A stretch of DNA of 64,000 nucleotides, from contig NZ_UEFQ01000016.1 in the NCBI RefSeq assembly GCF_900489465.1, positions 124,001 through 188,000 on the forward strand, read 5' to 3'. Shown here piece after piece: positions 1 through 64,000 of the stretch; position 1 is the first letter of the stretch, and every line of letters begins with the position of its first letter. The notes beneath the pieces are model-generated. The model searched no databases, was not told the origin of the DNA, and saw nothing but the letters and a program-made list of their open reading frames with translations. The stretch is from Aequorivita sp. CIP111184 (lineage in GTDB: Bacteria; Bacteroidota; Bacteroidia; Flavobacteriales; Flavobacteriaceae). The position numbers and the translations under genes were made by a program.

Positions 1-1841
1 GTAACCACAACTTGCATTCCAGCCATAACGGCACTTGCAGGGTTTGTTCCGTGTGCTGAAGAAGGGATCAAACAAATATTTCTGTGGTTTTCACCGCGTG
101 ATTCGTGATAGGCGCGGATAACCATTAAACCGGCGTATTCACCTTGCGCACCACTGTTTGGTTGAAGTGAAGTTCCAGCGAATCCAGTAATTTCAGTAAG
201 TTGTTTTTCAAGTTTCTTCAAAACAATTTGATAGCCTTCAGCTTGTTCCACCGGAACGAACGGATGCACATTGCCCCACATTGGATCGCTCAAAGGAAGC
301 ATCTCCGCAGCAGCATTCAATTTCATCGTGCAAGAACCTAACGAAATCATGGAATGGTTCAACGAAAGATCTTTACGCTCTAATTTTTTGATATAGCGCA
401 TCAAATCGGTTTCACTGTGGTATTTATTGAAAACTTCTTGTTGTAAAAATTCCGTTTTACGGGCAACTTCTTTTGGAATTTTATTGCCAGTTTCCAGTTC
501 AGCAATCTTTTGAAAATCTTTTTTAATTGCTTCGGAAAAGATGGCGACTATTTTATTCAGATCTTTTACGGTAGTAGTTTCGTTTATTGATATGGAAACT
601 GTTTCGGCATTTGGATAGTAGAAATTTACTTCTTTCGCTTCCGCCAAAAACTTGATTTTAGTAGCATCAGCCTTTATTGCTATGGTGTCAAAAAAGGTTT
701 CGTTTATCTGCTCAAAGCCCAATTTTTCCAAAGCATTTGCAAGGGTTACAGCGCCGTTGTGTACTTTTCTAGCAATATATTTTAATCCTTCAGGACCGTG
801 ATAAACAGCGTACATACCAGCCATGACCGCTAATAAAACCTGAGCGGTACAAATGTTTGAAGTGGCTTTGTCGCGCTTAATGTGCTGTTCTCTTGTTTGA
901 AGCGCCATTCGCAAAGCACGATTGCCGTCGGTATCTTTTGTAACTCCGATGATACGTCCTGGAATGCTTCGTTTATATTCGTCTTTTGTGGCGAAGAAAG
1001 CGGCGTGCGGTCCTCCATAACCCAATGGAATTCCAAAACGCTGCGTAGTCCCTACAACTACATCAACCCCAAATTGACCTGGAGATTCAAGCATTACAAG
1101 GCTCAAAATGTCTGCGGCAACTGCAACCTTTATTTGGTTCTCGTTCGCTTTTTCAATGAAACCTTTATAGTTGTAAACTTTACCAGTTCTGCTTGGGTAT
1201 TGAACTATCGCTCCAAAGAATCCTTCTGAAAAGTCAAACTCTTCGTGATTGCCCACAACCAATTCGATTCCCAAAGGAATTGAACGTGTTTCAAGAACTG
1301 AAAGAGTTTGAGGCAACACTTCGTCTGAAACAAAAAATTTAGTTGCGTTATTTTTTTTCTTTTCCTTTTCGCGTACGTTGTATAAAAGAGCCATTGCTTC
1401 TGCTGCAGCGGTTGATTCGTCCAAAAGGGAAGCATTTGCAAGCTCCATTCCAGTTAAATCGCTTATCACAGTTTGAAAATTGAGCAATGCTTCAAGTCTG
1501 CCTTGAGCAATCTCTGCTTGATAAGGTGTGTAGGCAGTATACCATCCCGGAGTTTCAAGAATATTTCTTTGGATTACGGGAGGCGTAATGGACTGATGAT
1601 AGCCCAAGCCAATGTATGTTTTAAAAAGCTTATTTTTTGTGGAAAGTTCGGTAATGTGCTCAAGATATTCCTGCTCACTCATTGCCGTATCCAGATCGAG
1701 TGCTTTTTTCAGCAGAATATCGTCTGGAACGGTTTCATAAATAAGTTGGTCAAGAGAGCTTGCGCCAATGGTTTTAAGCATTTCAGGAAGGTCATTTTCC
1801 CGGGGACCGATATGCCTTAAAGCAAAAGAATCTGTATTCAT
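1..1841 (-). CDS. gcvP: Glycine dehydrogenase (aminomethyl-transferring), P-protein, 5' part
   Basis: This is the PLP-dependent P-protein of the glycine cleavage system, which decarboxylates glycine and passes the aminomethyl group to lipoyl-GcvH. About 613 codons are present from ATG at 1841. The reading frame stays open to base 1, so the gene is cut by the window edge; full-length P-proteins are about 950 residues. The protein starts MNTDSFALRHIGPRENDLPE, typical of the family. It contains the DKATSNICTAQ segment of the N-terminal half, and the second half begins with SLGSCTMKLNAAAEM and SAHGTNPASAVMAGM. The PLP lysine loop lies beyond the edge and cannot be checked. It is transcribed away from the UbiA-like gene at 1973. 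Confidence 0.97.
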   Translation of the reverse strand, partial: MNTDSFALRHIGPRENDLPEMLKTIGASSLDQLIYETVPDDILLKKALDLDTAMSEQEYLEHITELSTKNKLFKTYIGLGYHQSITPPVIQRNILETPGWYTAYTPYQAEIAQGRLEALLNFQTVISDLTGMELANASLLDESTAAAEAMALLYNVREKEKKKNNATKFFVSDEVLPQTLSVLETRSIPLGIELVVGNHEEFDFSEGFFGAIVQYPSRTGKVYNYKGFIEKANENQIKVAVAADILSLVMLESPGQFGVDVVVGTTQRFGIPLGYGGPHAAFFATKDEYKRSIPGRIIGVTKDTDGNRALRMALQTREQHIKRDKATSNICTAQVLLAVMAGMYAVYHGPEGLKYIARKVHNGAVTLANALEKLGFEQINETFFDTIAIKADATKIKFLAEAKEVNFYYPNAETVSISINETTTVKDLNKIVAIFSEAIKKDFQKIAELETGNKIPKEVARKTEFLQQEVFNKYHSETDLMRYIKKLERKDLSLNHSMISLGSCTMKLNAAAEMLPLSDPMWGNVHPFVPVEQAEGYQIVLKKLEKQLTEITGFAGTSLQPNSGAQGEYAGLMVIRAYHESRGENHRNICLIPSSAHGTNPASAVMAGMQVVV

Positions 1842-1972
1842 TAATTTGCGGTTGAAATTTAGGTGGCAAAATTACAATATTTAACCTAAAATAGTTCGCT
1901 TTTAAGTGCCTGATAAATTAAATTTTTCAACTAAATATTGAGGTTATCAACACTTTAATTATTTTTGGTATT

Positions 1973-2791
1973 ATGAAGGTTTTAAGAGGGGTATTTGCTT
2001 TTTATATAAATAGTAGTATTCACGTTGCTTTGGCCGTGTTAGCCTTTTTGGCAATTACAGTTATGGAATACAATTTAACGATCCCCATTGAACTATGGGC
2101 ATTCGTTTTTCTCGGGGCTTTAACGGGGTATAATTTTGTGAAATATGCCAAAGTTGCGGGTTTGCACCATCGACGCCTGACTAATTCCTTAAAAACCATT
2201 CAGGTTTTTTCTGCATTGTGTTTCGTTTTATTGGGGATAATTGCTTTTCAACTTTCCATTACTACTCTTTTGGCTGCAGCAGGTTTTGGATTGACAACTT
2301 TTTTTTATGCAGTTCCTTTTATAAAAAGTAAAAATTTAAGAAGACTTTCCGGTGTAAAGATTTTTGTGGTGGCTTTTGTTTGGGCTGGTGTTACGGTAAT
2401 CGTTCCTGTAGTTGCTTCTGAAGTTTGTTTTTCTGGGGATTTAATGCTTACTTTTTTGCAACGTGTTTTAATAGTTATCGCCCTTATTCTGCCTTTTGAA
2501 ATTCGCGATGTACCATATGATGCGCAAAATCTAAATACCGTGCCGCATAAAGTGGGTGTTAAAGCCACTAAACTGATTGGAGAAGGGGTGTTGTTGCTCT
2601 GTTTGGTTTTCGAATTTTTTAAGGAAGACTATCAAGTTTCTTATATTATAAGCTTGTTGTCTTTTTGTGTGGTGTTGGGGTGGCTTATTGTTGTTTCAAA
2701 AACCCAGCAGTCACGTTATTTTGCTTCCTTTTGGGTAGAAGGGCTCCCTATATTTTGGTTAGCGCTTTTCATTCTTTTTGAAAATCTTTAG
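1973..2791 (+). CDS. UbiA-like polytopic membrane protein
   Basis: A 272-residue protein of about eight hydrophobic segments. One cytoplasmic-loop motif (EIRDVPYDAQN, about residues 183-193) resembles the second aspartate-rich motif of UbiA prenyltransferases. The first motif, normally NDxxDxxxD, reads GYNFVKYAKVAG (about residues 52-63) and has no aspartates. It may therefore be a divergent or inactive UbiA-superfamily member; the substrate is unknown. It is transcribed divergently from gcvP, with 131 bp between the starts. Its 3' end overlaps the convergent small gene at 2788 by four bases. Membrane location is certain from the sequence; family assignment is moderately sure. Confidence 0.75.
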   Translation: MKVLRGVFAFYINSSIHVALAVLAFLAITVMEYNLTIPIELWAFVFLGALTGYNFVKYAKVAGLHHRRLTNSLKTIQVFSALCFVLLGIIAFQLSITTLLAAAGFGLTTFFYAVPFIKSKNLRRLSGVKIFVVAFVWAGVTVIVPVVASEVCFSGDLMLTFLQRVLIVIALILPFEIRDVPYDAQNLNTVPHKVGVKATKLIGEGVLLLCLVFEFFKEDYQVSYIISLLSFCVVLGWLIVVSKTQQSRYFASFWVEGLPIFWLALFILFENL

Positions 2792-3042
2792 GATTGTGGA
2801 CTGTTATCTATTTCTTGCCGAAGTCTAGTTTTCAATTGCTGCTTTTCTTCAGGTCGAAGCGTTTTGATGTTGGCAGATTTTATAGTCTTGGTTAGCTTGC
2901 TGTTTCGTTTTGCATGGCCACGGCACAGTTTACACATAAGTATGTGCAACTTCAGCATCAACTTTTCGAGGAAGCTGGCTTCGTTATATTGACTTTTGTC
3001 GCACACGTGCACAGCTTTATCACACTCTAAAAAAAACTTCAT
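2788..3042 (-). CDS. Small cysteine-containing protein, probable anti-sigma partner
   Basis: An 84-residue protein that starts 5 bp after the ECF sigma gene ends, so the two are almost surely one transcript. It has a central HxxxCxxC-like cluster (HILMCKLCRGH, about residues 34-44) and basic helices, and no membrane segment. Small zinc-finger or cysteine-bearing proteins encoded directly after ECF sigma genes often act as anti-sigma factors, so that role is inferred from position and the cysteine motif. It overlaps the end of the convergent UbiA-like gene by four bases. Confidence 0.75.
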   Translation of the reverse strand: MKFFLECDKAVHVCDKSQYNEASFLEKLMLKLHILMCKLCRGHAKRNSKLTKTIKSANIKTLRPEEKQQLKTRLRQEIDNSPQS

Positions 3043-3047
3043 ATATT

Positions 3048-3596
3048 TTAATTAAACCAATTTTTCTCCAAACACTCAACCATTGATTTGCGTGCTCGAT
3101 GAATTATTACCCAAAGGTTAGACGGCGTAATGTTGTATTCTTTACAAAGAGCATCGGTATCAAAATTTTCAATGGTTTTCTTTTTAAAGATAGTTGCCTG
3201 CTTTTCGCTCAATTTATCCAAACATTCTAGAATGGCAAGTCCCAACTCCTTGTTTTCCATTTTGTCCTCAGCATTCTTGTCAAAAGGGTCCGCAGCGTTT
3301 TCTTCCAACCAATCGCCTTCACTATCCTCGTCTCGATAGGAAATATGTACCTCGGCTTTTCCTTTTTTGGAATTTATCTTTCGGTAATAATCGATTATTT
3401 TTCGCTTTAAGATAGAAATAAGCCAAGTGCGCTCCGAAGCTTCACCCTTAAAGTTTTTTTTCGATTTTAGCCCTGCCAAAAAAGTTTCAGAAATTAGGTC
3501 TTGGGCAACAATATGGTCGTTTACCCGTACAATGGTATAATTGTAGAGGTAATCTGCATATTTTTCAACCCATTGGTCGGGATTCAGTAGTTCCAA
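3048..3596 (-). CDS. ECF-type RNA polymerase sigma factor
   Basis: A 182-residue sigma-70 family protein of the extracytoplasmic-function type. It has only region 2 (about residues 10-80, with ISETFLAGLKSKK and RTWLISILKRKIIDYYRK) and region 4 (about 120-175, with a helix-turn-helix around ALCKEYNITPSNLWVIIHRAR). An acidic linker (DEDSEGDWLEENAADPF) separates them. It probably directs polymerase to its own regulon and is controlled by the small protein encoded 5 bp downstream. About 185 bp of A+T-rich DNA lies between its start and the M3 peptidase stop, leaving room for its own promoter. Confidence 0.93.
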   Translation of the reverse strand: MELLNPDQWVEKYADYLYNYTIVRVNDHIVAQDLISETFLAGLKSKKNFKGEASERTWLISILKRKIIDYYRKINSKKGKAEVHISYRDEDSEGDWLEENAADPFDKNAEDKMENKELGLAILECLDKLSEKQATIFKKKTIENFDTDALCKEYNITPSNLWVIIHRARKSMVECLEKNWFN

Positions 3597-3782
3597 AAGA
3601 ATAATTTTTAGCCTATTTCAAAAATAGGGAAGTTTCTATAAACATATACGATAATGCCTGCCATTTAGTTTGATATACAAACCGCAAGTTCGTAAAGCAA
3701 TAGAATTTAAAGAATTGAGGTGTTGCGTTTTCCTTCAAAAAATAAGTAGAAACAACAGATAAAATATATCTATTTTTTGAAC

Positions 3783-5801
3783 TTATAAAAGCCCAGCTCT
3801 TTTTAAAAGCGCTTCTGGATCAGGTTTCTGTCCTCGAAATTTAATATAAAGTTCCATCGGGTCTATTGTTCCTCCTTGTGAAAGCACAAAGTTTTTAAAC
3901 TTATCGGCAACTGTTTTATTGAAAATTCCTTCCATTTGAAAATATGCAAAGGCATCCGCATCCAGCACTTCTGCCCATTTATAGCTATAATATCCCGCTG
4001 AATAGCCACCTTGGAAAATATGCGAAAACGAAGTGCTCATGCAATTCTCTTTCACATCTGGATAAAGCTGTGTATCCTCAAAAGCTGCAACTTCAAAAGC
4101 TTTTACATCCTTGATTCCTGAAGGATCTTGGCCGTGCCAAGCCATATCCAACATTCCAAAACTTAATTGTCTAAGTGTTTGCATTCCTTCGTTGAACGTA
4201 GCGGAATCTTTTATCTTTTCAATGTATTCCATGGGGATTACTTCCCCCGTTTTGTAATGTGTCGCGAAGAGTTCTAAGGTTTCTTTTTCATAGCACCAAT
4301 TCTCCAAAATCTGACTAGGCAATTCCACAAAATCCCAATAAACACTTGTTCCTGATAGGCTAGGATAGTGAGTGTTTGCAAGCATTCCGTGAAGTGCGTG
4401 ACCGAATTCGTGGAAAAGAGTTGTAACCTCGTTAAAAGTTAAAAGTGAAGGCTTGCTCGTAGTTGGTTTGGTAAAATTGCAAACAATGGAAATATGCGGA
4501 CGCTCGTTTTTGCCATCCTTTAGTTGTTGTGGTTTATAAGATGTCATCCACGCGCCATTTCGTTTTCCTGCGCGAGGGTGGAAATCTGCATAAAAGATTG
4601 CAACCAATTCGCCTTCGTCATCTTTTACTTCATATGTTTTTACATCGGCGTGGTATTTGTCGATGTTTTGTACTTCTTCAAAATGAAGGCTGTATAGTTT
4701 TTCGGCCACGGTGAAAACGCCATTTATAACGTTTTTTAATTCGAAGTATGGCTTCAGCTTTTCGTCATCCAGATTGAAAAGCTTTTGTTTTAGTTTTTCA
4801 GAATAATAAGCGCCATCCCATTTCTCCAAATGGTCAATGCCGTCCAATTCTTTTGCGAAAGTTGTTAACTCATTAAATTCTTTTTGAGCGGCGGGTTTTG
4901 CTTTTTCAAGCAATTCATTCAAAAAAGACTTTACTTTTTCGGGTGTTTCCGCCATACGCTCTTCAAGTACAAAGTGTGCATGGCTTTTATAGCCCAACAA
5001 ATTTGCTCGTTTATGTCGAAGGTTGGCAATCTGTAAAACATTTTGTTGGTTGTCCAATGCGTCATTATGAAACCCTTTTGCGCCAAAGGCTATTGCCTTT
5101 TTTTTTCGAAGCTCGCGATTGTCGGCATAGGTTAAAAATGGTACGTAGCTTGGGTAATCCAATGTGAAAACCCAGCCCTCTTTTCCTTTTTCATCAGCGG
5201 TTTGTGCAGCAGCTTCAATTACGCCTTCGGGCAGGCCGGAAAGATCTTTTTCGTCGGTAATGTGAAGCTCAAATTTGTTGGTTTCGGCCAAAACGTTTTC
5301 ACCGAAAGTGAGACTTAACTTTGAAAGTTCGGTATCAATCTTTCGCAGTTCTGTTTTCTTTTCTTCGGAAAGGTTAGCGCCATTTCTAGAAAAGGCTTTG
5401 TATTTTTTATCGAGCAGCATCTGCTGTTCTTCGGAAAGATTTAAAGTGTCTTTTTGATTATAAACCGTTTTTACCCTTTCAAATAAAGCTTCATTCAATA
5501 ACATATCATTGCTGAATTCCGTAAGCATAGGCGAAACTTCCTGTGCTATTTTTTGGATTTCGTCATTGGTTTCAGCGCTATTTAAATTGAAGAAAATGCT
5601 TGTTGCGCGTTCTAAAAGTTCGCCAGTATTTTCCAAAACTTCAACTGTGTTTTTGAAAGTTGGTTTTTCAGAATTTGAAGTAATTGCATCAATTTCCGCT
5701 TTTGTTTCCTCAATCAGCTTGCTGATTGCGGGCAGGAAATGTGCGTTTTCTATTTTCGAAAAGGGAGCGGTTTTGTATTTTTTTAAAAGAGGATTGTTCA
5801 T
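3783..5801 (-). CDS. M3 family metallopeptidase (oligopeptidase A / Dcp type)
   Basis: A 672-residue zinc oligopeptidase of the thimet-oligopeptidase clan, usual length for Dcp/PrlC proteins. The zinc site HEFGHALHG is near residues 463-471, inside the well conserved C-terminal catalytic half. The N-terminus begins with the family pattern NPLLKKYKTAPFSKIENAHF. No signal peptide is visible, so it probably acts on short peptides in the cytoplasm. It follows purE by 83 bp in the same direction and is likely the last gene of the purK-RhuM/Doc-purE-M3 transcript. Whether it acts as an endopeptidase or a dipeptidyl carboxypeptidase cannot be told from the sequence. Confidence 0.95.
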   Translation of the reverse strand: MNNPLLKKYKTAPFSKIENAHFLPAISKLIEETKAEIDAITSNSEKPTFKNTVEVLENTGELLERATSIFFNLNSAETNDEIQKIAQEVSPMLTEFSNDMLLNEALFERVKTVYNQKDTLNLSEEQQMLLDKKYKAFSRNGANLSEEKKTELRKIDTELSKLSLTFGENVLAETNKFELHITDEKDLSGLPEGVIEAAAQTADEKGKEGWVFTLDYPSYVPFLTYADNRELRKKKAIAFGAKGFHNDALDNQQNVLQIANLRHKRANLLGYKSHAHFVLEERMAETPEKVKSFLNELLEKAKPAAQKEFNELTTFAKELDGIDHLEKWDGAYYSEKLKQKLFNLDDEKLKPYFELKNVINGVFTVAEKLYSLHFEEVQNIDKYHADVKTYEVKDDEGELVAIFYADFHPRAGKRNGAWMTSYKPQQLKDGKNERPHISIVCNFTKPTTSKPSLLTFNEVTTLFHEFGHALHGMLANTHYPSLSGTSVYWDFVELPSQILENWCYEKETLELFATHYKTGEVIPMEYIEKIKDSATFNEGMQTLRQLSFGMLDMAWHGQDPSGIKDVKAFEVAAFEDTQLYPDVKENCMSTSFSHIFQGGYSAGYYSYKWAEVLDADAFAYFQMEGIFNKTVADKFKNFVLSQGGTIDPMELYIKFRGQKPDPEALLKRAGLL

Positions 5802-5884
5802 AGAAAGTTTAAATGTAAAATTCTAAATGTAAAATTTTCAAGTAAAAAGTATTCTTAATAGATGGATATTAACTTTAGCCTTTA

Positions 5885-6385
5885 TTATTTTTCGGTTTTG
5901 TGGTTTTTCATTTGTTTGGCACCTTCTTCCACCTTTGTTTTAAGACTTTCTTTATAAGCAATAATTTTGTCCAAAACAGCTTTATCTGAAGAGCCTATAA
6001 TTTGTGCAGCTAAGATACCTGCGTTTTTTGCGCCATTTAATGCAACCGTGGCAACGGGAACGCCGCCCGGCATTTGGAGGATTGAAAGGATGCTATCCCA
6101 ACCATCAATGGAGTTGCTGGATTTTACGGGAACGCCAATAACTGGCAATGGTGACAACGAAGCAATCATCCCTGGAAGATGTGCCGCCCCGCCTGCTCCT
6201 GCTATTATTACTGAAATACCGCGTTTGTGTGCGTTTTTCCCATAATCAAAAAGTTTGTCGGGGGTGCGGTGGGCAGAAACGATATCCACTTCCACTTCAA
6301 TATTGAATTCTTTTAGAATATCTGCTGCGTCCTGCATTACTGGCAGGTCGCTGGTGCTTCCCATTATTATTGCTACTTTGCTCAT
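5885..6385 (-). CDS. purE: N5-carboxyaminoimidazole ribonucleotide mutase
   Basis: A 166-residue class I PurE that converts N5-CAIR to CAIR in de novo purine synthesis, partner of PurK. Recognisable family segments are MGSTSDLPVMQDAADIL at the start, the SAHRTPDKL loop near residue 39, and GAGGAAHLPGMIASLSPLPV around residues 62-82. Its catalytic His and the phosphate-binding glycines are present. It would normally be coupled to purK, but here a RhuM-Doc gene lies between them. The gap to that gene is 51 bp. Confidence 0.97.
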   Translation of the reverse strand: MSKVAIIMGSTSDLPVMQDAADILKEFNIEVEVDIVSAHRTPDKLFDYGKNAHKRGISVIIAGAGGAAHLPGMIASLSPLPVIGVPVKSSNSIDGWDSILSILQMPGGVPVATVALNGAKNAGILAAQIIGSSDKAVLDKIIAYKESLKTKVEEGAKQMKNHKTEK

Positions 6386-6436
6386 TGGTTTTAGGTTTCA
6401 AGTTTCAGGAAATTGTATGAAATTTAATATACCTGA

Positions 6437-7414
6437 TTATTCTTTCATTAAATTCATAACGACGTTTATCATCATTTCTTTTTCTGCGGGATTGCTTTCC
6501 GCAATCATCAAAGTTAAGGCTACTAATGTATTATTGACGATTTTTTTTGTTCCATCTTCATTGTAAAGAAAGTGGTTTTTTGCTAAATACCAAATAAATA
6601 ACCAAGCAGCTATCCTTTTGTTACCGTCAGTAAATGAATGGTTTTTTACAACTAAATATAGGAGGTTGGCAGCTTTTTCTTCCAAACTTGGATAGAGGTC
6701 ATTGCCGTCAAAAGTTTGATCTATTACAGCAATGGAACTTTTAAAAGATTGATCTTTTTCATTGCCAAATAAACTTGAGCCGCCAAATTTTAACCTTAAT
6801 TGTTCGATAGCCTTTTTCGCTTCAACATAATCAATGCTGAATAATACAGTTTTGTCTGTACCTGTTTTTAAGAGTTTTTGATGGTCGAAATCATCTAATA
6901 TATCGAGCGCTCTTGAATAATCGGCAAGCACTTCCATCAAACCCTGTGCTTCGTCTGTATTTGAGATTTGTTTCGAGGCTCTGTTTACTAGATGAATGGT
7001 CTGTTGAAGTTGTTTTAGGCGTTTTTCGTTTAAAGTGTAACCTTTTATTAAATGCTCTTTTAACGTTTTTGTTGCCCAAATTCGAAATTCCGTAGCAACT
7101 TTTGATTTTACCCTGTAGCCTACAGAAATAATTACGTCCAAATTATAATGCTTAACCTTATAAGTTTTACCATCTGCAGCAGTATGTGCAAAATCTGCAC
7201 ATACTGAACTTTTATTTAATTCCTTTTCTTTGAATATGTTACTAAGGTGCCTACTTACAACCGTTCTGTCTCTTTTAAAGAATTCAGCAATTTGTTGCTC
7301 AGAAGCCCAAAATGTATCTTCGTTTTCGTCAAACAGCACCTGAAACTCCGCAGATTTATCATCGGATTTATAAACGACAATTTCACTTGTAGATATCTTA
7401 TTGTGAAGTTTCAT
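6437..7414 (-). CDS. RhuM family protein with C-terminal Doc/Fic domain
   Basis: A 325-residue two-domain protein. The N-terminal part (about residues 1-140) matches the RhuM virulence-protein family, with FKRDRTVVSRHLSNIFKEKE resembling a helix-turn-helix and ISVGYRVKSKVATEFRIWAT typical of the family. The C-terminal part (about 170-315) has the Fic/Doc active-site loop HSFTDGNKRIAAWLF. The NKR ending is Doc-like; Doc of phage P1 phosphorylates EF-Tu, whereas HPFxxGNGR Fic proteins AMPylate. No Phd-like antitoxin gene is adjacent. It lies between purK (90 bp gap) and purE (51 bp gap) on the same strand, which suggests insertion into a purine operon. Confidence 0.93.
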   Translation of the reverse strand: MKLHNKISTSEIVVYKSDDKSAEFQVLFDENEDTFWASEQQIAEFFKRDRTVVSRHLSNIFKEKELNKSSVCADFAHTAADGKTYKVKHYNLDVIISVGYRVKSKVATEFRIWATKTLKEHLIKGYTLNEKRLKQLQQTIHLVNRASKQISNTDEAQGLMEVLADYSRALDILDDFDHQKLLKTGTDKTVLFSIDYVEAKKAIEQLRLKFGGSSLFGNEKDQSFKSSIAVIDQTFDGNDLYPSLEEKAANLLYLVVKNHSFTDGNKRIAAWLFIWYLAKNHFLYNEDGTKKIVNNTLVALTLMIAESNPAEKEMMINVVMNLMKE

Positions 7415-7504
7415 TATTGCTTTTGAACTACCGAGGTTTTACGGTAAATTACCAGTTTAAATATCAAAAATTCGAACTTGTACATTTTTTGCAATAGTTC
7501 ATTT

Positions 7505-8659
7505 TTATTGCGAAATAACTTCAATCGTCTTCTTAACCTCCTCTGCAATTTTTCTCGCTTTGCTGAGGTCTTTGTTTACTATAGTTACGTGGCCCATTTT
7601 TCTAAAAGGGCGGGTTTCTTTTTTACCGTATATGTGCGGCGTTACGCCTTCCATCTTTAGAATTTTTTCAATGTTTTTATAGACTACCGGTCCTGTGTGT
7701 CCTTCTGCGCCAACTAAATTAACCATAATGCCGCCAACTTTACTGTCTGTATTGCCCAAAGGCAAATCTAATATGGCTCTTATTTGCTGTTCAAACTGGT
7801 TGGTGTAGCTGGCTTCTATGCTGTAGTGACCGCTATTATGAGGTCTTGGGGCTACTTCGTTTACTAATATTTCGTCATCTTCGGTTTGAAACATTTCTAC
7901 GGCTAAAAGGCCTACGTGCTTAAATGCTTCGGAGACTTTAGTGGCTACAGCTCTTGCTTTGGCTGCAACGGCTTCGTCAATACGTGCTGGGCAGATTACG
8001 TATTCCACTTGATTGGCTTCGGGGTGGAATTCCATTTCCACAACTGGATAGGTAGTTACCTCTCCTGAAGGGTTGCGGGCAACAATTACCGCCAACTCGT
8101 TTTTAAAGGGAATCAATTTTTCTGCAATGCAAGCGCCTTCTGACAATGGAATCACATCTTCGGCTGCACGAATAATACTTACGCCTTTCCCGTCATAACC
8201 GCCGGTGCAACTTTTCCATACAAAGGGAAAGTGTAGTTCTTTGCGGACAATAGCTTCGTTTAAATCGTTTTTATCTTTAAAAACCTTAAAAGGTGAAGTA
8301 GGTATTTGATGGTCTTTGTAAAACTGTTTCTGCACGCCTTTATCCTGAATATTTCTGAGCGTCGCGGCACTGGGATATACTTTTATGCCTTCGCTTTCTA
8401 GCTTCTCCAAGGCTTCAATATTTACACCTTCAATCTCAAAAGTGAGGACGTCTACCTTTTTTCCGAAGTTATAAACAGTTTCAAAATCCATTAAATCGCC
8501 TTGCTCAAAAGTATCTGCTGAAATTCTGCAAGGAGCTTCGGCGCTTGGGTCTAGAACGCTGGTGCGGATGTCCCATTTGCGAGTTTCATAGAGCATCATT
8601 TTGCCCAATTGTCCTCCGCCGAGGATGCCAAGGGTGAAGTTGGTGGAGAAATAGTTCAT
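7505..8659 (-). CDS. purK: N5-carboxyaminoimidazole ribonucleotide synthase
   Basis: A 384-residue ATP-grasp enzyme that makes N5-CAIR from AIR, ATP and bicarbonate, the step before PurE. The N-terminus has the LGILGGGQLGKMM signature (about residues 9-21). The ATP-grasp core contains KSCTGGYDGKGVSII (about 149-163), and FQTEDDEILVNEVAPRPHNSGHYSIE carries the metal-binding EVAPRPHNSGH. Length is normal. It appears to be the first gene of the minus-strand purine transcript; about 310 bp of non-coding DNA separate it from the divergent Crp/Fnr gene. Confidence 0.97.
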   Translation of the reverse strand: MNYFSTNFTLGILGGGQLGKMMLYETRKWDIRTSVLDPSAEAPCRISADTFEQGDLMDFETVYNFGKKVDVLTFEIEGVNIEALEKLESEGIKVYPSAATLRNIQDKGVQKQFYKDHQIPTSPFKVFKDKNDLNEAIVRKELHFPFVWKSCTGGYDGKGVSIIRAAEDVIPLSEGACIAEKLIPFKNELAVIVARNPSGEVTTYPVVEMEFHPEANQVEYVICPARIDEAVAAKARAVATKVSEAFKHVGLLAVEMFQTEDDEILVNEVAPRPHNSGHYSIEASYTNQFEQQIRAILDLPLGNTDSKVGGIMVNLVGAEGHTGPVVYKNIEKILKMEGVTPHIYGKKETRPFRKMGHVTIVNKDLSKARKIAEEVKKTIEVISQ

Positions 8660-8969
8660 TGCGGTTGTCAGTTATCTGTTATCAGTTTTCGCTTTTCGCT
8701 TTTTGTGAATGCAAAGATAGTAAAAGTGAGTAGGTGAGTTTGGGAATGGTTAAGTAAGTTTTTTTTGTTCGGGTTGAGTGAATTGCTTGTGAGGTTGTCC
8801 CTAAAATTGCTTTCTATTTTTGAAAATTACTTGTAGTAATCATTCAGTTAGGCTTATTGATTCTTAGCTTTTCATAATAATTTAGAATTCAAATAGTCTG
8901 AAAATGATATAAGAATATAACCTTTAATTGATTAATAACTATATTTAATGTTTTAACAAAGAAGTATTT
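8660..8969. other. Divergent intergenic region purK / Crp-Fnr gene
   Basis: No gene is seen in these 310 bases. Next to purK there is a stretch of short near-repeats (TTATCTGTTATCAG, then TTTTCGCTTTTCGCTTTTTG). The half next to the regulator is very A+T rich and contains TATATTTA near 8940, a possible -7 box for the Crp/Fnr gene. Promoters for both divergent genes must lie here. Confidence 0.5.
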
Positions 8970-9530
8970 ATGATTACCGATTTTCTAATAAAATTAGTGC
9001 CTTTTACTTGCGAGGAACTCAATGACATTCTTCCTTATTTTGAAAAAGAAAACGTCAAAAAGAATGAGCTGTTAATAAAAGAAGGGCAAATGTGTAGTAA
9101 ATTATATTTTGTAGGTCAGGGTATAGGAAGAAGTTATTACCTTACTAAAGACGGTAAGGATGTAACGCAATGGTTTTTTGGTGTTGATAATTTTATGTCG
9201 AGCGTAGACAGCTTTTTTCAACAAAGTCCAAGCTTTTATTATTTGGAGGTTTTAGAAGATTCTGTTTTGTATAGTATAACAAAGAAAAACATGGATATGT
9301 TATTAGCCAAATACCAAAACATGGAAAAATTTATTAGGTTATTAACCATAGAAACGCTTGCCAAATTTGTCCATAAATTAAACGCTATACAATTCCAGAC
9401 AGCAAAAGAGCGGTATACTTATATGCTCGCAGAATTTCCAGACATTTCGCATCGTGTTCCTTTAGGCCATATTGCCTCTTATCTGGGAATAACACAAGAA
9501 ACACTTAGCCGCATTAGAAAGAATCATTAA
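8970..9530 (+). CDS. Crp/Fnr family transcriptional regulator
   Basis: A 186-residue regulator. An N-terminal cyclic-nucleotide-binding-type beta barrel (about residues 20-115, with KEGQMCSKLYFVGQGIGRSY) precedes a long dimer helix and a short C-terminal helix-turn-helix (about 160-184, HIASYLGITQETLSRIRK). There are no FNR-type cysteines, so an oxygen-sensing cluster is unlikely; the ligand is unknown. The short HTH tail is normal for Bacteroidota members. It lies 90 bp upstream of the TolC-HlyD-permease genes on the same strand and may control them. Confidence 0.93.
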   Translation: MITDFLIKLVPFTCEELNDILPYFEKENVKKNELLIKEGQMCSKLYFVGQGIGRSYYLTKDGKDVTQWFFGVDNFMSSVDSFFQQSPSFYYLEVLEDSVLYSITKKNMDMLLAKYQNMEKFIRLLTIETLAKFVHKLNAIQFQTAKERYTYMLAEFPDISHRVPLGHIASYLGITQETLSRIRKNH

Positions 9531-9620
9531 CATAAAACATGAAGTTTGGTTTTTGATTTAGGTCAAAGGAAAATAATCTTAAAGCCAATAAATTTGTATT
9601 GTAATTGTAAATCATTCAAA

Positions 9621-10994
9621 ATGAAAAACTACAACTCAAGGCTATATTTCTTTTTTATTTTCTCAGTATTTCTGGTTACATCAAGCGCTGTAGCGCAACA
9701 GTTGGATCCAGTTCTTGTGGATCTTATAAATAAAGGACTAAACAAAAGTCATAGTGTTCAAATTCAAAATTTCAATGCTGAACAGGCTAAAATTGACCAA
9801 AAGTTGGCAAAGTCAGTTTTTCTGCCCAAACTCACTTTTAATGGAAGTTACACGCGCCTGGATGATGACATTACTTTTGATGATGACACGCAAAACCTTT
9901 TAATAGCAACACAAAAGCTCCTCATTAAAGAGGCATCTGGTATTCCTTTTAATAGCCCTTTTCCTGAAGGGATTCCTTTAGAGCCTGTTCCATATTTACA
10001 AAGCAAGAACATTCTCAAATCTTCTATGGATTTAGATTGGGTGCTTTTTAGTGGGTTTGAAGCAAGTAATGCACTCAAGGCAAGTAAACATAAAGAGGCA
10101 TCAATAAATTATTTAGCTATGGCCGAAAAAGATAAAATAGCTTTACAAATAATAGAGACCTATGATAAGCTTGCATTGGTATATGCTTCTGAACGTGTAT
10201 TAAATACTTCAGAAAATTTCTTGAACGAACAAGAACACTATGTGAGAAAAGCCATAGAAAATGGTTTGGCAACACCCATTGGCCGTAAGAAAGTTGAACT
10301 AGCACAGCAACAATTGGCTGGTAAAATGCTGGAGTTTAATCAGAATAAAAAGTTGTTGATTGAAGTACTTCACCAACTCACTAATGAAAGTAAGGAGAGC
10401 TTGGCGCTTCTTAATCCTCAATTACAACCCTTAACTGCAAGCTCATTATCAAGGTCTGAAAAAAGAAACGAAATAAAAGCTCTTGAGGAAGCTGAAAAAG
10501 CGACACTTTATAAATCTAAAATGCAAAAAAACAACTTTATACCTAAGCTTGCCTTGAAAGGGCATTATGAATTTTTAGAAGAAGATTTATCGTTGTTAGA
10601 TCCAAAATGGTATGTTGGTGTTGGTGTAAAATGGAATGTATTTGACGCTAACCAATCCCACTTAGAGAGTAAAAAAACTTTAATAGAAGGAAAAAAATAC
10701 AGACAGCAGTTAGAAGAAGCTGATGAAATGATTGCGTTAAGCATTATAAAAGCTGAATTGGCATACGAAGCTTCATTACAAAATAGTGAAATGATACAGA
10801 AAGAAATTGAACTGGCCAATGACACCTATGAAATGATTGATAAGCAGTATAGAAATAATCTGGCGTCAATAAAAGAGGTGCTAGATGCTTTAAATGATTT
10901 AGAAAAAGCAAATTTTAAATTACAACAATCATATTTTGACCAGCGAAGGGCTGTTGCAAATCTGCTAAATGCTAATGGTACACTCAATTACTAA
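9621..10994 (+). CDS. TolC family outer membrane efflux protein
   Basis: A 457-residue outer-membrane channel of the TolC family. I chose ATG at 9621 because it gives a clean signal peptide (MKNYNSRLYFFFIFSVFLV, ending near AVAQQ); a longer frame from TTG at 9546 adds a polar tail in front of it. Two repeated helical modules follow, with coiled-coil-rich segments around residues 170-280 and 370-450, as in TolC. The C-terminus ends with NLLNANGTLNY. It starts an export operon with the HlyD-type adaptor 21 bp downstream and the ABC-2 permease after that. Confidence 0.93.
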   Translation: MKNYNSRLYFFFIFSVFLVTSSAVAQQLDPVLVDLINKGLNKSHSVQIQNFNAEQAKIDQKLAKSVFLPKLTFNGSYTRLDDDITFDDDTQNLLIATQKLLIKEASGIPFNSPFPEGIPLEPVPYLQSKNILKSSMDLDWVLFSGFEASNALKASKHKEASINYLAMAEKDKIALQIIETYDKLALVYASERVLNTSENFLNEQEHYVRKAIENGLATPIGRKKVELAQQQLAGKMLEFNQNKKLLIEVLHQLTNESKESLALLNPQLQPLTASSLSRSEKRNEIKALEEAEKATLYKSKMQKNNFIPKLALKGHYEFLEEDLSLLDPKWYVGVGVKWNVFDANQSHLESKKTLIEGKKYRQQLEEADEMIALSIIKAELAYEASLQNSEMIQKEIELANDTYEMIDKQYRNNLASIKEVLDALNDLEKANFKLQQSYFDQRRAVANLLNANGTLNY

Positions 10995-11015
10995 TAACCT
11001 GATAAAATTTTTAAA

Positions 11016-11978
11016 ATGAAATCAATAACAAACATAGGTATTCTTTCAATTCTAATGATGTCATTAATTTCTTGCGGAAATGATAATACAATTACAGATT
11101 ACAGGGGAAAGGTAAAGTTTGAAACCATATCAGTAAGTAGTAAACTCGCAGGAAGAGTTAGCAAGATTTATGTTGAAGAAGGCCAAACTGTAAAAAAAGG
11201 AGATACGCTTGCCTACATTGATATCCCCGAGGTAAATGCTAAAATGATGCAGGCAGAAGGTGCAATAACATCTGCACAAGGTCAGCTAAATATGGCCAAT
11301 AAAGGTGCCACAGCAGAGCAATTAAATCAAATTGACGGTCAAATTGATGCAAGCCGAGCGCAATTAAACTTTGCTCAAGAATCTTATAATAGAATGCAAG
11401 CTATGTACAAAGACTCTCTTATAAGTTTACAGCAATTTGATGAAGTTAAAATGAAGCTTGAAATAGCAAAGGCACAAGTGTCATCATTAGCTGCTAAACG
11501 CAAGGAGGTGAGTAGCAGCGCAAGAGTTGAACAAATTGATCAAGCTAAAGGCCAACTAGATCGAGCTGTTGGTGCTAAAGAAGAAGTGCTTTCAGCAGAA
11601 AATGAAAAATATCTGATAGCACCCGCAAGCATGACAATTGAGACTATAAGCCTTCAAGAAGGCGAATTATTAACACCTGGTTATGCATTGTTCAATGGTT
11701 ATGAAAAGGGTAGTATGTATTTTCGATTTACAGTGCCAGAATCAAAAGTGTATGATTTTGAAGTTGGTAAAAAGATAACCTTAGTCAACCCATATACAAA
11801 GCAGGAGACTAGCGGTGAAATCTCCACGATAAAACAATTGGCAAATTATGCTGACATTACGAGCACAGCACCTTTGTATAACTTATCCGAATCTATCTAT
11901 GAATTAAAAGTTGTTCCAATTTCAAATGAAGCGAATCAATCGTATTTTCTAAATGCAACTATTCTTATTAAGCAATAA
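11016..11978 (+). CDS. HlyD-type periplasmic adaptor lipoprotein
   Basis: A 320-residue membrane fusion protein that should link the inner-membrane permease to the TolC channel. It has an SPII signal (SILMMSLISCGND, Cys about residue 20). A split biotinyl-lipoyl barrel follows (VSSKLAGRVSKIYVEEGQTV near residues 40-60, and LIAPASMTIETISLQEGE near 200-217). Two long helices form a coiled-coil hairpin between these halves. The sequence matches the YhiI/EmrA-like group. The stop at 11978 and the permease ATG at 11983 are four bases apart, so expression is likely coupled. Confidence 0.93.
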   Translation: MKSITNIGILSILMMSLISCGNDNTITDYRGKVKFETISVSSKLAGRVSKIYVEEGQTVKKGDTLAYIDIPEVNAKMMQAEGAITSAQGQLNMANKGATAEQLNQIDGQIDASRAQLNFAQESYNRMQAMYKDSLISLQQFDEVKMKLEIAKAQVSSLAAKRKEVSSSARVEQIDQAKGQLDRAVGAKEEVLSAENEKYLIAPASMTIETISLQEGELLTPGYALFNGYEKGSMYFRFTVPESKVYDFEVGKKITLVNPYTKQETSGEISTIKQLANYADITSTAPLYNLSESIYELKVVPISNEANQSYFLNATILIKQ

Positions 11979-11982
11979 ACTT

Positions 11983-13167
11983 ATGAAAGATTTTTTCAGA
12001 TTGGTAAAAGTAGAGTTTAAACGTATTTTTTCGAATAATGTTTTACTTGCCATTTTTATAGGAGCACCTATTTTTTACGGACTCATATTCGGTTATGTCT
12101 ATCAGCAAGGGAATGTTGTAAACTTGCCTATAGTAATAGTAGATCAAGATAACAGCCCTACTTCAGATAAGATAATTGATGCTTTTTCAGATAATGAAGT
12201 TTTATTGATAAGTGATGTTCGGTACACTCCAGGGAATATTTTGGCTGAAATGCCAAAAAAGCAATATGTAGCTGTTATAACACTGCCAACTAATTTTGAA
12301 GCGGACATTCTTCAAAAAAGACATCCCGAAATTAGAGTTGATTTAAATATGGCAAATATTGTGAATGCCAATACAGCTAGTAAAAGCATTCAGTCGGTTT
12401 TAATGACGCTTAATGCCGGAATTGAAATAGAAGGTCTAAAGAAAACTGGGCTACATCCAACTCAAGCAGCTGCAGCCTATGAAAGTTTTAAAATTAATTT
12501 TAATAAGCTTTACAATTCTACAGGAAACTATGTAACTTTTATGTTGCCGGGTATGCTCGCAGCAATAATGCAACAAATTATATTTTTAGCAATGGCTTTG
12601 GTGTTTGCTAGAGATTTTGAAGATGGGTATTTTGGAAAATTGGTTAAGGAAAGTAGGTTTTCCCTGTATCATATAGCCGTTAAATCTACACCGTTTTTGT
12701 TGATGATCCCCATAATGTGGGTAATTGTAAGCCTTTTTATACCCTACTTTCAGATTGAAGCAGCTATATTTAACTTTCCCATGCTTATTTTAGTAACGCT
12801 TTTAACGTTGGCATCTATGTTTATTGGGATGCTTTTTTCAATTGCAATTCCAAGTCAATTAAAAGCAACTGAACTTTTAATGGTAATTTCTACTCCAGCT
12901 TTTGTTCTTAGTGGATTTACTTGGCCAACATTAGCTTTTCCTGATGCTATTTCTAATGTAGCTCAATTTATACCATTAACACAGTTTTTAAGTGCTTTTA
13001 GAAAAATAGCTTTTTATGGGGGAGATGTAGCATCCATAGCTCCCGAAATCAAAATATTATTAACTATTGTTTTCGTCACATTTATAGCCATGGTACTGCT
13101 GCTTCAGTTTAAAATTTATAGATATCGAAAAAATCCAAAAGAACCATTGGCGCTACCAAAGGACTAA
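11983..13167 (+). CDS. ABC-2 type transporter permease
   Basis: A 394-residue inner-membrane permease. One N-terminal membrane helix (about 20-40) is followed by a large extracytoplasmic domain (about 45-180) and then five C-terminal helices (about 185-385), the YhhJ/YbhR arrangement. I chose ATG at 11983 (MKDFFRLVKVEFKRIF) rather than the frame start at 11953, which overlaps the HlyD gene. Such permeases work with an ATP-binding subunit, but no ABC ATPase gene is present in this operon or elsewhere in the window. The ATPase must be encoded elsewhere, or the pump uses a shared one. Confidence 0.93.
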   Translation: MKDFFRLVKVEFKRIFSNNVLLAIFIGAPIFYGLIFGYVYQQGNVVNLPIVIVDQDNSPTSDKIIDAFSDNEVLLISDVRYTPGNILAEMPKKQYVAVITLPTNFEADILQKRHPEIRVDLNMANIVNANTASKSIQSVLMTLNAGIEIEGLKKTGLHPTQAAAAYESFKINFNKLYNSTGNYVTFMLPGMLAAIMQQIIFLAMALVFARDFEDGYFGKLVKESRFSLYHIAVKSTPFLLMIPIMWVIVSLFIPYFQIEAAIFNFPMLILVTLLTLASMFIGMLFSIAIPSQLKATELLMVISTPAFVLSGFTWPTLAFPDAISNVAQFIPLTQFLSAFRKIAFYGGDVASIAPEIKILLTIVFVTFIAMVLLLQFKIYRYRKNPKEPLALPKD

Positions 13168-13172
13168 TAACA

Positions 13173-13292
13173 TTGAAAGAAAAGAAAACTGCGGGCGGTT
13201 TTTCTAAGGAATACAATCCAAATGTTCTGTGTGATTATGAGAGTGAGGTAATCGCAACTTTAATACTAAATCACTTTAAAGTATCGAACTAA
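13173..13292 (+). CDS. Possible 39-residue small protein
   Basis: An open frame from TTG at 13173, five bases after the permease stop, to TAA at 13290-13292. The TAA shares its last base with the ATG of the DoxX gene (TAATG), an arrangement typical of translational coupling. The product would begin LKEKKTAGGFSKEYNP and end LILNHFKVSN; it is soluble and I recognise no family. The tight packing on both sides argues for translation, while the TTG start and short length argue against. It could also be the decayed end of a longer gene. Confidence 0.35.
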   Translation: MKEKKTAGGFSKEYNPNVLCDYESEVIATLILNHFKVSN

Positions 13293-13717
13293 TGAAAGAA
13301 GATGTAAAAACAACACGTATTCAAAATATATTCAGAATTCTATTGGCGGTTTTTATGATTTATGCGGGGTTTAGCCACTTAACATTTAACAGGATAGATT
13401 TTCATGCTCAGGTTCCAGATTGGGTTCCGTTGAGCAAAGATCTGGTTGTGATAGTGTCGGGAATCGTAGAAATGGGCTTAGGCCTTGCCTTATTGTTATG
13501 GAAAAAACACCGTGTTAAAATTGGATGGACATTGGCGCTATTTTTTGTTCTTGTTTTTCCAGGAAATGTTGCCCAATATCTGGACGGAAAAGATGCTTTT
13601 GGAGCCCTAAATTCTGATACCGCTCGTTTAATTAGGCTTTTTTTTCAACCGGTACTTATAGCTTGGGCAATTTGGTCATCTGGCGCATGGCAAACTTGGA
13701 GGAATTCTAAAAAATAA
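13292..13717 (+). CDS. DoxX-like membrane protein
   Basis: A 141-residue protein with four membrane segments, in the DoxX-like superfamily. Characteristic parts are the first helix with MIYAGFSHLTF (about residues 21-31), VPLSKDLVVIVSGIVEMGLGLAL in the middle, and a FPGNVAQYLDGKDAFG loop near 89-104. Related proteins are often found beside oxidoreductases and redox-stress genes, which fits the oxidoreductase 18 bp downstream. The exact role is unknown. Its start codon overlaps the stop of the small frame at 13173 by one base. Confidence 0.9.
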   Translation: MKEDVKTTRIQNIFRILLAVFMIYAGFSHLTFNRIDFHAQVPDWVPLSKDLVVIVSGIVEMGLGLALLLWKKHRVKIGWTLALFFVLVFPGNVAQYLDGKDAFGALNSDTARLIRLFFQPVLIAWAIWSSGAWQTWRNSKK

Positions 13718-13735
13718 ATAAAAACTAAAATCATT

Positions 13736-14719
13736 ATGAAAGCATTACAAATAGTAAAATACGGAGCAATTAAAGATAGTCTATCAATCAATGAGGTAAA
13801 AAAACCGGCTATTAAACCAAACGATATTTTAGTTGAGGTTAAAGCAGCTTCAATCAATCCTATTGACTACAAATTGGTGGAAGGACATTTAAAAGATATG
13901 ATTTCTTTAAAATTTCCAAGTACAATTGGATACGACGTTAGCGGCGTGGTTGCTGAAAAAGGTACCGATGTTATAAATTTCGAAATAGGGGATGAAGTAT
14001 ATTCCAGAGTGCCACAAGAACAAATGGGTACCTTGGCAGAATATGTAGCGGTCAATTATAAGGTTGTTGCTAAAAAACCAAAAAACAGTTCTTTTGAAGA
14101 AGCAGCGGCATTGCCACTAACAGGTCTTACAGCAATGCAAGCCCTAGAAAGTGTTGGTATAAAAGAAAATGATAGGATTCTTATTCATGCAGGATCTGGT
14201 GGTGTGGGTAGCTTTGCCATTCAATATGCCAAAGCTAAAGGCGCTATAGTATACACTACTACCAGTAGTAAAAATGTAGATTGGGTTAAAGCTTTGGGTG
14301 CTGACCGAGTAATTGATTATAAAACTGAAGACTATAAAGAGGTTGCAAAAAATTTGGATATTGTTTTTGATACCTTAGGGAAAGATTACACTTTTGATGC
14401 CTTTGAAATCATTAAAGAAGGCGGAAGAGTTGCCACTATAGTAGGTCCTCCAGATGAAGAAACGGCAAAGCAAATGGGTATGTCAGATTATAAATTGCCC
14501 GAAAAATTATCAAAACTGATAGAAAAGAAATCAGCTACTTATAAATTAACCTGGATGCAGCCTAATGCTGAACAGCTGAACACTATTAAAACTTTGGTTG
14601 AAAATGGAGCTATTAAGCCCGTAATAGATTTTATTTATTCTCTCGAAGATGCGGTAGATGCTTACGAATATCTAGCAACAGGTAAAGCTAAGGGAAAAGT
14701 AATTATTAGTCTTTCCTAA
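13736..14719 (+). CDS. NAD(P)-dependent quinone-type oxidoreductase (zinc-free MDR family)
   Basis: A 327-residue member of the medium-chain dehydrogenase/reductase superfamily. It has an N-terminal GroES-like domain (about 1-120, with PNDILVEVKAASINPIDYK) and a Rossmann domain with the nucleotide-binding segment HAGSGGVGSFAIQYAKAKGA (about residues 149-168). The structural-zinc cysteines and catalytic zinc ligands of alcohol dehydrogenases are absent, so it is probably a quinone or enone reductase. It sits 18 bp after the DoxX gene in the same operon. The substrate cannot be told. Confidence 0.94.
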   Translation: MKALQIVKYGAIKDSLSINEVKKPAIKPNDILVEVKAASINPIDYKLVEGHLKDMISLKFPSTIGYDVSGVVAEKGTDVINFEIGDEVYSRVPQEQMGTLAEYVAVNYKVVAKKPKNSSFEEAAALPLTGLTAMQALESVGIKENDRILIHAGSGGVGSFAIQYAKAKGAIVYTTTSSKNVDWVKALGADRVIDYKTEDYKEVAKNLDIVFDTLGKDYTFDAFEIIKEGGRVATIVGPPDEETAKQMGMSDYKLPEKLSKLIEKKSATYKLTWMQPNAEQLNTIKTLVENGAIKPVIDFIYSLEDAVDAYEYLATGKAKGKVIISLS

Positions 14720-14887
14720 ATAATTTAGGGGTTGAACTAATCACTATCTAAAAATAACGAAATGAAGAATAATCCAAAATTACAGAAAAATGGATGAGTA
14801 GCGGGCGAACTAAAAATTAGAAAATCACGCAGGTATTTTTAAGGTATTGATGTGAAATTATATAATAATTAATTAAAAAATAAAATT

Positions 14888-15784
14888 ATGAATATTAAAA
14901 ATGTAACCATAGCAGGAAGCGGGGTTTTGGGATACCAAATTGCTTTTCAAACTGCATTTCACGGGTTTAATGTAACAGTATACGATATTAATGATGAAGT
15001 TTTGGAAAAAGCGAAATCAAGATTCAACACATTGAGTGAGGCATATAAAACAGATTTAAACGCTACTCAAGAACAGTTAGACCAAACATTTAAAAACTTG
15101 AGTTACACTTCAGACTTAAAAGAAGCTGTAAAAGATGCCGATTTAGTAATTGAATCTGTTCCTGAAAATCCATCTATTAAAATAGATTTTTATAAAAAAC
15201 TAGCAGCTGTAGCTCCACAGAAAACGATTTTTGCCAGTAATTCATCTACAATGTTGCCTAGCAAGTTTGCAGAATCAACTGGGAGGCCAACTAAATTTGC
15301 AGCCCTGCATTTTGCCAATGAAATATGGAAACACAACACGGCTGAAATTATGGGGCATCCAGGAACAGATCCAGAAGTATTTGATACCCTTGTTGCGTTT
15401 GCAAAATCTATCGGAATGGTCGCTTTACCATTACAGAAAGAACAACCTGGGTATATTGTTAATTCATTACTTGTTCCTTTATTAGGTGCAGCGTTGGATT
15501 TATTGGTTAGAGGAGTGGCAGATGTTCAAACCATAGATAAAACTTGGATGGTGGCAACAGGCGCTCCCACTGGCCCTTTTGCTATTTTAGATGTCGTTGG
15601 AATCACCACTGCATATAACATCAATAAAATGGAAGCTGAAAAAACAGGAGACTCTGGGAAACAACAAGTGGTTAATTATCTAAAAGAAAATTTCATAGAT
15701 AAAGGAAAGTTGGGCGTAGCTTCTGGTGAAGGTTTTTATACCTATCCAAATCCTTCGTTCAAAAAAGCTGACTTTCTAAAATAA
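14888..15784 (+). CDS. 3-hydroxyacyl-CoA dehydrogenase family protein
   Basis: A 298-residue NAD-dependent dehydrogenase. The Rossmann motif GSGVLGYQIAFQTAFHG is near residues 10-26. The VIESVPENPSIKIDFYKKL and FASNSSTMLPSKFA segments (about 88-125) match 3-hydroxybutyryl-CoA dehydrogenases, including the catalytic Ser. The usual HFFNPVxxMxLVE stretch is altered to LHFANEIWKHNTAEIM, keeping His and Glu, so substrate preference may differ from the classic enzyme. A C-terminal helical domain follows (about 190-298). A 168-bp A+T-rich gap separates it from the oxidoreductase gene, and a strong terminator follows at 15891. Confidence 0.93.
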   Translation: MNIKNVTIAGSGVLGYQIAFQTAFHGFNVTVYDINDEVLEKAKSRFNTLSEAYKTDLNATQEQLDQTFKNLSYTSDLKEAVKDADLVIESVPENPSIKIDFYKKLAAVAPQKTIFASNSSTMLPSKFAESTGRPTKFAALHFANEIWKHNTAEIMGHPGTDPEVFDTLVAFAKSIGMVALPLQKEQPGYIVNSLLVPLLGAALDLLVRGVADVQTIDKTWMVATGAPTGPFAILDVVGITTAYNINKMEAEKTGDSGKQQVVNYLKENFIDKGKLGVASGEGFYTYPNPSFKKADFLK

Positions 15785-15890
15785 GATCATAGCGATATTA
15801 GAAGATTTGTAGTGGCGTCTTGCTACAATAACATCAATCGCGTCAGTGATATATTGAGTTTAAAGACCAATTTTTAGATTAGAGAGGAAC

Positions 15891-15928
15891 AAAAAAGCCC
15901 CAACAAGTAAACTTGTTCGGGCTTTTTT
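15891..15928 (+). terminator. Bidirectional intrinsic terminator
   Basis: AAAAAAGCCC and GGGCTTTTTT flank an inner stem AACAAG/CTTGTT with a TAAA loop. The A-run on one side and T-run on the other let it work for both the upstream dehydrogenase (+) and the convergent VOC gene (-). Confidence 0.93.
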
Positions 15929-15958
15929 AAAATTAGCGGAATTTTCTAGAAAACCGTT

Positions 15959-16360
15959 TTATTTTTTATAATTAATCATCCAATTTATACCGTATTGGTC
16001 AGTGCACCGTCCGTAATGGGCACCCCAAGAAGTTTTTTGAAATGAAGTATGTACTTGGCCACGCTTTGAGAGTGATTCAAAAACCTCACGGCCTTCATCT
16101 TCCGAATCAACATCCACTCCTAACTGTAAAGTTGTTCCTTCACTTAATGGTGTGTCGGGAGCGGCATCATATCCTAAAAGAATAAAATTTTTATTTTTTA
16201 ATTCTGCGTGCTGCCACTTTTTTCTATAATTCTCAGGAATGTCAATTTCTTTATTTTCATAGGTTTCTGTATTATGTATTTCGCCTCCAAAAATTTCTTG
16301 ATAAAAATGAAATGCTTCTTTACAATTTCCTCGAAACGATAAATAGGGTTCAATTCTCAT
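15959..16360 (-). CDS. VOC family protein (PhnB/glyoxalase-like)
   Basis: A 133-residue small protein of the vicinal-oxygen-chelate fold, similar to the PhnB/3-demethylubiquinone-like group. It begins MRIEPYLSFRGNCKEAFHFY, the family's N-terminal pattern, and ends with WGAHYGRCTDQYGINWMINY, the usual C-terminal beta-strand motif. Members include resistance and glyoxalase-like enzymes, but many have no known activity, so no reaction is assigned. It stands alone between a terminator and an inverted repeat. Confidence 0.92.
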   Translation of the reverse strand: MRIEPYLSFRGNCKEAFHFYQEIFGGEIHNTETYENKEIDIPENYRKKWQHAELKNKNFILLGYDAAPDTPLSEGTTLQLGVDVDSEDEGREVFESLSKRGQVHTSFQKTSWGAHYGRCTDQYGINWMINYKK

Positions 16361-16389
16361 AGTGTTTTTTTTAATTATTGATAATAATA

Positions 16390-16425
16390 CTGGATAGGGA
16401 TGAGTATAAATAATTCCCTATCCAG
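16390..16425 (-). terminator. 10-bp inverted repeat after the DUF1328 gene
   Basis: CTGGATAGGG (16390-16399) and CCCTATCCAG (16416-16425) pair perfectly around a 16-base loop. It lies 23 bp past the stop of the DUF1328 gene and 30 bp before the VOC start, so it probably ends the DUF1328 transcript. There is no clean T-run, so an operator for the VOC gene is an alternative. Confidence 0.55.
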
Positions 16426-16447
16426 GTAGGTATTGTTTGTGTAATGA

Positions 16448-16609
16448 CTATTTTCTAAATAGACGGGAAAGTAATCCAAGTACTAATAGTACTAAGAAAA
16501 TATAGAAAATAATTTGGGCAATGTCAGTTGCGCCTTCAGCAATTCCGCCAAATCCAAAAATGGCTGCGATAATAGCAATTACAAGAAAAATAATAATCCA
16601 ACGTATCAT
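16448..16609 (-). CDS. DUF1328 small membrane protein (YtjA type)
   Basis: A 53-residue protein with two hydrophobic helices. It starts [20 protein letters not shown], continues [20 protein letters not shown], and ends with basic SRLFRK. This is the compact DUF1328/YtjA pattern of two membrane helices linked by a GxGGxA-type turn. The function is unknown; such proteins are often found with stress genes, which fits the region that follows. The coordinates come from reading the complementary strand directly. Confidence 0.92.
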
Positions 16610-16983
16610 AATGTGTAGTTTTTTGTTAGTATGTCAATAAAATTATAACAGATTTTGAAGGTTTAAAAGAATTTTTTAAGAATTTAACAGCGAAAGTTAA
16701 AGTTTTGAAAACTCAAAGTTTAACTTTCATTAATACAATTTATGAAATTGACATTCAACAAATAAAAAATTTAGAGTAGTAATGAGTACTGACAAAAGGT
16801 GTTTAACAATTTTACTTATTATTCCAAAAAGAGTATTTTGCGGAAGAGTGCATTATCTTAAAAAGTAAGAAAATTTTTCATCTTAATTATTTTGATTTGA
16901 TCATTTAGCAAACTGCATATCGAAATTTTTAAGTTTAAGCATTTTTAATAGCTTTTGATTTAACCTTTAATAATCTATAAATT
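16610..16983. other. Intergenic region between DUF1328 and the AraC gene
   Basis: 374 very A+T-rich bases without a supported gene. They must hold the promoters of both divergent genes. The only clear structure is the nested inverted repeat at 16692-16728. Confidence 0.5.
16692..16728. repeat. Nested inverted repeat, possible operator
   Basis: GAAAGTTAAA (16692-16701) and TTTAACTTTC (16719-16728) form a perfect 10-bp inverted repeat. Between them GTTTT/AAAAC can also pair. It lies 83 bp upstream of the DUF1328 start and about 255 bp upstream of the AraC-type gene, so a regulator-binding role is possible. Confidence 0.5.
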
Positions 16984-18012
16984 ATGCAGACAATTACCTG
17001 CCATTCTATTCCATTTAAGGAAGTTCTTAATGATCTTGCAATTGAATTAGAAACTAGCTACACACAATCCTGCGAAGAATACACATTGATAATACCCGAA
17101 AAATATGGTAGCGGCAGCATTAAGGGAATAAATTTTAAAGAAGGTCTAGGGCTGCTTTTCTATAACTGTACCTTTAATGAAGATTTAGAAATCCATTTTA
17201 TTGTTAATGAAGTCCATCCCTTAAAATTCTTATTTTGTGAAAAGGGCGGATTTTCCCATCATTTCCAAAATAAAGAAGAGCAACATAAAGTAAGAGTATT
17301 GGAGAATATTATAGTTGCCAGTAATAAAAAAAATGGACACGTTCTGCGTTTTAAAGCAGGTGTTCATACTATTATAAACAGTCTAGAAATAAATAGGGAG
17401 CTGTTTATTAAAACAATGGCTTGTCAAATCCAGAGCTTGGATAGCGTTCTTGAAAAGTTATTTTTAGATACAAAAGCAAGTGAGCAATTTTATTACCATG
17501 GAGATTACAGCGTTCAAATGGCAGATTTATTTGAGCGAATCAATTCCAATCAACTTAATAATTTTATAAGAACCATATTTTTACATGGAAGTGCTTATAA
17601 GTTGCTTACTATTCAAATTGTGGAATATCACGACTCAAAAAATTCGGAGGGAAATCAGTCATTGTTAAAAAGACGCGATCAGATTTTAATTATGGAGGCA
17701 GCGGCATTAATTGAGAATGATATCTTGGATTTTAAAACCATAAAAAAATTAGCTGATCATATAGGTCTTAACCCCACAAAACTTCAAAACGGATTTAAGC
17801 ATATTTATGGCACTACTATTAATGAATTTGTGCAAAATAGAAGACTGGATTTGGCCAAGAATTTAATAAAAGGAACAGACCATTCCTTTTCTGAAATTGC
17901 ATACATGGTAGGAATTTCAAGTAAAAGTTATTTTTCAAAAATGTTTAAGGACAAATATGGACTTACTCCCTCAGATATTCGAAAGAAAAAAAGTAAAGAT
18001 TCTCAAAGATAA
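16984..18012 (+). CDS. AraC family transcriptional regulator
   Basis: A 342-residue regulator. The C-terminal 100 residues form the AraC/XylS double helix-turn-helix (first HTH around KTIKKLADHIGLNPTKLQ, second around FSEIAYMVGISSKSYFSKMF, then the GLTPSDIRKK tail). The N-terminal 220 residues are a variable sensing domain, with no membrane segment and no recognisable ligand motif. It stands alone, divergent from the DUF1328 gene and at the edge of a stress-gene region. Targets are unknown. Confidence 0.94.
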   Translation: MQTITCHSIPFKEVLNDLAIELETSYTQSCEEYTLIIPEKYGSGSIKGINFKEGLGLLFYNCTFNEDLEIHFIVNEVHPLKFLFCEKGGFSHHFQNKEEQHKVRVLENIIVASNKKNGHVLRFKAGVHTIINSLEINRELFIKTMACQIQSLDSVLEKLFLDTKASEQFYYHGDYSVQMADLFERINSNQLNNFIRTIFLHGSAYKLLTIQIVEYHDSKNSEGNQSLLKRRDQILIMEAAALIENDILDFKTIKKLADHIGLNPTKLQNGFKHIYGTTINEFVQNRRLDLAKNLIKGTDHSFSEIAYMVGISSKSYFSKMFKDKYGLTPSDIRKKKSKDSQR

Positions 18013-18092
18013 TTTAATTACTCTCCAATAAAAGCCACTTAGCTCCTAATTAAAGGCCTATGCAAAAATGATTTAGCGCCCAATTTCTTGAG

Positions 18093-18224
18093 TTAATCTT
18101 CAGTTCCTTTGTTGGGCGGTTTTGGTAAATTTTTATTGTTTACTTTATCATTTTCATCCTTTTCTACTTCGCCGTATTGATTGTGGTCGCGTTCTTTTCC
18201 AAAGCCATCTTGTGTGTCTCCCAT
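18093..18224 (-). CDS. Small highly charged hydrophilic protein
   Basis: A 43-residue open frame starting MGDTQDGFGKERDHNQYGEV and ending PKPPNKGTED. It is rich in Asp, Glu, Lys, Asn and Gly and has no hydrophobic core, so it is probably disordered. I recognise no family. Its position between an AraC gene and stress-related genes suggests a small stress-related hydrophilic protein, but that is inference. The reading was done on the complementary strand. Confidence 0.55.
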   Translation of the reverse strand: MGDTQDGFGKERDHNQYGEVEKDENDKVNNKNLPKPPNKGTED

Positions 18225-18520
18225 AATTATTTAGTTTTATAGTAATACAATTTTAAAATTCAATATTTTTTTAGCTACTGTCTTTTTATATTTACAACAG
18301 CAAACGCTATTAAATCATTTCTGATTTAGTCACATTTCTAATTAACCTTTTATAATTCTTAAAATTGAATTTTGAACATTCAAATTAATACAAATTTATT
18401 TTCCGAAAAAGATTTTATCTAAATTTTAGCAAATAGAAAACCGCTGAAGCTACTCTGGAAGATAAGAGGTTGATCTATTTTATAATTTTGAATAGGATAT
18501 TCAATTAATAAAATAGAATT

Positions 18521-18784
18521 CTAGGATTCCGACTTATATAGAAACATTAAAACCAGCATAGAGAAGTTGAGAATAAACGATATTCCGTTTGTAACTATTA
18601 TAGGAATATCTCCTTTCAATATTCCATACACAACCCATAAACCCACTCCCAATATTAAAATGGAGAACATAATGGGAGAAACATCCATAACTTTTTTTGA
18701 ACGCCATGATTTTATTATTTGAGGTATTACAGCGAGTGTGGTGAACGTGCCGGCCAAAATTCCGATGATTGTTTCGAGTGTCAT
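18521..18784 (-). CDS. SemiSWEET-type transporter
   Basis: An 87-residue protein with three membrane helices, the half-size bacterial version of SWEET sugar carriers, working as a dimer. The PQ-loop signature AVIPQIIKSWRSKK lies at about residues 18-31, followed by a DVSPIMFSILILG helix and a short Asn-bearing third helix (VTNGISFILNFSM). The sugar or other solute cannot be told from the sequence. It is directly downstream of the DUF421 gene on the same strand, separated by a 22-bp duplication of that gene's end. Confidence 0.93.
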   Translation of the reverse strand: MTLETIIGILAGTFTTLAVIPQIIKSWRSKKVMDVSPIMFSILILGVGLWVVYGILKGDIPIIVTNGISFILNFSMLVLMFLYKSES

Positions 18785-18786
18785 AC

Positions 18787-18830
18787 TTATTTTAAAGCTA
18801 CATCTTCCTTATTTTAAAGCTACATCTTCC
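18787..18830. repeat. Perfect 22-bp tandem duplication over a stop codon
   Basis: A 22-bp unit that begins TTATTTTAAAGC occurs twice in direct tandem, at 18787-18808 and 18809-18830. The right copy encodes the last residues (EDVALK) and stop codon of the DUF421 gene. The left copy repeats them after the stop, leaving an untranslated duplicate just before the SemiSWEET start. Confidence 0.9.
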
Positions 18831-19339
18831 ATCAACCAATCCTCAATTGAAATCGCTTCATTATCCGTGTGAAGAACTACCATATCTCCAGTAGTTTCAA
18901 AAACTACTGCTCTTATCTGTGAAAGTTTTAAAACATTTGCCTCCCTTAATTTTGACCGTAAATCTCCCTCCGTTACGCGAGCTTTTTTAAGGTTTTCATA
19001 AAGGATGGTCGAATTACTCATTAATAATAAGGGGCGATTGTCTATTACTTCTCGAAAAATTTTGTAGCGTCTAAAGTAAGCTGCAATTAATTGTAAACAG
19101 TAAACCGCAAAAAGGCCAATAACTCCTTCGGCAAGAGAAACGGAACTAGAAAGTACGGTAGTAGCAATAATAGATCCTACGGCTACCGTCATCGCAAAAT
19201 CAAAACTGGACATTTTGCTAAAGCTACGTTTGCCAAAAAGACGAGTAAATAAAATTACTGCTATATAAATACCAAGACAACTTAATATAATAGCGAGGGC
19301 TGCTGTGGGGGTAGTTTCAAACCATTTTTCCATAATCAT
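18809..19339 (-). CDS. DUF421 (YetF family) membrane protein
   Basis: A 176-residue protein with three N-terminal membrane helices (about residues 12-90, with LFGKRSFSKMSSFDFAMTVA between helices 1 and 2). A conserved cytoplasmic YetF domain follows (about 95-170, with NRPLLLMSNSTILYENLKKA and LRSKLREANVLKLSQIRAVV). The biochemical role is unknown; YetF-type proteins are widespread in stress-related regions. Translation may start at the second Met (19333). The last residues and stop codon are duplicated in tandem just downstream. Confidence 0.93.
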   Translation of the reverse strand: MIMEKWFETTPTAALAIILSCLGIYIAVILFTRLFGKRSFSKMSSFDFAMTVAVGSIIATTVLSSSVSLAEGVIGLFAVYCLQLIAAYFRRYKIFREVIDNRPLLLMSNSTILYENLKKARVTEGDLRSKLREANVLKLSQIRAVVFETTGDMVVLHTDNEAISIEDWLMEDVALK

Positions 19340-19346
19340 TATTTAG

Positions 19347-19374
19347 AAAAAGGCCCGGTATATCGGGCCTTTTA
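19347..19374 (-). terminator. Intrinsic terminator of the YciE-like gene
   Basis: AAAAGGCCCG and CGGGCCTTTT pair around a short loop. It lies 16 bp past the stop of the YciE-like gene and just before the DUF421 start. The symmetrical A/T runs would let it work in either direction. Confidence 0.9.
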
Positions 19375-19390
19375 TAATTTATAATAGTGT

Positions 19391-19873
19391 TTAGATAGCT
19401 TTCTTGTTCAGACGTTTTTCTGCAAGATCATTTAAAGTTGTATCTGCTTTGTACTCCTCATCCAAAGTTTTTTGAAGTTTCGCGGCAATATCTTTATGGC
19501 CTAGTTCCTTCGCGTAACGAACCGCTGTACCGTAACCTGAAATTTCGTAGTGTTCCACACGTTGCGCTTCAGCTATCATGCCTGCATGCATTACATCTTC
19601 ATCGTCCACTTCCTTCAAAAAGTCTTCAGCTTCTTTAATAAGTCCTTCCATGGCTTTACAAGTTTCCCCTTTGGCCTTTATGTCTAACTCATCACAAATT
19701 TCCTTTATTCGGGTTTTGTGTTCTTTGGTCTCTTCAAGATGATCTTCAAACGCTTTTTTAAGCTTTGCATCTTTCGCTTTTTTCGCCATTTTAGGCAAAG
19801 CCTTCGTTAATTGATCTTCAGCGCTGTAAAGATCCTGTAATTGGTGTTCAAATAATGCTTCTAAATTTTTCAT
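19391..19873 (-). CDS. YciE/YciF family (DUF892) ferritin-like protein
   Basis: A 160-residue four-helix ferritin-like protein of the DUF892 family. I start it at ATG 19873 (MKNLEALFEHQLQDLYSAED), the normal family N-terminus; the frame extends 21 codons upstream without family likeness. Conserved acidic and His residues in SAEDQL, HLEETKEHKTRI and EAQRVEHYEISGYGTA are the likely di-metal ligands. Homologs are induced by osmotic and general stress. It has its own terminator at 19347. Confidence 0.95.
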   Translation of the reverse strand: MKNLEALFEHQLQDLYSAEDQLTKALPKMAKKAKDAKLKKAFEDHLEETKEHKTRIKEICDELDIKAKGETCKAMEGLIKEAEDFLKEVDDEDVMHAGMIAEAQRVEHYEISGYGTAVRYAKELGHKDIAAKLQKTLDEEYKADTTLNDLAEKRLNKKAI

Positions 19874-20056
19874 AGTTGTAAGTTTTTTTTTGTTTTGAAT
19901 TTTAAAATTATCAAAACAAAATTTACCTAAAACCACTTTTATAATTGCTTTAACAAGATTCTTTCTTTTGCGTTAAAAAAATAATTTTAGTGTTAGTAAT
20001 TGGCTTAAAACCGCACTATAGTCTCAAATTTAGTTTTAAATATTTGAGCCAAAATC

Positions 20057-20629
20057 CTATTTTTTATCTGAGAAAAGATTCCGAAGCTTATACATAAACC
20101 CATTATTTTGCACTACAAATTGCTCCTCTTCATCTTCTTCTTCCTCCTTAAAAGCAAAGGCTCTTAGAAAATCACTATGCGATTTACTACTATCATATTT
20201 TTTGCGCTCCTTTCCAATTTTGTCCAATTGTTTTCCCTTCTCTTCTAAAATTTGAGTAAATAGAGGGAGTAACCTTTCGTTTAATTCATTAACGGGCTCT
20301 TTTAAAAAGAAACCAGATGCGCCAGCTTCCAATAATCGTTCTTTGTCATCCTCATTCTTTAGATGGGCCGTTATAACTACTACGGGTATTTTGTTGTTAT
20401 AGTCTTTTGTAACTCTTATAACATCAAAAGCATTCATTCCTATCAAATTGAAATCGGTAATAACTATATCTGGAATATAAGTTTTTATCGCATTAATTAA
20501 ACTTATTTCACTATCCACAAAGCGGATCTCGGGATGTAGGCATATTTTTTTTAATTGCCTTTGTATCAGAAACGAATCCGATACAAGATCCTCGACAATT
20601 AAAAAAGTTAGATTATCGGGTAAGTTCAT
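20057..20629 (-). CDS. Stand-alone response regulator receiver protein
   Basis: A 190-residue protein with one receiver domain (about residues 8-128). Acidic pocket residues are in FLIVEDLVSDS, the phosphoacceptor Asp is in IVITDFNLIGMNAFDVI (about D58), and the conserved Lys is in GFFLKEPV. The 60-residue tail is charged (EEEEDEEEQFVVQNN) and has no DNA-binding domain, so it signals through protein contacts or diffuses between partners. It is transcribed divergently from the histidine kinase 102 bp away and probably belongs to the same pathway. Confidence 0.93.
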   Translation of the reverse strand: MNLPDNLTFLIVEDLVSDSFLIQRQLKKICLHPEIRFVDSEISLINAIKTYIPDIVITDFNLIGMNAFDVIRVTKDYNNKIPVVVITAHLKNEDDKERLLEAGASGFFLKEPVNELNERLLPLFTQILEEKGKQLDKIGKERKKYDSSKSHSDFLRAFAFKEEEEDEEEQFVVQNNGFMYKLRNLFSDKK

Positions 20630-20731
20630 TGGTCAGTGGTTTAAGGTTGTCTATAAAATTATTGAAAATTTTAATATGTTTTTAACGTTATTAAAATTAT
20701 TTTTAATCCCATAAAACAATTAAAACTGTCT

Positions 20732-22171
20732 ATGAAAAGAATTAAAAAAATTGGATTTACCAATTTTATTATTTTAATATCGTCCTTAATTCTCGTTATA
20801 GTTTTAATTGCCTTTTCTTTTAGTAGAAATGCAGCATCTGCTGAGCGAATAGCCCATACCTGGGAAGTAAAGAATACCATACGCAGTCTGTCTTCTTCCA
20901 TTTCAGAAATGGAAAGTAGAAAACTCGCTTACATTTATACCAGCCAAATAAAATACAAACACGCCTTCCAGTCAGCAGAAGATGAATATGATTCTCTCCT
21001 TTTGGCACTCCACCTTTTGATCAATGACAACCAATCACAAATTGATAAATTACAACATGTTGAAGAAATTGTAAACACAAATTTTGGCACTTTCAATGAA
21101 TCTATTTCCGAAGATAAATCGCAGATAATTATTAATCAGGAAAGCATAGATGAAATGGAATTTTCTGAAATTATCCATATCCGGTTGGAAGAAATGGTCC
21201 AACAGGAAGACCTACTTCTCGAAGAAAGAAATGCCAATTATGAAAGTTGGAAAATTATAATTCTTATTAGCCTGGGAATTGCAACCATTATTGTTTTTCT
21301 AAGCCTTTACAATCTCATTAACCGCATAAGGCCTTTGTTAGAGGAGCTTTTACAAACCAAGGAAAATTTAGAAGTAACAAATGCCAGTTTAAAAAATACA
21401 TTGGGAGAGTTAAATTTATCTAACGTTGAAAAGGAACGGGAGATTAAAGCAAAGAAGAAAGCAATTGAGGAAAAGGAAAAACTGAACGAATCTCTAAGTG
21501 TGAAAAATCAGCAATTAGATCATTTTGCATATGTGGCTTCTCACGATCTTCAAGAACCACTGCGAACCGTTTCTAATTATTTGGAAATATTTCAGGAAGA
21601 TTTTCCCGAGCGAGTGGAAGGCGAGGCAACCATGTATTTTCAATTTATTAATAGCGCAGTAGAACGCATGCGCAATTTAATAAGTGGTCTCTTGTCCTTT
21701 TCCCGCATTGGCACCAGTGGAGAAATGGAACAAATTGACCTGAATAAAACCATTGAGAAAATTAAGGCAGATTTTTCGGCTGTAATTGAAGAGCGTGAAA
21801 TTTTAATAAAGTCTGACGCTCTTCCCACTGTTAGTGGATATAGAATTGAATTAAAACAGCTCTTTCAAAATTTAATAGCAAATGCTATAAAGTTTTCAAA
21901 AGCTGGGATAGCGCCTCATATTGAAATCTCCTATGAGGAAACCGATAACTTCTATAACTTTCACATAAAAGACAATGGAATAGGGATACCAGACAAGGAT
22001 TTCTTGAAAATATTCGATATGTTCAGCAGACTTCATAGTACAAAGGATTTTGAAGGACAAGGCATAGGTCTCGCTTTTTGTAAAAAAATTGTAGAATTAC
22101 ATTATGGAAATATTTGGGTGACTTCCAATTTTGGAGTTGGAAGCACTATTCACTTTACGATAAAAAAATAG
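20732..22171 (+). CDS. Membrane sensor histidine kinase (CHASE3-like)
   Basis: A 479-residue kinase. A membrane helix (about 10-30), an all-helical extracytoplasmic segment (about 35-165, CHASE3-like) and a second helix (about 172-192) precede a coiled coil. The HisKA domain has the phosphorylated His in FAYVASHDLQEPLRTVSNYL (about residues 262-281). The HATPase domain has QLFQNLIANAIKFSK, DNGIGIPDKD and GQGIGLAFCKKIVELHYG. The HDLQEP form is shared with phytochrome-like and light- or stress-sensing kinases. It ends three bases before the next receiver gene, so the two are coupled. Confidence 0.95.
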   Translation: MKRIKKIGFTNFIILISSLILVIVLIAFSFSRNAASAERIAHTWEVKNTIRSLSSSISEMESRKLAYIYTSQIKYKHAFQSAEDEYDSLLLALHLLINDNQSQIDKLQHVEEIVNTNFGTFNESISEDKSQIIINQESIDEMEFSEIIHIRLEEMVQQEDLLLEERNANYESWKIIILISLGIATIIVFLSLYNLINRIRPLLEELLQTKENLEVTNASLKNTLGELNLSNVEKEREIKAKKKAIEEKEKLNESLSVKNQQLDHFAYVASHDLQEPLRTVSNYLEIFQEDFPERVEGEATMYFQFINSAVERMRNLISGLLSFSRIGTSGEMEQIDLNKTIEKIKADFSAVIEEREILIKSDALPTVSGYRIELKQLFQNLIANAIKFSKAGIAPHIEISYEETDNFYNFHIKDNGIGIPDKDFLKIFDMFSRLHSTKDFEGQGIGLAFCKKIVELHYGNIWVTSNFGVGSTIHFTIKK

Positions 22172-22173
22172 TA

Positions 22174-22590
<417 letters not shown>

Positions 22591-22714
22591 GATTGATAAA
22601 ATTGAGTAGTTGAAAATGTAAACTCATTTTAAAGCAGTCTCCACTACCGTTAAAGTATCGTGAAATATTATAATCTTTCCTGACATTAGTTTTAATTTTA
22701 TTTAAAAGAAAATT

Positions 22715-23494
22715 ATGAGATCAATCTGGAACGGTTCAATCAGTTTTGGCCTAGTGTCAATTCCTATAAAAATGTATAGCGCCTCTGAAGATAGAAAACT
22801 CGATCTTGATATGTTGGACGTTCACGATAATGCCCGTATAAGATATAAACGAGTTAATGAAGATACAGGGAAAGAAGTAGAATGGAAGGATATTGTAAAA
22901 GGTTTTAAAAAGGACGACGCCTACGTAATCCTCGAAAAAGAGGATTTTGAAATGGCGAATATGAAGAAAAGCAAAACCATAGATATAGAAGAATTTGTGG
23001 AAGAAGATGAAGTGAGCGATCTACTCTTTAAAAGTCCGTATTTTTTGGAACCTCAAAAGGAAGGTGGAAAAAGTTACAACTTGCTAAGGGATGCCTTAAA
23101 GAAAACTGGCAAACTGGGTGTCGCAACCTTTGTTATGCGTCAAAAAGAAAATTTAAGTCTTATAGGGGTATATAAAAATGCATTGGTACTACACGTAATT
23201 AGATTTTCAGAAGAAATACGTGATCCAGCAGACCTAAAACTTCCCTCTACCAAGGTATCAAAGAAAGAGGTAGATATGGCACTTTCCCTTATTGAAAACT
23301 ACACAACTCCCTTTAAGCTTGATAAGTATAAGGATGTTTATAATAAACAGTTGATGAAAATTATAAACAATAAAGCCAAAGGTAAAAAATCGCGCAGTAA
23401 AAAGGTGGATACTACACCTACTAAGGCAGACGATTTAATGGCAAAACTAAAAGCCAGCCTGGAAAAGAAAAAGAAAAAAAGTAAAGCCTCTTAG
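22715..23494 (+). CDS. ku: Ku protein of bacterial NHEJ
   Basis: A 259-residue bacterial Ku. It begins MRSIWNGSISFGLVSIPIKM, the standard signature, and continues with the beta-barrel core (GKEVEWKDIVKGFKKDD, LLFKSPYFLEPQKEG). A Lys-rich tail follows (about 215-259, KGKKSRSKKVD and KKKKKSKAS) and probably helps DNA binding and LigD recruitment. Ku homodimers hold broken DNA ends for ligation. The LigD gene begins two bases after its stop, so they form a two-gene NHEJ operon. It follows the kinase/receiver genes by about 125 bp. Confidence 0.97.
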   Translation: MRSIWNGSISFGLVSIPIKMYSASEDRKLDLDMLDVHDNARIRYKRVNEDTGKEVEWKDIVKGFKKDDAYVILEKEDFEMANMKKSKTIDIEEFVEEDEVSDLLFKSPYFLEPQKEGGKSYNLLRDALKKTGKLGVATFVMRQKENLSLIGVYKNALVLHVIRFSEEIRDPADLKLPSTKVSKKEVDMALSLIENYTTPFKLDKYKDVYNKQLMKIINNKAKGKKSRSKKVDTTPTKADDLMAKLKASLEKKKKKSKAS

Positions 23495-23496
23495 TT

Positions 23497-25920
23497 GTGG
23501 CTCTCGATGATTACATAAAAAAGCGCAAATTCAACAATACGCCGGAACCTAAAGGTGAATTTGATGAAAAAAATGCCAATCGTTTCGTAATACAACGCCA
23601 TCAAGCGCGTAGATTGCATTACGACCTTCGTCTAGAAATGGAAGGGGTTTTAAAAAGTTGGGCGGTGCCAAAAGGTCCCTCAATGAATGCGTCAGATAAG
23701 CGTCTCGCTATTATGACCGAAGATCATCCAGTTAAATACCTCACTTTTCACGGCGTCATTCCTAAAGGAAACTATGGCGCGGGAGTTATGGATATCTGGG
23801 ATGAAGGCACTTTTTCTGTTTTAGAAAGTGATGAGGGAACAGACCCTATTAAACAATTAGAAAAAGGCGACCTTAAAATTGAATTCTTCGGAAAAAAGAT
23901 AAAGGGTGCTTTTGCACTAGTTCACACTAAAAGGGGGGAAGAAAAAAACCAATGGTTGCTCATCAAAAAGAAAGACGCGTATGCCACAGATTTGGAATAC
24001 GATGCTGAGGTTTTTTCTTCTTCAACAAAACAAATTAAGGCTGGCAAAGTAAAAGCCCTAAACCCTAAAGAATTTATTAAGCCGATGCTCGCCAGTCCGG
24101 CAAAGAAAATTTTTAAGGATCCCGAATGGGTTTTTGAGTTGAAATGGGACGGATATCGAGTTATAACTAATATACTTAATGCCGAGGTAGAAATGTATTC
24201 GCGCAATGGGATATCTTATAACACGAAATTTGCATTACTAAAAAAAGAACTTGAAAGCATTCCCCATGACTGTATTCTGGATGGTGAGGTAGTTATTGTA
24301 GATTCAAATGGGAAACCAGATTTTCAAAAACTTCAAAAATACGATGCCGAAAAGACGGAAGGCCAACTCCGTTATTATGTTTTCGATCTACTTCACCTAA
24401 ACGGGCACGATACTATTTCACTACCCTTATTGGAGCGTAAAAGTCTATTGCCACAAATTATAGAAGGTTTAGAAAATGTTGTTTTTTGCGATCATATTGA
24501 AGCTATGGGGCCAGCACTCTATAAACGAGCAATAGATGCAGGAATGGAAGGAGTGATTGCTAAAAAAGCCGATTCAGTATATGTTCCGGGTTATAGGAGT
24601 GAAAATTGGTTGAAAGTTAAAAGTAACACTACCGAAGAGACACTTATTTGCGGTTATACCGATTCTGTAGGAGGCGGAGCTATTTTTGGTTCGCTTATTC
24701 TCGGGCTTTACAAGGAAGAAGAGCTTGTGTATGTTGGCAACTGCGGTTCCGGATTTTCTAATGCAGAACAAAAAGAGTTGCTTAAAAAAATGCAAGCGTT
24801 GAAAATTGAAACCAATCCTTTTAATAAAAAACTGTCCCTAAAGGGTAGAAATCCACATTGGGTGGCGCCAAAACTTATCTGCGAGGTAAAATTCTCTGAA
24901 TGGACTAAAAGCGGTTTGATGCGCCATCCTGTTTATAAGGGGCTGAGGTTTGATAAAGATGTAGATGAAGTTGTAAGTCCCACTCAAAACAAATCAATCT
25001 CAAAAAAAGGGAAGGATACTTCTTCCAACTTGGAGGTTGATGGTATTTCGGTACCTGTTTCAAACTTGGAAAAAATATATTGGCCCGAGGCTGGTTATAC
25101 GAAATATGATCTACTTGATTATTATTTGAATATCTCAGAAATTATGTTGCCATATCTAATAGATCGGCCACAGAATTTACACAGGCATCCTAACGGAATC
25201 TCCAAACCTTCCTTCTATCAAAAAGATAATGAAACTTTGCCCGATTGGGTGGAAACGGTAAAAATTCATTCCAAATCTTCCAAAAAAGATATTGACTATC
25301 TGCTCTGCCAGAATGAAGCTACACTCCTTTATATGGCAAATTTGGGGTGTATAGAGATAAACCCATGGAACTCCACCATTAAACAATTAGAAAATCCCAC
25401 TTATACTGTTATAGATTTAGATCCTTCAGATAAAAACACTTTTGAACAGGTTATTGAAGTAGCTTTGGCAGCAAAAGAGGTTTTAGATTTGGCGAAAATA
25501 AAAGGATACTGTAAAACTTCAGGTTCAACCGGACTGCATATTTATCTTCCTTTAAACGAAAAATACAGTTATGAAGAGGCAAGAGATTTTACCAAATTGC
25601 TCTGCTATTATATCCATGAGAAACTTCCAAAGTTAACCAGTATGGAGCGAGCGGTAAAGAACCGTAAAGGCAAGATTTATTTAGACTACCTTCAAAACCG
25701 CCGCGGTCAAACATTAGCAGCGCCCTACTGCGCAAGGCCGAAAGTTGGAGCTTCCGTTTCTGCACCATTATCCTGGAAGGAAGTAAAACCAGGCTTGGAA
25801 ATTTTAGATTTCACCATTAAAAATATGCCCGAGCGTATAGCCCTAACTGGAGATTGGTTTAAGCCTGTGCTTAAAAAGGGAATTGATATGGAAAAGGCAA
25901 TAGAAGCTTTGGGGTCTTGA
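23497..25920 (+). CDS. ligD: DNA ligase D, multifunctional NHEJ enzyme
   Basis: An 807-residue LigD. Domain order is 3'-phosphoesterase (about 1-175, RFVIQRHQARRLHYDLRLEM and VPKGPSMNAS), ATP-dependent ligase (about 195-500, nucleotidyl-Lys motif ELKWDGYR near residue 213) and primase-polymerase (about 520-800, IDLDPSD near 641 and KTSGSTGLHIYLPL). This is the PE-Lig-Pol order, with all three activities in one chain. The start is GTG at 23497, directly after the Ku stop. It repairs double-strand breaks with Ku, including end processing and gap filling. Confidence 0.97.
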   Translation: MALDDYIKKRKFNNTPEPKGEFDEKNANRFVIQRHQARRLHYDLRLEMEGVLKSWAVPKGPSMNASDKRLAIMTEDHPVKYLTFHGVIPKGNYGAGVMDIWDEGTFSVLESDEGTDPIKQLEKGDLKIEFFGKKIKGAFALVHTKRGEEKNQWLLIKKKDAYATDLEYDAEVFSSSTKQIKAGKVKALNPKEFIKPMLASPAKKIFKDPEWVFELKWDGYRVITNILNAEVEMYSRNGISYNTKFALLKKELESIPHDCILDGEVVIVDSNGKPDFQKLQKYDAEKTEGQLRYYVFDLLHLNGHDTISLPLLERKSLLPQIIEGLENVVFCDHIEAMGPALYKRAIDAGMEGVIAKKADSVYVPGYRSENWLKVKSNTTEETLICGYTDSVGGGAIFGSLILGLYKEEELVYVGNCGSGFSNAEQKELLKKMQALKIETNPFNKKLSLKGRNPHWVAPKLICEVKFSEWTKSGLMRHPVYKGLRFDKDVDEVVSPTQNKSISKKGKDTSSNLEVDGISVPVSNLEKIYWPEAGYTKYDLLDYYLNISEIMLPYLIDRPQNLHRHPNGISKPSFYQKDNETLPDWVETVKIHSKSSKKDIDYLLCQNEATLLYMANLGCIEINPWNSTIKQLENPTYTVIDLDPSDKNTFEQVIEVALAAKEVLDLAKIKGYCKTSGSTGLHIYLPLNEKYSYEEARDFTKLLCYYIHEKLPKLTSMERAVKNRKGKIYLDYLQNRRGQTLAAPYCARPKVGASVSAPLSWKEVKPGLEILDFTIKNMPERIALTGDWFKPVLKKGIDMEKAIEALGS

Positions 25921-26148
25921 GCCATTTTGGAGCTTGAGTGTCAAATTTTCCTAGCATTCTTCCTGTTTCTTTATACTTCTTCCTTTTTATTCTACATAAT
26001 TTCAAAATCTGCGTATTTAATTTGCTTTATTGAGTAAACAGTTAACGGTATTGTATTAAGATTCTTAAAGGGCTATTAAATCTGTGTCAAAGCCTTATTA
26101 AAAAAAGTGTCTAACTGCGGTTTTCATTTTATTTTCATAAAAAAAATT

Positions 26149-26832
26149 ATGAAAGCAACTGCCAACTCTAATCAAAAGAAGTATATCTCTGAATCTATTG
26201 AAGAGGAATTCAAGGAATTTATTATTGACAAAAATCATCCATGCATAATGGCAAATACCGTTTTTAGTATGAATGATTATGAACTTCATGTCCACGATGG
26301 CTTTAGCACTAAAACTACTGCAGCCAATTTATTGGAACAATTAAAAATGTATGTTGATAATTATGACTTTTCCGACAATAAATTTAAAACCTTTATAGCA
26401 GTTTTTCCAGATGCCGAAATAGTTTCCGAAGTAGAGTTTGAAAATCTTTTATGGAGACAATTGCAATTTATACACGAGAAGGATACCGAAGCCTGGGATC
26501 CACGAGTAAGCAAAAATCCTGAAGACAGTAATTTTAGTTTCAGTATAGGAGGGCGTGCTTTTTATGTAGTGGGTATGCACCCCAAAAGTTCACGCATGGC
26601 TAGAAGAGCCCCGTATCCTACATTAGTTTTTAATTTACATTGGCAATTTGAAAAACTTCGAGAAATGGGGGCCTATCAAAAAGTGCGCGACAAAATAAGA
26701 GAAAGGGATACAGCTTTACAGGGAAATATAAATCCAGTTTTAGAAGATTTTGGTCAAAGTAGTGAAGCCCGTCAATACAGTGGGAGAAGTGTGGGGAAGG
26801 CGTGGAAATGTCCATTTCATTCTCAAAAATAA
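26149..26832 (+). CDS. YqcI/YcgG family protein (GntA-related)
   Basis: A 227-residue protein of the YqcI/YcgG family, to which the heme-dependent pre-guanitoxin N-hydroxylase GntA belongs. I start at ATG 26149 (MKATANSNQKKYISESIEEE). Family features are the C-terminal WKCPFH segment, RRAPYPTLVFNLHWQFEKLR (about 172-191) and REMGAYQKVRDKIR. By family it could bind heme and oxygenate an amine or guanidine nitrogen, but the substrate here is unknown. The DUF1989 and SDR genes follow on the same strand, forming a cassette. Confidence 0.9.
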   Translation: MKATANSNQKKYISESIEEEFKEFIIDKNHPCIMANTVFSMNDYELHVHDGFSTKTTAANLLEQLKMYVDNYDFSDNKFKTFIAVFPDAEIVSEVEFENLLWRQLQFIHEKDTEAWDPRVSKNPEDSNFSFSIGGRAFYVVGMHPKSSRMARRAPYPTLVFNLHWQFEKLREMGAYQKVRDKIRERDTALQGNINPVLEDFGQSSEARQYSGRSVGKAWKCPFHSQK

Positions 26833-26906
26833 TTTCTGGAAATAATTTTTACAACCTCAATAAGTTTAATAGAAAAAATTAGCTTGAAAATACCAATACC
26901 TTAAAA

Positions 26907-27497
26907 ATGAAATATAAAATAGAAAAACAATCTGGAGCCGCTTTTAAATTGAAAAAAGGACAAAAATTAAAAGTTATTGATCCTTCGGGAGAACAGGTGA
27001 GCGACATGGTTTTGTTTAATGCCCACGACATTCGCGAAAAAATATCTTCTGGAAAAACCATGGATTTTGAGGAAACCATCCTTATTACAACTGGAAATTA
27101 TCTGTGGAGCAACAGAAGTAGACAAATGATGAAAATAGTGGAAGACACCAATGGAAGAAATGATTTTTTATTGGCGCCCTGTAGCCCCGAGACTTTTAAG
27201 ATAATGTATAATCATGACGGATATCATCCCAGCTGTTTCGAAAATTTATATACCAATCTTCGTCCCTTTGATATCCATCCAGACGATGTGCCTACTGCTT
27301 TTAATATTTTTATGAATGTGCAATTTGCGGCAAATGGGAAATTAAGTGTATTGCCCCCATTGAGCAAAGCGGGAGATTTTGTATTATTTGAAGCAGAAAT
27401 GGATCTTATTGTGGCATTAACTGCGTGCTCTGCCGAAGATAGTAATGGAGGGACTTTTAAGCCTATCCATTATGAAATTCTTGAGGAAATTGAATAG
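26907..27497 (+). CDS. DUF1989 (urea carboxylase-associated) family protein
   Basis: A 196-residue DUF1989 protein. Conserved segments are SGEQVSDMVLFNAHDIREK near residue 30 and the Cys/His block CSPETFKIMYNHDGYHPSC (about 92-110), which may hold a metal. Members include urea carboxylase-associated proteins and the CgdA/CgdB subunits of carboxyguanidine deiminase, so an action on a guanidine or urea-like C-N bond is plausible. It is 74 bp after the YqcI/YcgG gene and 70 bp before an SDR gene. There is only one DUF1989 gene here, whereas the deiminase uses two. Confidence 0.9.
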   Translation: MKYKIEKQSGAAFKLKKGQKLKVIDPSGEQVSDMVLFNAHDIREKISSGKTMDFEETILITTGNYLWSNRSRQMMKIVEDTNGRNDFLLAPCSPETFKIMYNHDGYHPSCFENLYTNLRPFDIHPDDVPTAFNIFMNVQFAANGKLSVLPPLSKAGDFVLFEAEMDLIVALTACSAEDSNGGTFKPIHYEILEEIE

Positions 27498-27567
27498 CGG
27501 TTTATGCTAAAATTTATACAAACCTATGGGTAGTCAGGATAGAATGAAATAACTTTAAAATAAAAAT

Positions 27568-28389
27568 ATGAAAAAGAAAACAATAATGATAACAGGCGCT
27601 GGTTCTGGATTAGGAAAAGGAACAGCGCTTGGCTTGGCGGAACAAGGACATAAAATAATTGCTGCAGTTCATACCTGGGAACAGATAAGCCGTTTACTAA
27701 ACGAAATTAAGGGAAAGAAATTTGAAAAGAATATTGAAATTATTAAACTCGATATTCTAGATATAATGGATTGTGAAAAAGCGTGGGAATATGATATTGA
27801 TATTCTTGTTAATAATGCCGGAATGGGGCAAACGGGCCCTGTGGCTGAGATGCCTGTAGGTTTAATACGAGAGGTTATGGAAACAAATGTATTTTCAACC
27901 TTGGAATTTTCGCAGCCTATTATTAGAAAAATGGTGGAAAAAGGAGAGGGGAAAATCTTTTTTGTTTCTTCAATTGCAGGGCTTACTACTACACAATATT
28001 TAGGTGCCTATAATGCTTCAAAACACGCGTTGGAAGCTATTGCCCAATGTTTAAGGGATGAACTAAAACCATTAGGGATTACAGTAGCAACCATTAATCC
28101 AGGTCCGTTTGAAACAGGATTTAATGACAGAATGTATGATTCCTATGAGCAATGGTTTGATGAAGATTTACACTTTACGCCTAAAAAATCAATAGAAAAG
28201 GCCCGAAAAAGTATGGCAGAAAATCAATTTAACCCACAATCAATGATTGATAAAATGATAGCCGTAATTCCACAGGAAAAACACAATTTTAGAACTGTCC
28301 ATCCAGAGGAGTTTGTAGAGAAATGTCAAGAATATCAAGACAGACAATACACCCTTCAAACTGATACTGTAGATAAATCAAAAAAATAA
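27568..28389 (+). CDS. Short-chain dehydrogenase/reductase
   Basis: A 273-residue classical SDR. The cofactor motif TGAGSGLGKGTALGLAEQGH is at about residues 9-28, NNAGMGQTGPVAEMP follows at about 83, and the catalytic Ser-Tyr-Lys triad is seen in FFVSSIAGLTTTQYLGAYNASKHALEAI (given in two parts: FFVSSIAGL and YNASKHALEAI). It resembles SDRs that act on aldehydes or carbonyls. As the last gene of the YqcI/DUF1989 cassette it may reduce or oxidise the product of the other two. A strong bidirectional terminator follows. Confidence 0.94.
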   Translation: MKKKTIMITGAGSGLGKGTALGLAEQGHKIIAAVHTWEQISRLLNEIKGKKFEKNIEIIKLDILDIMDCEKAWEYDIDILVNNAGMGQTGPVAEMPVGLIREVMETNVFSTLEFSQPIIRKMVEKGEGKIFFVSSIAGLTTTQYLGAYNASKHALEAIAQCLRDELKPLGITVATINPGPFETGFNDRMYDSYEQWFDEDLHFTPKKSIEKARKSMAENQFNPQSMIDKMIAVIPQEKHNFRTVHPEEFVEKCQEYQDRQYTLQTDTVDKSKK

Positions 28390-28410
28390 GGAAATCTTTT
28401 TTATTAAGCC

Positions 28411-28439
28411 AAAAGCCAAATTTGAAAAATTTGGCTTTT
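28411..28439 (+). terminator. Bidirectional intrinsic terminator
   Basis: AAAAGCCAAATTT and AAATTTGGCTTTT pair around a GAA turn, followed by a T-rich run. It separates the SDR cassette (+) from the convergent fhs gene (-). Confidence 0.93.
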
Positions 28440-28493
28440 GTTATTTTTAATACAAGCAAACATCAAAATAGACTCCTAATTAAATTTCACTAG

Positions 28494-30161
28494 TTAGAAC
28501 AACCCTTCAATAATGCCACTCTCATCAATAGTTATCTTTTCGGCAGCAGGAGTAGCGGGTAATCCGGGCATTCGTAAAATATTTCCGGCAATGGGAATAA
28601 TAAACCCAGCCCCAGTTGCTATTTCAAACTCCCTAATATGAATATCAAAGTGCTGCGGACGGCCCAATCGTTTCTGGTCATCACTAAAACTTTTTTCGGT
28701 TTTTGCCATGCACACAGGTAGATTTCCATAGCCCATTGCTTCATATTTGCGTAATTGCGATTTAGCTATATCACTTAACACAACGTTTTCCCCACCATAA
28801 ATAGTTTGGCAAATCTTTTCCAATTTGGTGCGCACATTGTCATTGATACTGTAGGTAGGATGAAATTGTACAGTACAAGATTTTGCTGCTTTAATTACTT
28901 CTTCGGCAAGATCTACACAGCCTTTACCACCCTTCTCCCAGCCATAACTCAAGGCTACGGGAATGTCCATTTTTTTGCAATAATCCATAACTACTTGCAT
29001 TTCAGCTTTCGTATCTGTTTTAAAGGCGTTTAATGACACCACGATAGGAATTCCAAAACTTTTTAGACTGGCAATATGCCCTTCCAAATTGGGAAGTCCT
29101 TTTTTAACCGCTTCAGTATCTTCTTGAGTAATTTCCTTTAACGGCTTACCTCCGTGGTATTTTAAAGCCCGTATTGTAGCAACCAAGACAATAGTTTTAG
29201 GAGAGATTCCAGCTGCGCGACACTTGATATTCATGAATTTTTCAGCACCCAAATCGGCGCCAAAGCCAGCTTCCGTTACTGTATAATCGCTTAAGGTCAT
29301 CCCCATTTTCGTTGCTATAATAGAATTGGTTCCTTGTGCAATATTTGCAAAAGGCCCTCCGTGAATAAGGGCAGGATTTCCTTCTAGGGTTTGCACTAAA
29401 TTAGGTTTTATAGCATCTTTTAATAGCACAGCCATGGCGCCATTCGCATTTAAATCTTTTGCATACACAGGCTTCCCATCCCACGTATCTGCTACATAAA
29501 TATTGCCGCATCGCTCTTTTAGGTCTTCTAAATCTGAAGCCATACACAATATTGCCATAATCTCGGAAGCCGCCGTAATATTAAAACCCGTTTCTCGGGG
29601 AATGCCGCCCGCTTTTCCGCCAAGGGCCGCAATAATATTCCGCAAACCGCGATCATTCATATCCATACACCTTTTCCAGACTACAGTTCTGGAATCAATA
29701 CCAAGACTTCTGGATTTACTTTGAATATTGTTTTCTACAAGAGCAGAAAGCAGGTTGTTGGCTTTTTCAATAGCGTGAAAATCACCCGTAAAATGCAGAT
29801 TTATGTCCACCATAGGAATAACTTGACTCCAACCTCCGCCGGCAGCACCGCCTTTAATTCCAAATACAGGGCCTAAACTTGGTTCCCTTATTACCACAAC
29901 AGCTTTCTTTTTTAAATAATTGATCGCATCGCCCAACCCTATGCAGGTTGTTGTTTTCCCTTCGCCAGCGGGAGTGGGTGTGATTGCAGTAACCAAAATA
30001 AGATTGCTTTCCTTTAATTTGGCTTCATCAATAATATGTAGCGGAATTTTAGCCTTGTCGTTACCGTAATACTCCAACTTATCTTCGGGAATTGACAATT
30101 TTGCAGCTATTTCTTTAATATGCCTAGGGGTTACGCTTTGCGCAATCTGTATATCGGTCAT
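28494..30161 (-). CDS. fhs: Formate-tetrahydrofolate ligase
   Basis: A 555-residue formyl-THF synthetase that makes 10-formyl-THF from formate, THF and ATP. The P-loop TPAGEGKTTTCIGLGDAI is at about residues 62-79. The family blocks REPSLGPVFGIKGGAAGGG (about 94-112), NDRGLRNIIAALGGKAGGIP and a C-terminal MPGLPATPAAEKI are present. Length matches the family. It starts 38 bp after the upstream small membrane gene. It would feed one-carbon units to purine synthesis and to the glycine/serine cycle that includes gcvP. Confidence 0.97.
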   Translation of the reverse strand: MTDIQIAQSVTPRHIKEIAAKLSIPEDKLEYYGNDKAKIPLHIIDEAKLKESNLILVTAITPTPAGEGKTTTCIGLGDAINYLKKKAVVVIREPSLGPVFGIKGGAAGGGWSQVIPMVDINLHFTGDFHAIEKANNLLSALVENNIQSKSRSLGIDSRTVVWKRCMDMNDRGLRNIIAALGGKAGGIPRETGFNITAASEIMAILCMASDLEDLKERCGNIYVADTWDGKPVYAKDLNANGAMAVLLKDAIKPNLVQTLEGNPALIHGGPFANIAQGTNSIIATKMGMTLSDYTVTEAGFGADLGAEKFMNIKCRAAGISPKTIVLVATIRALKYHGGKPLKEITQEDTEAVKKGLPNLEGHIASLKSFGIPIVVSLNAFKTDTKAEMQVVMDYCKKMDIPVALSYGWEKGGKGCVDLAEEVIKAAKSCTVQFHPTYSINDNVRTKLEKICQTIYGGENVVLSDIAKSQLRKYEAMGYGNLPVCMAKTEKSFSDDQKRLGRPQHFDIHIREFEIATGAGFIIPIAGNILRMPGLPATPAAEKITIDESGIIEGLF

Positions 30162-30199
30162 AAAATTATATCTTTTAAGAAATGGAATAAACTTTAGTT

Positions 30200-30583
30200 C
30201 TATTTACTGAAAAGGGGTTTATACTTTTCCTTTTCAAAAAGTAATAGGGTGAAATTTAGTATTGCAACAAACAACGCCGGCCAAGCATCTGAAAGGTCTT
30301 GGTTTGAAATACTAAAAATTAAAAACGCTATTGATAATGGGAAAAGCACCAGCAATAAAAAGGGTGTCCATTTATTAAGTACTAGTAATATTCCTAAAAT
30401 GATTTCAAAAATGTAGAGTATTGGGAGGTATATTACCACCGAATCTATAAAATTCTTGGCGTCCGTTGGCATCTCACCATAGCTTGTGGGTAGAAAATGG
30501 AAAAATTGATTCAATGCGTAAACTATTAAAAATACACCTAGAAAAACTCTTAGCCAGTTTTTAGGTAATTGGTTGTTTTCCAT
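30200..30583 (-). CDS. DoxX-like small membrane protein
   Basis: A 127-residue protein with four predicted membrane helices (about residues 8-25, 48-68, 70-88 and 98-115). It begins MENNQLPKNWLRVFLGVFLI, and ILYIFEIILGILLVLNKWTP in the middle is DoxX-like. The function is unknown. It is 38 bp upstream of fhs on the same strand and probably shares its transcript. Confidence 0.8.
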   Translation of the reverse strand: MENNQLPKNWLRVFLGVFLIVYALNQFFHFLPTSYGEMPTDAKNFIDSVVIYLPILYIFEIILGILLVLNKWTPFLLLVLFPLSIAFLIFSISNQDLSDAWPALFVAILNFTLLLFEKEKYKPLFSK

Positions 30584-30684
30584 TTTGTACTATTTTTAAA
30601 AAGGTTAATTTGAAATAAAAGTAGGGTTTCAATAAAAGAATATATATGACAATGGTCATAAGCTACATAAACTCCCAAATTCAC

Positions 30685-30716
30685 GAACTCACAAACTCAC
30701 AAACTCACAAACTCAC
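30685..30716. repeat. 8-bp tandem repeat, four units
   Basis: Four units of (G/A)AACTCAC in tandem. Similar ACTCAC / ATTCACCCATT words recur at 32369-32395 and 39433-39460, so this is a dispersed low-complexity word of this genome. Confidence 0.85.
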
Positions 30717-30738
30717 CAACTAACGTCTGATTTATATT

Positions 30739-30746
30739 TACATTTG
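30739..30746 (+). promoter_or_regulatory. TAnnTTTG -7 box (TACATTTG)
   Basis: TACATTTG matches the Bacteroidota -7 consensus. It overlaps the only TTG codon usable as start of the pseudouridine synthase, so either the promoter or that start choice is wrong. Confidence 0.45.
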
Positions 30747-31628
30747 AAGATATATAAAAACAACATCACACCCACCGAAACCCATATTGTTCCCAAGCTA
30801 GAAAACCCTATTCGACTTCAAGAATATGGGGTAGGTATTTTTCAGGCAGCTCTAACAAAATCAGCATTAAAAAAAGCACTGAAGAAAAAGTATATTACGG
30901 TTAATGGAGTTATTGCTACTTCGGCTACGTTTATAAATGGGGGAGAACGCATTTGTTTATCCATTTCAGAAGAAGTGATTCCGAAAAGAAAACTTGTCTT
31001 TCCGCTTGAAGTATTGTTGGAAGACGAGCACTTAGCTGCAATTCATAAACCTGCCGGTATTTTGGTTAGCGGTAATAGTTTTAAAACTATTGCAAATGCG
31101 CTAGATCAAAACTTAAAACGAAGCAAACTCCCCGATGCAACACCACCACAGCCTGTTCACCGATTGGACTATGCTACCACAGGAATTTTATTGGTTGGCA
31201 AAACAAGCAGTTGCATTCGTGCGTTAAATAAATTATTTGAAAATAGAGCTGTAACCAAAACCTATTTTGCAGTAACTATTGGGGAAATGGAAGAGCAGGG
31301 GGAAATCACTTCAGAGGTTGATTATAAAGAAGCACAATCAAATTATACGCTCTGTGAAACTGTACTTTCAGAAAGATTCGGGAAACTCAATTTGGTAAAA
31401 TTAGAACCCCAAACCGGAAGAAGACATCAGTTGCGGAAACACCTCGCTGCTATCGGAAACCCCATATTAGGTGATAAAGAATACGGCATTGAAAACTTAA
31501 TTTTAAACGGGAAAGGCTTGTATTTGCACGCTTATTCTTTAAAATTCACCCATCCTTTTACAAAGAAAGAAGTTTTTTTAAAAGATGAACTTCCACAACG
31601 GTTTAAAAAGATATTTTATAAAGCGTAG
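30744..31628 (+). CDS. RluA family pseudouridine synthase
   Basis: A 294-residue RNA pseudouridine synthase. An S4-like N-terminal part (about 35-80, LTKSALKKALKKKYITVNGV) precedes the catalytic domain. The catalytic Asp lies in PVHRLDYATTGILLVGKT (about residues 138-155), and LVKLEPQTGRRHQLRKHLA carries the C-terminal motif. No ATG is available in frame near the start; TTG at 30744 is used but sits inside a promoter-like box, so the true start is open. The target uridine (23S or tRNA) is unknown. It converges with the methyltransferase gene and overlaps it by 26 bp. Confidence 0.9.
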   Translation: MKIYKNNITPTETHIVPKLENPIRLQEYGVGIFQAALTKSALKKALKKKYITVNGVIATSATFINGGERICLSISEEVIPKRKLVFPLEVLLEDEHLAAIHKPAGILVSGNSFKTIANALDQNLKRSKLPDATPPQPVHRLDYATTGILLVGKTSSCIRALNKLFENRAVTKTYFAVTIGEMEEQGEITSEVDYKEAQSNYTLCETVLSERFGKLNLVKLEPQTGRRHQLRKHLAAIGNPILGDKEYGIENLILNGKGLYLHAYSLKFTHPFTKKEVFLKDELPQRFKKIFYKA

Positions 31629-32283
31629 TTACAATAACCCCTTTCCCATCCTCCAAAACAACAGCCGATAACTGTATTGCTTCTGCAACCTTAAAATTAA
31701 AAGGCGCCGCCAATAGGTTTACGCCACTTTGTACTTTTAGCCTATTTCCCTGTCCGGAAATAATGTCTTTATTGGGTGTAAAATCCCCTTCAGGTATATG
31801 TTCTGTTAGAATAATGTATTTGTAAGCAGCCAACTTGCTTAAGATGCTTTCTATTTCGGCATTAGATAAATGTTGGAGCACCTGCCGCAGTATGGCACAA
31901 TCCCCAGTTGGCAAATCGGCTACTGCGATGTCCAAACATTGGAATTCTAAATTGGATGCTTTAAAGGTTTCTTTATTTCGGGCTATCAGGCTTGGCACGA
32001 TATCTACTGCAACGTATTTCTCAGTATGGGTTACCAATGCTTTCCCTACATTAAAATCGCCACAACCTAAATCGCATACCGTTAGTGGATTTTTAAACGA
32101 AGTTATAAATGCGGTCACCGCAGCTATATACGGATTTACTATTTCTGGACGGTGCGACCCCTCGCCAGAATAGAAATCAGTTTGGTTACCACCCCAAAGT
32201 TTCTTTTCATAAACCTGCTCCATTGCAGCCTTAGTGGGCCAGGGGGTTTTTGTTTTTTTGGGTTGGTTTTCTTTTTTGTTCAC
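31603..32283 (-). CDS. Class I SAM-dependent methyltransferase
   Basis: A 226-residue soluble enzyme with a Rossmann-type SAM domain. Motif I is seen in TVCDLGCGDFNVGKALV (about residues 68-84), motif II in KYVAVDIVPSLI, and a post-I acidic segment in LEFQCLDIAVADLPTGDCAIL. The N-terminal WGGNQTDFYSGEGSHRPEIV is unusual and may bind the substrate. What it methylates is unknown. It overlaps the convergent RluA-type gene by 26 bp. Confidence 0.9.
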   Translation of the reverse strand: MNKKENQPKKTKTPWPTKAAMEQVYEKKLWGGNQTDFYSGEGSHRPEIVNPYIAAVTAFITSFKNPLTVCDLGCGDFNVGKALVTHTEKYVAVDIVPSLIARNKETFKASNLEFQCLDIAVADLPTGDCAILRQVLQHLSNAEIESILSKLAAYKYIILTEHIPEGDFTPNKDIISGQGNRLKVQSGVNLLAAPFNFKVAEAIQLSAVVLEDGKGVIVTTLYKISF

Positions 32284-32481
32284 GGTGAATTATTGGTATT
32301 CAAATGTACTATAAATAAAAAACCTCTGACCTCCAACCCACAATCATCAACTAACAATTCCTCATTCACAAACTCACTTATTCACCCATTCACAAAAGCC
32401 TAAAGCTTACAGCCTAAAGCCTACAGCCTACAGCTATTAAAAAAAACCCTATATTTGAAACTCTCCCCGATTAAATAAGCC

Positions 32482-32505
32482 CCCTTTACGGTTTTCCGTA
32501 AAGGG
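32482..32505 (+). repeat. Perfect T4-loop hairpin in leader copy A
   Basis: CCCTTTACGG, loop TTTT, CCGTAAAGGG: a 10-bp perfect stem directly upstream of the promoter of the 614-residue nuclease gene. Related T4-type-loop hairpins with different stem bases occur at 34492 and 35040. Confidence 0.85.
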
Positions 32506-32530
32506 TTGGTTTGAATTGTTGTTACATTTG
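32496..32530 (+). promoter_or_regulatory. Leader/promoter copy A
   Basis: The -7 box TACATTTG is at 32523-32530, inside the 12-mer TTGTTACATTTG. The -33 TTG seen in the other copies is replaced by AGG here, with a TTG four bases on. It drives the nuclease-like gene at 32631. Confidence 0.75.
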
Positions 32531-32630
32531 AAAATGTAAGAATGAAGTGTCCTTGTGTTGTTTATGCGTAAGCGGCTAAGGCGAATATGCGTCATGACAA
32601 AATACTAAAGAACCTGAACTAAATAAAGTT

Positions 32631-34475
32631 ATGAAATTAGAAAAAATACTAGATAAACTGGGTTCCTTAGAAAAGAACTCTTTTATAAAGATTATAGACC
32701 ATATCATTACAAAAAATCCAAAAAATTCAAAGGAAATTGAGAAAATATTAAGTTCATCTGACAAAGGGCTTAAATCGGTTGATAGCCAAAATGTGTCGAA
32801 TATATTTGGTTTGATTTCAACGGAGTTTACGGAGCACTTAAAGTGTGAATTCCAAGAAGCCAATTCACAATTGGACATTTTAATTGACATTATAATTCGA
32901 GATGGAAATTGTTTGATGAAGCAAGATTGGTTTTCAAGATTATACGAAACTGAAATAAAGAATCTGAAAGGAAAGATTAAAACGCTGACAGCAGAATTGG
33001 AAAGCGATAAATCGGAATTGAGTGAATCTCGAAAAAGAGATTATCGCATTTATAAAGCTTGTTTATCTACTGCATATACAAATGATATTGCAAATAATCG
33101 CGATGCAAAAATAACTTCTGATGAGTTATCAATTATCTTAACGCTATCAAAACAACTTGGACTTTCGCAAGAAGACGTTAAGTTGATTAATTATTCGATT
33201 TTGCCAATTAAGAAAGTAGATATTCAAGATGTAATTAATAGCTTAAAAAACCTTGGTGTTGTTTTCTTTTCGAAAAAGGAAAATACAATTTACGTAGCTG
33301 ATGAAATGGTTAGACTCTTAAGAAAAGTCAGAGAAAAAGAAGTAGCTGAAAAGTTTTACAGGCGGACATTGAAATTATTGAGAGAACCAATTATTAATCA
33401 AATTGCTAAAGAGCATAATATTGATAGAAAATTAAATAACTCCCAGAAGATAGAGCAGATAATCAAAGAAGGTATTTCTTTTACAGATTTACTTATAAAT
33501 GAAATATACAAGCCAGGAACAAATCTAACCGAGAAGAAAAAGACCTTAAATGAGCTTTGCGAAAAAGGATTAAATATAAAAAACCTAAAGGGCAGTACAT
33601 TAGAAGACAAAATTGCCAGTCTAATTGAGCATTTTGATAACGTTGAAAAAGACGAAAAAGTTGGGATATCAATCGATGGTTTTGACAAGATGCTATTGGA
33701 GCTAAATCAATCACTTCCTAAACTAAATAAAGAACTCAAAGATCAGTTCGAGTTACAAGATGAAAATGTTTTAATTGCGGATTATCTACTTGACTATAAT
33801 ATAAAACCAAGAGATATTTTAGATTTAATTACCAAACCAGATTTGTCTAAATTTATTAAAGACAACGGTATCAAACAGCGCGGGGATGATATTTTAAATA
33901 TTCTAGAACATTACAAAGATGTTGAGAATTTATATCTCGAAAATTATGCTAATGTTGGATATCGAAACTTAAACTTATTAAAGGAAAATGGCATTTCGGT
34001 TAAAGAAAGTGAATTAGGGCTAAAATTTGAAGAGCTTACTAAAATCATATTTAAAGGGCTAGGATTTAATGTAGATGATAAGTTTAAAAATCAACTAAAT
34101 ACTCAAAAGGATATGATGGATATTCTTTTGAATTTGGGTAATGATGAAATAATCATCGTAGAGTGTAAGACAGTAAAAGAAAAGGGCTATAATAAATTTA
34201 GTACTGTTTCAAGACAATTAAAATCATATCAGAATCTAGCCCTTAAAAATAATCTGAGAATTGTCAAGATTCTACTTGTCGGACCTGAATTCAGTGATGA
34301 TTTTGTCTATGATTGTGAAATGGACACTGAAATGAATTTATCGCTTATTACGGCTTCTTCACTTTCTAAAATATTTGAGACATTTAAGGATTCCAAATAT
34401 CAAGAATTTCCGCACGTATTATTTAGAGATATAGTTATAAACGAAGAACGGATTATTAAGGCATTGAGTAAATAA
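32631..34475 (+). CDS. Large protein with C-terminal PD-(D/E)XK nuclease domain
   Basis: A 614-residue soluble protein. The last 150 residues look like an Mrr-type restriction endonuclease fold: GLKFEELTKIIF (Glu about 466), KDMMDILLNLG (Asp about 497) and IIIVECKTVKEKGYN (E511-x-K513), then VSRQLKSYQNLALKNN. The first 450 residues are helical, with a coiled coil near 108-135, and match no family I know; they may sense a target or bind a partner. It is A+T-rich and starts the accessory block behind leader copy A. A defence role is inferred from the fold and neighbours. Confidence 0.85.
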   Translation: MKLEKILDKLGSLEKNSFIKIIDHIITKNPKNSKEIEKILSSSDKGLKSVDSQNVSNIFGLISTEFTEHLKCEFQEANSQLDILIDIIIRDGNCLMKQDWFSRLYETEIKNLKGKIKTLTAELESDKSELSESRKRDYRIYKACLSTAYTNDIANNRDAKITSDELSIILTLSKQLGLSQEDVKLINYSILPIKKVDIQDVINSLKNLGVVFFSKKENTIYVADEMVRLLRKVREKEVAEKFYRRTLKLLREPIINQIAKEHNIDRKLNNSQKIEQIIKEGISFTDLLINEIYKPGTNLTEKKKTLNELCEKGLNIKNLKGSTLEDKIASLIEHFDNVEKDEKVGISIDGFDKMLLELNQSLPKLNKELKDQFELQDENVLIADYLLDYNIKPRDILDLITKPDLSKFIKDNGIKQRGDDILNILEHYKDVENLYLENYANVGYRNLNLLKENGISVKESELGLKFEELTKIIFKGLGFNVDDKFKNQLNTQKDMMDILLNLGNDEIIIVECKTVKEKGYNKFSTVSRQLKSYQNLALKNNLRIVKILLVGPEFSDDFVYDCEMDTEMNLSLITASSLSKIFETFKDSKYQEFPHVLFRDIVINEERIIKALSK

Positions 34476-34491
34476 AGAGATTTAGCTCCCT

Positions 34492-34536
34492 TTACGGTTT
34501 CCCGTAATTGGTTGGTTTATATTGTTGTTACATTTG
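34492..34536 (+). promoter_or_regulatory. Leader/promoter copy B with T-rich-loop hairpin
   Basis: TTACGG-TTTC-CCGTAA (34492-34507) is followed by a -33 TTG at 34508-34510 and, after 18 bases, TACATTTG at 34529-34536. It lies 149 bp before the small secreted protein gene at 34685. Confidence 0.8.
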
Positions 34537-34684
34537 GAAATACATTAAAATAGGAACCCGTGTAGATAATGCGAACATCCAATATTGTTAGTACATCATA
34601 AACGAACAATTAAAACAATGATGGTTGAAATAAGCCGAAAAAAAACCCTAAACAGAAGTAGGCAAAAATTTGAATTATATAAAA

Positions 34685-34972
34685 ATGAAAAAAGTATTGA
34701 TTATTACAACTTTAATAGCTGGCTTTGCTGTATTATCAGCTTTCAATTCAACAAATAATACAGAATTAACAAAAATCGAAACGCTTTCAGTAGGTGATTT
34801 TTGCGACGGTTGGGAAGATGGATATTGTGAAGGTTGGAAAGACGTTAAAGGATCACTTTCTTTATGTCCACTCACTCCTTTGTGTCCATTACCTGAGCTA
34901 GGTCAAGATTCATACAGAGGTGGATATAATAGAGGTTTTAAAGCAGGTATGAGAGCTGCAAATAATGATTAA
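34685..34972 (+). CDS. Small secreted Cys/Gly-rich repeat protein
   Basis: A 95-residue protein. A signal peptide (MKKVLIITTLIAGFAVLSAF) precedes a mature part with aromatic-glycine repeats: CDGWEDGYCEGWKDV (about 40-54) and YRGGYNRGFKAGM (about 78-90). Between them lies CPLTPLCPLPELGQ. Four cysteines could form two disulfides. ATG at 34685 is chosen over an upstream one because the signal peptide starts there. I recognise no function; the regular Gx3G spacing suggests packing or self-association. It follows leader copy B by 149 bp. Confidence 0.75.
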   Translation: MKKVLIITTLIAGFAVLSAFNSTNNTELTKIETLSVGDFCDGWEDGYCEGWKDVKGSLSLCPLTPLCPLPELGQDSYRGGYNRGFKAGMRAANND

Positions 34973-35039
34973 ACCGATTAGAATAAATTTACTAATACAT
35001 TAAAAATATCTCAGCTTGGTTATTTAAAAAGTTTATTGC

Positions 35040-35083
35040 TAAGGTTTTCCTTACTTGGTGGGATTGTATTGTTGTTACATTTG
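35040..35083 (+). promoter_or_regulatory. Leader/promoter copy C with T4-loop hairpin
   Basis: TAAGG-TTTT-CCTTA (35040-35053) keeps pairing though its bases differ from copies A and B. A TTG at 35055-35057 is followed by 18 bases and TACATTTG at 35076-35083. It lies 90 bp before the gene at 35173. Confidence 0.8.
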
Positions 35084-35172
35084 AAAAATATATTGGAATA
35101 CTTGAGATTGTTAATTTTAAAAAAGAATTATTCATTTTGATTAATGGAAAATAGAAAAATCACAAAATAAAT

Positions 35173-35901
35173 ATGAAAAATAAATTTGACATTGGAGATA
35201 TTGTAACACTTAAATCACATCCATTAGCATATCAAGAAGACGGGGAAATAGATGCATATGTAAATCAAATCCCGCCATTTATGTGCGTTAAGGAAATTCA
35301 CATTGAAAAAAAGAAACAAATTTTTAGTAGTGAAATGCCAAGTGCTAAAATTGCAGATAATATTAAATACCTATGCGTGTATTTTAATCAGCATCGAATG
35401 ATATTTGAAGAAGGATATGTATATCAAGATACTATTGTATTATTGTCTGATGTTACTTTTCATAATGAACAAAAAGAGTTGAAAGAGGGTCATAAAAAAT
35501 TAGTTGAAGAAACTCTAGATTATAAAAACTCAAGTTATGAATTTGGTAAAAGAATATTCTTTAAAACCTACAAACTTGAAAAAAGGAAAAAATTTAGAAG
35601 TGCAGGGCAAGATTCAAATTCAACAACAAAAACTATATTGACGCATACATCTCCAGCATTTATTTTAAATGGCTTTAAACTAAATAATCAAAAATCAATT
35701 TATAATGCAAAGAACGGAGAATTACAGCGTAAATGTTCTGAAGAATTGTTTAAGGTTTTATGGTATAATGCATTCCAAGAAAAGTTTTCCGAAGAATATT
35801 TGCCAAAAGAATTTTTTACGGATGACAAGAGAATTTATAAACCTTTGAAGAAGATAGATTCTATTTCTAAGCGTAGGGGTATTGACCAAAAAAAAGATTA
35901 A
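35173..35901 (+). CDS. Unknown 242-residue protein next to the reverse transcriptase
   Basis: I do not recognise this gene. The N-terminus (KFDIGDIVTLKSHPLAY, about residues 4-20) looks like a small beta-barrel (SH3-like or hydrolase-rhodanese-like) domain. The middle is charged and helical (ELKEGHKKLVEETLDYKN) and the C-terminus is very basic (YKPLKKIDSISKRRGIDQKK). There is no membrane segment or signal peptide. It has its own leader copy C and lies 400 bp upstream of the reverse transcriptase on the same strand, so it may or may not be part of that system. Confidence 0.8.
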   Translation: MKNKFDIGDIVTLKSHPLAYQEDGEIDAYVNQIPPFMCVKEIHIEKKKQIFSSEMPSAKIADNIKYLCVYFNQHRMIFEEGYVYQDTIVLLSDVTFHNEQKELKEGHKKLVEETLDYKNSSYEFGKRIFFKTYKLEKRKKFRSAGQDSNSTTKTILTHTSPAFILNGFKLNNQKSIYNAKNGELQRKCSEELFKVLWYNAFQEKFSEEYLPKEFFTDDKRIYKPLKKIDSISKRRGIDQKKD

Positions 35902-35929
35902 GTTTGAAAGATAATTAGGAAGTCCTTTA

Positions 35930-36105
35930 CATTTAAAAATGACATCTACTGTATCATGGTGGGTTAATGCCCCAGTCAATCAGACCTTTAAAATTTAGAG
36001 GGATAAATCATACGTAGATTGATATTTTGGTAGCCCAGAAATAAGCACCTTCCTCGAGGAACGCACTTATTTCTTGGCACACGACTAAGGTCACCGTATA
36101 TATTA
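35930..36105 (+). ncRNA. Candidate structured non-coding RNA upstream of the RT
   Basis: This gene-free stretch contains several hairpins: TGGG/CCCA near 35960-35973, AATC/GATT around a TACGTA palindrome near 36007-36021, and a strong 46-base stem-loop at 36033-36078. A TACATTTA box near 35928-35935 could be its promoter. An RNA is inferred; the sequence shows only the structures and absence of coding. Confidence 0.45.
36033..36078. repeat. Strong 13-bp imperfect stem-loop
   Basis: GCCCAGAAATAAG (36033-36045) pairs with CTTATTTCTTGGC (36066-36078) over 13 positions with a single C/T mismatch. The enclosed part contains an inner stem TTCC-TCGA-GGAA (36050-36061). No T-run follows, so it is not a simple terminator. 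Confidence 0.85.
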
Positions 36106-36123
36106 GACGAATCAAAACGTCAT

Positions 36124-36135
36124 TTGTTACATTTG
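36124..36135 (+). promoter_or_regulatory. Promoter of the RT leader (TTGTTACATTTG)
   Basis: The same 12-mer as in copies A-C, with -7 box TACATTTG at 36128-36135. The expected -33 TTG is not present at the usual spacing. Transcription would begin near 36142, about 170 bases before the RT start codon. Confidence 0.7.
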
Positions 36136-36141
36136 AGGTAT

Positions 36142-36309
36142 TTCTTTGCTTCATAACTTCATTGAATATTTGGTTTATTATATATAAGGTCAATCTTATT
36201 AACGTAAAACTAAAAAGTGAACCGAGAATTCGGTTAGTGGTACAACTAAGTTTCTTTAGTGTTAAGCATTTTTAGGTAACTAGCTTTGAGGGCTTCCTTT
36301 TTTTTAAAC
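36142..36309 (+). ncRNA. Candidate RT-associated leader RNA with U8 tract
   Basis: About 168 non-coding bases between the promoter and the RT start. Short perfect hairpins follow each other: ATAAG/CTTAT (36184-36199), AACCGA-GAAT-TCGGTT (36220-36235), ACTAA/TTAGT (36245-36260) and GTTA/TAAC (36261-36280). A run of eight T lies at 36298-36305, five bases before ATG. Several defence RTs use a non-coding RNA encoded just upstream as template or partner, so such a role is proposed here. Confidence 0.5.
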
Positions 36310-37818
36310 ATGCAAAATTCTTCCTTAAATAAAAAAGATTGGTTTAAAGATAGGGGTTACCTCCATTTGACGAATAGAATTAATAAGGTTGATAAAACCA
36401 ATGTGCTACATTATGTTTCAAATTTTAAAAAAGTACAAAATCATAGATTTTCCCCATTTATCCTAAAACAGACCAATGACAGGCGCTACAAATTTTCAAA
36501 AGATTTAAATAGGCGTTCGCATAAAGCAGTAAATGATAAAGGTGAAATTATTACAAATTCCAAAATGAGACCGATTATGTATTCTACGCATATCGACTCT
36601 CATATTTATTCATATTACTCTCACAAAATTATTCAACCGAATTATGAAAATTATTTAAAAACTGATAAGGCTTTAAATGATTGTATTACTGCTTACAGAC
36701 AAATCGTAAATGACGATGGAATCCGTTTTAAATATAATGTTGATTTTGCGAAGGAAGTTTTTGAAGTAATTAAACAAAAGGAAAACTGCGCTGTATTAGC
36801 TTTTGACATTAAGAATTTCTTTCCTACCTTAAATCATTTACAGTTAAAGAAAATATGGAGTAAAATATTAGGGACTAAAAGTTTACCTAAGGATCATTAT
36901 GCCGTGTTTAAATCAATAACCAATTATAGCTATTTTTATTATGATGATTTGCGAGTAGGAGTAAATGGAAATTTAAATGAAAAAAAAATAGCCAATCTAA
37001 AAAATCAAGGGAAATTTCAATTATTTGAGAACTATCAAGATTTTAAAGATTCAGAAATTCAGGTTTATAAAAATCAAAAGAAGAAAGATGGAGTTATTTC
37101 GGGGATTCCACAAGGACTGCCAATAAGTGCTATGCTTGCCAATTTATATATGCTACCGTTTGATGAAAATATTGTTCAAAAATTGGTTAAATCGAAAGAC
37201 TGCTATTATCGAAGATATTCAGATGATTTAGTTGTCATTTGTGACGTTGAAGATATTGATGAGACTCAAAAGATTATAAAAGAAGAAATAGAAAAGATAA
37301 AATTGACCATTTCTACAGATAAAACTGAAAAATTTATATTTAAAAGAGTTGATAATAAACTTGAATGCTTTAAAATCAAAAATGATAAGTTAATTTCAAA
37401 TTCATACTTACAATATTTAGGATTTGATTTCTACGGTTATAAAACTTTAATAAAATCTGCTAATGTTTCAAGATTTTATCGGGAGATGAAGGAAAGCATA
37501 GCAATGAAAGCGAAGCGAGTGGATAAAATTCAAAGTAAATGTTTGACAAATGACGCTATTATTTTTAAGCGAAAAATTTACAGGTTATATAGTTTTAGAG
37601 GAATAAAATCTAGAGAATTACCTGGCTCTAAAGTTGTGTATTTAAAAGGCAAGCTTATAAAAAAAGACTTTACAAGAAAGTATAGAGGTAACTTTATTAA
37701 ATATGCGTACAGAGCATCTGATATTATGGAAGCGCCGGAAATTAGAAGGCAATTAAGAAGGCATATGATTATATTAAAAAGATATATGAATAAATTCAAT
37801 TTTGATAATATTCCATAA
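36310..37818 (+). CDS. Reverse transcriptase of defence (UG/DRT-like) type
   Basis: A 502-residue RT. Palm motifs are AFDIKNFFPTLNH (catalytic Asp 166), SGIPQGLPISAMLANLYML (about 264-282) and YSDDLVVIC (Y303-S-D305-D306). The N-terminus (WFKDRGYLHLTNRI) and the basic C-terminal 170 residues match no retron or group II intron partner known to me: no maturase or HNH domain, and no NAxxH/VTG-type retron features. ATG at 36310 is used; a frame start at 36286 lies in the T-rich leader. It is A+T-rich, stands alone, and follows a structured 400-bp non-coding region. Confidence 0.9.
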   Translation: MQNSSLNKKDWFKDRGYLHLTNRINKVDKTNVLHYVSNFKKVQNHRFSPFILKQTNDRRYKFSKDLNRRSHKAVNDKGEIITNSKMRPIMYSTHIDSHIYSYYSHKIIQPNYENYLKTDKALNDCITAYRQIVNDDGIRFKYNVDFAKEVFEVIKQKENCAVLAFDIKNFFPTLNHLQLKKIWSKILGTKSLPKDHYAVFKSITNYSYFYYDDLRVGVNGNLNEKKIANLKNQGKFQLFENYQDFKDSEIQVYKNQKKKDGVISGIPQGLPISAMLANLYMLPFDENIVQKLVKSKDCYYRRYSDDLVVICDVEDIDETQKIIKEEIEKIKLTISTDKTEKFIFKRVDNKLECFKIKNDKLISNSYLQYLGFDFYGYKTLIKSANVSRFYREMKESIAMKAKRVDKIQSKCLTNDAIIFKRKIYRLYSFRGIKSRELPGSKVVYLKGKLIKKDFTRKYRGNFIKYAYRASDIMEAPEIRRQLRRHMIILKRYMNKFNFDNIP

Positions 37819-37899
37819 AAAAATATCAATAACCATATTGTGCATTTGGAATGCGACCCAGCCTGATTTAATTTCATTAAGTCAAATCAACGGTCAATT

Positions 37900-37937
37900 T
37901 TGTCGTAATTGGTGGGGTTAATTATTTTTTATATTTA
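37900..37937 (+). promoter_or_regulatory. Leader/promoter copy E
   Basis: A diverged copy of the repeated promoter: CGTAATTGG near 37904 with TTG, then 18 bases and TATATTTA at 37930-37937 in place of TAnnTTTG. It lies about 50 bp before the DUF2130 gene and closely resembles the copy at 39668-39700. Confidence 0.65.
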
Positions 37938-37986
37938 CTAAATAAAAGACCTGACCAATCTTTCTGCTACATTTAATACAACAATC

Positions 37987-39285
37987 ATGAACGAAATAAA
38001 ATGTCCAAACTGCAAAAAAGCCTTCAAAGTAGATGAAGCTGGATTTGCAGATATACTTAAACAAGTTCGCGACCATCAATTTGAGGAAGAGTTAAACAAT
38101 AGGCTTACGCTTGCGGAGCGGGAAAAGGATAGTGCGGTGAAGCTTGCAGAAGCTAACATAAGAAATTCGCTGCAAGAACAACTTGCCAAAAAAGATAATG
38201 AGCTAACGCAATTAAAAGCAAACAGCGCTGCCGATCTTGCCAATAAACTGTCAAAAAAAGAAGCGGAACTTGCTGAGCTAAAATCTAGAAAGGAAACAGA
38301 AATCGCGGAAATGAATTCCAGAATCCAAAATGCGGAAATGGATAAAAGACTGTCGGTTTCAGAGGCAGTGAAGCTCATTGAAAAGGAACGCGATACGCTT
38401 GCCAATAATTTAAGGGTAAAAGAAACTGAAACACAGTTGCTCGAAAAATCCATAAAAGAGCAGTTTAATAATACCCTAATGGTGAAGGAGGAAACCATTA
38501 AAATGAAAGACGATGAAATTGCGCGTCTAAAAGACTATAAGCAAAAACTCTCCACAAAAATGGTTGGGGAAACCTTGGAGCAACATTGTGAATCTGAGTT
38601 TAATAAACTGCGGGCCACGGCTTTTCAGAATGCCTATTTTGAAAAAGACAACGACTCCAGCGGTGGGAGCAAAGGCGATTTTGTTTATAAGGAAACCGAT
38701 GAAGCGGGAAATGAAATCATTTCAATCATGTTTGAAATGAAAAACGAAAATGACGAAACCGCTACCAAAAAAAGAAATGAGGATTTCTTTGCCAAACTGG
38801 ATAAGGACCGGAAAGATAAAAAATGTGAATACGCTGTTTTGGTTTCGCTGTTGGAGTCGGAAAGTGAGTTTTACAATACGGGGATCGTTGATGTTTCGCA
38901 TAAGTTTCCAAAAATGTACGTGGTGCGGCCTCAGTTTTTTATTCCTATTATCACGCTACTAAGAAACGCAGCGATGAATTCCATGAAATACAAAGCGGAA
39001 CTGAATTTGATGCGGAACCAAAATATTGATATTACCAATTTTGAAGATAAGATTGACGCTTTTAGAAAAGGGTTTGCATACAATTATGATTTAGCGAGCC
39101 GAAAGTTTAAAACCGCGATTGACGAAATAGATAAAACCATAAGTCATCTGCAAAAAACAAAAGATGCTTTGTTATCCTCGGAAAACAATTTGCGACTGGC
39201 CAATAATAAAGCAGATGATTTAACCATTCAGAAATTAACTTATGGCAATCCTACTATGAAGGCTAAGTTTGATGGACTAGATTAG
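37987..39285 (+). CDS. DUF2130 protein
   Basis: A 432-residue DUF2130 family protein. It starts with a zinc-ribbon-like [10 protein letters not shown] (Cys 5 and 8), then a long coiled coil (about 25-200, Glu/Lys/Leu rich). A globular domain follows (about 200-360) with [20 protein letters not shown] and EMKNENDE, which has the spacing of a PD-(D/E)XK nuclease core (Asp ... Glu-x-Lys). A helical tail ends the protein. Length is usual. The biological role is not established. It stands alone behind leader copy E, and its base composition looks less A+T-rich than the RT gene. Confidence 0.92.
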
Positions 39286-39292
39286 GAATTAG

Positions 39293-39364
39293 ATTGTTGG
39301 ATTGTTGGATTGTTGGATTGTTGGATGGTTGGATGGTTGGATTGTTGGATTGTTGGATGGTTGG
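39293..39364. repeat. 8-bp tandem repeat, nine units
   Basis: Nine units of ATTGTTGG, three of them with ATGG in place of ATTG, directly after the DUF2130 stop. A simple-sequence repeat that is a candidate for length variation. Confidence 0.92.
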
Positions 39365-39473
39365 TTCTTACTTAAAGCTTAAAGCCTATAGCCTATAGTC
39401 TATAGCCTACAGCCCATAACTCTTTATTTACTTACTCACAAACTCACATATTCACCCATTTCCCTCACCCTCT

Positions 39474-39557
39474 GGCGCGCTTTTGAAAAAGCGTGCCTAT
39501 TTAAATTAAGCATTTGTAATGCACCTACCCCTTCCGTCCCCGACAAAAAAGTCGGGG
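39474..39557. repeat. Cluster of three hairpins
   Basis: GGCGCGCTTTT / AAAAGCGTGCC (39474-39497, one G-T pair), GCATT / AATGC (39510-39522) and CCCCGAC / GTCGGGG around A6 (39538-39557). They may be terminators or short dispersed palindromes. Confidence 0.75.
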
Positions 39558-39667
39558 CCACCTTCCCCTTTAATGATGTTCTCGTTTTTTATTTGGGTTT
39601 TGGATTAGGGGAAGGAGCCTAATAGGGTGGCGTTGTTTTTTAAAATTAATTTCCATTGATGGTTTTC

Positions 39668-39700
39668 CGTACTTGCTGGGTTTAATTATTTTTATATTTG
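39668..39700 (+). promoter_or_regulatory. Leader/promoter copy F
   Basis: CGTACTTGC with TTG and TATATTTG at 39693-39700; one base shorter than the other copies. A weak ATGG-TTTT-CCGT hairpin overlaps it. It lies 80 bp before the cupin-like gene. Downstream, GTGTA and CAATACTGTT words are shared with the sequence after copy B. Confidence 0.8.
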
Positions 39701-39780
39701 GTTCGTAAAATACCTAACGTGTATATGTTAGATATTCAATACTGTTGTGTTGTGAACAACCACAGAAAAACCAAATAATC

Positions 39781-40143
39781 ATGAAAGATAATACCAACTC
39801 AACCTGGATGTGGCCTGACGAATTAGATGCTTTAATTGCTTCCCCACAGCATCATAAAATATTATTAGAGAATGAAACAGTACGGGTAATTGACACGCTT
39901 ATTCCTCCAAATGAAACAACAGAGCTTCATACCCATAAATGGCCAGCAACACTTTATATATTGAGCTGGTCAGATTTCGTGCGCTATGATGATAAAAATA
40001 ATATTGAAGTTGATTCAAGAAATTTTGACAAAGCTCCTTTACCATCTACTTCCGTTTGGACAGAACCACTAACACCCCATAGATTAAAAAATGTAGGTGA
40101 AAATGATATACATATTATAAGTGTTGAAATTAAAAACAAATAA
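39781..40143 (+). CDS. Cupin-like small protein
   Basis: A 120-residue protein with a cupin beta-barrel pattern: VIDTLIPPNETTELHTHKWP (metal-type His pair, about 36-55) in motif 1, and PHRLKNVGENDIHIISVEIK as motif 2. ATG at 39781 fits; a longer frame begins in the promoter leader. The function is unknown; single-domain cupins range from enzymes to sensors. It is the last gene behind a copy of the shared leader and is followed by a heptad repeat. Confidence 0.8.
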   Translation: MKDNTNSTWMWPDELDALIASPQHHKILLENETVRVIDTLIPPNETTELHTHKWPATLYILSWSDFVRYDDKNNIEVDSRNFDKAPLPSTSVWTEPLTPHRLKNVGENDIHIISVEIKNK

Positions 40144-40165
40144 ACCCTCCAGCTGGTATAAACTT

Positions 40166-40249
40166 CGTGAGTCGTGATTCGTGAGTCGTGAGTTGTGAGT
40201 CGTGAGTCGTGAGTTGTGAGTCGTGAGTCGTGAATCGTGAATCGTGAAT
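40166..40249. repeat. 7-bp tandem repeat, twelve units
   Basis: Twelve heptads of CGTGAGT with single-base variants (TGTGAGT, CGTGAAT, CGTGATT). It is followed by a second small duplication of GCACTTCGTATTT near 40271-40298. No spacers, so not CRISPR. Confidence 0.92.
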
Positions 40250-40419
40250 CGAATTTCGTCGCTCGTCGCTCGCACTTCGTATTTTGCACTTCGTATTTCC
40301 TCCTTCATCCCTTGTAAGTCTTTATGTATTATCGTGGTCTAAAAGCTTGTATGTAAACAAACTATAGCGTAGTTTTAACTCAACTAAAAATCAACGCACC
40401 AACCAAAACCATTTCAATT

Positions 40420-42504
40420 ATGTCTTTCATTCTTAAAACACCAACCCTCCAAAAACTAAAACCCTACTATCTCCTTTTTGCACTGCTACTGCTAGTGAGC
40501 CAAGGCTGTAAAGAAAAAACAGAGAAGGTATCTTCACAAGCAGATTTGCCCGAAAAAGAAACTTTTTCCGTGATTACTGGCGGTATAAAAGTGGGCCATT
40601 TAAACGTTACGCGTGCTGGCGATTCGGTTGCTATAGATTATGATTATAAAAACAATGGCAGAGGCCCAACTATAAAGGAAGCCGTAGTGCTTAATGCCGA
40701 TGGGTTTCCGGTGCAATGGGATATTGCCGGTAGTTCTACTTTTGGCAACACTATAGACGAACATTTTAAGCTGGACGGAAAAAACGCAAGTTGGAAAGAC
40801 GCTTCTGGCAAAGCTACTGCAACTGTGGAAAAACCTTCCTTTTATGTAAACCAGTCCGGCAGTCCATATTCGCTGTTTATGACAGCGCGAGTGCTGTTAA
40901 ATTCAAAAGATCAATCGGTTTCTGCACTTCCTGCTGGAGATTTGAAACTGACAGAGTTAGAAAGTATAGAATCGAAGACAGGCGATAGTCCATTAAAGCT
41001 GAAAACCTATGCTTTGTCTGGCGTAAATCTTAATCCTTCTTATTTTATTTTGGATGCTAACAACCAGTTTTTCGCCATGATTGATGCTCGGTTTATCATA
41101 ATAAGAGAGGGTTATGAGAGCGAAGAAAAAGAAATGCGGATGCTTGCCGAGAAGTATTCGGCAGCACGTTTTGAAGATTTGCAAAAGCGATTTGCACACA
41201 ACTACGATAAAAATATTCGCATTCGCAACGTTAAGATATTCGATCCAAAAACTTTAGCGCTTACTGATTTGGCTTCTGTATTGGTGAGTGGCAATAAGAT
41301 ACAAAGCATAGATGCGGCAGATGCCACAGCTGGTGAAAACGAAATAGAAATAGATGGCGCTGGTGGAACCATAGTGGCAGGACTTTATGATATGCACGGC
41401 CATATGGGCGAAGATGATGCCATTCTAAATGTTTTGGCGGGGGTTACTTCAGTTCGCGATATGGGAAATAACAACGATGTGCTGGATAGTCTTGTTCAAA
41501 AGATAAAATCTGGAACTTTAGCAGGCCCAAACATCACTCGAATGGGCTTTATAGAGGGTAAAAGTCCGTTTAGTGCCAATCTGGGGATTCTTGTTGATAG
41601 TGAAGAAGAAGCGATTGCAGCGGTTCAGACTTATGCCGATAAAGGGTTTTACGGGATAAAATTATACAACAGTATGACTGGGGCTTGGGCGCCTGCCATT
41701 GTTAAAAAAGCGCACGAATTGAATATGCCTGTTATGGGGCACGTGCCTGCTTTTTCCACTGCAAACGATATGCTGAATGCAGGTTTTGATGAATTGACCC
41801 ACATTAACCAAACGATGTTGGGTTGGGTGCTGGAACCCGGGGAAGATACCCGTTCTTTATTGCGATTAACGGCTTTGCAACGTTTGCCAGATTTGGATTT
41901 AAACAGTGCGCCCGTTCAAAAAACCTTGGATTTAATGGTGAAGAATAAAGTAGCCATGGACCCAACGCTGGCTATTCACGAACTTTTATTGCTTTCCCGC
42001 AATGGGGAAACGCAGGTGGGTACTTTAGACTATATAGACCATATGCCCGCTAGTAGACAACGTGACGCTAAAGAGGCTATGGCAAGTATAGCCGATGAAA
42101 AGGAAGATAAAGCGTATCGAGGGGCGTATGATAAAATTGTAGAGACCTTAAAAATGATGAAAGCGCGTGGTCTTTTAATCGTGCCAGGCACCGATTTGGG
42201 TGGCGCTTTTACCCTACATAGGGAATTGGAACTCTACCAGCAAATTGGCTACACTCCAGCAGAACTATTGAAATTGGGCAGTTATGATATGGCCAACTAT
42301 CTTGGACAAAAAGATAGAGGCATTATTGAACCAGGAATGCTGGCTGATTTCTTTTTAATTCCAGGCGATCCAACTAAAGATATTAAGGCTATTAAAAAGA
42401 TTTCCATGGTATCTCGTGGGGGAGTAATTTATTTCCCGAGTGAAGTATATCCAGAATTTGGTATTAAACCCTTTGTTGAAAAACCAGCGGTTAAAGAGAA
42501 TTAG
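40420..42504 (+). CDS. Amidohydrolase family lipoprotein
   Basis: A 694-residue exported enzyme. An SPII signal (FALLLLVSQGCKEK, Cys about residue 30) is followed by a 230-residue N-terminal region rich in beta strands and then the amidohydrolase domain. Metal-site features are GLYDMHGHMGEDD (HxH about residues 325-327), MGHVPAFS, THINQTMLG and VPGTDLGGAF. The closing DFFLIPGDPTKDIKAIKKIS strand is typical. Its substrate is unknown; imidazolonepropionase- or prolidase-like enzymes are nearest in style. Confidence 0.92.
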   Translation: MSFILKTPTLQKLKPYYLLFALLLLVSQGCKEKTEKVSSQADLPEKETFSVITGGIKVGHLNVTRAGDSVAIDYDYKNNGRGPTIKEAVVLNADGFPVQWDIAGSSTFGNTIDEHFKLDGKNASWKDASGKATATVEKPSFYVNQSGSPYSLFMTARVLLNSKDQSVSALPAGDLKLTELESIESKTGDSPLKLKTYALSGVNLNPSYFILDANNQFFAMIDARFIIIREGYESEEKEMRMLAEKYSAARFEDLQKRFAHNYDKNIRIRNVKIFDPKTLALTDLASVLVSGNKIQSIDAADATAGENEIEIDGAGGTIVAGLYDMHGHMGEDDAILNVLAGVTSVRDMGNNNDVLDSLVQKIKSGTLAGPNITRMGFIEGKSPFSANLGILVDSEEEAIAAVQTYADKGFYGIKLYNSMTGAWAPAIVKKAHELNMPVMGHVPAFSTANDMLNAGFDELTHINQTMLGWVLEPGEDTRSLLRLTALQRLPDLDLNSAPVQKTLDLMVKNKVAMDPTLAIHELLLLSRNGETQVGTLDYIDHMPASRQRDAKEAMASIADEKEDKAYRGAYDKIVETLKMMKARGLLIVPGTDLGGAFTLHRELELYQQIGYTPAELLKLGSYDMANYLGQKDRGIIEPGMLADFFLIPGDPTKDIKAIKKISMVSRGGVIYFPSEVYPEFGIKPFVEKPAVKEN

Positions 42505-42579
42505 TGTCTATATATTGAAAATATTGATATATTATCGAAACTGTATTTCTAGCTTTGGATAAATACGAATAATCATACT

Positions 42580-43071
42580 ATGAAAACCTCAAACAAAATA
42601 GTACTTCTACTAACAATAATTTCAGCAATTTTTTTTACTTCTTGTAATGAAAACAAACCCAAAGAAAAGGAAGTAGTAAAGAAAGAAGCAGATTTTTCAA
42701 TGATGGAAAATTCCACAATGGGAGATGATAATAGAGTATCTTTAAAGCTAAACCCAATGCAAAAGGAACATCAATTGATGAATATGAGAGATCATTTAGA
42801 TGCAGTTCAAAATATTGTTCTTCTTTTATCTGAAGAAAAATATGATGAAGCTTCAAAAATTGCCTATACTAGATTAGGTTCAACCACTGAAATGAAATTA
42901 ATGTGTGCATCATTTGGCAATAAGGATTTTGAAAATTTAGGATTAAAATTCCATGAAAGTGCAGACAAAATGAGCGAAGTTTTTAAAAGTGGCGATAAAA
43001 ACAAATCATTAAAAGCATTGTCAAATACAATGAATCTTTGCGTGCAATGTCACGCCACATATCGTCAATAA
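42580..43071 (+). CDS. Lipoprotein with C-terminal c-type heme motif
   Basis: A 163-residue lipoprotein (SAIFFTSCNENK, Cys about 22). It has a helical body (about 60-150) and a CxxCH motif in the final residues (LCVQCHATYRQ). One heme at the very C-terminus of a helical bundle resembles cytochrome c' / b562 arrangements. Periplasmic electron transfer or heme sensing is possible. It is followed 24 bp later by the DUF3703 gene. Confidence 0.85.
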   Translation: MKTSNKIVLLLTIISAIFFTSCNENKPKEKEVVKKEADFSMMENSTMGDDNRVSLKLNPMQKEHQLMNMRDHLDAVQNIVLLLSEEKYDEASKIAYTRLGSTTEMKLMCASFGNKDFENLGLKFHESADKMSEVFKSGDKNKSLKALSNTMNLCVQCHATYRQ

Positions 43072-43095
43072 AAACAGGGTAGAAAAAATCTAAAA

Positions 43096-43479
43096 ATGAA
43101 ACTTTACACTTCACTTCCAAAAGAGCTAAAACCCTTTTACGAAATAGAACTAGAAAAGTACCGAACGGAATACACAGACGGAAATTTAAAAGCTGCTTGG
43201 CACCATTTGGAAAGAGCCCATATACTCGGACAAAAATATCCGTTCGCCCATACTTTTGTGCATTGGAAAATGTTGCAATTTGGGTTTGCAATTAAAAGTG
43301 TAAAGGAAATAGTAGGGCAAATACCGCGTTTTCTTTTTGGGGGTGTGAAGTCCTTTGTTGGAAAAGTTCCCGTTGGAAATCCCGGTGGTGCAAACGTACC
43401 TCCCTTAAAGCCATTTCCATTAGAAAAAGAGTTACAGGATATTTTCATAAAAACGGACATTAGCACCGTCCCTGCCTAA
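43096..43479 (+). CDS. DUF3703 family protein
   Basis: A 127-residue DUF3703 protein. It starts LYTSLPKELKPFYEIELEKY and has AAWHHLERAHILGQKYPFAH (about 35-54), the His/Glu-bearing family core. The C-terminal half is Gly/Pro rich (GKVPVGNPGGANVPPLKPFP). Members are often near metal or copper resistance genes, but no function is established. It lies in a row with the heme lipoprotein and the OsmC gene. Confidence 0.9.
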   Translation: MKLYTSLPKELKPFYEIELEKYRTEYTDGNLKAAWHHLERAHILGQKYPFAHTFVHWKMLQFGFAIKSVKEIVGQIPRFLFGGVKSFVGKVPVGNPGGANVPPLKPFPLEKELQDIFIKTDISTVPA

Positions 43480-43494
43480 ACGCAAACCTACAAC

Positions 43495-43520
43495 TGTCAC
43501 ACTGAGCGCAGTCGAAGTGC
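43495..43520. repeat. Dispersed palindromic Bacteroidota repeat (GAGCGCAGTCGAAGTG)
   Basis: The sequence CACTGAGCGCAGTCGAAGTG is a very common intergenic word in flavobacterial genomes. CACT/AGTG and ACTG/CAGT can pair. It lies between the DUF3703 and OsmC genes. Confidence 0.75.
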
Positions 43521-43558
43521 ACAACCCACAACTGACAATCCAAAACTGATAACCATAC

Positions 43559-43963
43559 ATGAACTACACTGTAAAAGCCGAAGCCTCCTCAAAAAGTAAG
43601 GCTTCCATTCACATTAAGCAATCGGAGATAAGTTTTGGCATTACTCCCAAAACTGCTGATACCTTGGCTAATCCAGCTGAAATATTTTTAGGCTCTCTTT
43701 CGTCCTGTATTCTTAAAAACGTGGAACGCTTTTCAGAATTTATGAATTTTGAATACACCCGTGCCGAAATAACAATCAATGCTACCCGATTGGAGAAACC
43801 GCCGCGAATGGATGAAATAAATTACGAGCTGCTTATTTATAGCCCAGACAATAATTTAAATCTTGATCTGCTGAAAAAGAATATCGAAAAGTTTGGTACT
43901 ATTTACAATACAGTCAAGATTTCTTGTGCTATCAATGGCACTATTAAACAGATAACTAAATAA
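43559..43963 (+). CDS. OsmC family protein
   Basis: A 134-residue OsmC/Ohr-fold protein. The typical central helix segment is seen in NPAEIFLGSLSSCILKNVERFS (read as NPAEIFLGSL then SSCILKNVERF, about 40-62) with one Cys; the second redox Cys lies in VKISCAINGTI near the end. Both cysteines expected for peroxide reduction are therefore present. It probably protects against organic hydroperoxides. Confidence 0.9.
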   Translation: MNYTVKAEASSKSKASIHIKQSEISFGITPKTADTLANPAEIFLGSLSSCILKNVERFSEFMNFEYTRAEITINATRLEKPPRMDEINYELLIYSPDNNLNLDLLKKNIEKFGTIYNTVKISCAINGTIKQITK

Positions 43964-44063
43964 ATAACTCGTTTGGAAGCGCATAGTGATTATTTTTTCT
44001 AGACTGAAATTATAATGAAACTGCTCCGACCAAGACAAATTAATTCTTTGAAAAAAATCTATT

Positions 44064-44894
44064 ATGAAATTTAGCCTACTAACAGCAATACTACTAAGCA
44101 TCCTCTTTATCTCCTGTAAAGATAAACCTCAGGCAGATGTGCCTCAAGCAACCACACTTCAAGAAACTACTCCTACTTTTCAAAACAAAGGGCATGAGTT
44201 AGTTTATACAATGGTGCAAAAAGTTGGCAATTATGATTCGCTAGCCAAAAAGAAGGATGTTGTATATACCTATAAATATCAAACTCCAGATGGGAAAGCT
44301 GATGTTTCAACAGAGAAATACCTTTTTGATGGGGAGCTTTCCTATGGCGTATACCATCAACACGAGCGTACTTTATCTGAACTTGATGGAGCAATTGAGC
44401 AGGGATATAACGGAAGAGAATATTGGCTAAGAAACAAGGGAAAATTATTAAGTGATACCACACAATTGAAACGTGTTGCCTTTAATAGACCCACCAACTT
44501 TTATTGGTTTACTATGTTTCAAAAATTATTGGATCCAGGGGTGAATTATGAATATTTGGGTGAAAAAACTATAGCTGAAAAGGCCTATGATGTGGTGAAG
44601 ATTAGCTTTACTACCTCAGATGAAAAGCCTACAGATGTGTATCAATTATATATAAATAAGAATACTTCCTTGGTGGATCAATTTCTATTTAGTGTAGTCG
44701 ATTTTGGCGTTATGGAAACACCTTATTTAATGCATCTTCAATATGAAGAAGTAGATGGCATGTTGATTCCCACAAAGCGATTGTATAAAAAATCTACTTG
44801 GAATGCAGATCTTAGTGAGGAACCTTGGATAGAAGTAACTTGGACTGATATTAAATTCAATAATGGTTTGAGTAAGGCAGATTTTGAGAGCTAA
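44064..44894 (+). CDS. DUF6503-like lipoprotein
   Basis: A 276-residue lipoprotein (LLSILFISCKDKPQ, Cys about 18). The mature part is beta-rich and looks like a periplasmic lipocalin/LolA-type fold (TEKYLFDGELSYGVYHQHER, GVNYEYLGEKTIAEKAYDVV, DQFLFSVVDFGVMETPYLMH). It resembles DUF6503/outer-membrane lipoprotein-sorting-like proteins common in Bacteroidota. The function is unknown. It is followed by the serine hydrolase gene. Confidence 0.8.
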   Translation: MKFSLLTAILLSILFISCKDKPQADVPQATTLQETTPTFQNKGHELVYTMVQKVGNYDSLAKKKDVVYTYKYQTPDGKADVSTEKYLFDGELSYGVYHQHERTLSELDGAIEQGYNGREYWLRNKGKLLSDTTQLKRVAFNRPTNFYWFTMFQKLLDPGVNYEYLGEKTIAEKAYDVVKISFTTSDEKPTDVYQLYINKNTSLVDQFLFSVVDFGVMETPYLMHLQYEEVDGMLIPTKRLYKKSTWNADLSEEPWIEVTWTDIKFNNGLSKADFES

Positions 44895-44988
44895 GTGATA
44901 AGCTGATGAAATTTTACTTGTAACACTATTGCTCTAAATGCGTCCTATTTACAATCAAAATAATTCATCAATCAAAATCAATCAAATC

Positions 44989-46746
44989 ATGAAATCTCAA
45001 AAAACATCTTTCCGCAGAACAACCTTTGTTGCGGTTATTGCCTTTGTGGCAACCGTTGCTATTAGCTTTGCACAAACAAAAACAGCACAGCTAGATGATC
45101 TTTTAAACAAATATACCGAATACGGTCAGTTTAGTGGCTCAGTACTAGTTGCCGAAAAAGGAAAGGTTATTTATAAAAAAGGCTTCGGGATGGCAAATCT
45201 GGAATGGGACATTCCCAATGCGCCCGATACCAAGCACCGTTTGGGGAGTATTACCAAACAATTTACCGCCATGCTAATTATGCAATTGGTAGCTGAAGGA
45301 AAGTTAGATTTGCAAGCCACTGTTTCAAAATATCTTCCAGATTATTCCAAAACCAATGGAGATAAAATCACCATCCACCAATTATTGACGCATACTTCGG
45401 GCACGCCTAATTATACTTCATTTCCTAACTTCTTTAAAGAACTTAGTCGCAATCCATACACGCCCACCGAAATGCTAGAAATGTTTGCAGATTCTACCTT
45501 AACATTTAAGCCAGGAACACAGTTTGCCTACAGTAATTCTGGATATATTTTATTAGGCGCAATCATTGAAAAAGTTACAGGTAAAACCTATGAAGCCGTT
45601 TTGCAAGAGAAAATATTCGACCCCCAAAATATGAAAAATTCTGGCTATGACCACCACAGCACTATCTTAAAAAAGCGTGCTACAGGTTATGAAATGAAAG
45701 GCAGCCAGCCTGAAAATTCGCCTTATATAGATATGTCTACACCTTATGCCGCAGGCTCGTTGTATTCCACTGTGGAAGATTTGTACGTGTGGGATCAGGC
45801 ATTGTATACTGAAAAGTTACTTCCAAAGAAATATATGGATATGATGTATCAAAAATACATTCCAGCTTTTGGAAATTTTTACGGCTATGGTTGGATGATT
45901 GGCATAATGACCATTGGTAATACAAAGGACAGTACACAAATAATTGGTCACGGCGGCGGCATAAATGGTTTTAATACTTTGATTACACGAATACCGAAAG
46001 AAAAATCGACCATTATTTTACTTAATAATACTGGCGGCGCACCTTTGGAAGCTATTACTATAGCTATAAACGGAATATTGCACGACGCAACCTACGCCCT
46101 CCCGAAACAGTCTTTGGCCAAATCAGTGTACAATGTAATTATTGATAAAGATTTAAAAACAGGTCTTGCGTTTTATGAAAAAAACAAAGAATCAAAGGAA
46201 TATTCATTAAGCGAAAGCGCAATGAACAGTATGGGTTACAGCTTGCTACAAGCTGGAAAGAAAGACGAAGCGGAAGCTTTTTTTAAACTAAATGTAGAAG
46301 CATTTCCAAAATCTTCAAATGTGTATGACAGTTACGGCGAAGTTTTGATGGAGCAAGGAAAAAACGAAATGGCGATTGTAAATTATAAGAAATCGGTCGA
46401 GTTGAATCCTGCTAACCAAAACGGGATTGATATGCTGAAAAAAATGGGTGTGGAAACCGAAGGAATGGTAAAGGATGCAACCGTACCTGAGGCTATTTTG
46501 GCAAGCTATGTGGGCAAATATGAATTGCAGCCCGGTTTTATTCTTACAATAACAAAAGAAGGCAATCAACTAAAAGCACAAGCAACCGGCCAGCCTTCTT
46601 TTGAAATATTTCCCAAAAATGATACTGAGTTTTATGTGAAAGTGGTTGCGGCGCAAATCACTTTTAATAAAAACGAAAGTGGTAGTATTGAGAGCTTGAC
46701 CTTATTTCAAGGCGGGCAGGAAATTCTTGGGAAGCGGGTAGAATAG
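44989..46746 (+). CDS. Serine hydrolase (beta-lactamase class C fold) with TPR region
   Basis: A 585-residue exported enzyme. The signal peptide begins MKSQKTSFRRTTFVAVIAF; ATG 44989 is chosen for it. The catalytic fold has S87-x-x-K in LGSITKQFTAML, Y181-x-N in AYSNSGYILLGA, and HGGGINGFNTLI (about 322) as third motif. After about residue 375 two TPR-like repeats follow (SALMNSMGYSLLQAGKKDEA-like helices and YDSYGEVLMEQGKNEMAIV). A short beta-rich tail ends it. It is a D,D-peptidase or esterase-like enzyme, not a proven beta-lactamase. Confidence 0.93.
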   Translation: MKSQKTSFRRTTFVAVIAFVATVAISFAQTKTAQLDDLLNKYTEYGQFSGSVLVAEKGKVIYKKGFGMANLEWDIPNAPDTKHRLGSITKQFTAMLIMQLVAEGKLDLQATVSKYLPDYSKTNGDKITIHQLLTHTSGTPNYTSFPNFFKELSRNPYTPTEMLEMFADSTLTFKPGTQFAYSNSGYILLGAIIEKVTGKTYEAVLQEKIFDPQNMKNSGYDHHSTILKKRATGYEMKGSQPENSPYIDMSTPYAAGSLYSTVEDLYVWDQALYTEKLLPKKYMDMMYQKYIPAFGNFYGYGWMIGIMTIGNTKDSTQIIGHGGGINGFNTLITRIPKEKSTIILLNNTGGAPLEAITIAINGILHDATYALPKQSLAKSVYNVIIDKDLKTGLAFYEKNKESKEYSLSESAMNSMGYSLLQAGKKDEAEAFFKLNVEAFPKSSNVYDSYGEVLMEQGKNEMAIVNYKKSVELNPANQNGIDMLKKMGVETEGMVKDATVPEAILASYVGKYELQPGFILTITKEGNQLKAQATGQPSFEIFPKNDTEFYVKVVAAQITFNKNESGSIESLTLFQGGQEILGKRVE

Positions 46747-46805
46747 TTTGTAAACGGTTTTCAGTTTTCAGTTTTAGGTTATGCCTGACTCTTGAATGTT
46801 ATATT

Positions 46806-46843
46806 AGCTTACGGGTTCATTTATTGAATCTGTAAGCTTTTTT
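46806..46843 (+). terminator. Intrinsic terminator of the serine hydrolase gene
   Basis: AGCTTAC / GTAAGCT with an inner GGTTCA / TGAATC stem, followed by T6. A related copy ends the LytTR gene at 54719. Confidence 0.9.
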
Positions 46844-46958
46844 GTTTCTAATTGGTAGTTTGTAATTGGATTCCATTGTGTATTTTTATTGGCTAGTAGT
46901 CAAATATTCAATGGCTTAAAAAAATTTAACTAAGAACTCCAACCCCAAATTTAACATT

Positions 46959-47531
46959 ATGAAGAAATCATTACTTCTTATTGCCTGCTGCATTTTCGCA
47001 ATAGCTTGCGGAAACTCTGAAACTTCCAAAGCAGAAACCACCCAAACCGAAGCAATAACAAATGAAAAAGAGGCAGCCCCTGAATTAATTGAAAGTGCTT
47101 CATCTCCCTGTAGTTTCCTAACAGAGGAAAAAATAAAGGAAGTATTGGGTATACCAGCTGATGATCTTGCCGAAATAAAAGATGTGATGCGAACATATCC
47201 CACATGTTTTTACAAATGGAAGACAACTGCATTTTCCACAACAAAAAGTATTGCAGGGCAAGAGGTAATTCTTAATTATCCAGCTGAAGCGAGCATCGTA
47301 TTGGTTAAAGATGCTACAGATAAAATGTTTGAAACTTCTACTAAGGTTTATAGAGATGGAGTGACCGTAGACGGCGTTGGCGATATGGCGATGTGGGGTT
47401 CAACGTTGTCGCAGCTTACCTTTTTGGCAAAGGGAACGATGATTCATCTACATGTAAGAATCTCTGATGATGCCGAAGCTAATAAAGAAAAGGCTAGGGA
47501 GTTGGCAGCTTTAATTATTCAGAAATTATAA
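46959..47531 (+). CDS. Lipoprotein of unknown function
   Basis: A 190-residue lipoprotein. The signal MKKSLLLIACCIFAIACGNS gives a lipid-anchored Cys near residue 17. A Thr/Glu-rich linker follows (about 20-45), then a globular domain with PCSFLTEEKIKEVLGIPADD (about 50-69) and TYPTCFYKWKT (about 84-94). The two Cys might form a disulfide. I recognise no family with certainty. It converges with the SCO gene, with 28 bp between stops. Confidence 0.85.
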   Translation: MKKSLLLIACCIFAIACGNSETSKAETTQTEAITNEKEAAPELIESASSPCSFLTEEKIKEVLGIPADDLAEIKDVMRTYPTCFYKWKTTAFSTTKSIAGQEVILNYPAEASIVLVKDATDKMFETSTKVYRDGVTVDGVGDMAMWGSTLSQLTFLAKGTMIHLHVRISDDAEANKEKARELAALIIQKL

Positions 47532-47559
47532 GTAGTACTTTGAAAAAATGACTAAGCTT

Positions 47560-48255
47560 TTACTCTGTTTTTAGAGTTTTGACATCTGTAATCAATTGCA
47601 CAATTGAAGCTCTGTTTAGGCCATTATAGATACCTCTAATATGTTTTTTTTTATCGATAAGCAAAAAGTTTTCGGTGTGTAGAAAATCGTCTATACCTTT
47701 TGGAACCCCTAAATCATTTTCAACAAAATATTGATCTCTGCCCAACGAATAAATTTCTTTTTTATCACCAGTAACTAGATGCCATTTATTAGCTTTCGCA
47801 CCATGGGTTTCAGCATACTCTTTCAAAACTTCTACCGTATCTGTAGATGGCATTACCGAGTGTGAAAGCAGAAGTACATCATCATCCTCTTTAAATTCAT
47901 CTTGTAACTGAATCATACTTTCCGCCAACTGCGGACAAATGCCGGGGCAAATTGTAAAGAAGAAATCTGTAACATAGATTTTATCTTCAAAAGTCTTTTG
48001 GGTAATCGTGTCTCCTAATTGATTAATCAATTTAAAATCAGGAATTTTATGAAAACTCTTTTCTTCCGGAGAACCGGGAGTTAACCAATTTGGCGTGAAT
48101 GATTCATCATTATAATAGGGTAGGTGATCCACTCTGCTGGTTTCAACAGTTTTGATGTCTTCTTTTTTGAGCTCATTTTTACAACTCGTACCTAATAGTA
48201 CCAGCATTAAAATTAAAAAAGGGCTATATTTTTTTATCTCTAACAACAACTTCAT
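47560..48255 (-). CDS. SCO1/SenC family lipoprotein
   Basis: A 231-residue thioredoxin-fold protein. The lipobox is LGTSC (Cys about 25). The copper/redox motif CPGIC lies in FFFTICPGICPQLAESMIQL (about residue 103), and the conserved His is in LLSHSVMPSTDTVEVLKEYA or VTGDKKEIYSLGRDQYFVEN downstream. SCO proteins deliver copper to cytochrome oxidase or act as thiol reductants. Its start overlaps the end of the MORN-type gene by 32 bases. Confidence 0.93.
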   Translation of the reverse strand: MKLLLEIKKYSPFLILMLVLLGTSCKNELKKEDIKTVETSRVDHLPYYNDESFTPNWLTPGSPEEKSFHKIPDFKLINQLGDTITQKTFEDKIYVTDFFFTICPGICPQLAESMIQLQDEFKEDDDVLLLSHSVMPSTDTVEVLKEYAETHGAKANKWHLVTGDKKEIYSLGRDQYFVENDLGVPKGIDDFLHTENFLLIDKKKHIRGIYNGLNRASIVQLITDVKTLKTE

Positions 48256-48835
48256 TTTCTAGTTTATAACATGAATTAGCTTTCCGCATTCCAAAAATGC
48301 GTCCGTTTTTGGCTTCGTAATTAACATATAAGGTGCCATTTTGCAGCCAAGCTTTTTGCAAGCCCTGTTCTTGCCCATCAACAAGTTGCCGCTGTTTGGC
48401 TATCTGTCCTGTGGGATACCATTCTTCTTCAACGCCTAGTTTTATGCCAGCTACATAGTTTGATTGTGCAGATAACTCTTCATTATCCCACCAGGTTTTA
48501 TAAACGCTATCTAAACGGTTTTCTTTGTAATAAGATTCTAAACGAAGAATTCCCTTGTCTGACCACTGTCTAGCAATCCCTTCTCTTTTGCCATTGACGT
48601 AACCAAGTCTTTCAGCTAAAGTATCATTCGCATAGCGCTTGATAGAATAGCCAGAAAAGGGTTCATTCCTGTAATACCATTTTCCCTCTATTTGGTTTAG
48701 AACCAATTCTTCTTTTAATACCTCAATATTTTCAATAACTAATGCTTCTTTAGTAGCAACAGCCATATCAACTTCCTTATTATTACAATTTATAAATAAG
48801 AATAGTGCGAAGGGTATTAAAAGAAGTGGTTTCAT
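48224..48835 (-). CDS. MORN/YwqK-type repeat lipoprotein
   Basis: A 203-residue protein with a lipoprotein signal (LIPFALFLFINCNNKE, Cys about 17). Repeats of about 22 residues follow, of the WYxxGxLxxxxxYxxGxxxG kind (KREGIARQWSDKGILRLESY, GVEEEWYPTGQIAKQRQLVD). These are YwqK/MORN repeats. The database name 'YwqK antitoxin' has little meaning here because no toxin is beside it. It is encoded directly before the SCO gene and overlaps it by 32 bases. Confidence 0.88.
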   Translation of the reverse strand: MKPLLLIPFALFLFINCNNKEVDMAVATKEALVIENIEVLKEELVLNQIEGKWYYRNEPFSGYSIKRYANDTLAERLGYVNGKREGIARQWSDKGILRLESYYKENRLDSVYKTWWDNEELSAQSNYVAGIKLGVEEEWYPTGQIAKQRQLVDGQEQGLQKAWLQNGTLYVNYEAKNGRIFGMRKANSCYKLENEVVVRDKKI

Positions 48836-48918
48836 AAAAAATTTTGGTTCTATTTCAAATGTTATGGAGATAATTTGATATTAATGTATAAAGACTGACA
48901 TAAGACTGTATGACATAA

Positions 48919-48975
48919 GACGTAAGACTAAAAAAATATAAAAATGAGCAGATTATTAGTCCTATGTCTTACGTC
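48919..48975. repeat. 10-bp inverted repeat with a 37-base loop
   Basis: GACGTAAGAC (48919-48928) and GTCTTACGTC (48966-48975), surrounded by further CATAAGAC / CTATGTCTTAC words, in the gap between the MORN-type and YHYH genes. Confidence 0.7.
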
Positions 48976-49028
48976 CAATTTAAAAAAACTTCATTTCCTT
49001 CCTAACAAATAATGGAAGTACCACTATA

Positions 49029-49787
49029 TTAATACCCTTGATAAGGACCTGCAAAAGCTAAATAAGATCCTGTATTAGAATATAATTCGTTGATAATATG
49101 GTAATGGTATTCTGCTTCACCTAAAGTATATTGCGTGGCGGTTGTGTGGCCACCTGAGGCATCTAAGTCTGTTGGATAGGTGCCAGTAGCATTGCACTTT
49201 CTTCCGTAGAGAAAAACACCGTCAAGCAAGATTCCAACTAATTTATCATCATCATCTGTAAAAGCTTTTGGCTCTAAGTGATAGTGATATACGCCTGGGC
49301 CAATATGCGCTCCCGTCCAATCTAAACTTGCAGCTGCTTGATCTAAAGGTCCGCCACCTTCTTGGTCGTTAAAAATTGTCGAACCACTTACTGCAATACC
49401 GACGGTGCCGAGTTGAGTAGACACGGTACTGCCAGTTAAATTTGGAGTAGCATCCACAGTAAGAGTTGATGCATTATTATTACTGGACATAATAGAAGGT
49501 GTAACTTGAACCCCAGGCTCTTCTCTGTATAATGGATGACCTTCACCCCAATACACCGTTTCGTGATTGGGCAGGCCTGTAGTTTCTATAACCACCTTCG
49601 ATCCATCTAAATAAATAGTTACTGCTTCGGTATTAAATGCCGCAAAAGCAGCGTGTAGTTCTGTTACAACTTCTTCTTCTTCTTCTTGTGTACTGGAATC
49701 ATCACTGCTACATGAAATGTATGAAACAGCTATCAGCGCTATTAAAGAAGGAATTGAATAAAATGGTAATTTTGATTTTCTTTTCAT
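49029..49787 (-). CDS. YHYH domain lipoprotein
   Basis: A 252-residue lipoprotein (LIAVSYISCSSDDSS, Cys about 26). It contains two YHYH-type motifs: GPGVYHYHLEPKAFTDDDDK (about 161) and LGEAEYHYHIINELYS (near residue 224). These His/Tyr clusters define the YHYH family, seen often near Bacteroidota surface proteins. A metal-binding role is plausible but not shown. A Glu-rich linker (TQEEEEEVVTE) follows the lipid anchor. Confidence 0.93.
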   Translation of the reverse strand: MKRKSKLPFYSIPSLIALIAVSYISCSSDDSSTQEEEEEVVTELHAAFAAFNTEAVTIYLDGSKVVIETTGLPNHETVYWGEGHPLYREEPGVQVTPSIMSSNNNASTLTVDATPNLTGSTVSTQLGTVGIAVSGSTIFNDQEGGGPLDQAAASLDWTGAHIGPGVYHYHLEPKAFTDDDDKLVGILLDGVFLYGRKCNATGTYPTDLDASGGHTTATQYTLGEAEYHYHIINELYSNTGSYLAFAGPYQGY

Positions 49788-49930
49788 GATTTTTTTTTTG
49801 ATTAATTACGTTTTTTGTGATCTTCACTTCTATCTTATTTGGGTAGTCATTAAAGAAAGTCCCGCAATCGCTCACGAAACTTTCTCTAAACAAACTGCTA
49901 ACTAACCAACCAAACAAAATCTTTTATTAT

Positions 49931-50206
49931 TTAATCTCTTTTTCGTTCTTTCCTTTCTGGTTTTGGAGCTTTCTCCAATTCTTCTTTTGAAAGGAATCCG
50001 TCTTCATCTGTGTCAATCTTTGTGAAGTCATCTTTTAAGGGGCCTTTCAATTCGGCTTTAGAAAGCTTTCCGTCGTCATTTTTATCTAAATCTTTTAGCA
50101 ACTCGCTAAATGTTGGTGGCTTTTGGGGTCTTTCACCTTTTTGCTGTGCGTTTGAAAATGTTATTCCGAAGAACATTATTACTGCTGTAAATACTATCTT
50201 TTTCAT
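49931..50206 (-). CDS. Small secreted EF-hand protein
   Basis: A 91-residue exported protein. The signal peptide (MKKIVFTAVIMFFGITFSNA) is followed by two EF-hand loops: DKNDDGKLSKAE (about 40-51) and DTDEDGFLSKEE (about 62-73). The tail is highly charged (PKPERKERKRD). It should bind two calcium ions in the periplasm or outside. It lies between the YHYH and CotH genes and may work with those surface proteins. Confidence 0.9.
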   Translation of the reverse strand: MKKIVFTAVIMFFGITFSNAQQKGERPQKPPTFSELLKDLDKNDDGKLSKAELKGPLKDDFTKIDTDEDGFLSKEELEKAPKPERKERKRD

Positions 50207-50418
50207 ATTATAATTTTTTTAAATTCATACTTATGACCTCAAAGGTCTGCAATAGATTTATATAAAAGTTGGGTTTTCAGCGAACTCGCCTCGCTTTTAA
50301 GTGAACGAGTGTTTTTAATCAATATGTAATTTTGAAAGGCTTTTAAAGCGTTAGAGAATTCTTTGAAATGATTCGATGTTTCATCTTAAGACTGAGCCAA
50401 AATGTTTTATTGCAAATG

Positions 50419-50451
50419 AAAAAAGCTTCACGATAATCAGTGAAGCTTTTT
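50419..50451 (-). terminator. Intrinsic terminator of the CotH gene
   Basis: AAAAAGCTTCAC and GTGAAGCTTTTT pair around GATAATCA. It lies about 40 bp after the CotH stop. Confidence 0.93.
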
Positions 50452-50489
50452 ACAAAACCGTTTTATTCCTCTTAATTTAACCTCAATAC

Positions 50490-52790
50490 TTAATCTTTAA
50501 GAATCTTAATCACGGTATTTTCATTTACGGAAACAAAATAAGTTCCTTTTGCAAAGGCAGAAAAATCTACCTCGACCAATGAGGAGTTATTATAGGCTTG
50601 AGAAAACAATATTTGTCCTAATATTGAAATGACCTTTACGGAGGTAATACCGCCGTTGGGATTGGTTATATTCAATACCGATTTTGTTGGATTTGGATAG
50701 TAATTCAATGCCGACTCAACATCAAAAGAATCCGTCCCAAGGATTATTTCATTGTTTATTCCGAAAGTGGCTTGTTTAATAATAAAATCGCCAGTTCCGT
50801 TTGGTATTCTTGAATAGCTCAAATCTGTTTCCTGTTGGCCAAACTCAATATTTTCAATGATGGTTCCATCTGCATACGAAAGAATGGCGCTTTCACCACC
50901 GGCAGAGAATTTAATATCGGCATGCAGTCCATCTTGGTCTAAGTCTTTATCGCACCAAACTATCAAATAACTATCGGGAGCCAAAGTAAGCCCATCAGGG
51001 AATGCCCACTGTAATAAATCAGTCGGATCGTCAGAAAGATATAGACCGTCCAGACTTACCGTTGCATTTGAGTTATTGTACAATTCTATCCAGTCATCGT
51101 ATTCGCCATCTTGGTCTGCAATAACTGTTTCATTATCTGCCATCAATTCGTTTATCACTAAGTCGCCTACGGGCAACGGAATATAATTAGCGTTAAGCGT
51201 ATAAAATTCATGTTGTGCCCGTGCTGGGGAAAAGGCGCCGATGTTGGTGTTTTCTGCGTACACATAATAGTGTGTATAGTCATTGGTTATCGTTAAATCG
51301 ATTCCGAAAACATTATCGCCAGCAGCCCCGTCATTATGGGCGCCGTCATCATACATTTGAATTTTTGTGATAGGGGCGTATTGATTTGTTCTATACCCTA
51401 AAAAAACGGCATTGGTATTGGTCACGGTAGCAGTAAATGTAACGGCATCCCCAACATCAGGGTCATTATTTGATGGAGCTACGTTTGAAATTGTAGGCTG
51501 AGTCACTGTGAAATCTGATAAAGCCGACAAATAACTTCCGCGTGCATTCATTAAATTGGTTAACCCTGAAGCTGTATTCTGTCCAAGATTATAATCTGTA
51601 TTAATGTTCCCAACAAATTGTGCGTAGGTGTAAAACTTGTTGTTATCGGCTTGTACTGCTGCATCAATAAGGTTTTGGTAATCGTTGGCCAATGTCAAGT
51701 AATTTGAATTGGTAATATTTTCCGTTAGAATTGTTTTATAGTGGGCCAAATACATTTTCTTGTAACGCGGAATCGCCAATAATTTTGAAACCAAAGGAAA
51801 TTGATAATTGTTCAAATGCAACAAATGGCTTACTTGTGCTTTCTGTGTAGTGGAGTTTAATGGTGGTCCTTCGCCTGTCATATTGAAAGTTCCAAAAGAC
51901 ATATTTAAATCCCAAACAACGGAGTTAAATACTCCTGAATCGGTTTTATACAGGTAATAGTTTTGTTTAAACTGCCCTATATAACTATCTAGATTCACCA
52001 TAACATTATCAAAGGCCAACATCCACAAAGCTCTGTCAACATCAAGAACAGTCTCTATATTTGTAACATCGTTGTTAAGGATGTTCGTTAATTCAATTAA
52101 ATCGTCCCAATCGCCGGCGCCATCAGATTTAATTTCATAAGCTTCTTCATAGCTGCTGCTATTAGGTCCTAAATATTCTAAACTAGGATACGCATTTGAA
52201 CCCGGGCCAGCTCCATCTGGAGGGCTACAGCTAAAAAAAGCATTTGTTTTGGAGCCAAACCTGTCATCCACAAATGTTTTGGTAATGGCTTCGGTATTTG
52301 TGTACAAACCTATTAATACACCGTTCACATAAATATTTGCATAATTTGCTTTTGGGGCATCCATATATTGTCCGGCGATATTGTACGAAACCGTTTCACG
52401 AACAAACGAGGGATCAAAAATAACGTTAGCCAACTTTAAATCTTTATAACCTTGGTAATCCTGGTCTACATAAGTATCCAATTCTATATGAAAAGGGTTC
52501 TTAGTATAATTGGGATTATAAGAACTATTCCCCTTATATTTCACACCTACTGTTTCAAAAAGTTCTCCATTAATGGTTACAGATTCGGCTTGTGTATAAT
52601 TATTATCGCCTGCCATTTCAAGGTCTAAAAGTTCGTCCCAGTTGGATTGTGTAAAAACAATTTCAATAGTCTGTATGGTACTGATGTCATATAAATCCTG
52701 GGAAAAGGATTTCTGGCTTGCAAAAATGCTAATAACTACGGTTAGCATAAGTGTTCCTAATTGTTTCATTCTTAGTTTTTTTTGGTTCAT
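50490..52790 (-). CDS. CotH kinase-like T9SS surface protein with lamin-tail domain
   Basis: A 766-residue secreted protein. A signal peptide (MLTVVISIFASQKSFSQ) is followed by a CotH-type kinase domain (about 30-400, YKGNSSYNPNYTKNPFHIEL and VVWDLNMSFGTFNM). A lamin-tail (LTD) domain follows (about 545-660, INELMADNETVIADQDGEYD) and a type IX secretion C-terminal domain (about 695-766, YYPNPTKSVLNITNPNGG). CotH proteins in spore coats phosphorylate proteins; here an extracellular role is inferred. A start at 52769 is also possible. Confidence 0.93.
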   Translation of the reverse strand: MNQKKLRMKQLGTLMLTVVISIFASQKSFSQDLYDISTIQTIEIVFTQSNWDELLDLEMAGDNNYTQAESVTINGELFETVGVKYKGNSSYNPNYTKNPFHIELDTYVDQDYQGYKDLKLANVIFDPSFVRETVSYNIAGQYMDAPKANYANIYVNGVLIGLYTNTEAITKTFVDDRFGSKTNAFFSCSPPDGAGPGSNAYPSLEYLGPNSSSYEEAYEIKSDGAGDWDDLIELTNILNNDVTNIETVLDVDRALWMLAFDNVMVNLDSYIGQFKQNYYLYKTDSGVFNSVVWDLNMSFGTFNMTGEGPPLNSTTQKAQVSHLLHLNNYQFPLVSKLLAIPRYKKMYLAHYKTILTENITNSNYLTLANDYQNLIDAAVQADNNKFYTYAQFVGNINTDYNLGQNTASGLTNLMNARGSYLSALSDFTVTQPTISNVAPSNNDPDVGDAVTFTATVTNTNAVFLGYRTNQYAPITKIQMYDDGAHNDGAAGDNVFGIDLTITNDYTHYYVYAENTNIGAFSPARAQHEFYTLNANYIPLPVGDLVINELMADNETVIADQDGEYDDWIELYNNSNATVSLDGLYLSDDPTDLLQWAFPDGLTLAPDSYLIVWCDKDLDQDGLHADIKFSAGGESAILSYADGTIIENIEFGQQETDLSYSRIPNGTGDFIIKQATFGINNEIILGTDSFDVESALNYYPNPTKSVLNITNPNGGITSVKVISILGQILFSQAYNNSSLVEVDFSAFAKGTYFVSVNENTVIKILKD

Positions 52791-52978
52791 ATTTCCTGAG
52801 TATTAATTGAATTTCAGGAACAAAGATGCTGTAAATGCAAATATTGAATTGGAACATTAAGTGAAACGCCATCGGTTTTAAGCGAATGGGCTTTTTAAAC
52901 GGTTCAACCATTCAAATTAGCCATTCCAAAACAGGCTAAATTGAAACAGTATGAAAAAAAATGTGTTTTATTTGTGGT

Positions 52979-53989
52979 ATGAAAATTCGATATCACATCC
53001 TTGCCCAAATACTTTTATGGGCTGTTGTTTGGCTTATTATGGGCTTAAACCAACAAAATATCACTCGGTTTTTAATGGCAAATTTGAGCGCCTTTGGGTT
53101 TCAGGTTTTGTTGATAGTAGCGGCATCCTATTTTATAGCTCCAAAATTGTTGTTTCAGAAGAAATATGCAATTTTCCTAGTGGTTTCATTGGCGGTTGTA
53201 GCTTTGAGCGCCTACCTTTCTTCTGAATTAACAATAAATCCACCCCCGCGGCAGGGAGGACTTCTTGGCCCCAATGGACCTCGTCCGCCCTCTGCTTATT
53301 TGATACACTTACTACTTATTTCGGTAAGTTATATTTTAAGTGTTTTAGCCGAAACCTTTCTCTTTGCCCAAAAGAAAGAAGAAGCTATTGCCAAACAAAC
53401 AGCGGCACTTGCGGAAAGCGAACTTAAATTTCTGAAAATGCAGATCAATCCACACTTTCTGTTTAATTCACTAAACAATATTTATGCGCTTTCAATTTCG
53501 AATTCAGAAAAAACCCCAGAAAGCATACATTCGCTTTCTGAAATGCTGCGTTATGTAATTTATGATTGCGAAAGACCTAAAGTGCCTATTGAAAAAGAGA
53601 TACATTATATTGAAAATTTTATTGAATTATTTAAGTTGAGAAGCAGCAAATCCTTCAATATAACCTTCATAAATCAATTGGAAAACACTTCGGTGGAAGT
53701 AGCACCTATGCTTTTCATTATCTTTATTGAAAATGCCTTTAAGCACAGCGGAATAGAAAAAGGAGGCGAAGCTTTTGTGGATATTAAACTGCAATCATCA
53801 AACAATACAATTACCTTTAGTGTTGAAAACAGTTTACCAACAGTAAAAATAATTAAGGATAAAAGTAGCGGAATCGGGCTGCAAAACGCAAAAAAGCGTT
53901 TGGAGATAAGCTATCCAAACCAACATGATTTAAATATTGAAAATGGATCAACTTTTAAAGTTGATTTAAAACTTTACGCAGATGCATAA
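52979..53989 (+). CDS. LytS-type sensor histidine kinase
   Basis: A 336-residue membrane kinase of the His_kinase/LytS type. Four membrane helices (about residues 5-145, with a Pro/Gly-rich loop) precede the conserved kinase segment LKFLKMQINPHFLFNSLNNIYALS (given in parts: KMQINPHFLFNSLNN, about 152-166). The ATPase domain has FIIFIENAFKHSG and GIGLQNAKKRLEISY. I use ATG 52979 (MKIRYHILAQILL); ATG 52961 is an alternative. Its stop overlaps the LytTR gene start by eight bases, so the pair is one operon. Confidence 0.92.
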   Translation: MKIRYHILAQILLWAVVWLIMGLNQQNITRFLMANLSAFGFQVLLIVAASYFIAPKLLFQKKYAIFLVVSLAVVALSAYLSSELTINPPPRQGGLLGPNGPRPPSAYLIHLLLISVSYILSVLAETFLFAQKKEEAIAKQTAALAESELKFLKMQINPHFLFNSLNNIYALSISNSEKTPESIHSLSEMLRYVIYDCERPKVPIEKEIHYIENFIELFKLRSSKSFNITFINQLENTSVEVAPMLFIIFIENAFKHSGIEKGGEAFVDIKLQSSNNTITFSVENSLPTVKIIKDKSSGIGLQNAKKRLEISYPNQHDLNIENGSTFKVDLKLYADA

Positions 53990-54662
53990 AATAAAATGTA
54001 TAGTTGTTGATGATGAGGAATTGGCGAGAAAGTTGATAAAAACCTATATCCAAAAAGTAGATTCCCTTGAATGTGTGGCAACCTTTGAAAACCCACTAGA
54101 AGCACTTTCGCTATTGAAATCTTCCAAAATTGACCTGTTGTTTTTGGATATTCAAATGCCAGACATAAAAGGCACCGACTTTGCTGAACTTATAAATACT
54201 ACCGATACCCGTATTATTTTCACCACCGCCTATTCAGAATATGCGCTGAAAGGATTTGAATTAAATGCACTGGATTATTTGGTGAAACCCATAACTTTCA
54301 AACGGTTTTTGAGCGCCGTGGAAAGATTGCCAAAACAAGAAAGTAATGAAGAAAATTACATCATTATAAAATCTGGGTACGACCTTCATAAAGTATTATA
54401 TCAAGATATTATTTTTATAGAAAGTGATAGTGAATATGTAAACTATCATCTTGAAAACGGAAAAAAAATAATGGCCAACCAATCGTTGGGCAAGTTGGAA
54501 TCCATATTGCCAAATTTATTTTTGAGAGTCCACAGGTCTTATATTGTGAACAAAGAAAAAGTAACTGGTTTAAAGAATAGAGAATTATTACTTTCCAAGG
54601 AAAAAATACCTGTTAGTGATAGTTACTATAACGCTGTTAAAAAAGAGTTATTCAATAATTAA
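53982..54662 (+). CDS. LytTR family response regulator
   Basis: A 226-residue regulator. The receiver domain (about 1-120) has VVDDEELARKLIKTYI and the phosphoacceptor in LLFLDIQMPDIKGTDFAEL (about D55). A LytTR DNA-binding domain follows (about 130-225, IIIKSGYDLHKVLYQDIIFI and LFLRVHRSYIVNKEKVTGL). It overlaps the kinase gene by eight bases and is surely its partner. It is followed by a terminator related to the one at 46806. Confidence 0.95.
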   Translation: MHKIKCIVVDDEELARKLIKTYIQKVDSLECVATFENPLEALSLLKSSKIDLLFLDIQMPDIKGTDFAELINTTDTRIIFTTAYSEYALKGFELNALDYLVKPITFKRFLSAVERLPKQESNEENYIIIKSGYDLHKVLYQDIIFIESDSEYVNYHLENGKKIMANQSLGKLESILPNLFLRVHRSYIVNKEKVTGLKNRELLLSKEKIPVSDSYYNAVKKELFNN

Positions 54663-54718
54663 GTATCGGTTTTCTTTTGTTTTCAGTGTCTTACTCTTGA
54701 TCTGTAATTTGTTATATT

Positions 54719-54754
54719 AGCTTATGGGTTTATTTTTTAATCTGTAAGTTTTTT
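54719..54754 (+). terminator. Terminator of the LytTR gene
   Basis: A hairpin with GCTTAT / GTAAGT and GGTTTA / TAATC arms followed by T-rich sequence. It is a diverged copy of the terminator at 46806, including the preceding GTTATATT word. Confidence 0.7.
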
Positions 54755-54773
54755 CTTTTAAACAAATACTAAA

Positions 54774-55316
54774 ATGAAAATCCACCTAGAAACAGACCGA
54801 CTCCTTATGCGCGATTTAGTGGACGAAGACGTGCACGGCATGTTTGCGATGGATAGTGATGCTGAGGTGCATAAATTTTTGGGAAACAAACCTATTGCTA
54901 CTATAGCTGAAGCACAAAAGTATATTGATTCTATAAAACAACAATACATTGAAAAAGGCATAGGCAGATGGGCTGTTGTAGAAAAAGAAACGGGTAGCTT
55001 TATGGGTTGGAGTGGGTTTAAGTTTAATACAGATATTCTAAATGGCAGATCAAATTATTATGATCTTGGATACCGATTCATTAAAAAATATTGGGGAAAA
55101 GGATATGCTACAGAAACTGCCATAGCTTCTTTGCATCATGGGTTTACAAATCTTGACTATAAGGAAATTGTAGGTATTGCCGAGGAAGCAAATACTGCCT
55201 CCAATATTATTTTGACAAACATAGGTTTAATTAAAAGGAACGAATTTTTTCATGAAGGAATCCTTCTTAATTTCTATTCACTCAGCAAAGAGGAATGGAA
55301 AAAGTCTGAAAAATAA
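54774..55316 (+). CDS. GNAT family N-acetyltransferase
   Basis: A 180-residue acetyltransferase of the RimJ/RimL type. It begins MKIHLETDRLLMRDLVDEDV and has the acetyl-CoA site in KKYWGKGYATETAIASLHHG (about 101-120), where the loop W-G-K-G-Y-A is conserved. NTASNIILTNIGLIKRNEFF is the closing motif. The substrate (protein N-terminus, amine or drug) cannot be told. It stands alone after the LytTR terminator. Confidence 0.93.
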   Translation: MKIHLETDRLLMRDLVDEDVHGMFAMDSDAEVHKFLGNKPIATIAEAQKYIDSIKQQYIEKGIGRWAVVEKETGSFMGWSGFKFNTDILNGRSNYYDLGYRFIKKYWGKGYATETAIASLHHGFTNLDYKEIVGIAEEANTASNIILTNIGLIKRNEFFHEGILLNFYSLSKEEWKKSEK

Positions 55317-55367
55317 CGCTAATTCCTTATTAATCACTAAATTAGTGCTGTGGTGATAATCAGCATT

Positions 55368-55865
55368 ATGAAACTTATCAAATTACATTTTTCTTTTTTA
55401 GTCCTTTTTAGCATTATCCTTTTTACGGGTTGCGAAGCCACATTAGCTCCTGCTTATGATCAGGCTATTGTAAAGAGTGTTACAGAAAACAGCGAGTTGG
55501 CAATGCGTTTTTTTGCTGAGCTGGATGGAGGTACAGAGGTTGAAAGTTTTGAACTGCGAGAAGAAACTTATAATGTGCTAATAGGTGCTTTTGAATCGCT
55601 TAAACTGCAAGCTAAAGCGCGCCCCGTACCTAAAAACGTGGCTTTGGATAAGATAAACCAACTACTACAAGCTAGAGGTAGTAATGGGATTACCGGTGAT
55701 TATCCCAGTGCCTTTGCCTTTGAACAGATAGCCAAAACATTTATAAAAATGAAAGTAGTGGATAGCGATAGAGGTTTAAAGCCACTAGCTTTAGAGGCAT
55801 TTAAAGGGCAAGTTGAAATATTTTTGGACCAGGCTATAACTTATGAAAGTTTCTTAAAACGATAA
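55368..55865 (+). CDS. Lipoprotein of unknown function (pair member 1)
   Basis: A 165-residue lipoprotein (LVLFSIILFTGCEATLAPAYDQ, Cys about 21; start at ATG 55368). The mature part is all-helical, with DQAIVKSVTENSELAMRFFA near residue 30 and ALEAFKGQVEIFLDQAITYE near the end. I recognise no family. Its stop is four bases before the next gene, so the two are co-translated. They are probably partners. Confidence 0.75.
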   Translation: MKLIKLHFSFLVLFSIILFTGCEATLAPAYDQAIVKSVTENSELAMRFFAELDGGTEVESFELREETYNVLIGAFESLKLQAKARPVPKNVALDKINQLLQARGSNGITGDYPSAFAFEQIAKTFIKMKVVDSDRGLKPLALEAFKGQVEIFLDQAITYESFLKR

Positions 55866-55869
55866 TGAT

Positions 55870-56184
55870 ATGAGTGAAAATGTAGCAAATATTATTACAG
55901 AGATAAAAGATATTTCTTCAAGCATATTGGAAAAGGATATTTCTGCAGTTCGCGGTTTCAGTGAACGCCAGGTTGAAGCGATCGCCAAACAAACGGCACT
56001 GATTCAAAATGGAGTAGAGAATGGTGATATTGACGAAGATCTCCGAGAGTTTTTTCTGGATGGGCTTGAGGCTATGGCGCTCAATTTTGTGAATACCCTA
56101 AAAGGTATTTTGGCGGTAACTATTGAAAAACTTTGGAATGCCTTGGTGAACTTTTTATATAAGGCTGTGGGAGTGGCTATCTAA
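55870..56184 (+). CDS. Small helical protein of unknown function (pair member 2)
   Basis: A 104-residue protein with no signal peptide. It is helical and acidic in the first half (NIITEIKDISSSILEKDI, GVENGDIDEDLREFFLDG). The last 30 residues form an amphipathic or membrane-active helix (IEKLWNALVNFLYKAVGVAI). I recognise no family. It starts four bases after the lipoprotein gene stops and probably works with it. Confidence 0.75.
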   Translation: MSENVANIITEIKDISSSILEKDISAVRGFSERQVEAIAKQTALIQNGVENGDIDEDLREFFLDGLEAMALNFVNTLKGILAVTIEKLWNALVNFLYKAVGVAI

Positions 56185-56311
56185 ATTAATGAATTAAAAC
56201 TTCAAGCCAACTATTTCTGAATTGACTAATTAACACATCTCGAATTAACGCATCCCCAATTATAATTTCGTAAATTTGCACCTTCATTTTTTTATTTATT
56301 AAATCATAATT

Positions 56312-56884
56312 ATGACTAATATAATATTGTTTGGCCCTCCTGGCGCAGGAAAAGGCACTCAGGCCGCTTTCTTAAAGGATAAATATAATCTGGTGCATAT
56401 TTCTACAGGAGATGTGTTTCGTTTCAATATAAAAAACAAAACTGAACTCGGCAATTTGGCTAAAAGCTATATGGACCAAGGACAGTTGGTGCCAGATGAA
56501 ATAACCATTGATATGCTAAGCAACGAATTGGATAACAATCCGGATGTTAACGGTTTTATCTTTGACGGCTTTCCTCGTACTGAAGCGCAGGCAGAAGCAT
56601 TAGGCCATTTAATGGATGATAAAGACTCTCAAATAGACGCCATGGTCGCTTTGGAAGTTGATGATGAAGTATTGGTGAAACGTTTACTGGAGCGAGGCAA
56701 AACAAGCGGTAGGGCAGATGATGCGGATGAAAGCATTATTCGCAACCGCATTAAGGTTTATTACGGTGAAACCGCTATTCTAAAAAACTATTACCAAAAA
56801 CAGGATAAGTATTTTGGTGTTGATGGGGTAGGAAGTATTGAAGAAATTACCGAGCGTTTGAGCGAAGTGATTGATAAATTGTAA
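56312..56884 (+). CDS. adk: Adenylate kinase
   Basis: A 190-residue short-form adenylate kinase that interconverts AMP + ATP and 2 ADP. The P-loop FGPPGAGKGTQAAFLKDKY is at about residues 6-24, the AMP-binding segment STGDVFRFNI follows, and GFPRTEAQAEALG is near residue 85. The LID is the short type without zinc cysteines. It is 103 bp upstream of obgE, as often seen in Flavobacteriia. Confidence 0.97.
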   Translation: MTNIILFGPPGAGKGTQAAFLKDKYNLVHISTGDVFRFNIKNKTELGNLAKSYMDQGQLVPDEITIDMLSNELDNNPDVNGFIFDGFPRTEAQAEALGHLMDDKDSQIDAMVALEVDDEVLVKRLLERGKTSGRADDADESIIRNRIKVYYGETAILKNYYQKQDKYFGVDGVGSIEEITERLSEVIDKL

Positions 56885-56987
56885 AATTTAAAACCGAAAA
56901 ATCTAAAACAGCAAAATCTTAAAGTGTAAAAACCGCATAGTCTAAACTTATTACTTTTACATTTATCATTTTACATTTATATTTTAT

Positions 56988-57986
56988 ATGACTGAAGGCA
57001 ATTTTGTAGATTACGTTAAGGTTCATGTTACTTCCGGAAAGGGAGGGCAAGGTAGCAAGCACATGAGGCGGGAAAAGTATATTCCCAAAGGTGGGCCAGA
57101 CGGTGGTGATGGTGGTCGTGGAGGTCACGTAATCCTTAAAGCCAACAAAAACCTTTGGACGCTCTATCACCTTAAATTTAAAAGACACTTTAAAGCTGAG
57201 CACGGCCTTCATGGTAGCAAGCAAACCAGCACTGGCGCCGATGGTGCCGATGTTTACGTTGAAGTACCGCTAGGTACGGTAGTACGCGATAAGGAAACTG
57301 AGGAAATACTCTTTGAACTCACCGAAGATGGTGAAGAAAAAATTGTTGCCAAAGGTGGGCGTGGTGGTTTGGGAAATGCACACTTTAAAACAGCCACCAA
57401 CCAAACTCCTCGCTATTCTCAGCCTGGTGAAGAAGGTGAAGAGATAGATATTATCCTGGAACTAAAAATACTAGCCGATGTAGGTTTAGTAGGTTTTCCA
57501 AATGCGGGGAAATCCACTTTACTTTCGGTTATTACCGCAGCAAAGCCGAAGATTGCCAATTATGAATTCACCACGCTAAAACCTAACTTAGGTATAGTGG
57601 AATACCGCGATTTCAAAACTTTTGTAGTTGCAGATATTCCCGGAATCATTGAAGGCGCTGCCGAAGGAAAAGGGATTGGCCATCGTTTTCTTCGCCATAT
57701 TGAACGTAACTCTACACTATTGTTTTTAGTTCCCGCAGATGCCCCAGATATCAAAGAACAATATGAAGTGTTAGTAGACGAATTGCGTCGCTACAATCCA
57801 CAACTTTTGGACAAAGAACGTTTGGTAGCCATCAGCAAAAGCGATATGCTGGATGACGAGCTTAAAGCCGAAATGAAAAAGATTTTGGATAAGCAGTTTA
57901 AGGGGATTCCTTATATGTTTATTTCTTCTGTGGCACAGCAAGGTTTGACAGAGTTGAAAGATAAGCTTTGGAAGATGCTTAATTAG
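56988..57986 (+). CDS. obgE: GTPase Obg
   Basis: A 332-residue Obg-type GTPase involved in ribosome assembly. The glycine-rich Obg domain (about 1-160, [20 protein letters not shown] and [13 protein letters not shown]) precedes the G domain, with G1 [18 protein letters not shown] (about 169), switch [16 protein letters not shown] and NKxD-like AISKSDML. A short C-terminal end follows; no extra domain. It lies 103 bp after adk on the same strand. Confidence 0.97.
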
Positions 57987-58096
57987 TTGCTGGTTTCTAG
58001 TTGTTAGTTGCTGGCGCTACTTTTCTTAAAAATTTCTTAAATAAATTTTCATAGGTCATTTTTTTCTTTTTTCTTACAGCCTTTAAAATAGGTATT

Positions 58097-61000
58097 ATGA
58101 AGAAAGGATTACTCTTTGTTTTGTTATTGGTTTCGGTGGTTGGGTTTGGGCAGTGTCCGGTAGGTCCTATAACACTTTCTTCACAAGCAGATGTTGATGC
58201 TTTTGCTACAACATATCCTGGATGTACACATCCACAAGGCTTAATAATTAATGGTTCAGATATTGAGGACTTGTCACCTCTTTCAATGATTACTGAAATT
58301 GGTGTTGTAAACCAGGGAGGATTTGAGATAATAAACAATCCACTATTAACAGATTTAACTGGCTTGGAAAACCTCACTTCCATTAGCTATGGAAATTTCG
58401 TAATTGAAAATAACCCGCAACTTACTAATGTTACAGCGCTTTTGGGTTTGTCGGGAGCAATTGGTTATTCCATAATTGTTAAAGATAATCCAGCGCTTAC
58501 AAGTTTGATTGGTTTGGATAATATTACTAATCCAGGAGATGATGACTTACATATTGAAAACAACGATTTATTGACAAACTTAAATGGTCTTCAAAATATA
58601 ACCGGAGCCGATGATATATTAATTATCAATAATGATGGCTTAACAGATTTGGCTGGTTTAAATAGCATTTCAAATACTGGTAGTGTTATAATTAGGGATA
58701 ATATAAATCTTGAGAATTTCAATGGCTTTCAATCCCTAACAAATATTGTGGGGCTTGAAATTGAGAACAATCCCATTTTAAGTGATATCTCTGCCTTTTC
58801 TAATACCGCTCTTTCTGAATATGGAAATTTGTTGATAAGTGGAAATCCAATGCTTTCTGAATGTAGTATTGCCCCCATTTGTTTTATTCTTGCGAATAAT
58901 CAAGGGGCAATAATTATTGAGAATAATGGATCAGGCTGTAATACCCAAACAGAGGTTGAGGCAAATTGTCCTACTTGCCCTACTGCTGCAATTATTTTAA
59001 GTACACAAAGTGATATTGATAATTTTGCCACATCTTATCCTGGTTGCACAAACTTTCTTATAGATATTACCGTGGAAGGAGCAAATATTACAAATCTTCA
59101 AGGGTTAAATCAAGTTGAGAGTTGTAGTAGCAATTTCGAAATTAGAAACAATCCACAATTGCAGAGTCTTGAAGGTTTAGAAAATCTTACTTATACGGGA
59201 CAATTGTTTAAAATTGTCAATAATCCATTGCTTCAAGATTTACAAGGATTGAATTCTTTTACAGGAAGAGGCATTTATTTGTTGGAAAACGATGGACTGT
59301 TAAATTTAAATGGGTTGGATTCCTATACAGATGGGCAGACAACATTTGTTGATTTTAATGATTCTTTAATAGATATTTCAGCATTAAATGTAATCTCTAA
59401 CTTTACTCAATACTCTCAAATCCGGCTTACCAACAATCCAAATTTGACTGCGTGTGCAATTGATGTGGTTTGTACGATAATAAGTGCATCAGGAACGGTA
59501 TCGATAAATAATAATGGTATTGGTTGTGAGGAATACGGAGATATTTATGCAGCTTGTGTAGGCTGTCCGTATGGTCGATATGTTCTTTCTAGCCAAGCAG
59601 ATGTGGATGCGTTTGGTGTAAATTTCCCAACTTGTAGGGAAGCAGACTTGTTGATATCAGGATCAGATATTGTAGATCTGACACCACTTCAAAATATTAT
59701 AAAAACTGATGTTCTTGTGCAACATAATCCGCTATTAACGACCTTAGAAGGATTAAACAATGTTAGCGAGTGCAATGAAATACTAATCCGGAATAATCCG
59801 TTGCTTATTGATGTAAGTGCTTTAGCCCATATTAGTTCGGTTTACAGAGTTACTGTGGATGCAAATAATTCATTACAGGAAATTGTGGGTTGGGATGCTT
59901 TGACCAACGCCAGTCTTGGTATTGAAATTACACAGAACGATCAGCTTCAATCGCTTGAAGGATTGCAGAATATTGGCAATACAGAAGCTTTAACAATTCG
60001 ACAAAATGCGAATTTGGAGAATCTTAATGGGCTTCAGGGATTAGCAAGTATCATCAATCTGGACATTGAGGAAAATGCTTCGTTAAGCGATATATCTGCA
60101 CTTTCCAATTTACAGACTAGTTTAAGCACTTTATCAATAGCACAAAATCAACAATTGAGTAATCTGAACGGTTTGGAAGGAATTCAGAATATCTATGGCT
60201 TACTATGGATAAAGAATAATCCTCAATTAGAGAATGTAAATGGATTGTCAAATGTTTCAAACATTGGTCTTGGGAACTTATCCTTGGAATTGCAATTCAA
60301 TGATTCCTTAAACGATATAAGTGGACTGGAGTTTATTGATCCAGATAGCTTTGACAATGTACTCATCAGTCATAATCCAAGCCTGTCCAGTTGTAGTATA
60401 TTAAGTTTTTGTTTGCCTTTGCAAGCTGGAAACACTAATTTATTTTTTAATAATAATGCCGTAGGCTGTAACTCAACCGCTGAAGTGCTCGACAATTGCA
60501 ATACTTCATTAAATACAGTTTTGGGCAAAATAACTTTTGATTTCAATAACAATGGGTGTGATTCAAATGATTATCCTGCCGGAAATTTAATTGTTGTTGC
60601 TACTACCCCTTCTAACCAATCTACAAGCACTGGTACCAATAGTGAAGGTGAGTTTGAACTGAAACTTCCCGAGGGAGAATATACTATAGATATATTAGGA
60701 TCTTCTTTGCCTGACAACTATACTTCCAATCCTCTGAGTGAACAAGTTATTTTTAACGGAACAGGTATTGTGGAAGTTTTGGATTTCTGCCTTACTGCCA
60801 CTACAGTCTATAATGATCTAAAAATTATGTTATTGCCACTTGGTGCAGCACGTCCTGGCTTTTTATCACATTATCAAATAATATATGAAAATATTGGGAC
60901 TACTACACTTTCTGGAAATGTTAGACTACAATTTGATGATTTGCGTCAACAATTTATGGAATCTCTTCCTACTGAAGATGATGTTAATGGGAATATTTTA

Positions 61001-61852
61001 AGTTGGAACTATACTGATCTATTACCTTTTGAATCGCGCATAATATATGTTGATTTTCAAAATTTTCCTCCACCAACAAATAATTCAGGAGATATTTTAA
61101 CTTTCCAAACCATTATAAATCCTTTAGCTGATGATGCAAATCCCGAAGACAATACTTACAATCTTAAACAGATTGTTGTAAACTCTTACGACCCCAACGA
61201 TAAACAAGTAAACCAAGGAGAAGAAATCTATGAAAGTGAAGTAACTAATTATCTGGATTATATTGTTCGGTTCCAAAACACGGGAACGGCAGATGCTATT
61301 AACGTACGTATTGAGGATTTGTTGAGCGATAAACTGGATTGGAATTCATTTCGTCCATTAACCGCAAGCCACAATTACAGAATAGAAATTCTTGACGGCA
61401 ACAATGTTTCCTTCATTTTTGACGACATCAACTTGCCGCCAGATGTATCCGACCCCGAAGGCAGCAATGGCTATGTCGCTTTTCAAATTAAACCGATCCC
61501 AAATATTGCTTTGGGCGATGTGATTCAAAATACAGCAGATATATATTTCGACTTTAATGCTGCCATCGTGACCAATACCATTTCCACAACAATAGTGGAA
61601 AATCTTGATGTTGATGAATTCAGTTTGGATGGAATGATGAAATTATTTCCCAATCCGGTTTCTAAAACACTACAAATAAAAACATCAAATTTAATTGTAT
61701 TTGAAAAAGCAACCATTTATTCCACATTGGGCAAACAAATTCTTGATACGGCAGAAAAACAAATCAACCTCGAAAACCTTTCTGCAGGTATTTATTTTGT
61801 TGAGATTGTTACAGATAAAGGAAGCGTTACAAAAAAAATTATTAAAAAATAG
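58097..61852 (+). CDS. Leucine-rich-repeat T9SS surface protein with three modules
   Basis: A 1251-residue secreted protein. After a signal peptide (MKKGLLFVLLLVSVVGFGQC) come three modules of LRR-type, 'L-domain' repeats. Each opens with the same kind of segment: CPVGPITLSSQADVDAFATT (about 21), CPTAAIILSTQSDIDNFATS (about 296) and CPYGRYVLSSQADVDAFGVN (about 490). A Ca-type SdrD-like domain (about 810-870), a beta-sandwich DUF11-like domain (about 1010-1160) and a T9SS C-terminal domain (about 1175-1251, FPNPVSKTLQIKTSNL) follow. It is likely an adhesion or binding protein. Confidence 0.94.
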   Translation: MKKGLLFVLLLVSVVGFGQCPVGPITLSSQADVDAFATTYPGCTHPQGLIINGSDIEDLSPLSMITEIGVVNQGGFEIINNPLLTDLTGLENLTSISYGNFVIENNPQLTNVTALLGLSGAIGYSIIVKDNPALTSLIGLDNITNPGDDDLHIENNDLLTNLNGLQNITGADDILIINNDGLTDLAGLNSISNTGSVIIRDNINLENFNGFQSLTNIVGLEIENNPILSDISAFSNTALSEYGNLLISGNPMLSECSIAPICFILANNQGAIIIENNGSGCNTQTEVEANCPTCPTAAIILSTQSDIDNFATSYPGCTNFLIDITVEGANITNLQGLNQVESCSSNFEIRNNPQLQSLEGLENLTYTGQLFKIVNNPLLQDLQGLNSFTGRGIYLLENDGLLNLNGLDSYTDGQTTFVDFNDSLIDISALNVISNFTQYSQIRLTNNPNLTACAIDVVCTIISASGTVSINNNGIGCEEYGDIYAACVGCPYGRYVLSSQADVDAFGVNFPTCREADLLISGSDIVDLTPLQNIIKTDVLVQHNPLLTTLEGLNNVSECNEILIRNNPLLIDVSALAHISSVYRVTVDANNSLQEIVGWDALTNASLGIEITQNDQLQSLEGLQNIGNTEALTIRQNANLENLNGLQGLASIINLDIEENASLSDISALSNLQTSLSTLSIAQNQQLSNLNGLEGIQNIYGLLWIKNNPQLENVNGLSNVSNIGLGNLSLELQFNDSLNDISGLEFIDPDSFDNVLISHNPSLSSCSILSFCLPLQAGNTNLFFNNNAVGCNSTAEVLDNCNTSLNTVLGKITFDFNNNGCDSNDYPAGNLIVVATTPSNQSTSTGTNSEGEFELKLPEGEYTIDILGSSLPDNYTSNPLSEQVIFNGTGIVEVLDFCLTATTVYNDLKIMLLPLGAARPGFLSHYQIIYENIGTTTLSGNVRLQFDDLRQQFMESLPTEDDVNGNILSWNYTDLLPFESRIIYVDFQNFPPPTNNSGDILTFQTIINPLADDANPEDNTYNLKQIVVNSYDPNDKQVNQGEEIYESEVTNYLDYIVRFQNTGTADAINVRIEDLLSDKLDWNSFRPLTASHNYRIEILDGNNVSFIFDDINLPPDVSDPEGSNGYVAFQIKPIPNIALGDVIQNTADIYFDFNAAIVTNTISTTIVENLDVDEFSLDGMMKLFPNPVSKTLQIKTSNLIVFEKATIYSTLGKQILDTAEKQINLENLSAGIYFVEIVTDKGSVTKKIIKK

Positions 61853-61856
61853 CAAA

Positions 61857-62342
61857 TTGAAAATTTTAGGTGTTTTTCTTCTTTTATTTATAATGGTTTC
61901 TTGTGCAACAACCGTAGGTGTTGAATATGATTACGATACCAATTTTTCAAATTATAAAACCTACAGCTATAATCCTGAGATGGATTCACACTTATCCCCA
62001 TCGGATGATAAATTGATTGAGGGAATTGCAGATAAGTTGCTGCCAACCAAAAATTTTGTAAAAAGTGAAACTCCTCAAGTTTACATTAATTTTTATGTGA
62101 ATGAAAAAACGGTTTTGTCCAAAAATACTGTGACAGTTGTTTTTGTTCCTATTGGTAAAAAGGTACACAGCCAAGAATTTAATTTTGAAATAATAGACTC
62201 ATCCAATAATAAAGTGTTGTGGAAGGCAGTTGCAAAAGAAGAGTTGAAACTAAACGCTTCACTTTCCGAAAAAGAAAAATATTATACAGAACTTCTTCAG
62301 GAAATTTTAATAAAATATCCTCCTAAAAACAATGCATATTAG
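61857..62342 (+). CDS. DUF4136-like lipoprotein 1
   Basis: A 161-residue lipoprotein. No ATG fits; TTG at 61857, four bases after the LRR gene stop, gives LKILGVFLLLFIMVSCATT with a lipidated Cys. The mature part resembles DUF4136 proteins (VEYDYDTNFSNYKTYSYNPE near residue 21, VYINFYVNEKTVLSKNTVTV in the middle, KYYTELLQEILIKYPPK at the end). It is a paralogue of the next gene. The function is unknown. Confidence 0.85.
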   Translation: MKILGVFLLLFIMVSCATTVGVEYDYDTNFSNYKTYSYNPEMDSHLSPSDDKLIEGIADKLLPTKNFVKSETPQVYINFYVNEKTVLSKNTVTVVFVPIGKKVHSQEFNFEIIDSSNNKVLWKAVAKEELKLNASLSEKEKYYTELLQEILIKYPPKNNAY

Positions 62343-62438
62343 ATTCAATTTGCGCATCAAATATTAACTGTTAAAGAATAGCAAACCCCAAACTAAAGGC
62401 AGTTTTTTTACGTATTTTTAATGAAAAGAGAATACATT

Positions 62439-62960
62439 ATGAAATTTCCCATCCTAATATTGCTTTCCATACTTTTAGCATCTTGTGGAGCCTCTGTAGC
62501 TGTAGATTATGACCAGCAAGTGGATTTTTCAAAATACAATAGCTATAATTATTTTCCGAATATAGATTCCGGTCTTAATGCTTTAGATGATAACCGAATT
62601 ATAAAAATTACAGATAGTCTGCTTCAACAACGCGGTTTTATAAAAAGTGAAACACCGCTCATTTATGTCAACTTTTATGCTCGTGAAAGTATTTCAAATT
62701 CCCGAAATACCATCGGTATAGGTATTGGAAGCGGGGGCGGCAATGTGGGTGTGGGTGTTAGTGGTGGTATTCCCATTGGGGGCAATGTGCTAAACCAAAA
62801 GTTAACGATGGACTTTATAGATGTTGAAAAAGATGATCTTGTTTGGCAAGCTATAGCCGAGGGCGAAATGAAAGAGCGGGCAACACCGCAGCAGAAGGAA
62901 GCCTATTATTTCTCAGTAATTCAGAAAATTCTTTCTAAATATCCACCTAAAACTAAGTAG
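62439..62960 (+). CDS. DUF4136-like lipoprotein 2
   Basis: A 173-residue lipoprotein (MKFPILILLSILLASCGASV). The DUF4136 pattern is clear: VAVDYDQQVDFSKYNSYNYF near residue 20 and LIYVNFYARESISNSRNTIG in the middle. A Gly-rich insert (GIGIGSGGGNVGVGVSGGIP) distinguishes it from its neighbour. ATG at 62439 fits the lipobox best; ATG 62421 is also possible. It is the paralogue of the gene at 61857. Confidence 0.9.
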   Translation: MKFPILILLSILLASCGASVAVDYDQQVDFSKYNSYNYFPNIDSGLNALDDNRIIKITDSLLQQRGFIKSETPLIYVNFYARESISNSRNTIGIGIGSGGGNVGVGVSGGIPIGGNVLNQKLTMDFIDVEKDDLVWQAIAEGEMKERATPQQKEAYYFSVIQKILSKYPPKTK

Positions 62961-63037
62961 TCAGTTTTTTTAATCTTTAATTTTCTAATCATATCAATTA
63001 CTTCAGAAAAATAAATCTTCTTCTTTATATACTTCCT

Positions 63038-63958
63038 TTGTTTGCAGTTGCCCAAACCAACTATAATCAGGCAGAAGAATATTTTAAACAGGAAAATTTC
63101 AGCAAGGCAAAACCTATTTTTGAAAATTACTTGAAGCAACATCCCGGCGATAAAAAAACTCGGGAATATTTGGGAGACATCGCCGCATATGCTAAAAACT
63201 GGGACACTGCCATTTCCTACTATGAAGCCTTGGCACAGGATGAAGAAAAAAATGCCAACTATCACTTTAAATATGGAGGTGCAATGGGGCTGAAAGCAAT
63301 GTCCATTAGTAGAATTCGCGCTGTTACATATATAGGTGACATTAAACACGAATTGGAACAGGCTGCAAAACTCGACCCAAAACACATAGAAGCGCGTTGG
63401 GCTTTGGTGGAATTTTACATACAATTGCCCGGTATTTTTGGCGGGAGTGAAAACAATGCAATTGATTATGCCAAGGAACTGGGTAAAATCTCTGAAGTAG
63501 ATGGGTATCTCGCCCAAGGTTATATCGCCGAATATACAGATAATCCAAAAGATGCAGAGCGTTACTACAAAAAGGCGATAGATGTGGGCGGTTCGCCACA
63601 TACTTACGAAAAGCTTTCAAATCTTTACGAAAAAAACAATCAACCTAAGGAAGCTATTGTTACTAATTCCGAAGCTTTAAAAAAGCACAAACGCAACCAG
63701 CTTAATTATCAAATTGGGAAGATTTCTGCCCAATACAACTTGGAGCCAGAATACGGCATTGATTGCCTAAGTCAGTATTTGGCCAATTATTCAATAAAAG
63801 ATGGCGTCCCAAAAGACTGGGCGTATTTTCGTTTGGCGCAGATCTATAAAAATCTGGGAAAGAAGAAAATTGCACTCACTTGGATAAACAAAGCGCTAAT
63901 TGGACGAACAGATTTTAAGGAAGCACAATTGGAAAAATCGCTAATTTTAGCTTTGTAA
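63038..63958 (+). CDS. Tetratricopeptide repeat protein with doubtful start
   Basis: A 306-residue TPR protein with about six helical repeats (YNQAEEYFKQENFSKAKPIF, AYAKNWDTAISYYEALAQDE, DAERYYKKAIDVGGSPHTYE, ALKKHKRNQLNYQIGKISAQ and others). It resembles exported Bacteroidota TPR proteins. The sequence in front (reading KINLLLYILPLFAVAQ) is clearly a signal peptide, but no ATG, GTG or TTG precedes it in frame; an in-frame stop lies near 62982. TTG at 63038 cuts the signal peptide in half. A rare ATA/ATC start or start-codon loss must be considered. Confidence 0.8.
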   Translation: MFAVAQTNYNQAEEYFKQENFSKAKPIFENYLKQHPGDKKTREYLGDIAAYAKNWDTAISYYEALAQDEEKNANYHFKYGGAMGLKAMSISRIRAVTYIGDIKHELEQAAKLDPKHIEARWALVEFYIQLPGIFGGSENNAIDYAKELGKISEVDGYLAQGYIAEYTDNPKDAERYYKKAIDVGGSPHTYEKLSNLYEKNNQPKEAIVTNSEALKKHKRNQLNYQIGKISAQYNLEPEYGIDCLSQYLANYSIKDGVPKDWAYFRLAQIYKNLGKKKIALTWINKALIGRTDFKEAQLEKSLILAL

Positions 63959-64000
63959 TTCTCAATGTTGAATTCTAAATTCAGAATTAGAAAAAGTATC

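Follow-up and report, generated by a model that had tools for sequence, protein, structure and literature searches.

A 64,000-nucleotide stretch of DNA from Aequorivita sp. CIP111184 (hereafter the window) contains a reverse transcriptase (RT) gene preceded by several hundred non-coding bases. Which kind of RT does this locus encode, and what would it copy? An earlier note, made from the sequence of positions 35,902 to 37,818, had proposed a solitary defense-type RT of a new or little-described group, headed by a structured leader whose terminal run of eight T could serve as a template for poly(dA).

The reverse transcriptase and its neighbors

The RT open reading frame (36310–37818, plus strand; 502 aa) is intact and has the features that the earlier note ascribed to it: Asp166 lies within FDIKNFF, YSDD occupies residues 303–306, and the C-terminus is basic, with 27 K/R versus 8 D/E in the last 100 residues. 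The PADLOC Drt2 model matches it with 441.6 bits (E 1.1e-132), as compared to 82.3 bits for the best other family, and its closest solved structure in the PDB is a DRT2 (E 7e-52; next molecule, E 1.5e-4). With the NCBIfam Drt2 model the score is 366.3 bits, under the curated cut-off of 390. The proposal that the RT is neither a group II nor a retron enzyme was borne out by the NCBIfam group II (64.6 bits, cut-off 300) and retron St85 (59.1 bits, cut-off 235) models, and no Rfam family matches the window at its gathering score. Among the best 25 of 38 PADLOC hits there is no model of DRT9 or of UG28, which we take to be DRT9.

A midpoint-rooted maximum-likelihood tree of 66 RTs, with long branches flagged by the tree program, places the window RT inside a 16-member clade (support 100/99). 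This clade is nested in a 52-row group together with three annotated Drt2 proteins (95/95), 14 weaker RT hits standing apart; L028, with a frame below 250 aa, and L084, which was not entered, are outside the tree. A TAG occurs within the RT match of L028, whose frame is short, and is also flagged in L022 and L038, where the ORFs still reach 516 and 548 aa. Judged by family models, structural match and tree, the RT is a divergent DRT2 (UG2) reverse transcriptase. In view of the PADLOC and PDB matches the idea of a new or little-described RT group was abandoned; that of a defense-type RT with a conserved, structured RNA element just upstream was retained.

Throughout, the study clade comprises the window and every locus that reaches 49% identity, except for the copies L005 and L006: 16 systems in all. 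A scan of GTDB contigs with the RT returned four loci. An RT match of any kind was found in 39 of 397 genomes of the family, 20 of 395 of the order, 31 of 395 of the class and 58 of 395 of the phylum, counts that come from overlapping samples and include many low-scoring matches to other RTs. Two same-genus genomes listed in the family search have no RT match. No relative of the RT was found on viral contigs, and plasmids and phages yielded only relatives below 60% identity.

The system lies between a methyltransferase-like gene (31603–32283; named by eye) and a DUF2130 gene (37987–39285). Two same-genus genomes (L109 and L110) carry other cargo between these flanking genes; the system therefore sits in a variable site (32283–37987), which could be a defense hotspot. 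By eye, the L110 cargo includes an 821-aa ATPase-like ORF, and L109 has ORFs of 294, 311 and 353 aa. In the window, again by eye, the C-terminal part of a 614-aa ORF (32631–34475) looks like a restriction-type nuclease; neither Pfam nor NCBIfam nor PADLOC matches this ORF at E 0.001. Minus-strand ORFs made of TTHDSRL-like units at 39984–40308 correspond to a short intergenic tandem DNA repeat.

The RT is not solitary, as had been supposed, because the gene directly upstream (35173–35901, plus strand; 242 aa) matches the PADLOC model RTasYodC (E 5.2e-88). It also matches RTasWYL-YodC (E 1.7e-32), and PADLOC files the model under DRT without assigning a function. A homolog adjoins the RT in all 16 clade members, although the tblastn match in L002 is in two pieces. 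The gene has the same orientation as the RT in six systems, the nearest members, and is divergent in ten. Since the neighbor is retained in both orientations, it is likely part of the system. No Pfam family reaches its cut-off with the YodC-like protein; DUF2158 matches six of the 15 members, with E 0.007 at best, and the PDB gave a single weak match (E 0.022). Searches of the open-access literature found no role reported for YodC. We consider the protein to be a constant partner, probably a regulatory or complex component.

The putative leader RNA and its presumed template

The non-coding leader fills the 408 nt between the YodC-like gene and the RT (35902–36309), and such a leader lies directly upstream of the RT in all 16 clade members. 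Its length and the position of the T8 tract (36298–36305, plus strand) agree with the earlier description, except that T8 does not immediately precede the start codon: four bases intervene. The leader folds more stably than its shuffles (z −4.17; 0/100 as low), in keeping with the hairpins described in the note. Covariation, which the note had proposed to look for in homologous leaders, is present: RNAalifold on the 16 leaders gives 49 pairs, 31 of which show two-sided compensatory change. Paired cells make up 93.8% of the leader alignment, as compared to 80.0% after shuffling and at most 48.4% in slid controls, and 121 cells changed on both sides, versus 43.5 in shuffles (0/500 as high); the alignment in this covariation test is also the one that yielded the structure. 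Hence, by covariation and folding, the leader carries a conserved RNA structure.

A structured non-coding RNA is proposed to extend from 35912 to 36305 (plus strand), these ends being placed by covariation and conserved flanks. A closing helix pairs its 5′ arm (35918–35927) with 36288–36297; in alignment A5 (columns 4–13/444–453), 95.6% of its cells are paired and 4 of 10 pairs show two-sided change. A pre-template helix pairs 35975–35981 with 36017–36023 (columns 85–91/129–135); all of its cells (100%) are paired, and 5 of 7 pairs changed on both sides. A hairpin within the template (36033–36078; arms 36033–36045 and 36066–36078) has changed in a compensatory manner among the six nearest leaders. 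T8, just past the closing helix, is probably near the RNA 3′ end. A terminator scanner finds no classic terminator there, the stem being long-range, and the word terminator is a guess only.

Leaders are conserved over about 115 nt on the 5′ side and about 100 nt on the 3′ side, while the middle is variable. Between the window and its nearest relative, L001, blastn aligned 35177–36023 and 36215–37840 and nothing between; this gap is the presumed template. A model of the conserved 3′ domain, R1 (36204–36305, plus strand), gives one hit in its own genome and finds 11 of 339 family genomes, every hit being directly upstream of an already found RT. All 11 hits are model-building sequences, and further hits may have been lost because the filters of this search were stricter; the genomes of L008 and L017 are absent from the hits and may lie outside the sample. 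R1 finds none of three gammaproteobacterial/desulfovibrio DRT2 loci (L077, L078 and L081); the likeness to the K. pneumoniae-type ncRNA is one of layout.

The borders of the template were set by a small search for GTA-like words and then checked against conserved offsets. In the window, GTA is found at 36030–36032 and again at 36204–36206 (plus strand), 15 nt before the conserved GAACCGAGAATTCGGTT element. These offsets are constant in 16/16 leaders (5′ border, +13 from GATT[GA][AG]; 3′ border, 15 nt ahead of the element). The two triplets match in 13 of the 16 leaders, as GTA/GTA in 12 and GTT/GTT in L010; the mismatches are on the 5′ side, with GCA in L009, GAA in L016 and GTT in L035, each versus a 3′ GTA. 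Out of 3,960 offset pairs, the chosen borders have the most exact triplets (13/16, 45/48 bases equal; next, 11/16 and 41/48). ACGTA in the 5′ flank was tried as a border word and rejected: the window unit would then be 190 nt long, a length not divisible by three.

The resulting units measure 171, 174, 183, 186 or 189 nt and are divisible by three in all 16 systems. Read circularly, every unit has a stop-free frame on the antisense strand, whereas the sense strand is open in two (L010 and L017). Among dinucleotide-shuffled versions of a unit, 0.4 to 4.9% have an open antisense frame; the 16 units are not independent trials because the systems are related. When templates were sorted by hand on similarity, 9/9 groups were open antisense. 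It is the matching words that fix the borders. Divisibility by three and openness alone would leave many choices: out of 2,668 offset pairs, 889 give lengths divisible by three in every one of the 16 systems, and 274 of these 889 are also open in all 16. Shifting the unit lowers antisense openness to 3/16 at −60, 4/16 at +60 and 11/16 at −30, but only to 15/16 at +30, because the frame continues into the 3′ domain. Hydrophobicity of the antisense frame exceeds the mean of shuffled stop-free frames in 16/16 units (z 0.6 to 3.8, mean 1.9). Its codons are only weakly constrained, with dN/dS of about 0.4 to 1.1 for those pairs that can be aligned. As the likely template we regard the 174 nt in the middle of the leader (36030–36203), read on the minus strand, where repetition head to tail would give a single stop-free frame of 58 codons per unit. 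On sequence grounds, matching words, threefold length and antisense frame together are the signature of a DRT2 “neo” gene.

A presumed −7 box of the ncRNA promoter, TAAGTTTG, is found at 35899–35906 (plus strand), overlapping the stop codon of the upstream gene. We take TAAGTTTG to be the Bacteroidota −7 form. A TAnnTTTG/A box, picked by eye, is present in 15/16 leaders, L001 differing. A sigma-70 scan gave nothing above chance. A 9/12 sigma-70-like match on the minus strand at 36165–36193, inside the template and not over the joint, is at chance level (2 versus a shuffle mean of 1.6).

The joint between successive repeats was scored with a weight matrix built from the 16 by-eye ncRNA boxes, with a bonus for TTG 17–23 nt upstream and weights set by the authors. 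The 21-nt span at the joint reaches a mean score of 6.51, versus 2.43 (sd 0.86) for random spans (0/5,000), and ranks fourth among common shifts from −85 to +84, behind the overlapping spans at +3 to +5. The top promoter-like match lies at the joint in 8 of the 16 units and elsewhere in the other 8; three of these, L002, L007 and L008, have it within the unit at −22. The joint box of the window itself is weak (3.7, no TTG upstream), and TATATTTAC stands at the joint in L010 and L016. In L010 (1195–1400), where the sense strand is also stop-free, the clearest joint box is followed by GGAGG and ATG.

Possible template exchange and other Bacteroidota groups

Templates may not always follow the RTs. 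Between the window and L001, the nearest RT (81% aa identity), flanks are 88 and 85% identical and templates 59%, versus a shuffled baseline of 53%; between the window and L009, RT identity is 70% and template identity 68% (baseline 55%). Likewise, L015 has templates 62 and 59% identical to those of its nearest RTs, L013 and L014 (83%; baseline 56%), while its template matches that of L011 at 85%, with RTs at 78%. These two mosaic cases, from sequence comparison, suggest that templates were exchanged between lineages, although uneven rates could mimic exchange in the case of the window, L001 and L009.

Four further Bacteroidota DRT2 groups (A–D) were picked by eye from their antisense peptides, and their leaders were aligned and scanned for column pairs. 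Since the peptides looked alike at selection, openness in these groups is not independent evidence; border words and lengths are. Group A (three leaders) has ATAC on both sides of units of 153–156 nt. Group B (five leaders) has ATTC in four and TTTC on both sides in L054 (129–141 nt), and group C (four leaders) has TATT in three and AATT on both sides in L022 (153–162 nt). In all three groups, every unit is divisible by three and open antisense. The border word is the only covarying four-base repeat common to all members in groups B and C, out of 30,252 and 26,157 column pairs, respectively. Group A shares 12 four-base repeats; only the border word among them delimits units that are open and divisible by three, which is weak evidence when taken alone.

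The column-pair scan gave no convincing unit in group D (L036 and L038; L037 was dropped before the count). L050, which R1 hits weakly (E 0.13) at the expected position, yielded no unit either. Group D and L050 are the nearest outside the 16-member clade. A simple ACA rule applied to the three control loci found a neo-like unit in one (L078; not L077 or L081). L020 and L024, beside groups A and B in the tree, were kept out of those groups, and the border-word scan covered neither L029–L031, L039, L041, L042, L052, L053, L055–L058, L079, L080 nor L082–L084, among others.

We hold a joint reading of these observations tentatively, with rather more doubt than belief. Neo genes would be a general, exchangeable payload of Bacteroidota DRT2, whose RNA scaffold, RT and YodC stay fixed while border word and hidden gene change together; templates would be swapped like polymorphic-toxin cassettes, and YodC would be the dedicated control or immunity factor of this branch.

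Proposed mechanism, alternatives and known systems

In our view the window system quite probably works like DRT2 with a neo gene, on the sequence features described above; the branch has a second partner gene and apparently another copying signal. The YodC-like gene, an ncRNA of about 390 nt and the RT would form a divergent Flavobacteriaceae DRT2 anti-phage system. The RT would hold the ncRNA by its conserved 5′ and 3′ domains and copy the 174-nt middle. The cDNA end, complementary to the GTA at 36030, would re-pair with the second GTA at 36204, and copying would restart, giving head-to-tail cDNA. Once double-stranded, the repeats would contain an endless frame antisense to the ncRNA, each repeat adding 58 aa, and the joint would be spanned by a promoter-like element in many relatives. 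The hydrophobic Neo product would then arrest the infected cell. We infer the RNA molecule, cDNA synthesis, jumping, transcription, Neo toxicity, phage defense and the role of YodC alike from the sequences.

The reading of U8 as template takes DRT9 as its model, which copies a poly-uridine tract of its ncRNA according to PMC12632851, and there is indeed a T8 at the end of the leader. However, T8 is not part of the variable template but directly adjoins, on the downstream side, the 3′ arm of the closing helix, which covaries, and the T run is often broken in relatives, as in CCTTATTTTT (L008), CCTTTTATTTT (L009) and TCTCTTACTTTT (L010). In addition, the variable, frame-preserving part lies elsewhere in the leader, and the RT scores as Drt2; a DRT9-like synthesis of poly(dA) is hardly plausible, and this part of the earlier note was given up. 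T8 just before the start codon, together with the structure and a promoter-like box of its own, could also fit a cis-regulatory 5′ UTR of the RT gene, that is, an attenuator or riboswitch rather than a template. Conserved ends around an exchangeable middle, matching border words and threefold lengths are unlike a riboswitch, and Rfam has no match in the window at gathering score; we judge this very unlikely. The chance that the locus is a degenerate or inactive remnant appears close to negligible: its distribution in the family and genus is patchy, but RT motifs, frame and RNA helices are kept.

A last alternative accepts the repeats and denies them a coding role. DRT10 makes tandem-repeat DNA (PMC12632851), and the weak codon-level constraint would suit an antisense frame that is a by-product of composition. 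Against this stand the openness of the antisense strand in 16/16 units at 0.004–0.05 each, as compared to 2/16 for the sense strand, unit lengths that vary only by threes, and the drop in openness at −60 and +60, though not at +30. The promoter-like signal at the joint and the recurrence of threefold lengths and border words in three other groups point the same way, and we consider non-coding repeats unlikely.

The reading with a neo gene bears on a point left open by the discoverers of DRT2. Searches of the open-access literature found no report of neo in Bacteroidota DRT2. Without the ACA rule, four divergent Bacteroidota groups share the hidden-gene logic, and its computable signature, in which border words match, lengths are divisible by three and the antisense strand is open, could reveal neo in other DRT2 branches. 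A natural series of border words is thereby available for testing the priming model, and a YodC-like gene is named as a partner without a known role.

The comparison with known systems draws on PMC12039810, PMC11100668, PMC12596737 and PMC12632851. DRT9 is likewise a class 2 DRT with an ncRNA; the window clade differs in having no conserved poly-U template. DRT10 (UG17), for which repeat-DNA synthesis is reported and whose immune role is unclear according to PMC12632851, is the best non-Drt2 PADLOC family (82 bits, far below Drt2). The window clade differs from it by a conserved open frame, and none of the four window proteins scanned with PADLOC is of the SLATT type.

The mechanism of the K. 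pneumoniae DRT2 with its neo gene is published (PMC12039810). The window clade shares with it the RT family and an arrangement in which an ncRNA, putative in the window clade, lies directly upstream and has a variable template flanked by conserved 5′ and 3′ ends. Also common to both are matching border words, a repeat length divisible by three, an endless frame antisense to the ncRNA and a hydrophobic predicted product, and in many members of the clade a promoter-like element may span the joint. On the other hand, the border word is GTA in the window clade and ACA in K. pneumoniae DRT2; ACA is taken as a sub-type mark because it is described for relatives of that system (PMC12039810 and PMC11100668). 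The unit is 171–189 nt long as compared to mostly 117 (111–129) nt, the putative ncRNA of the window, whose long 5′ domain pairs with its 3′ end, about 390 nt as compared to 280 nt, and the RT 502 aa as compared to 425 aa. The promoter-like box of the window clade has a Bacteroidota form, unlike that of K. pneumoniae DRT2. Finally, DRT2 of the K. pneumoniae type consists of RT and ncRNA alone, whereas the window clade adds a YodC-like neighbor in 16/16 members. The window system belongs to the DRT2 family by its RT and is a distinct sub-type by its border word, its size and its partner gene.
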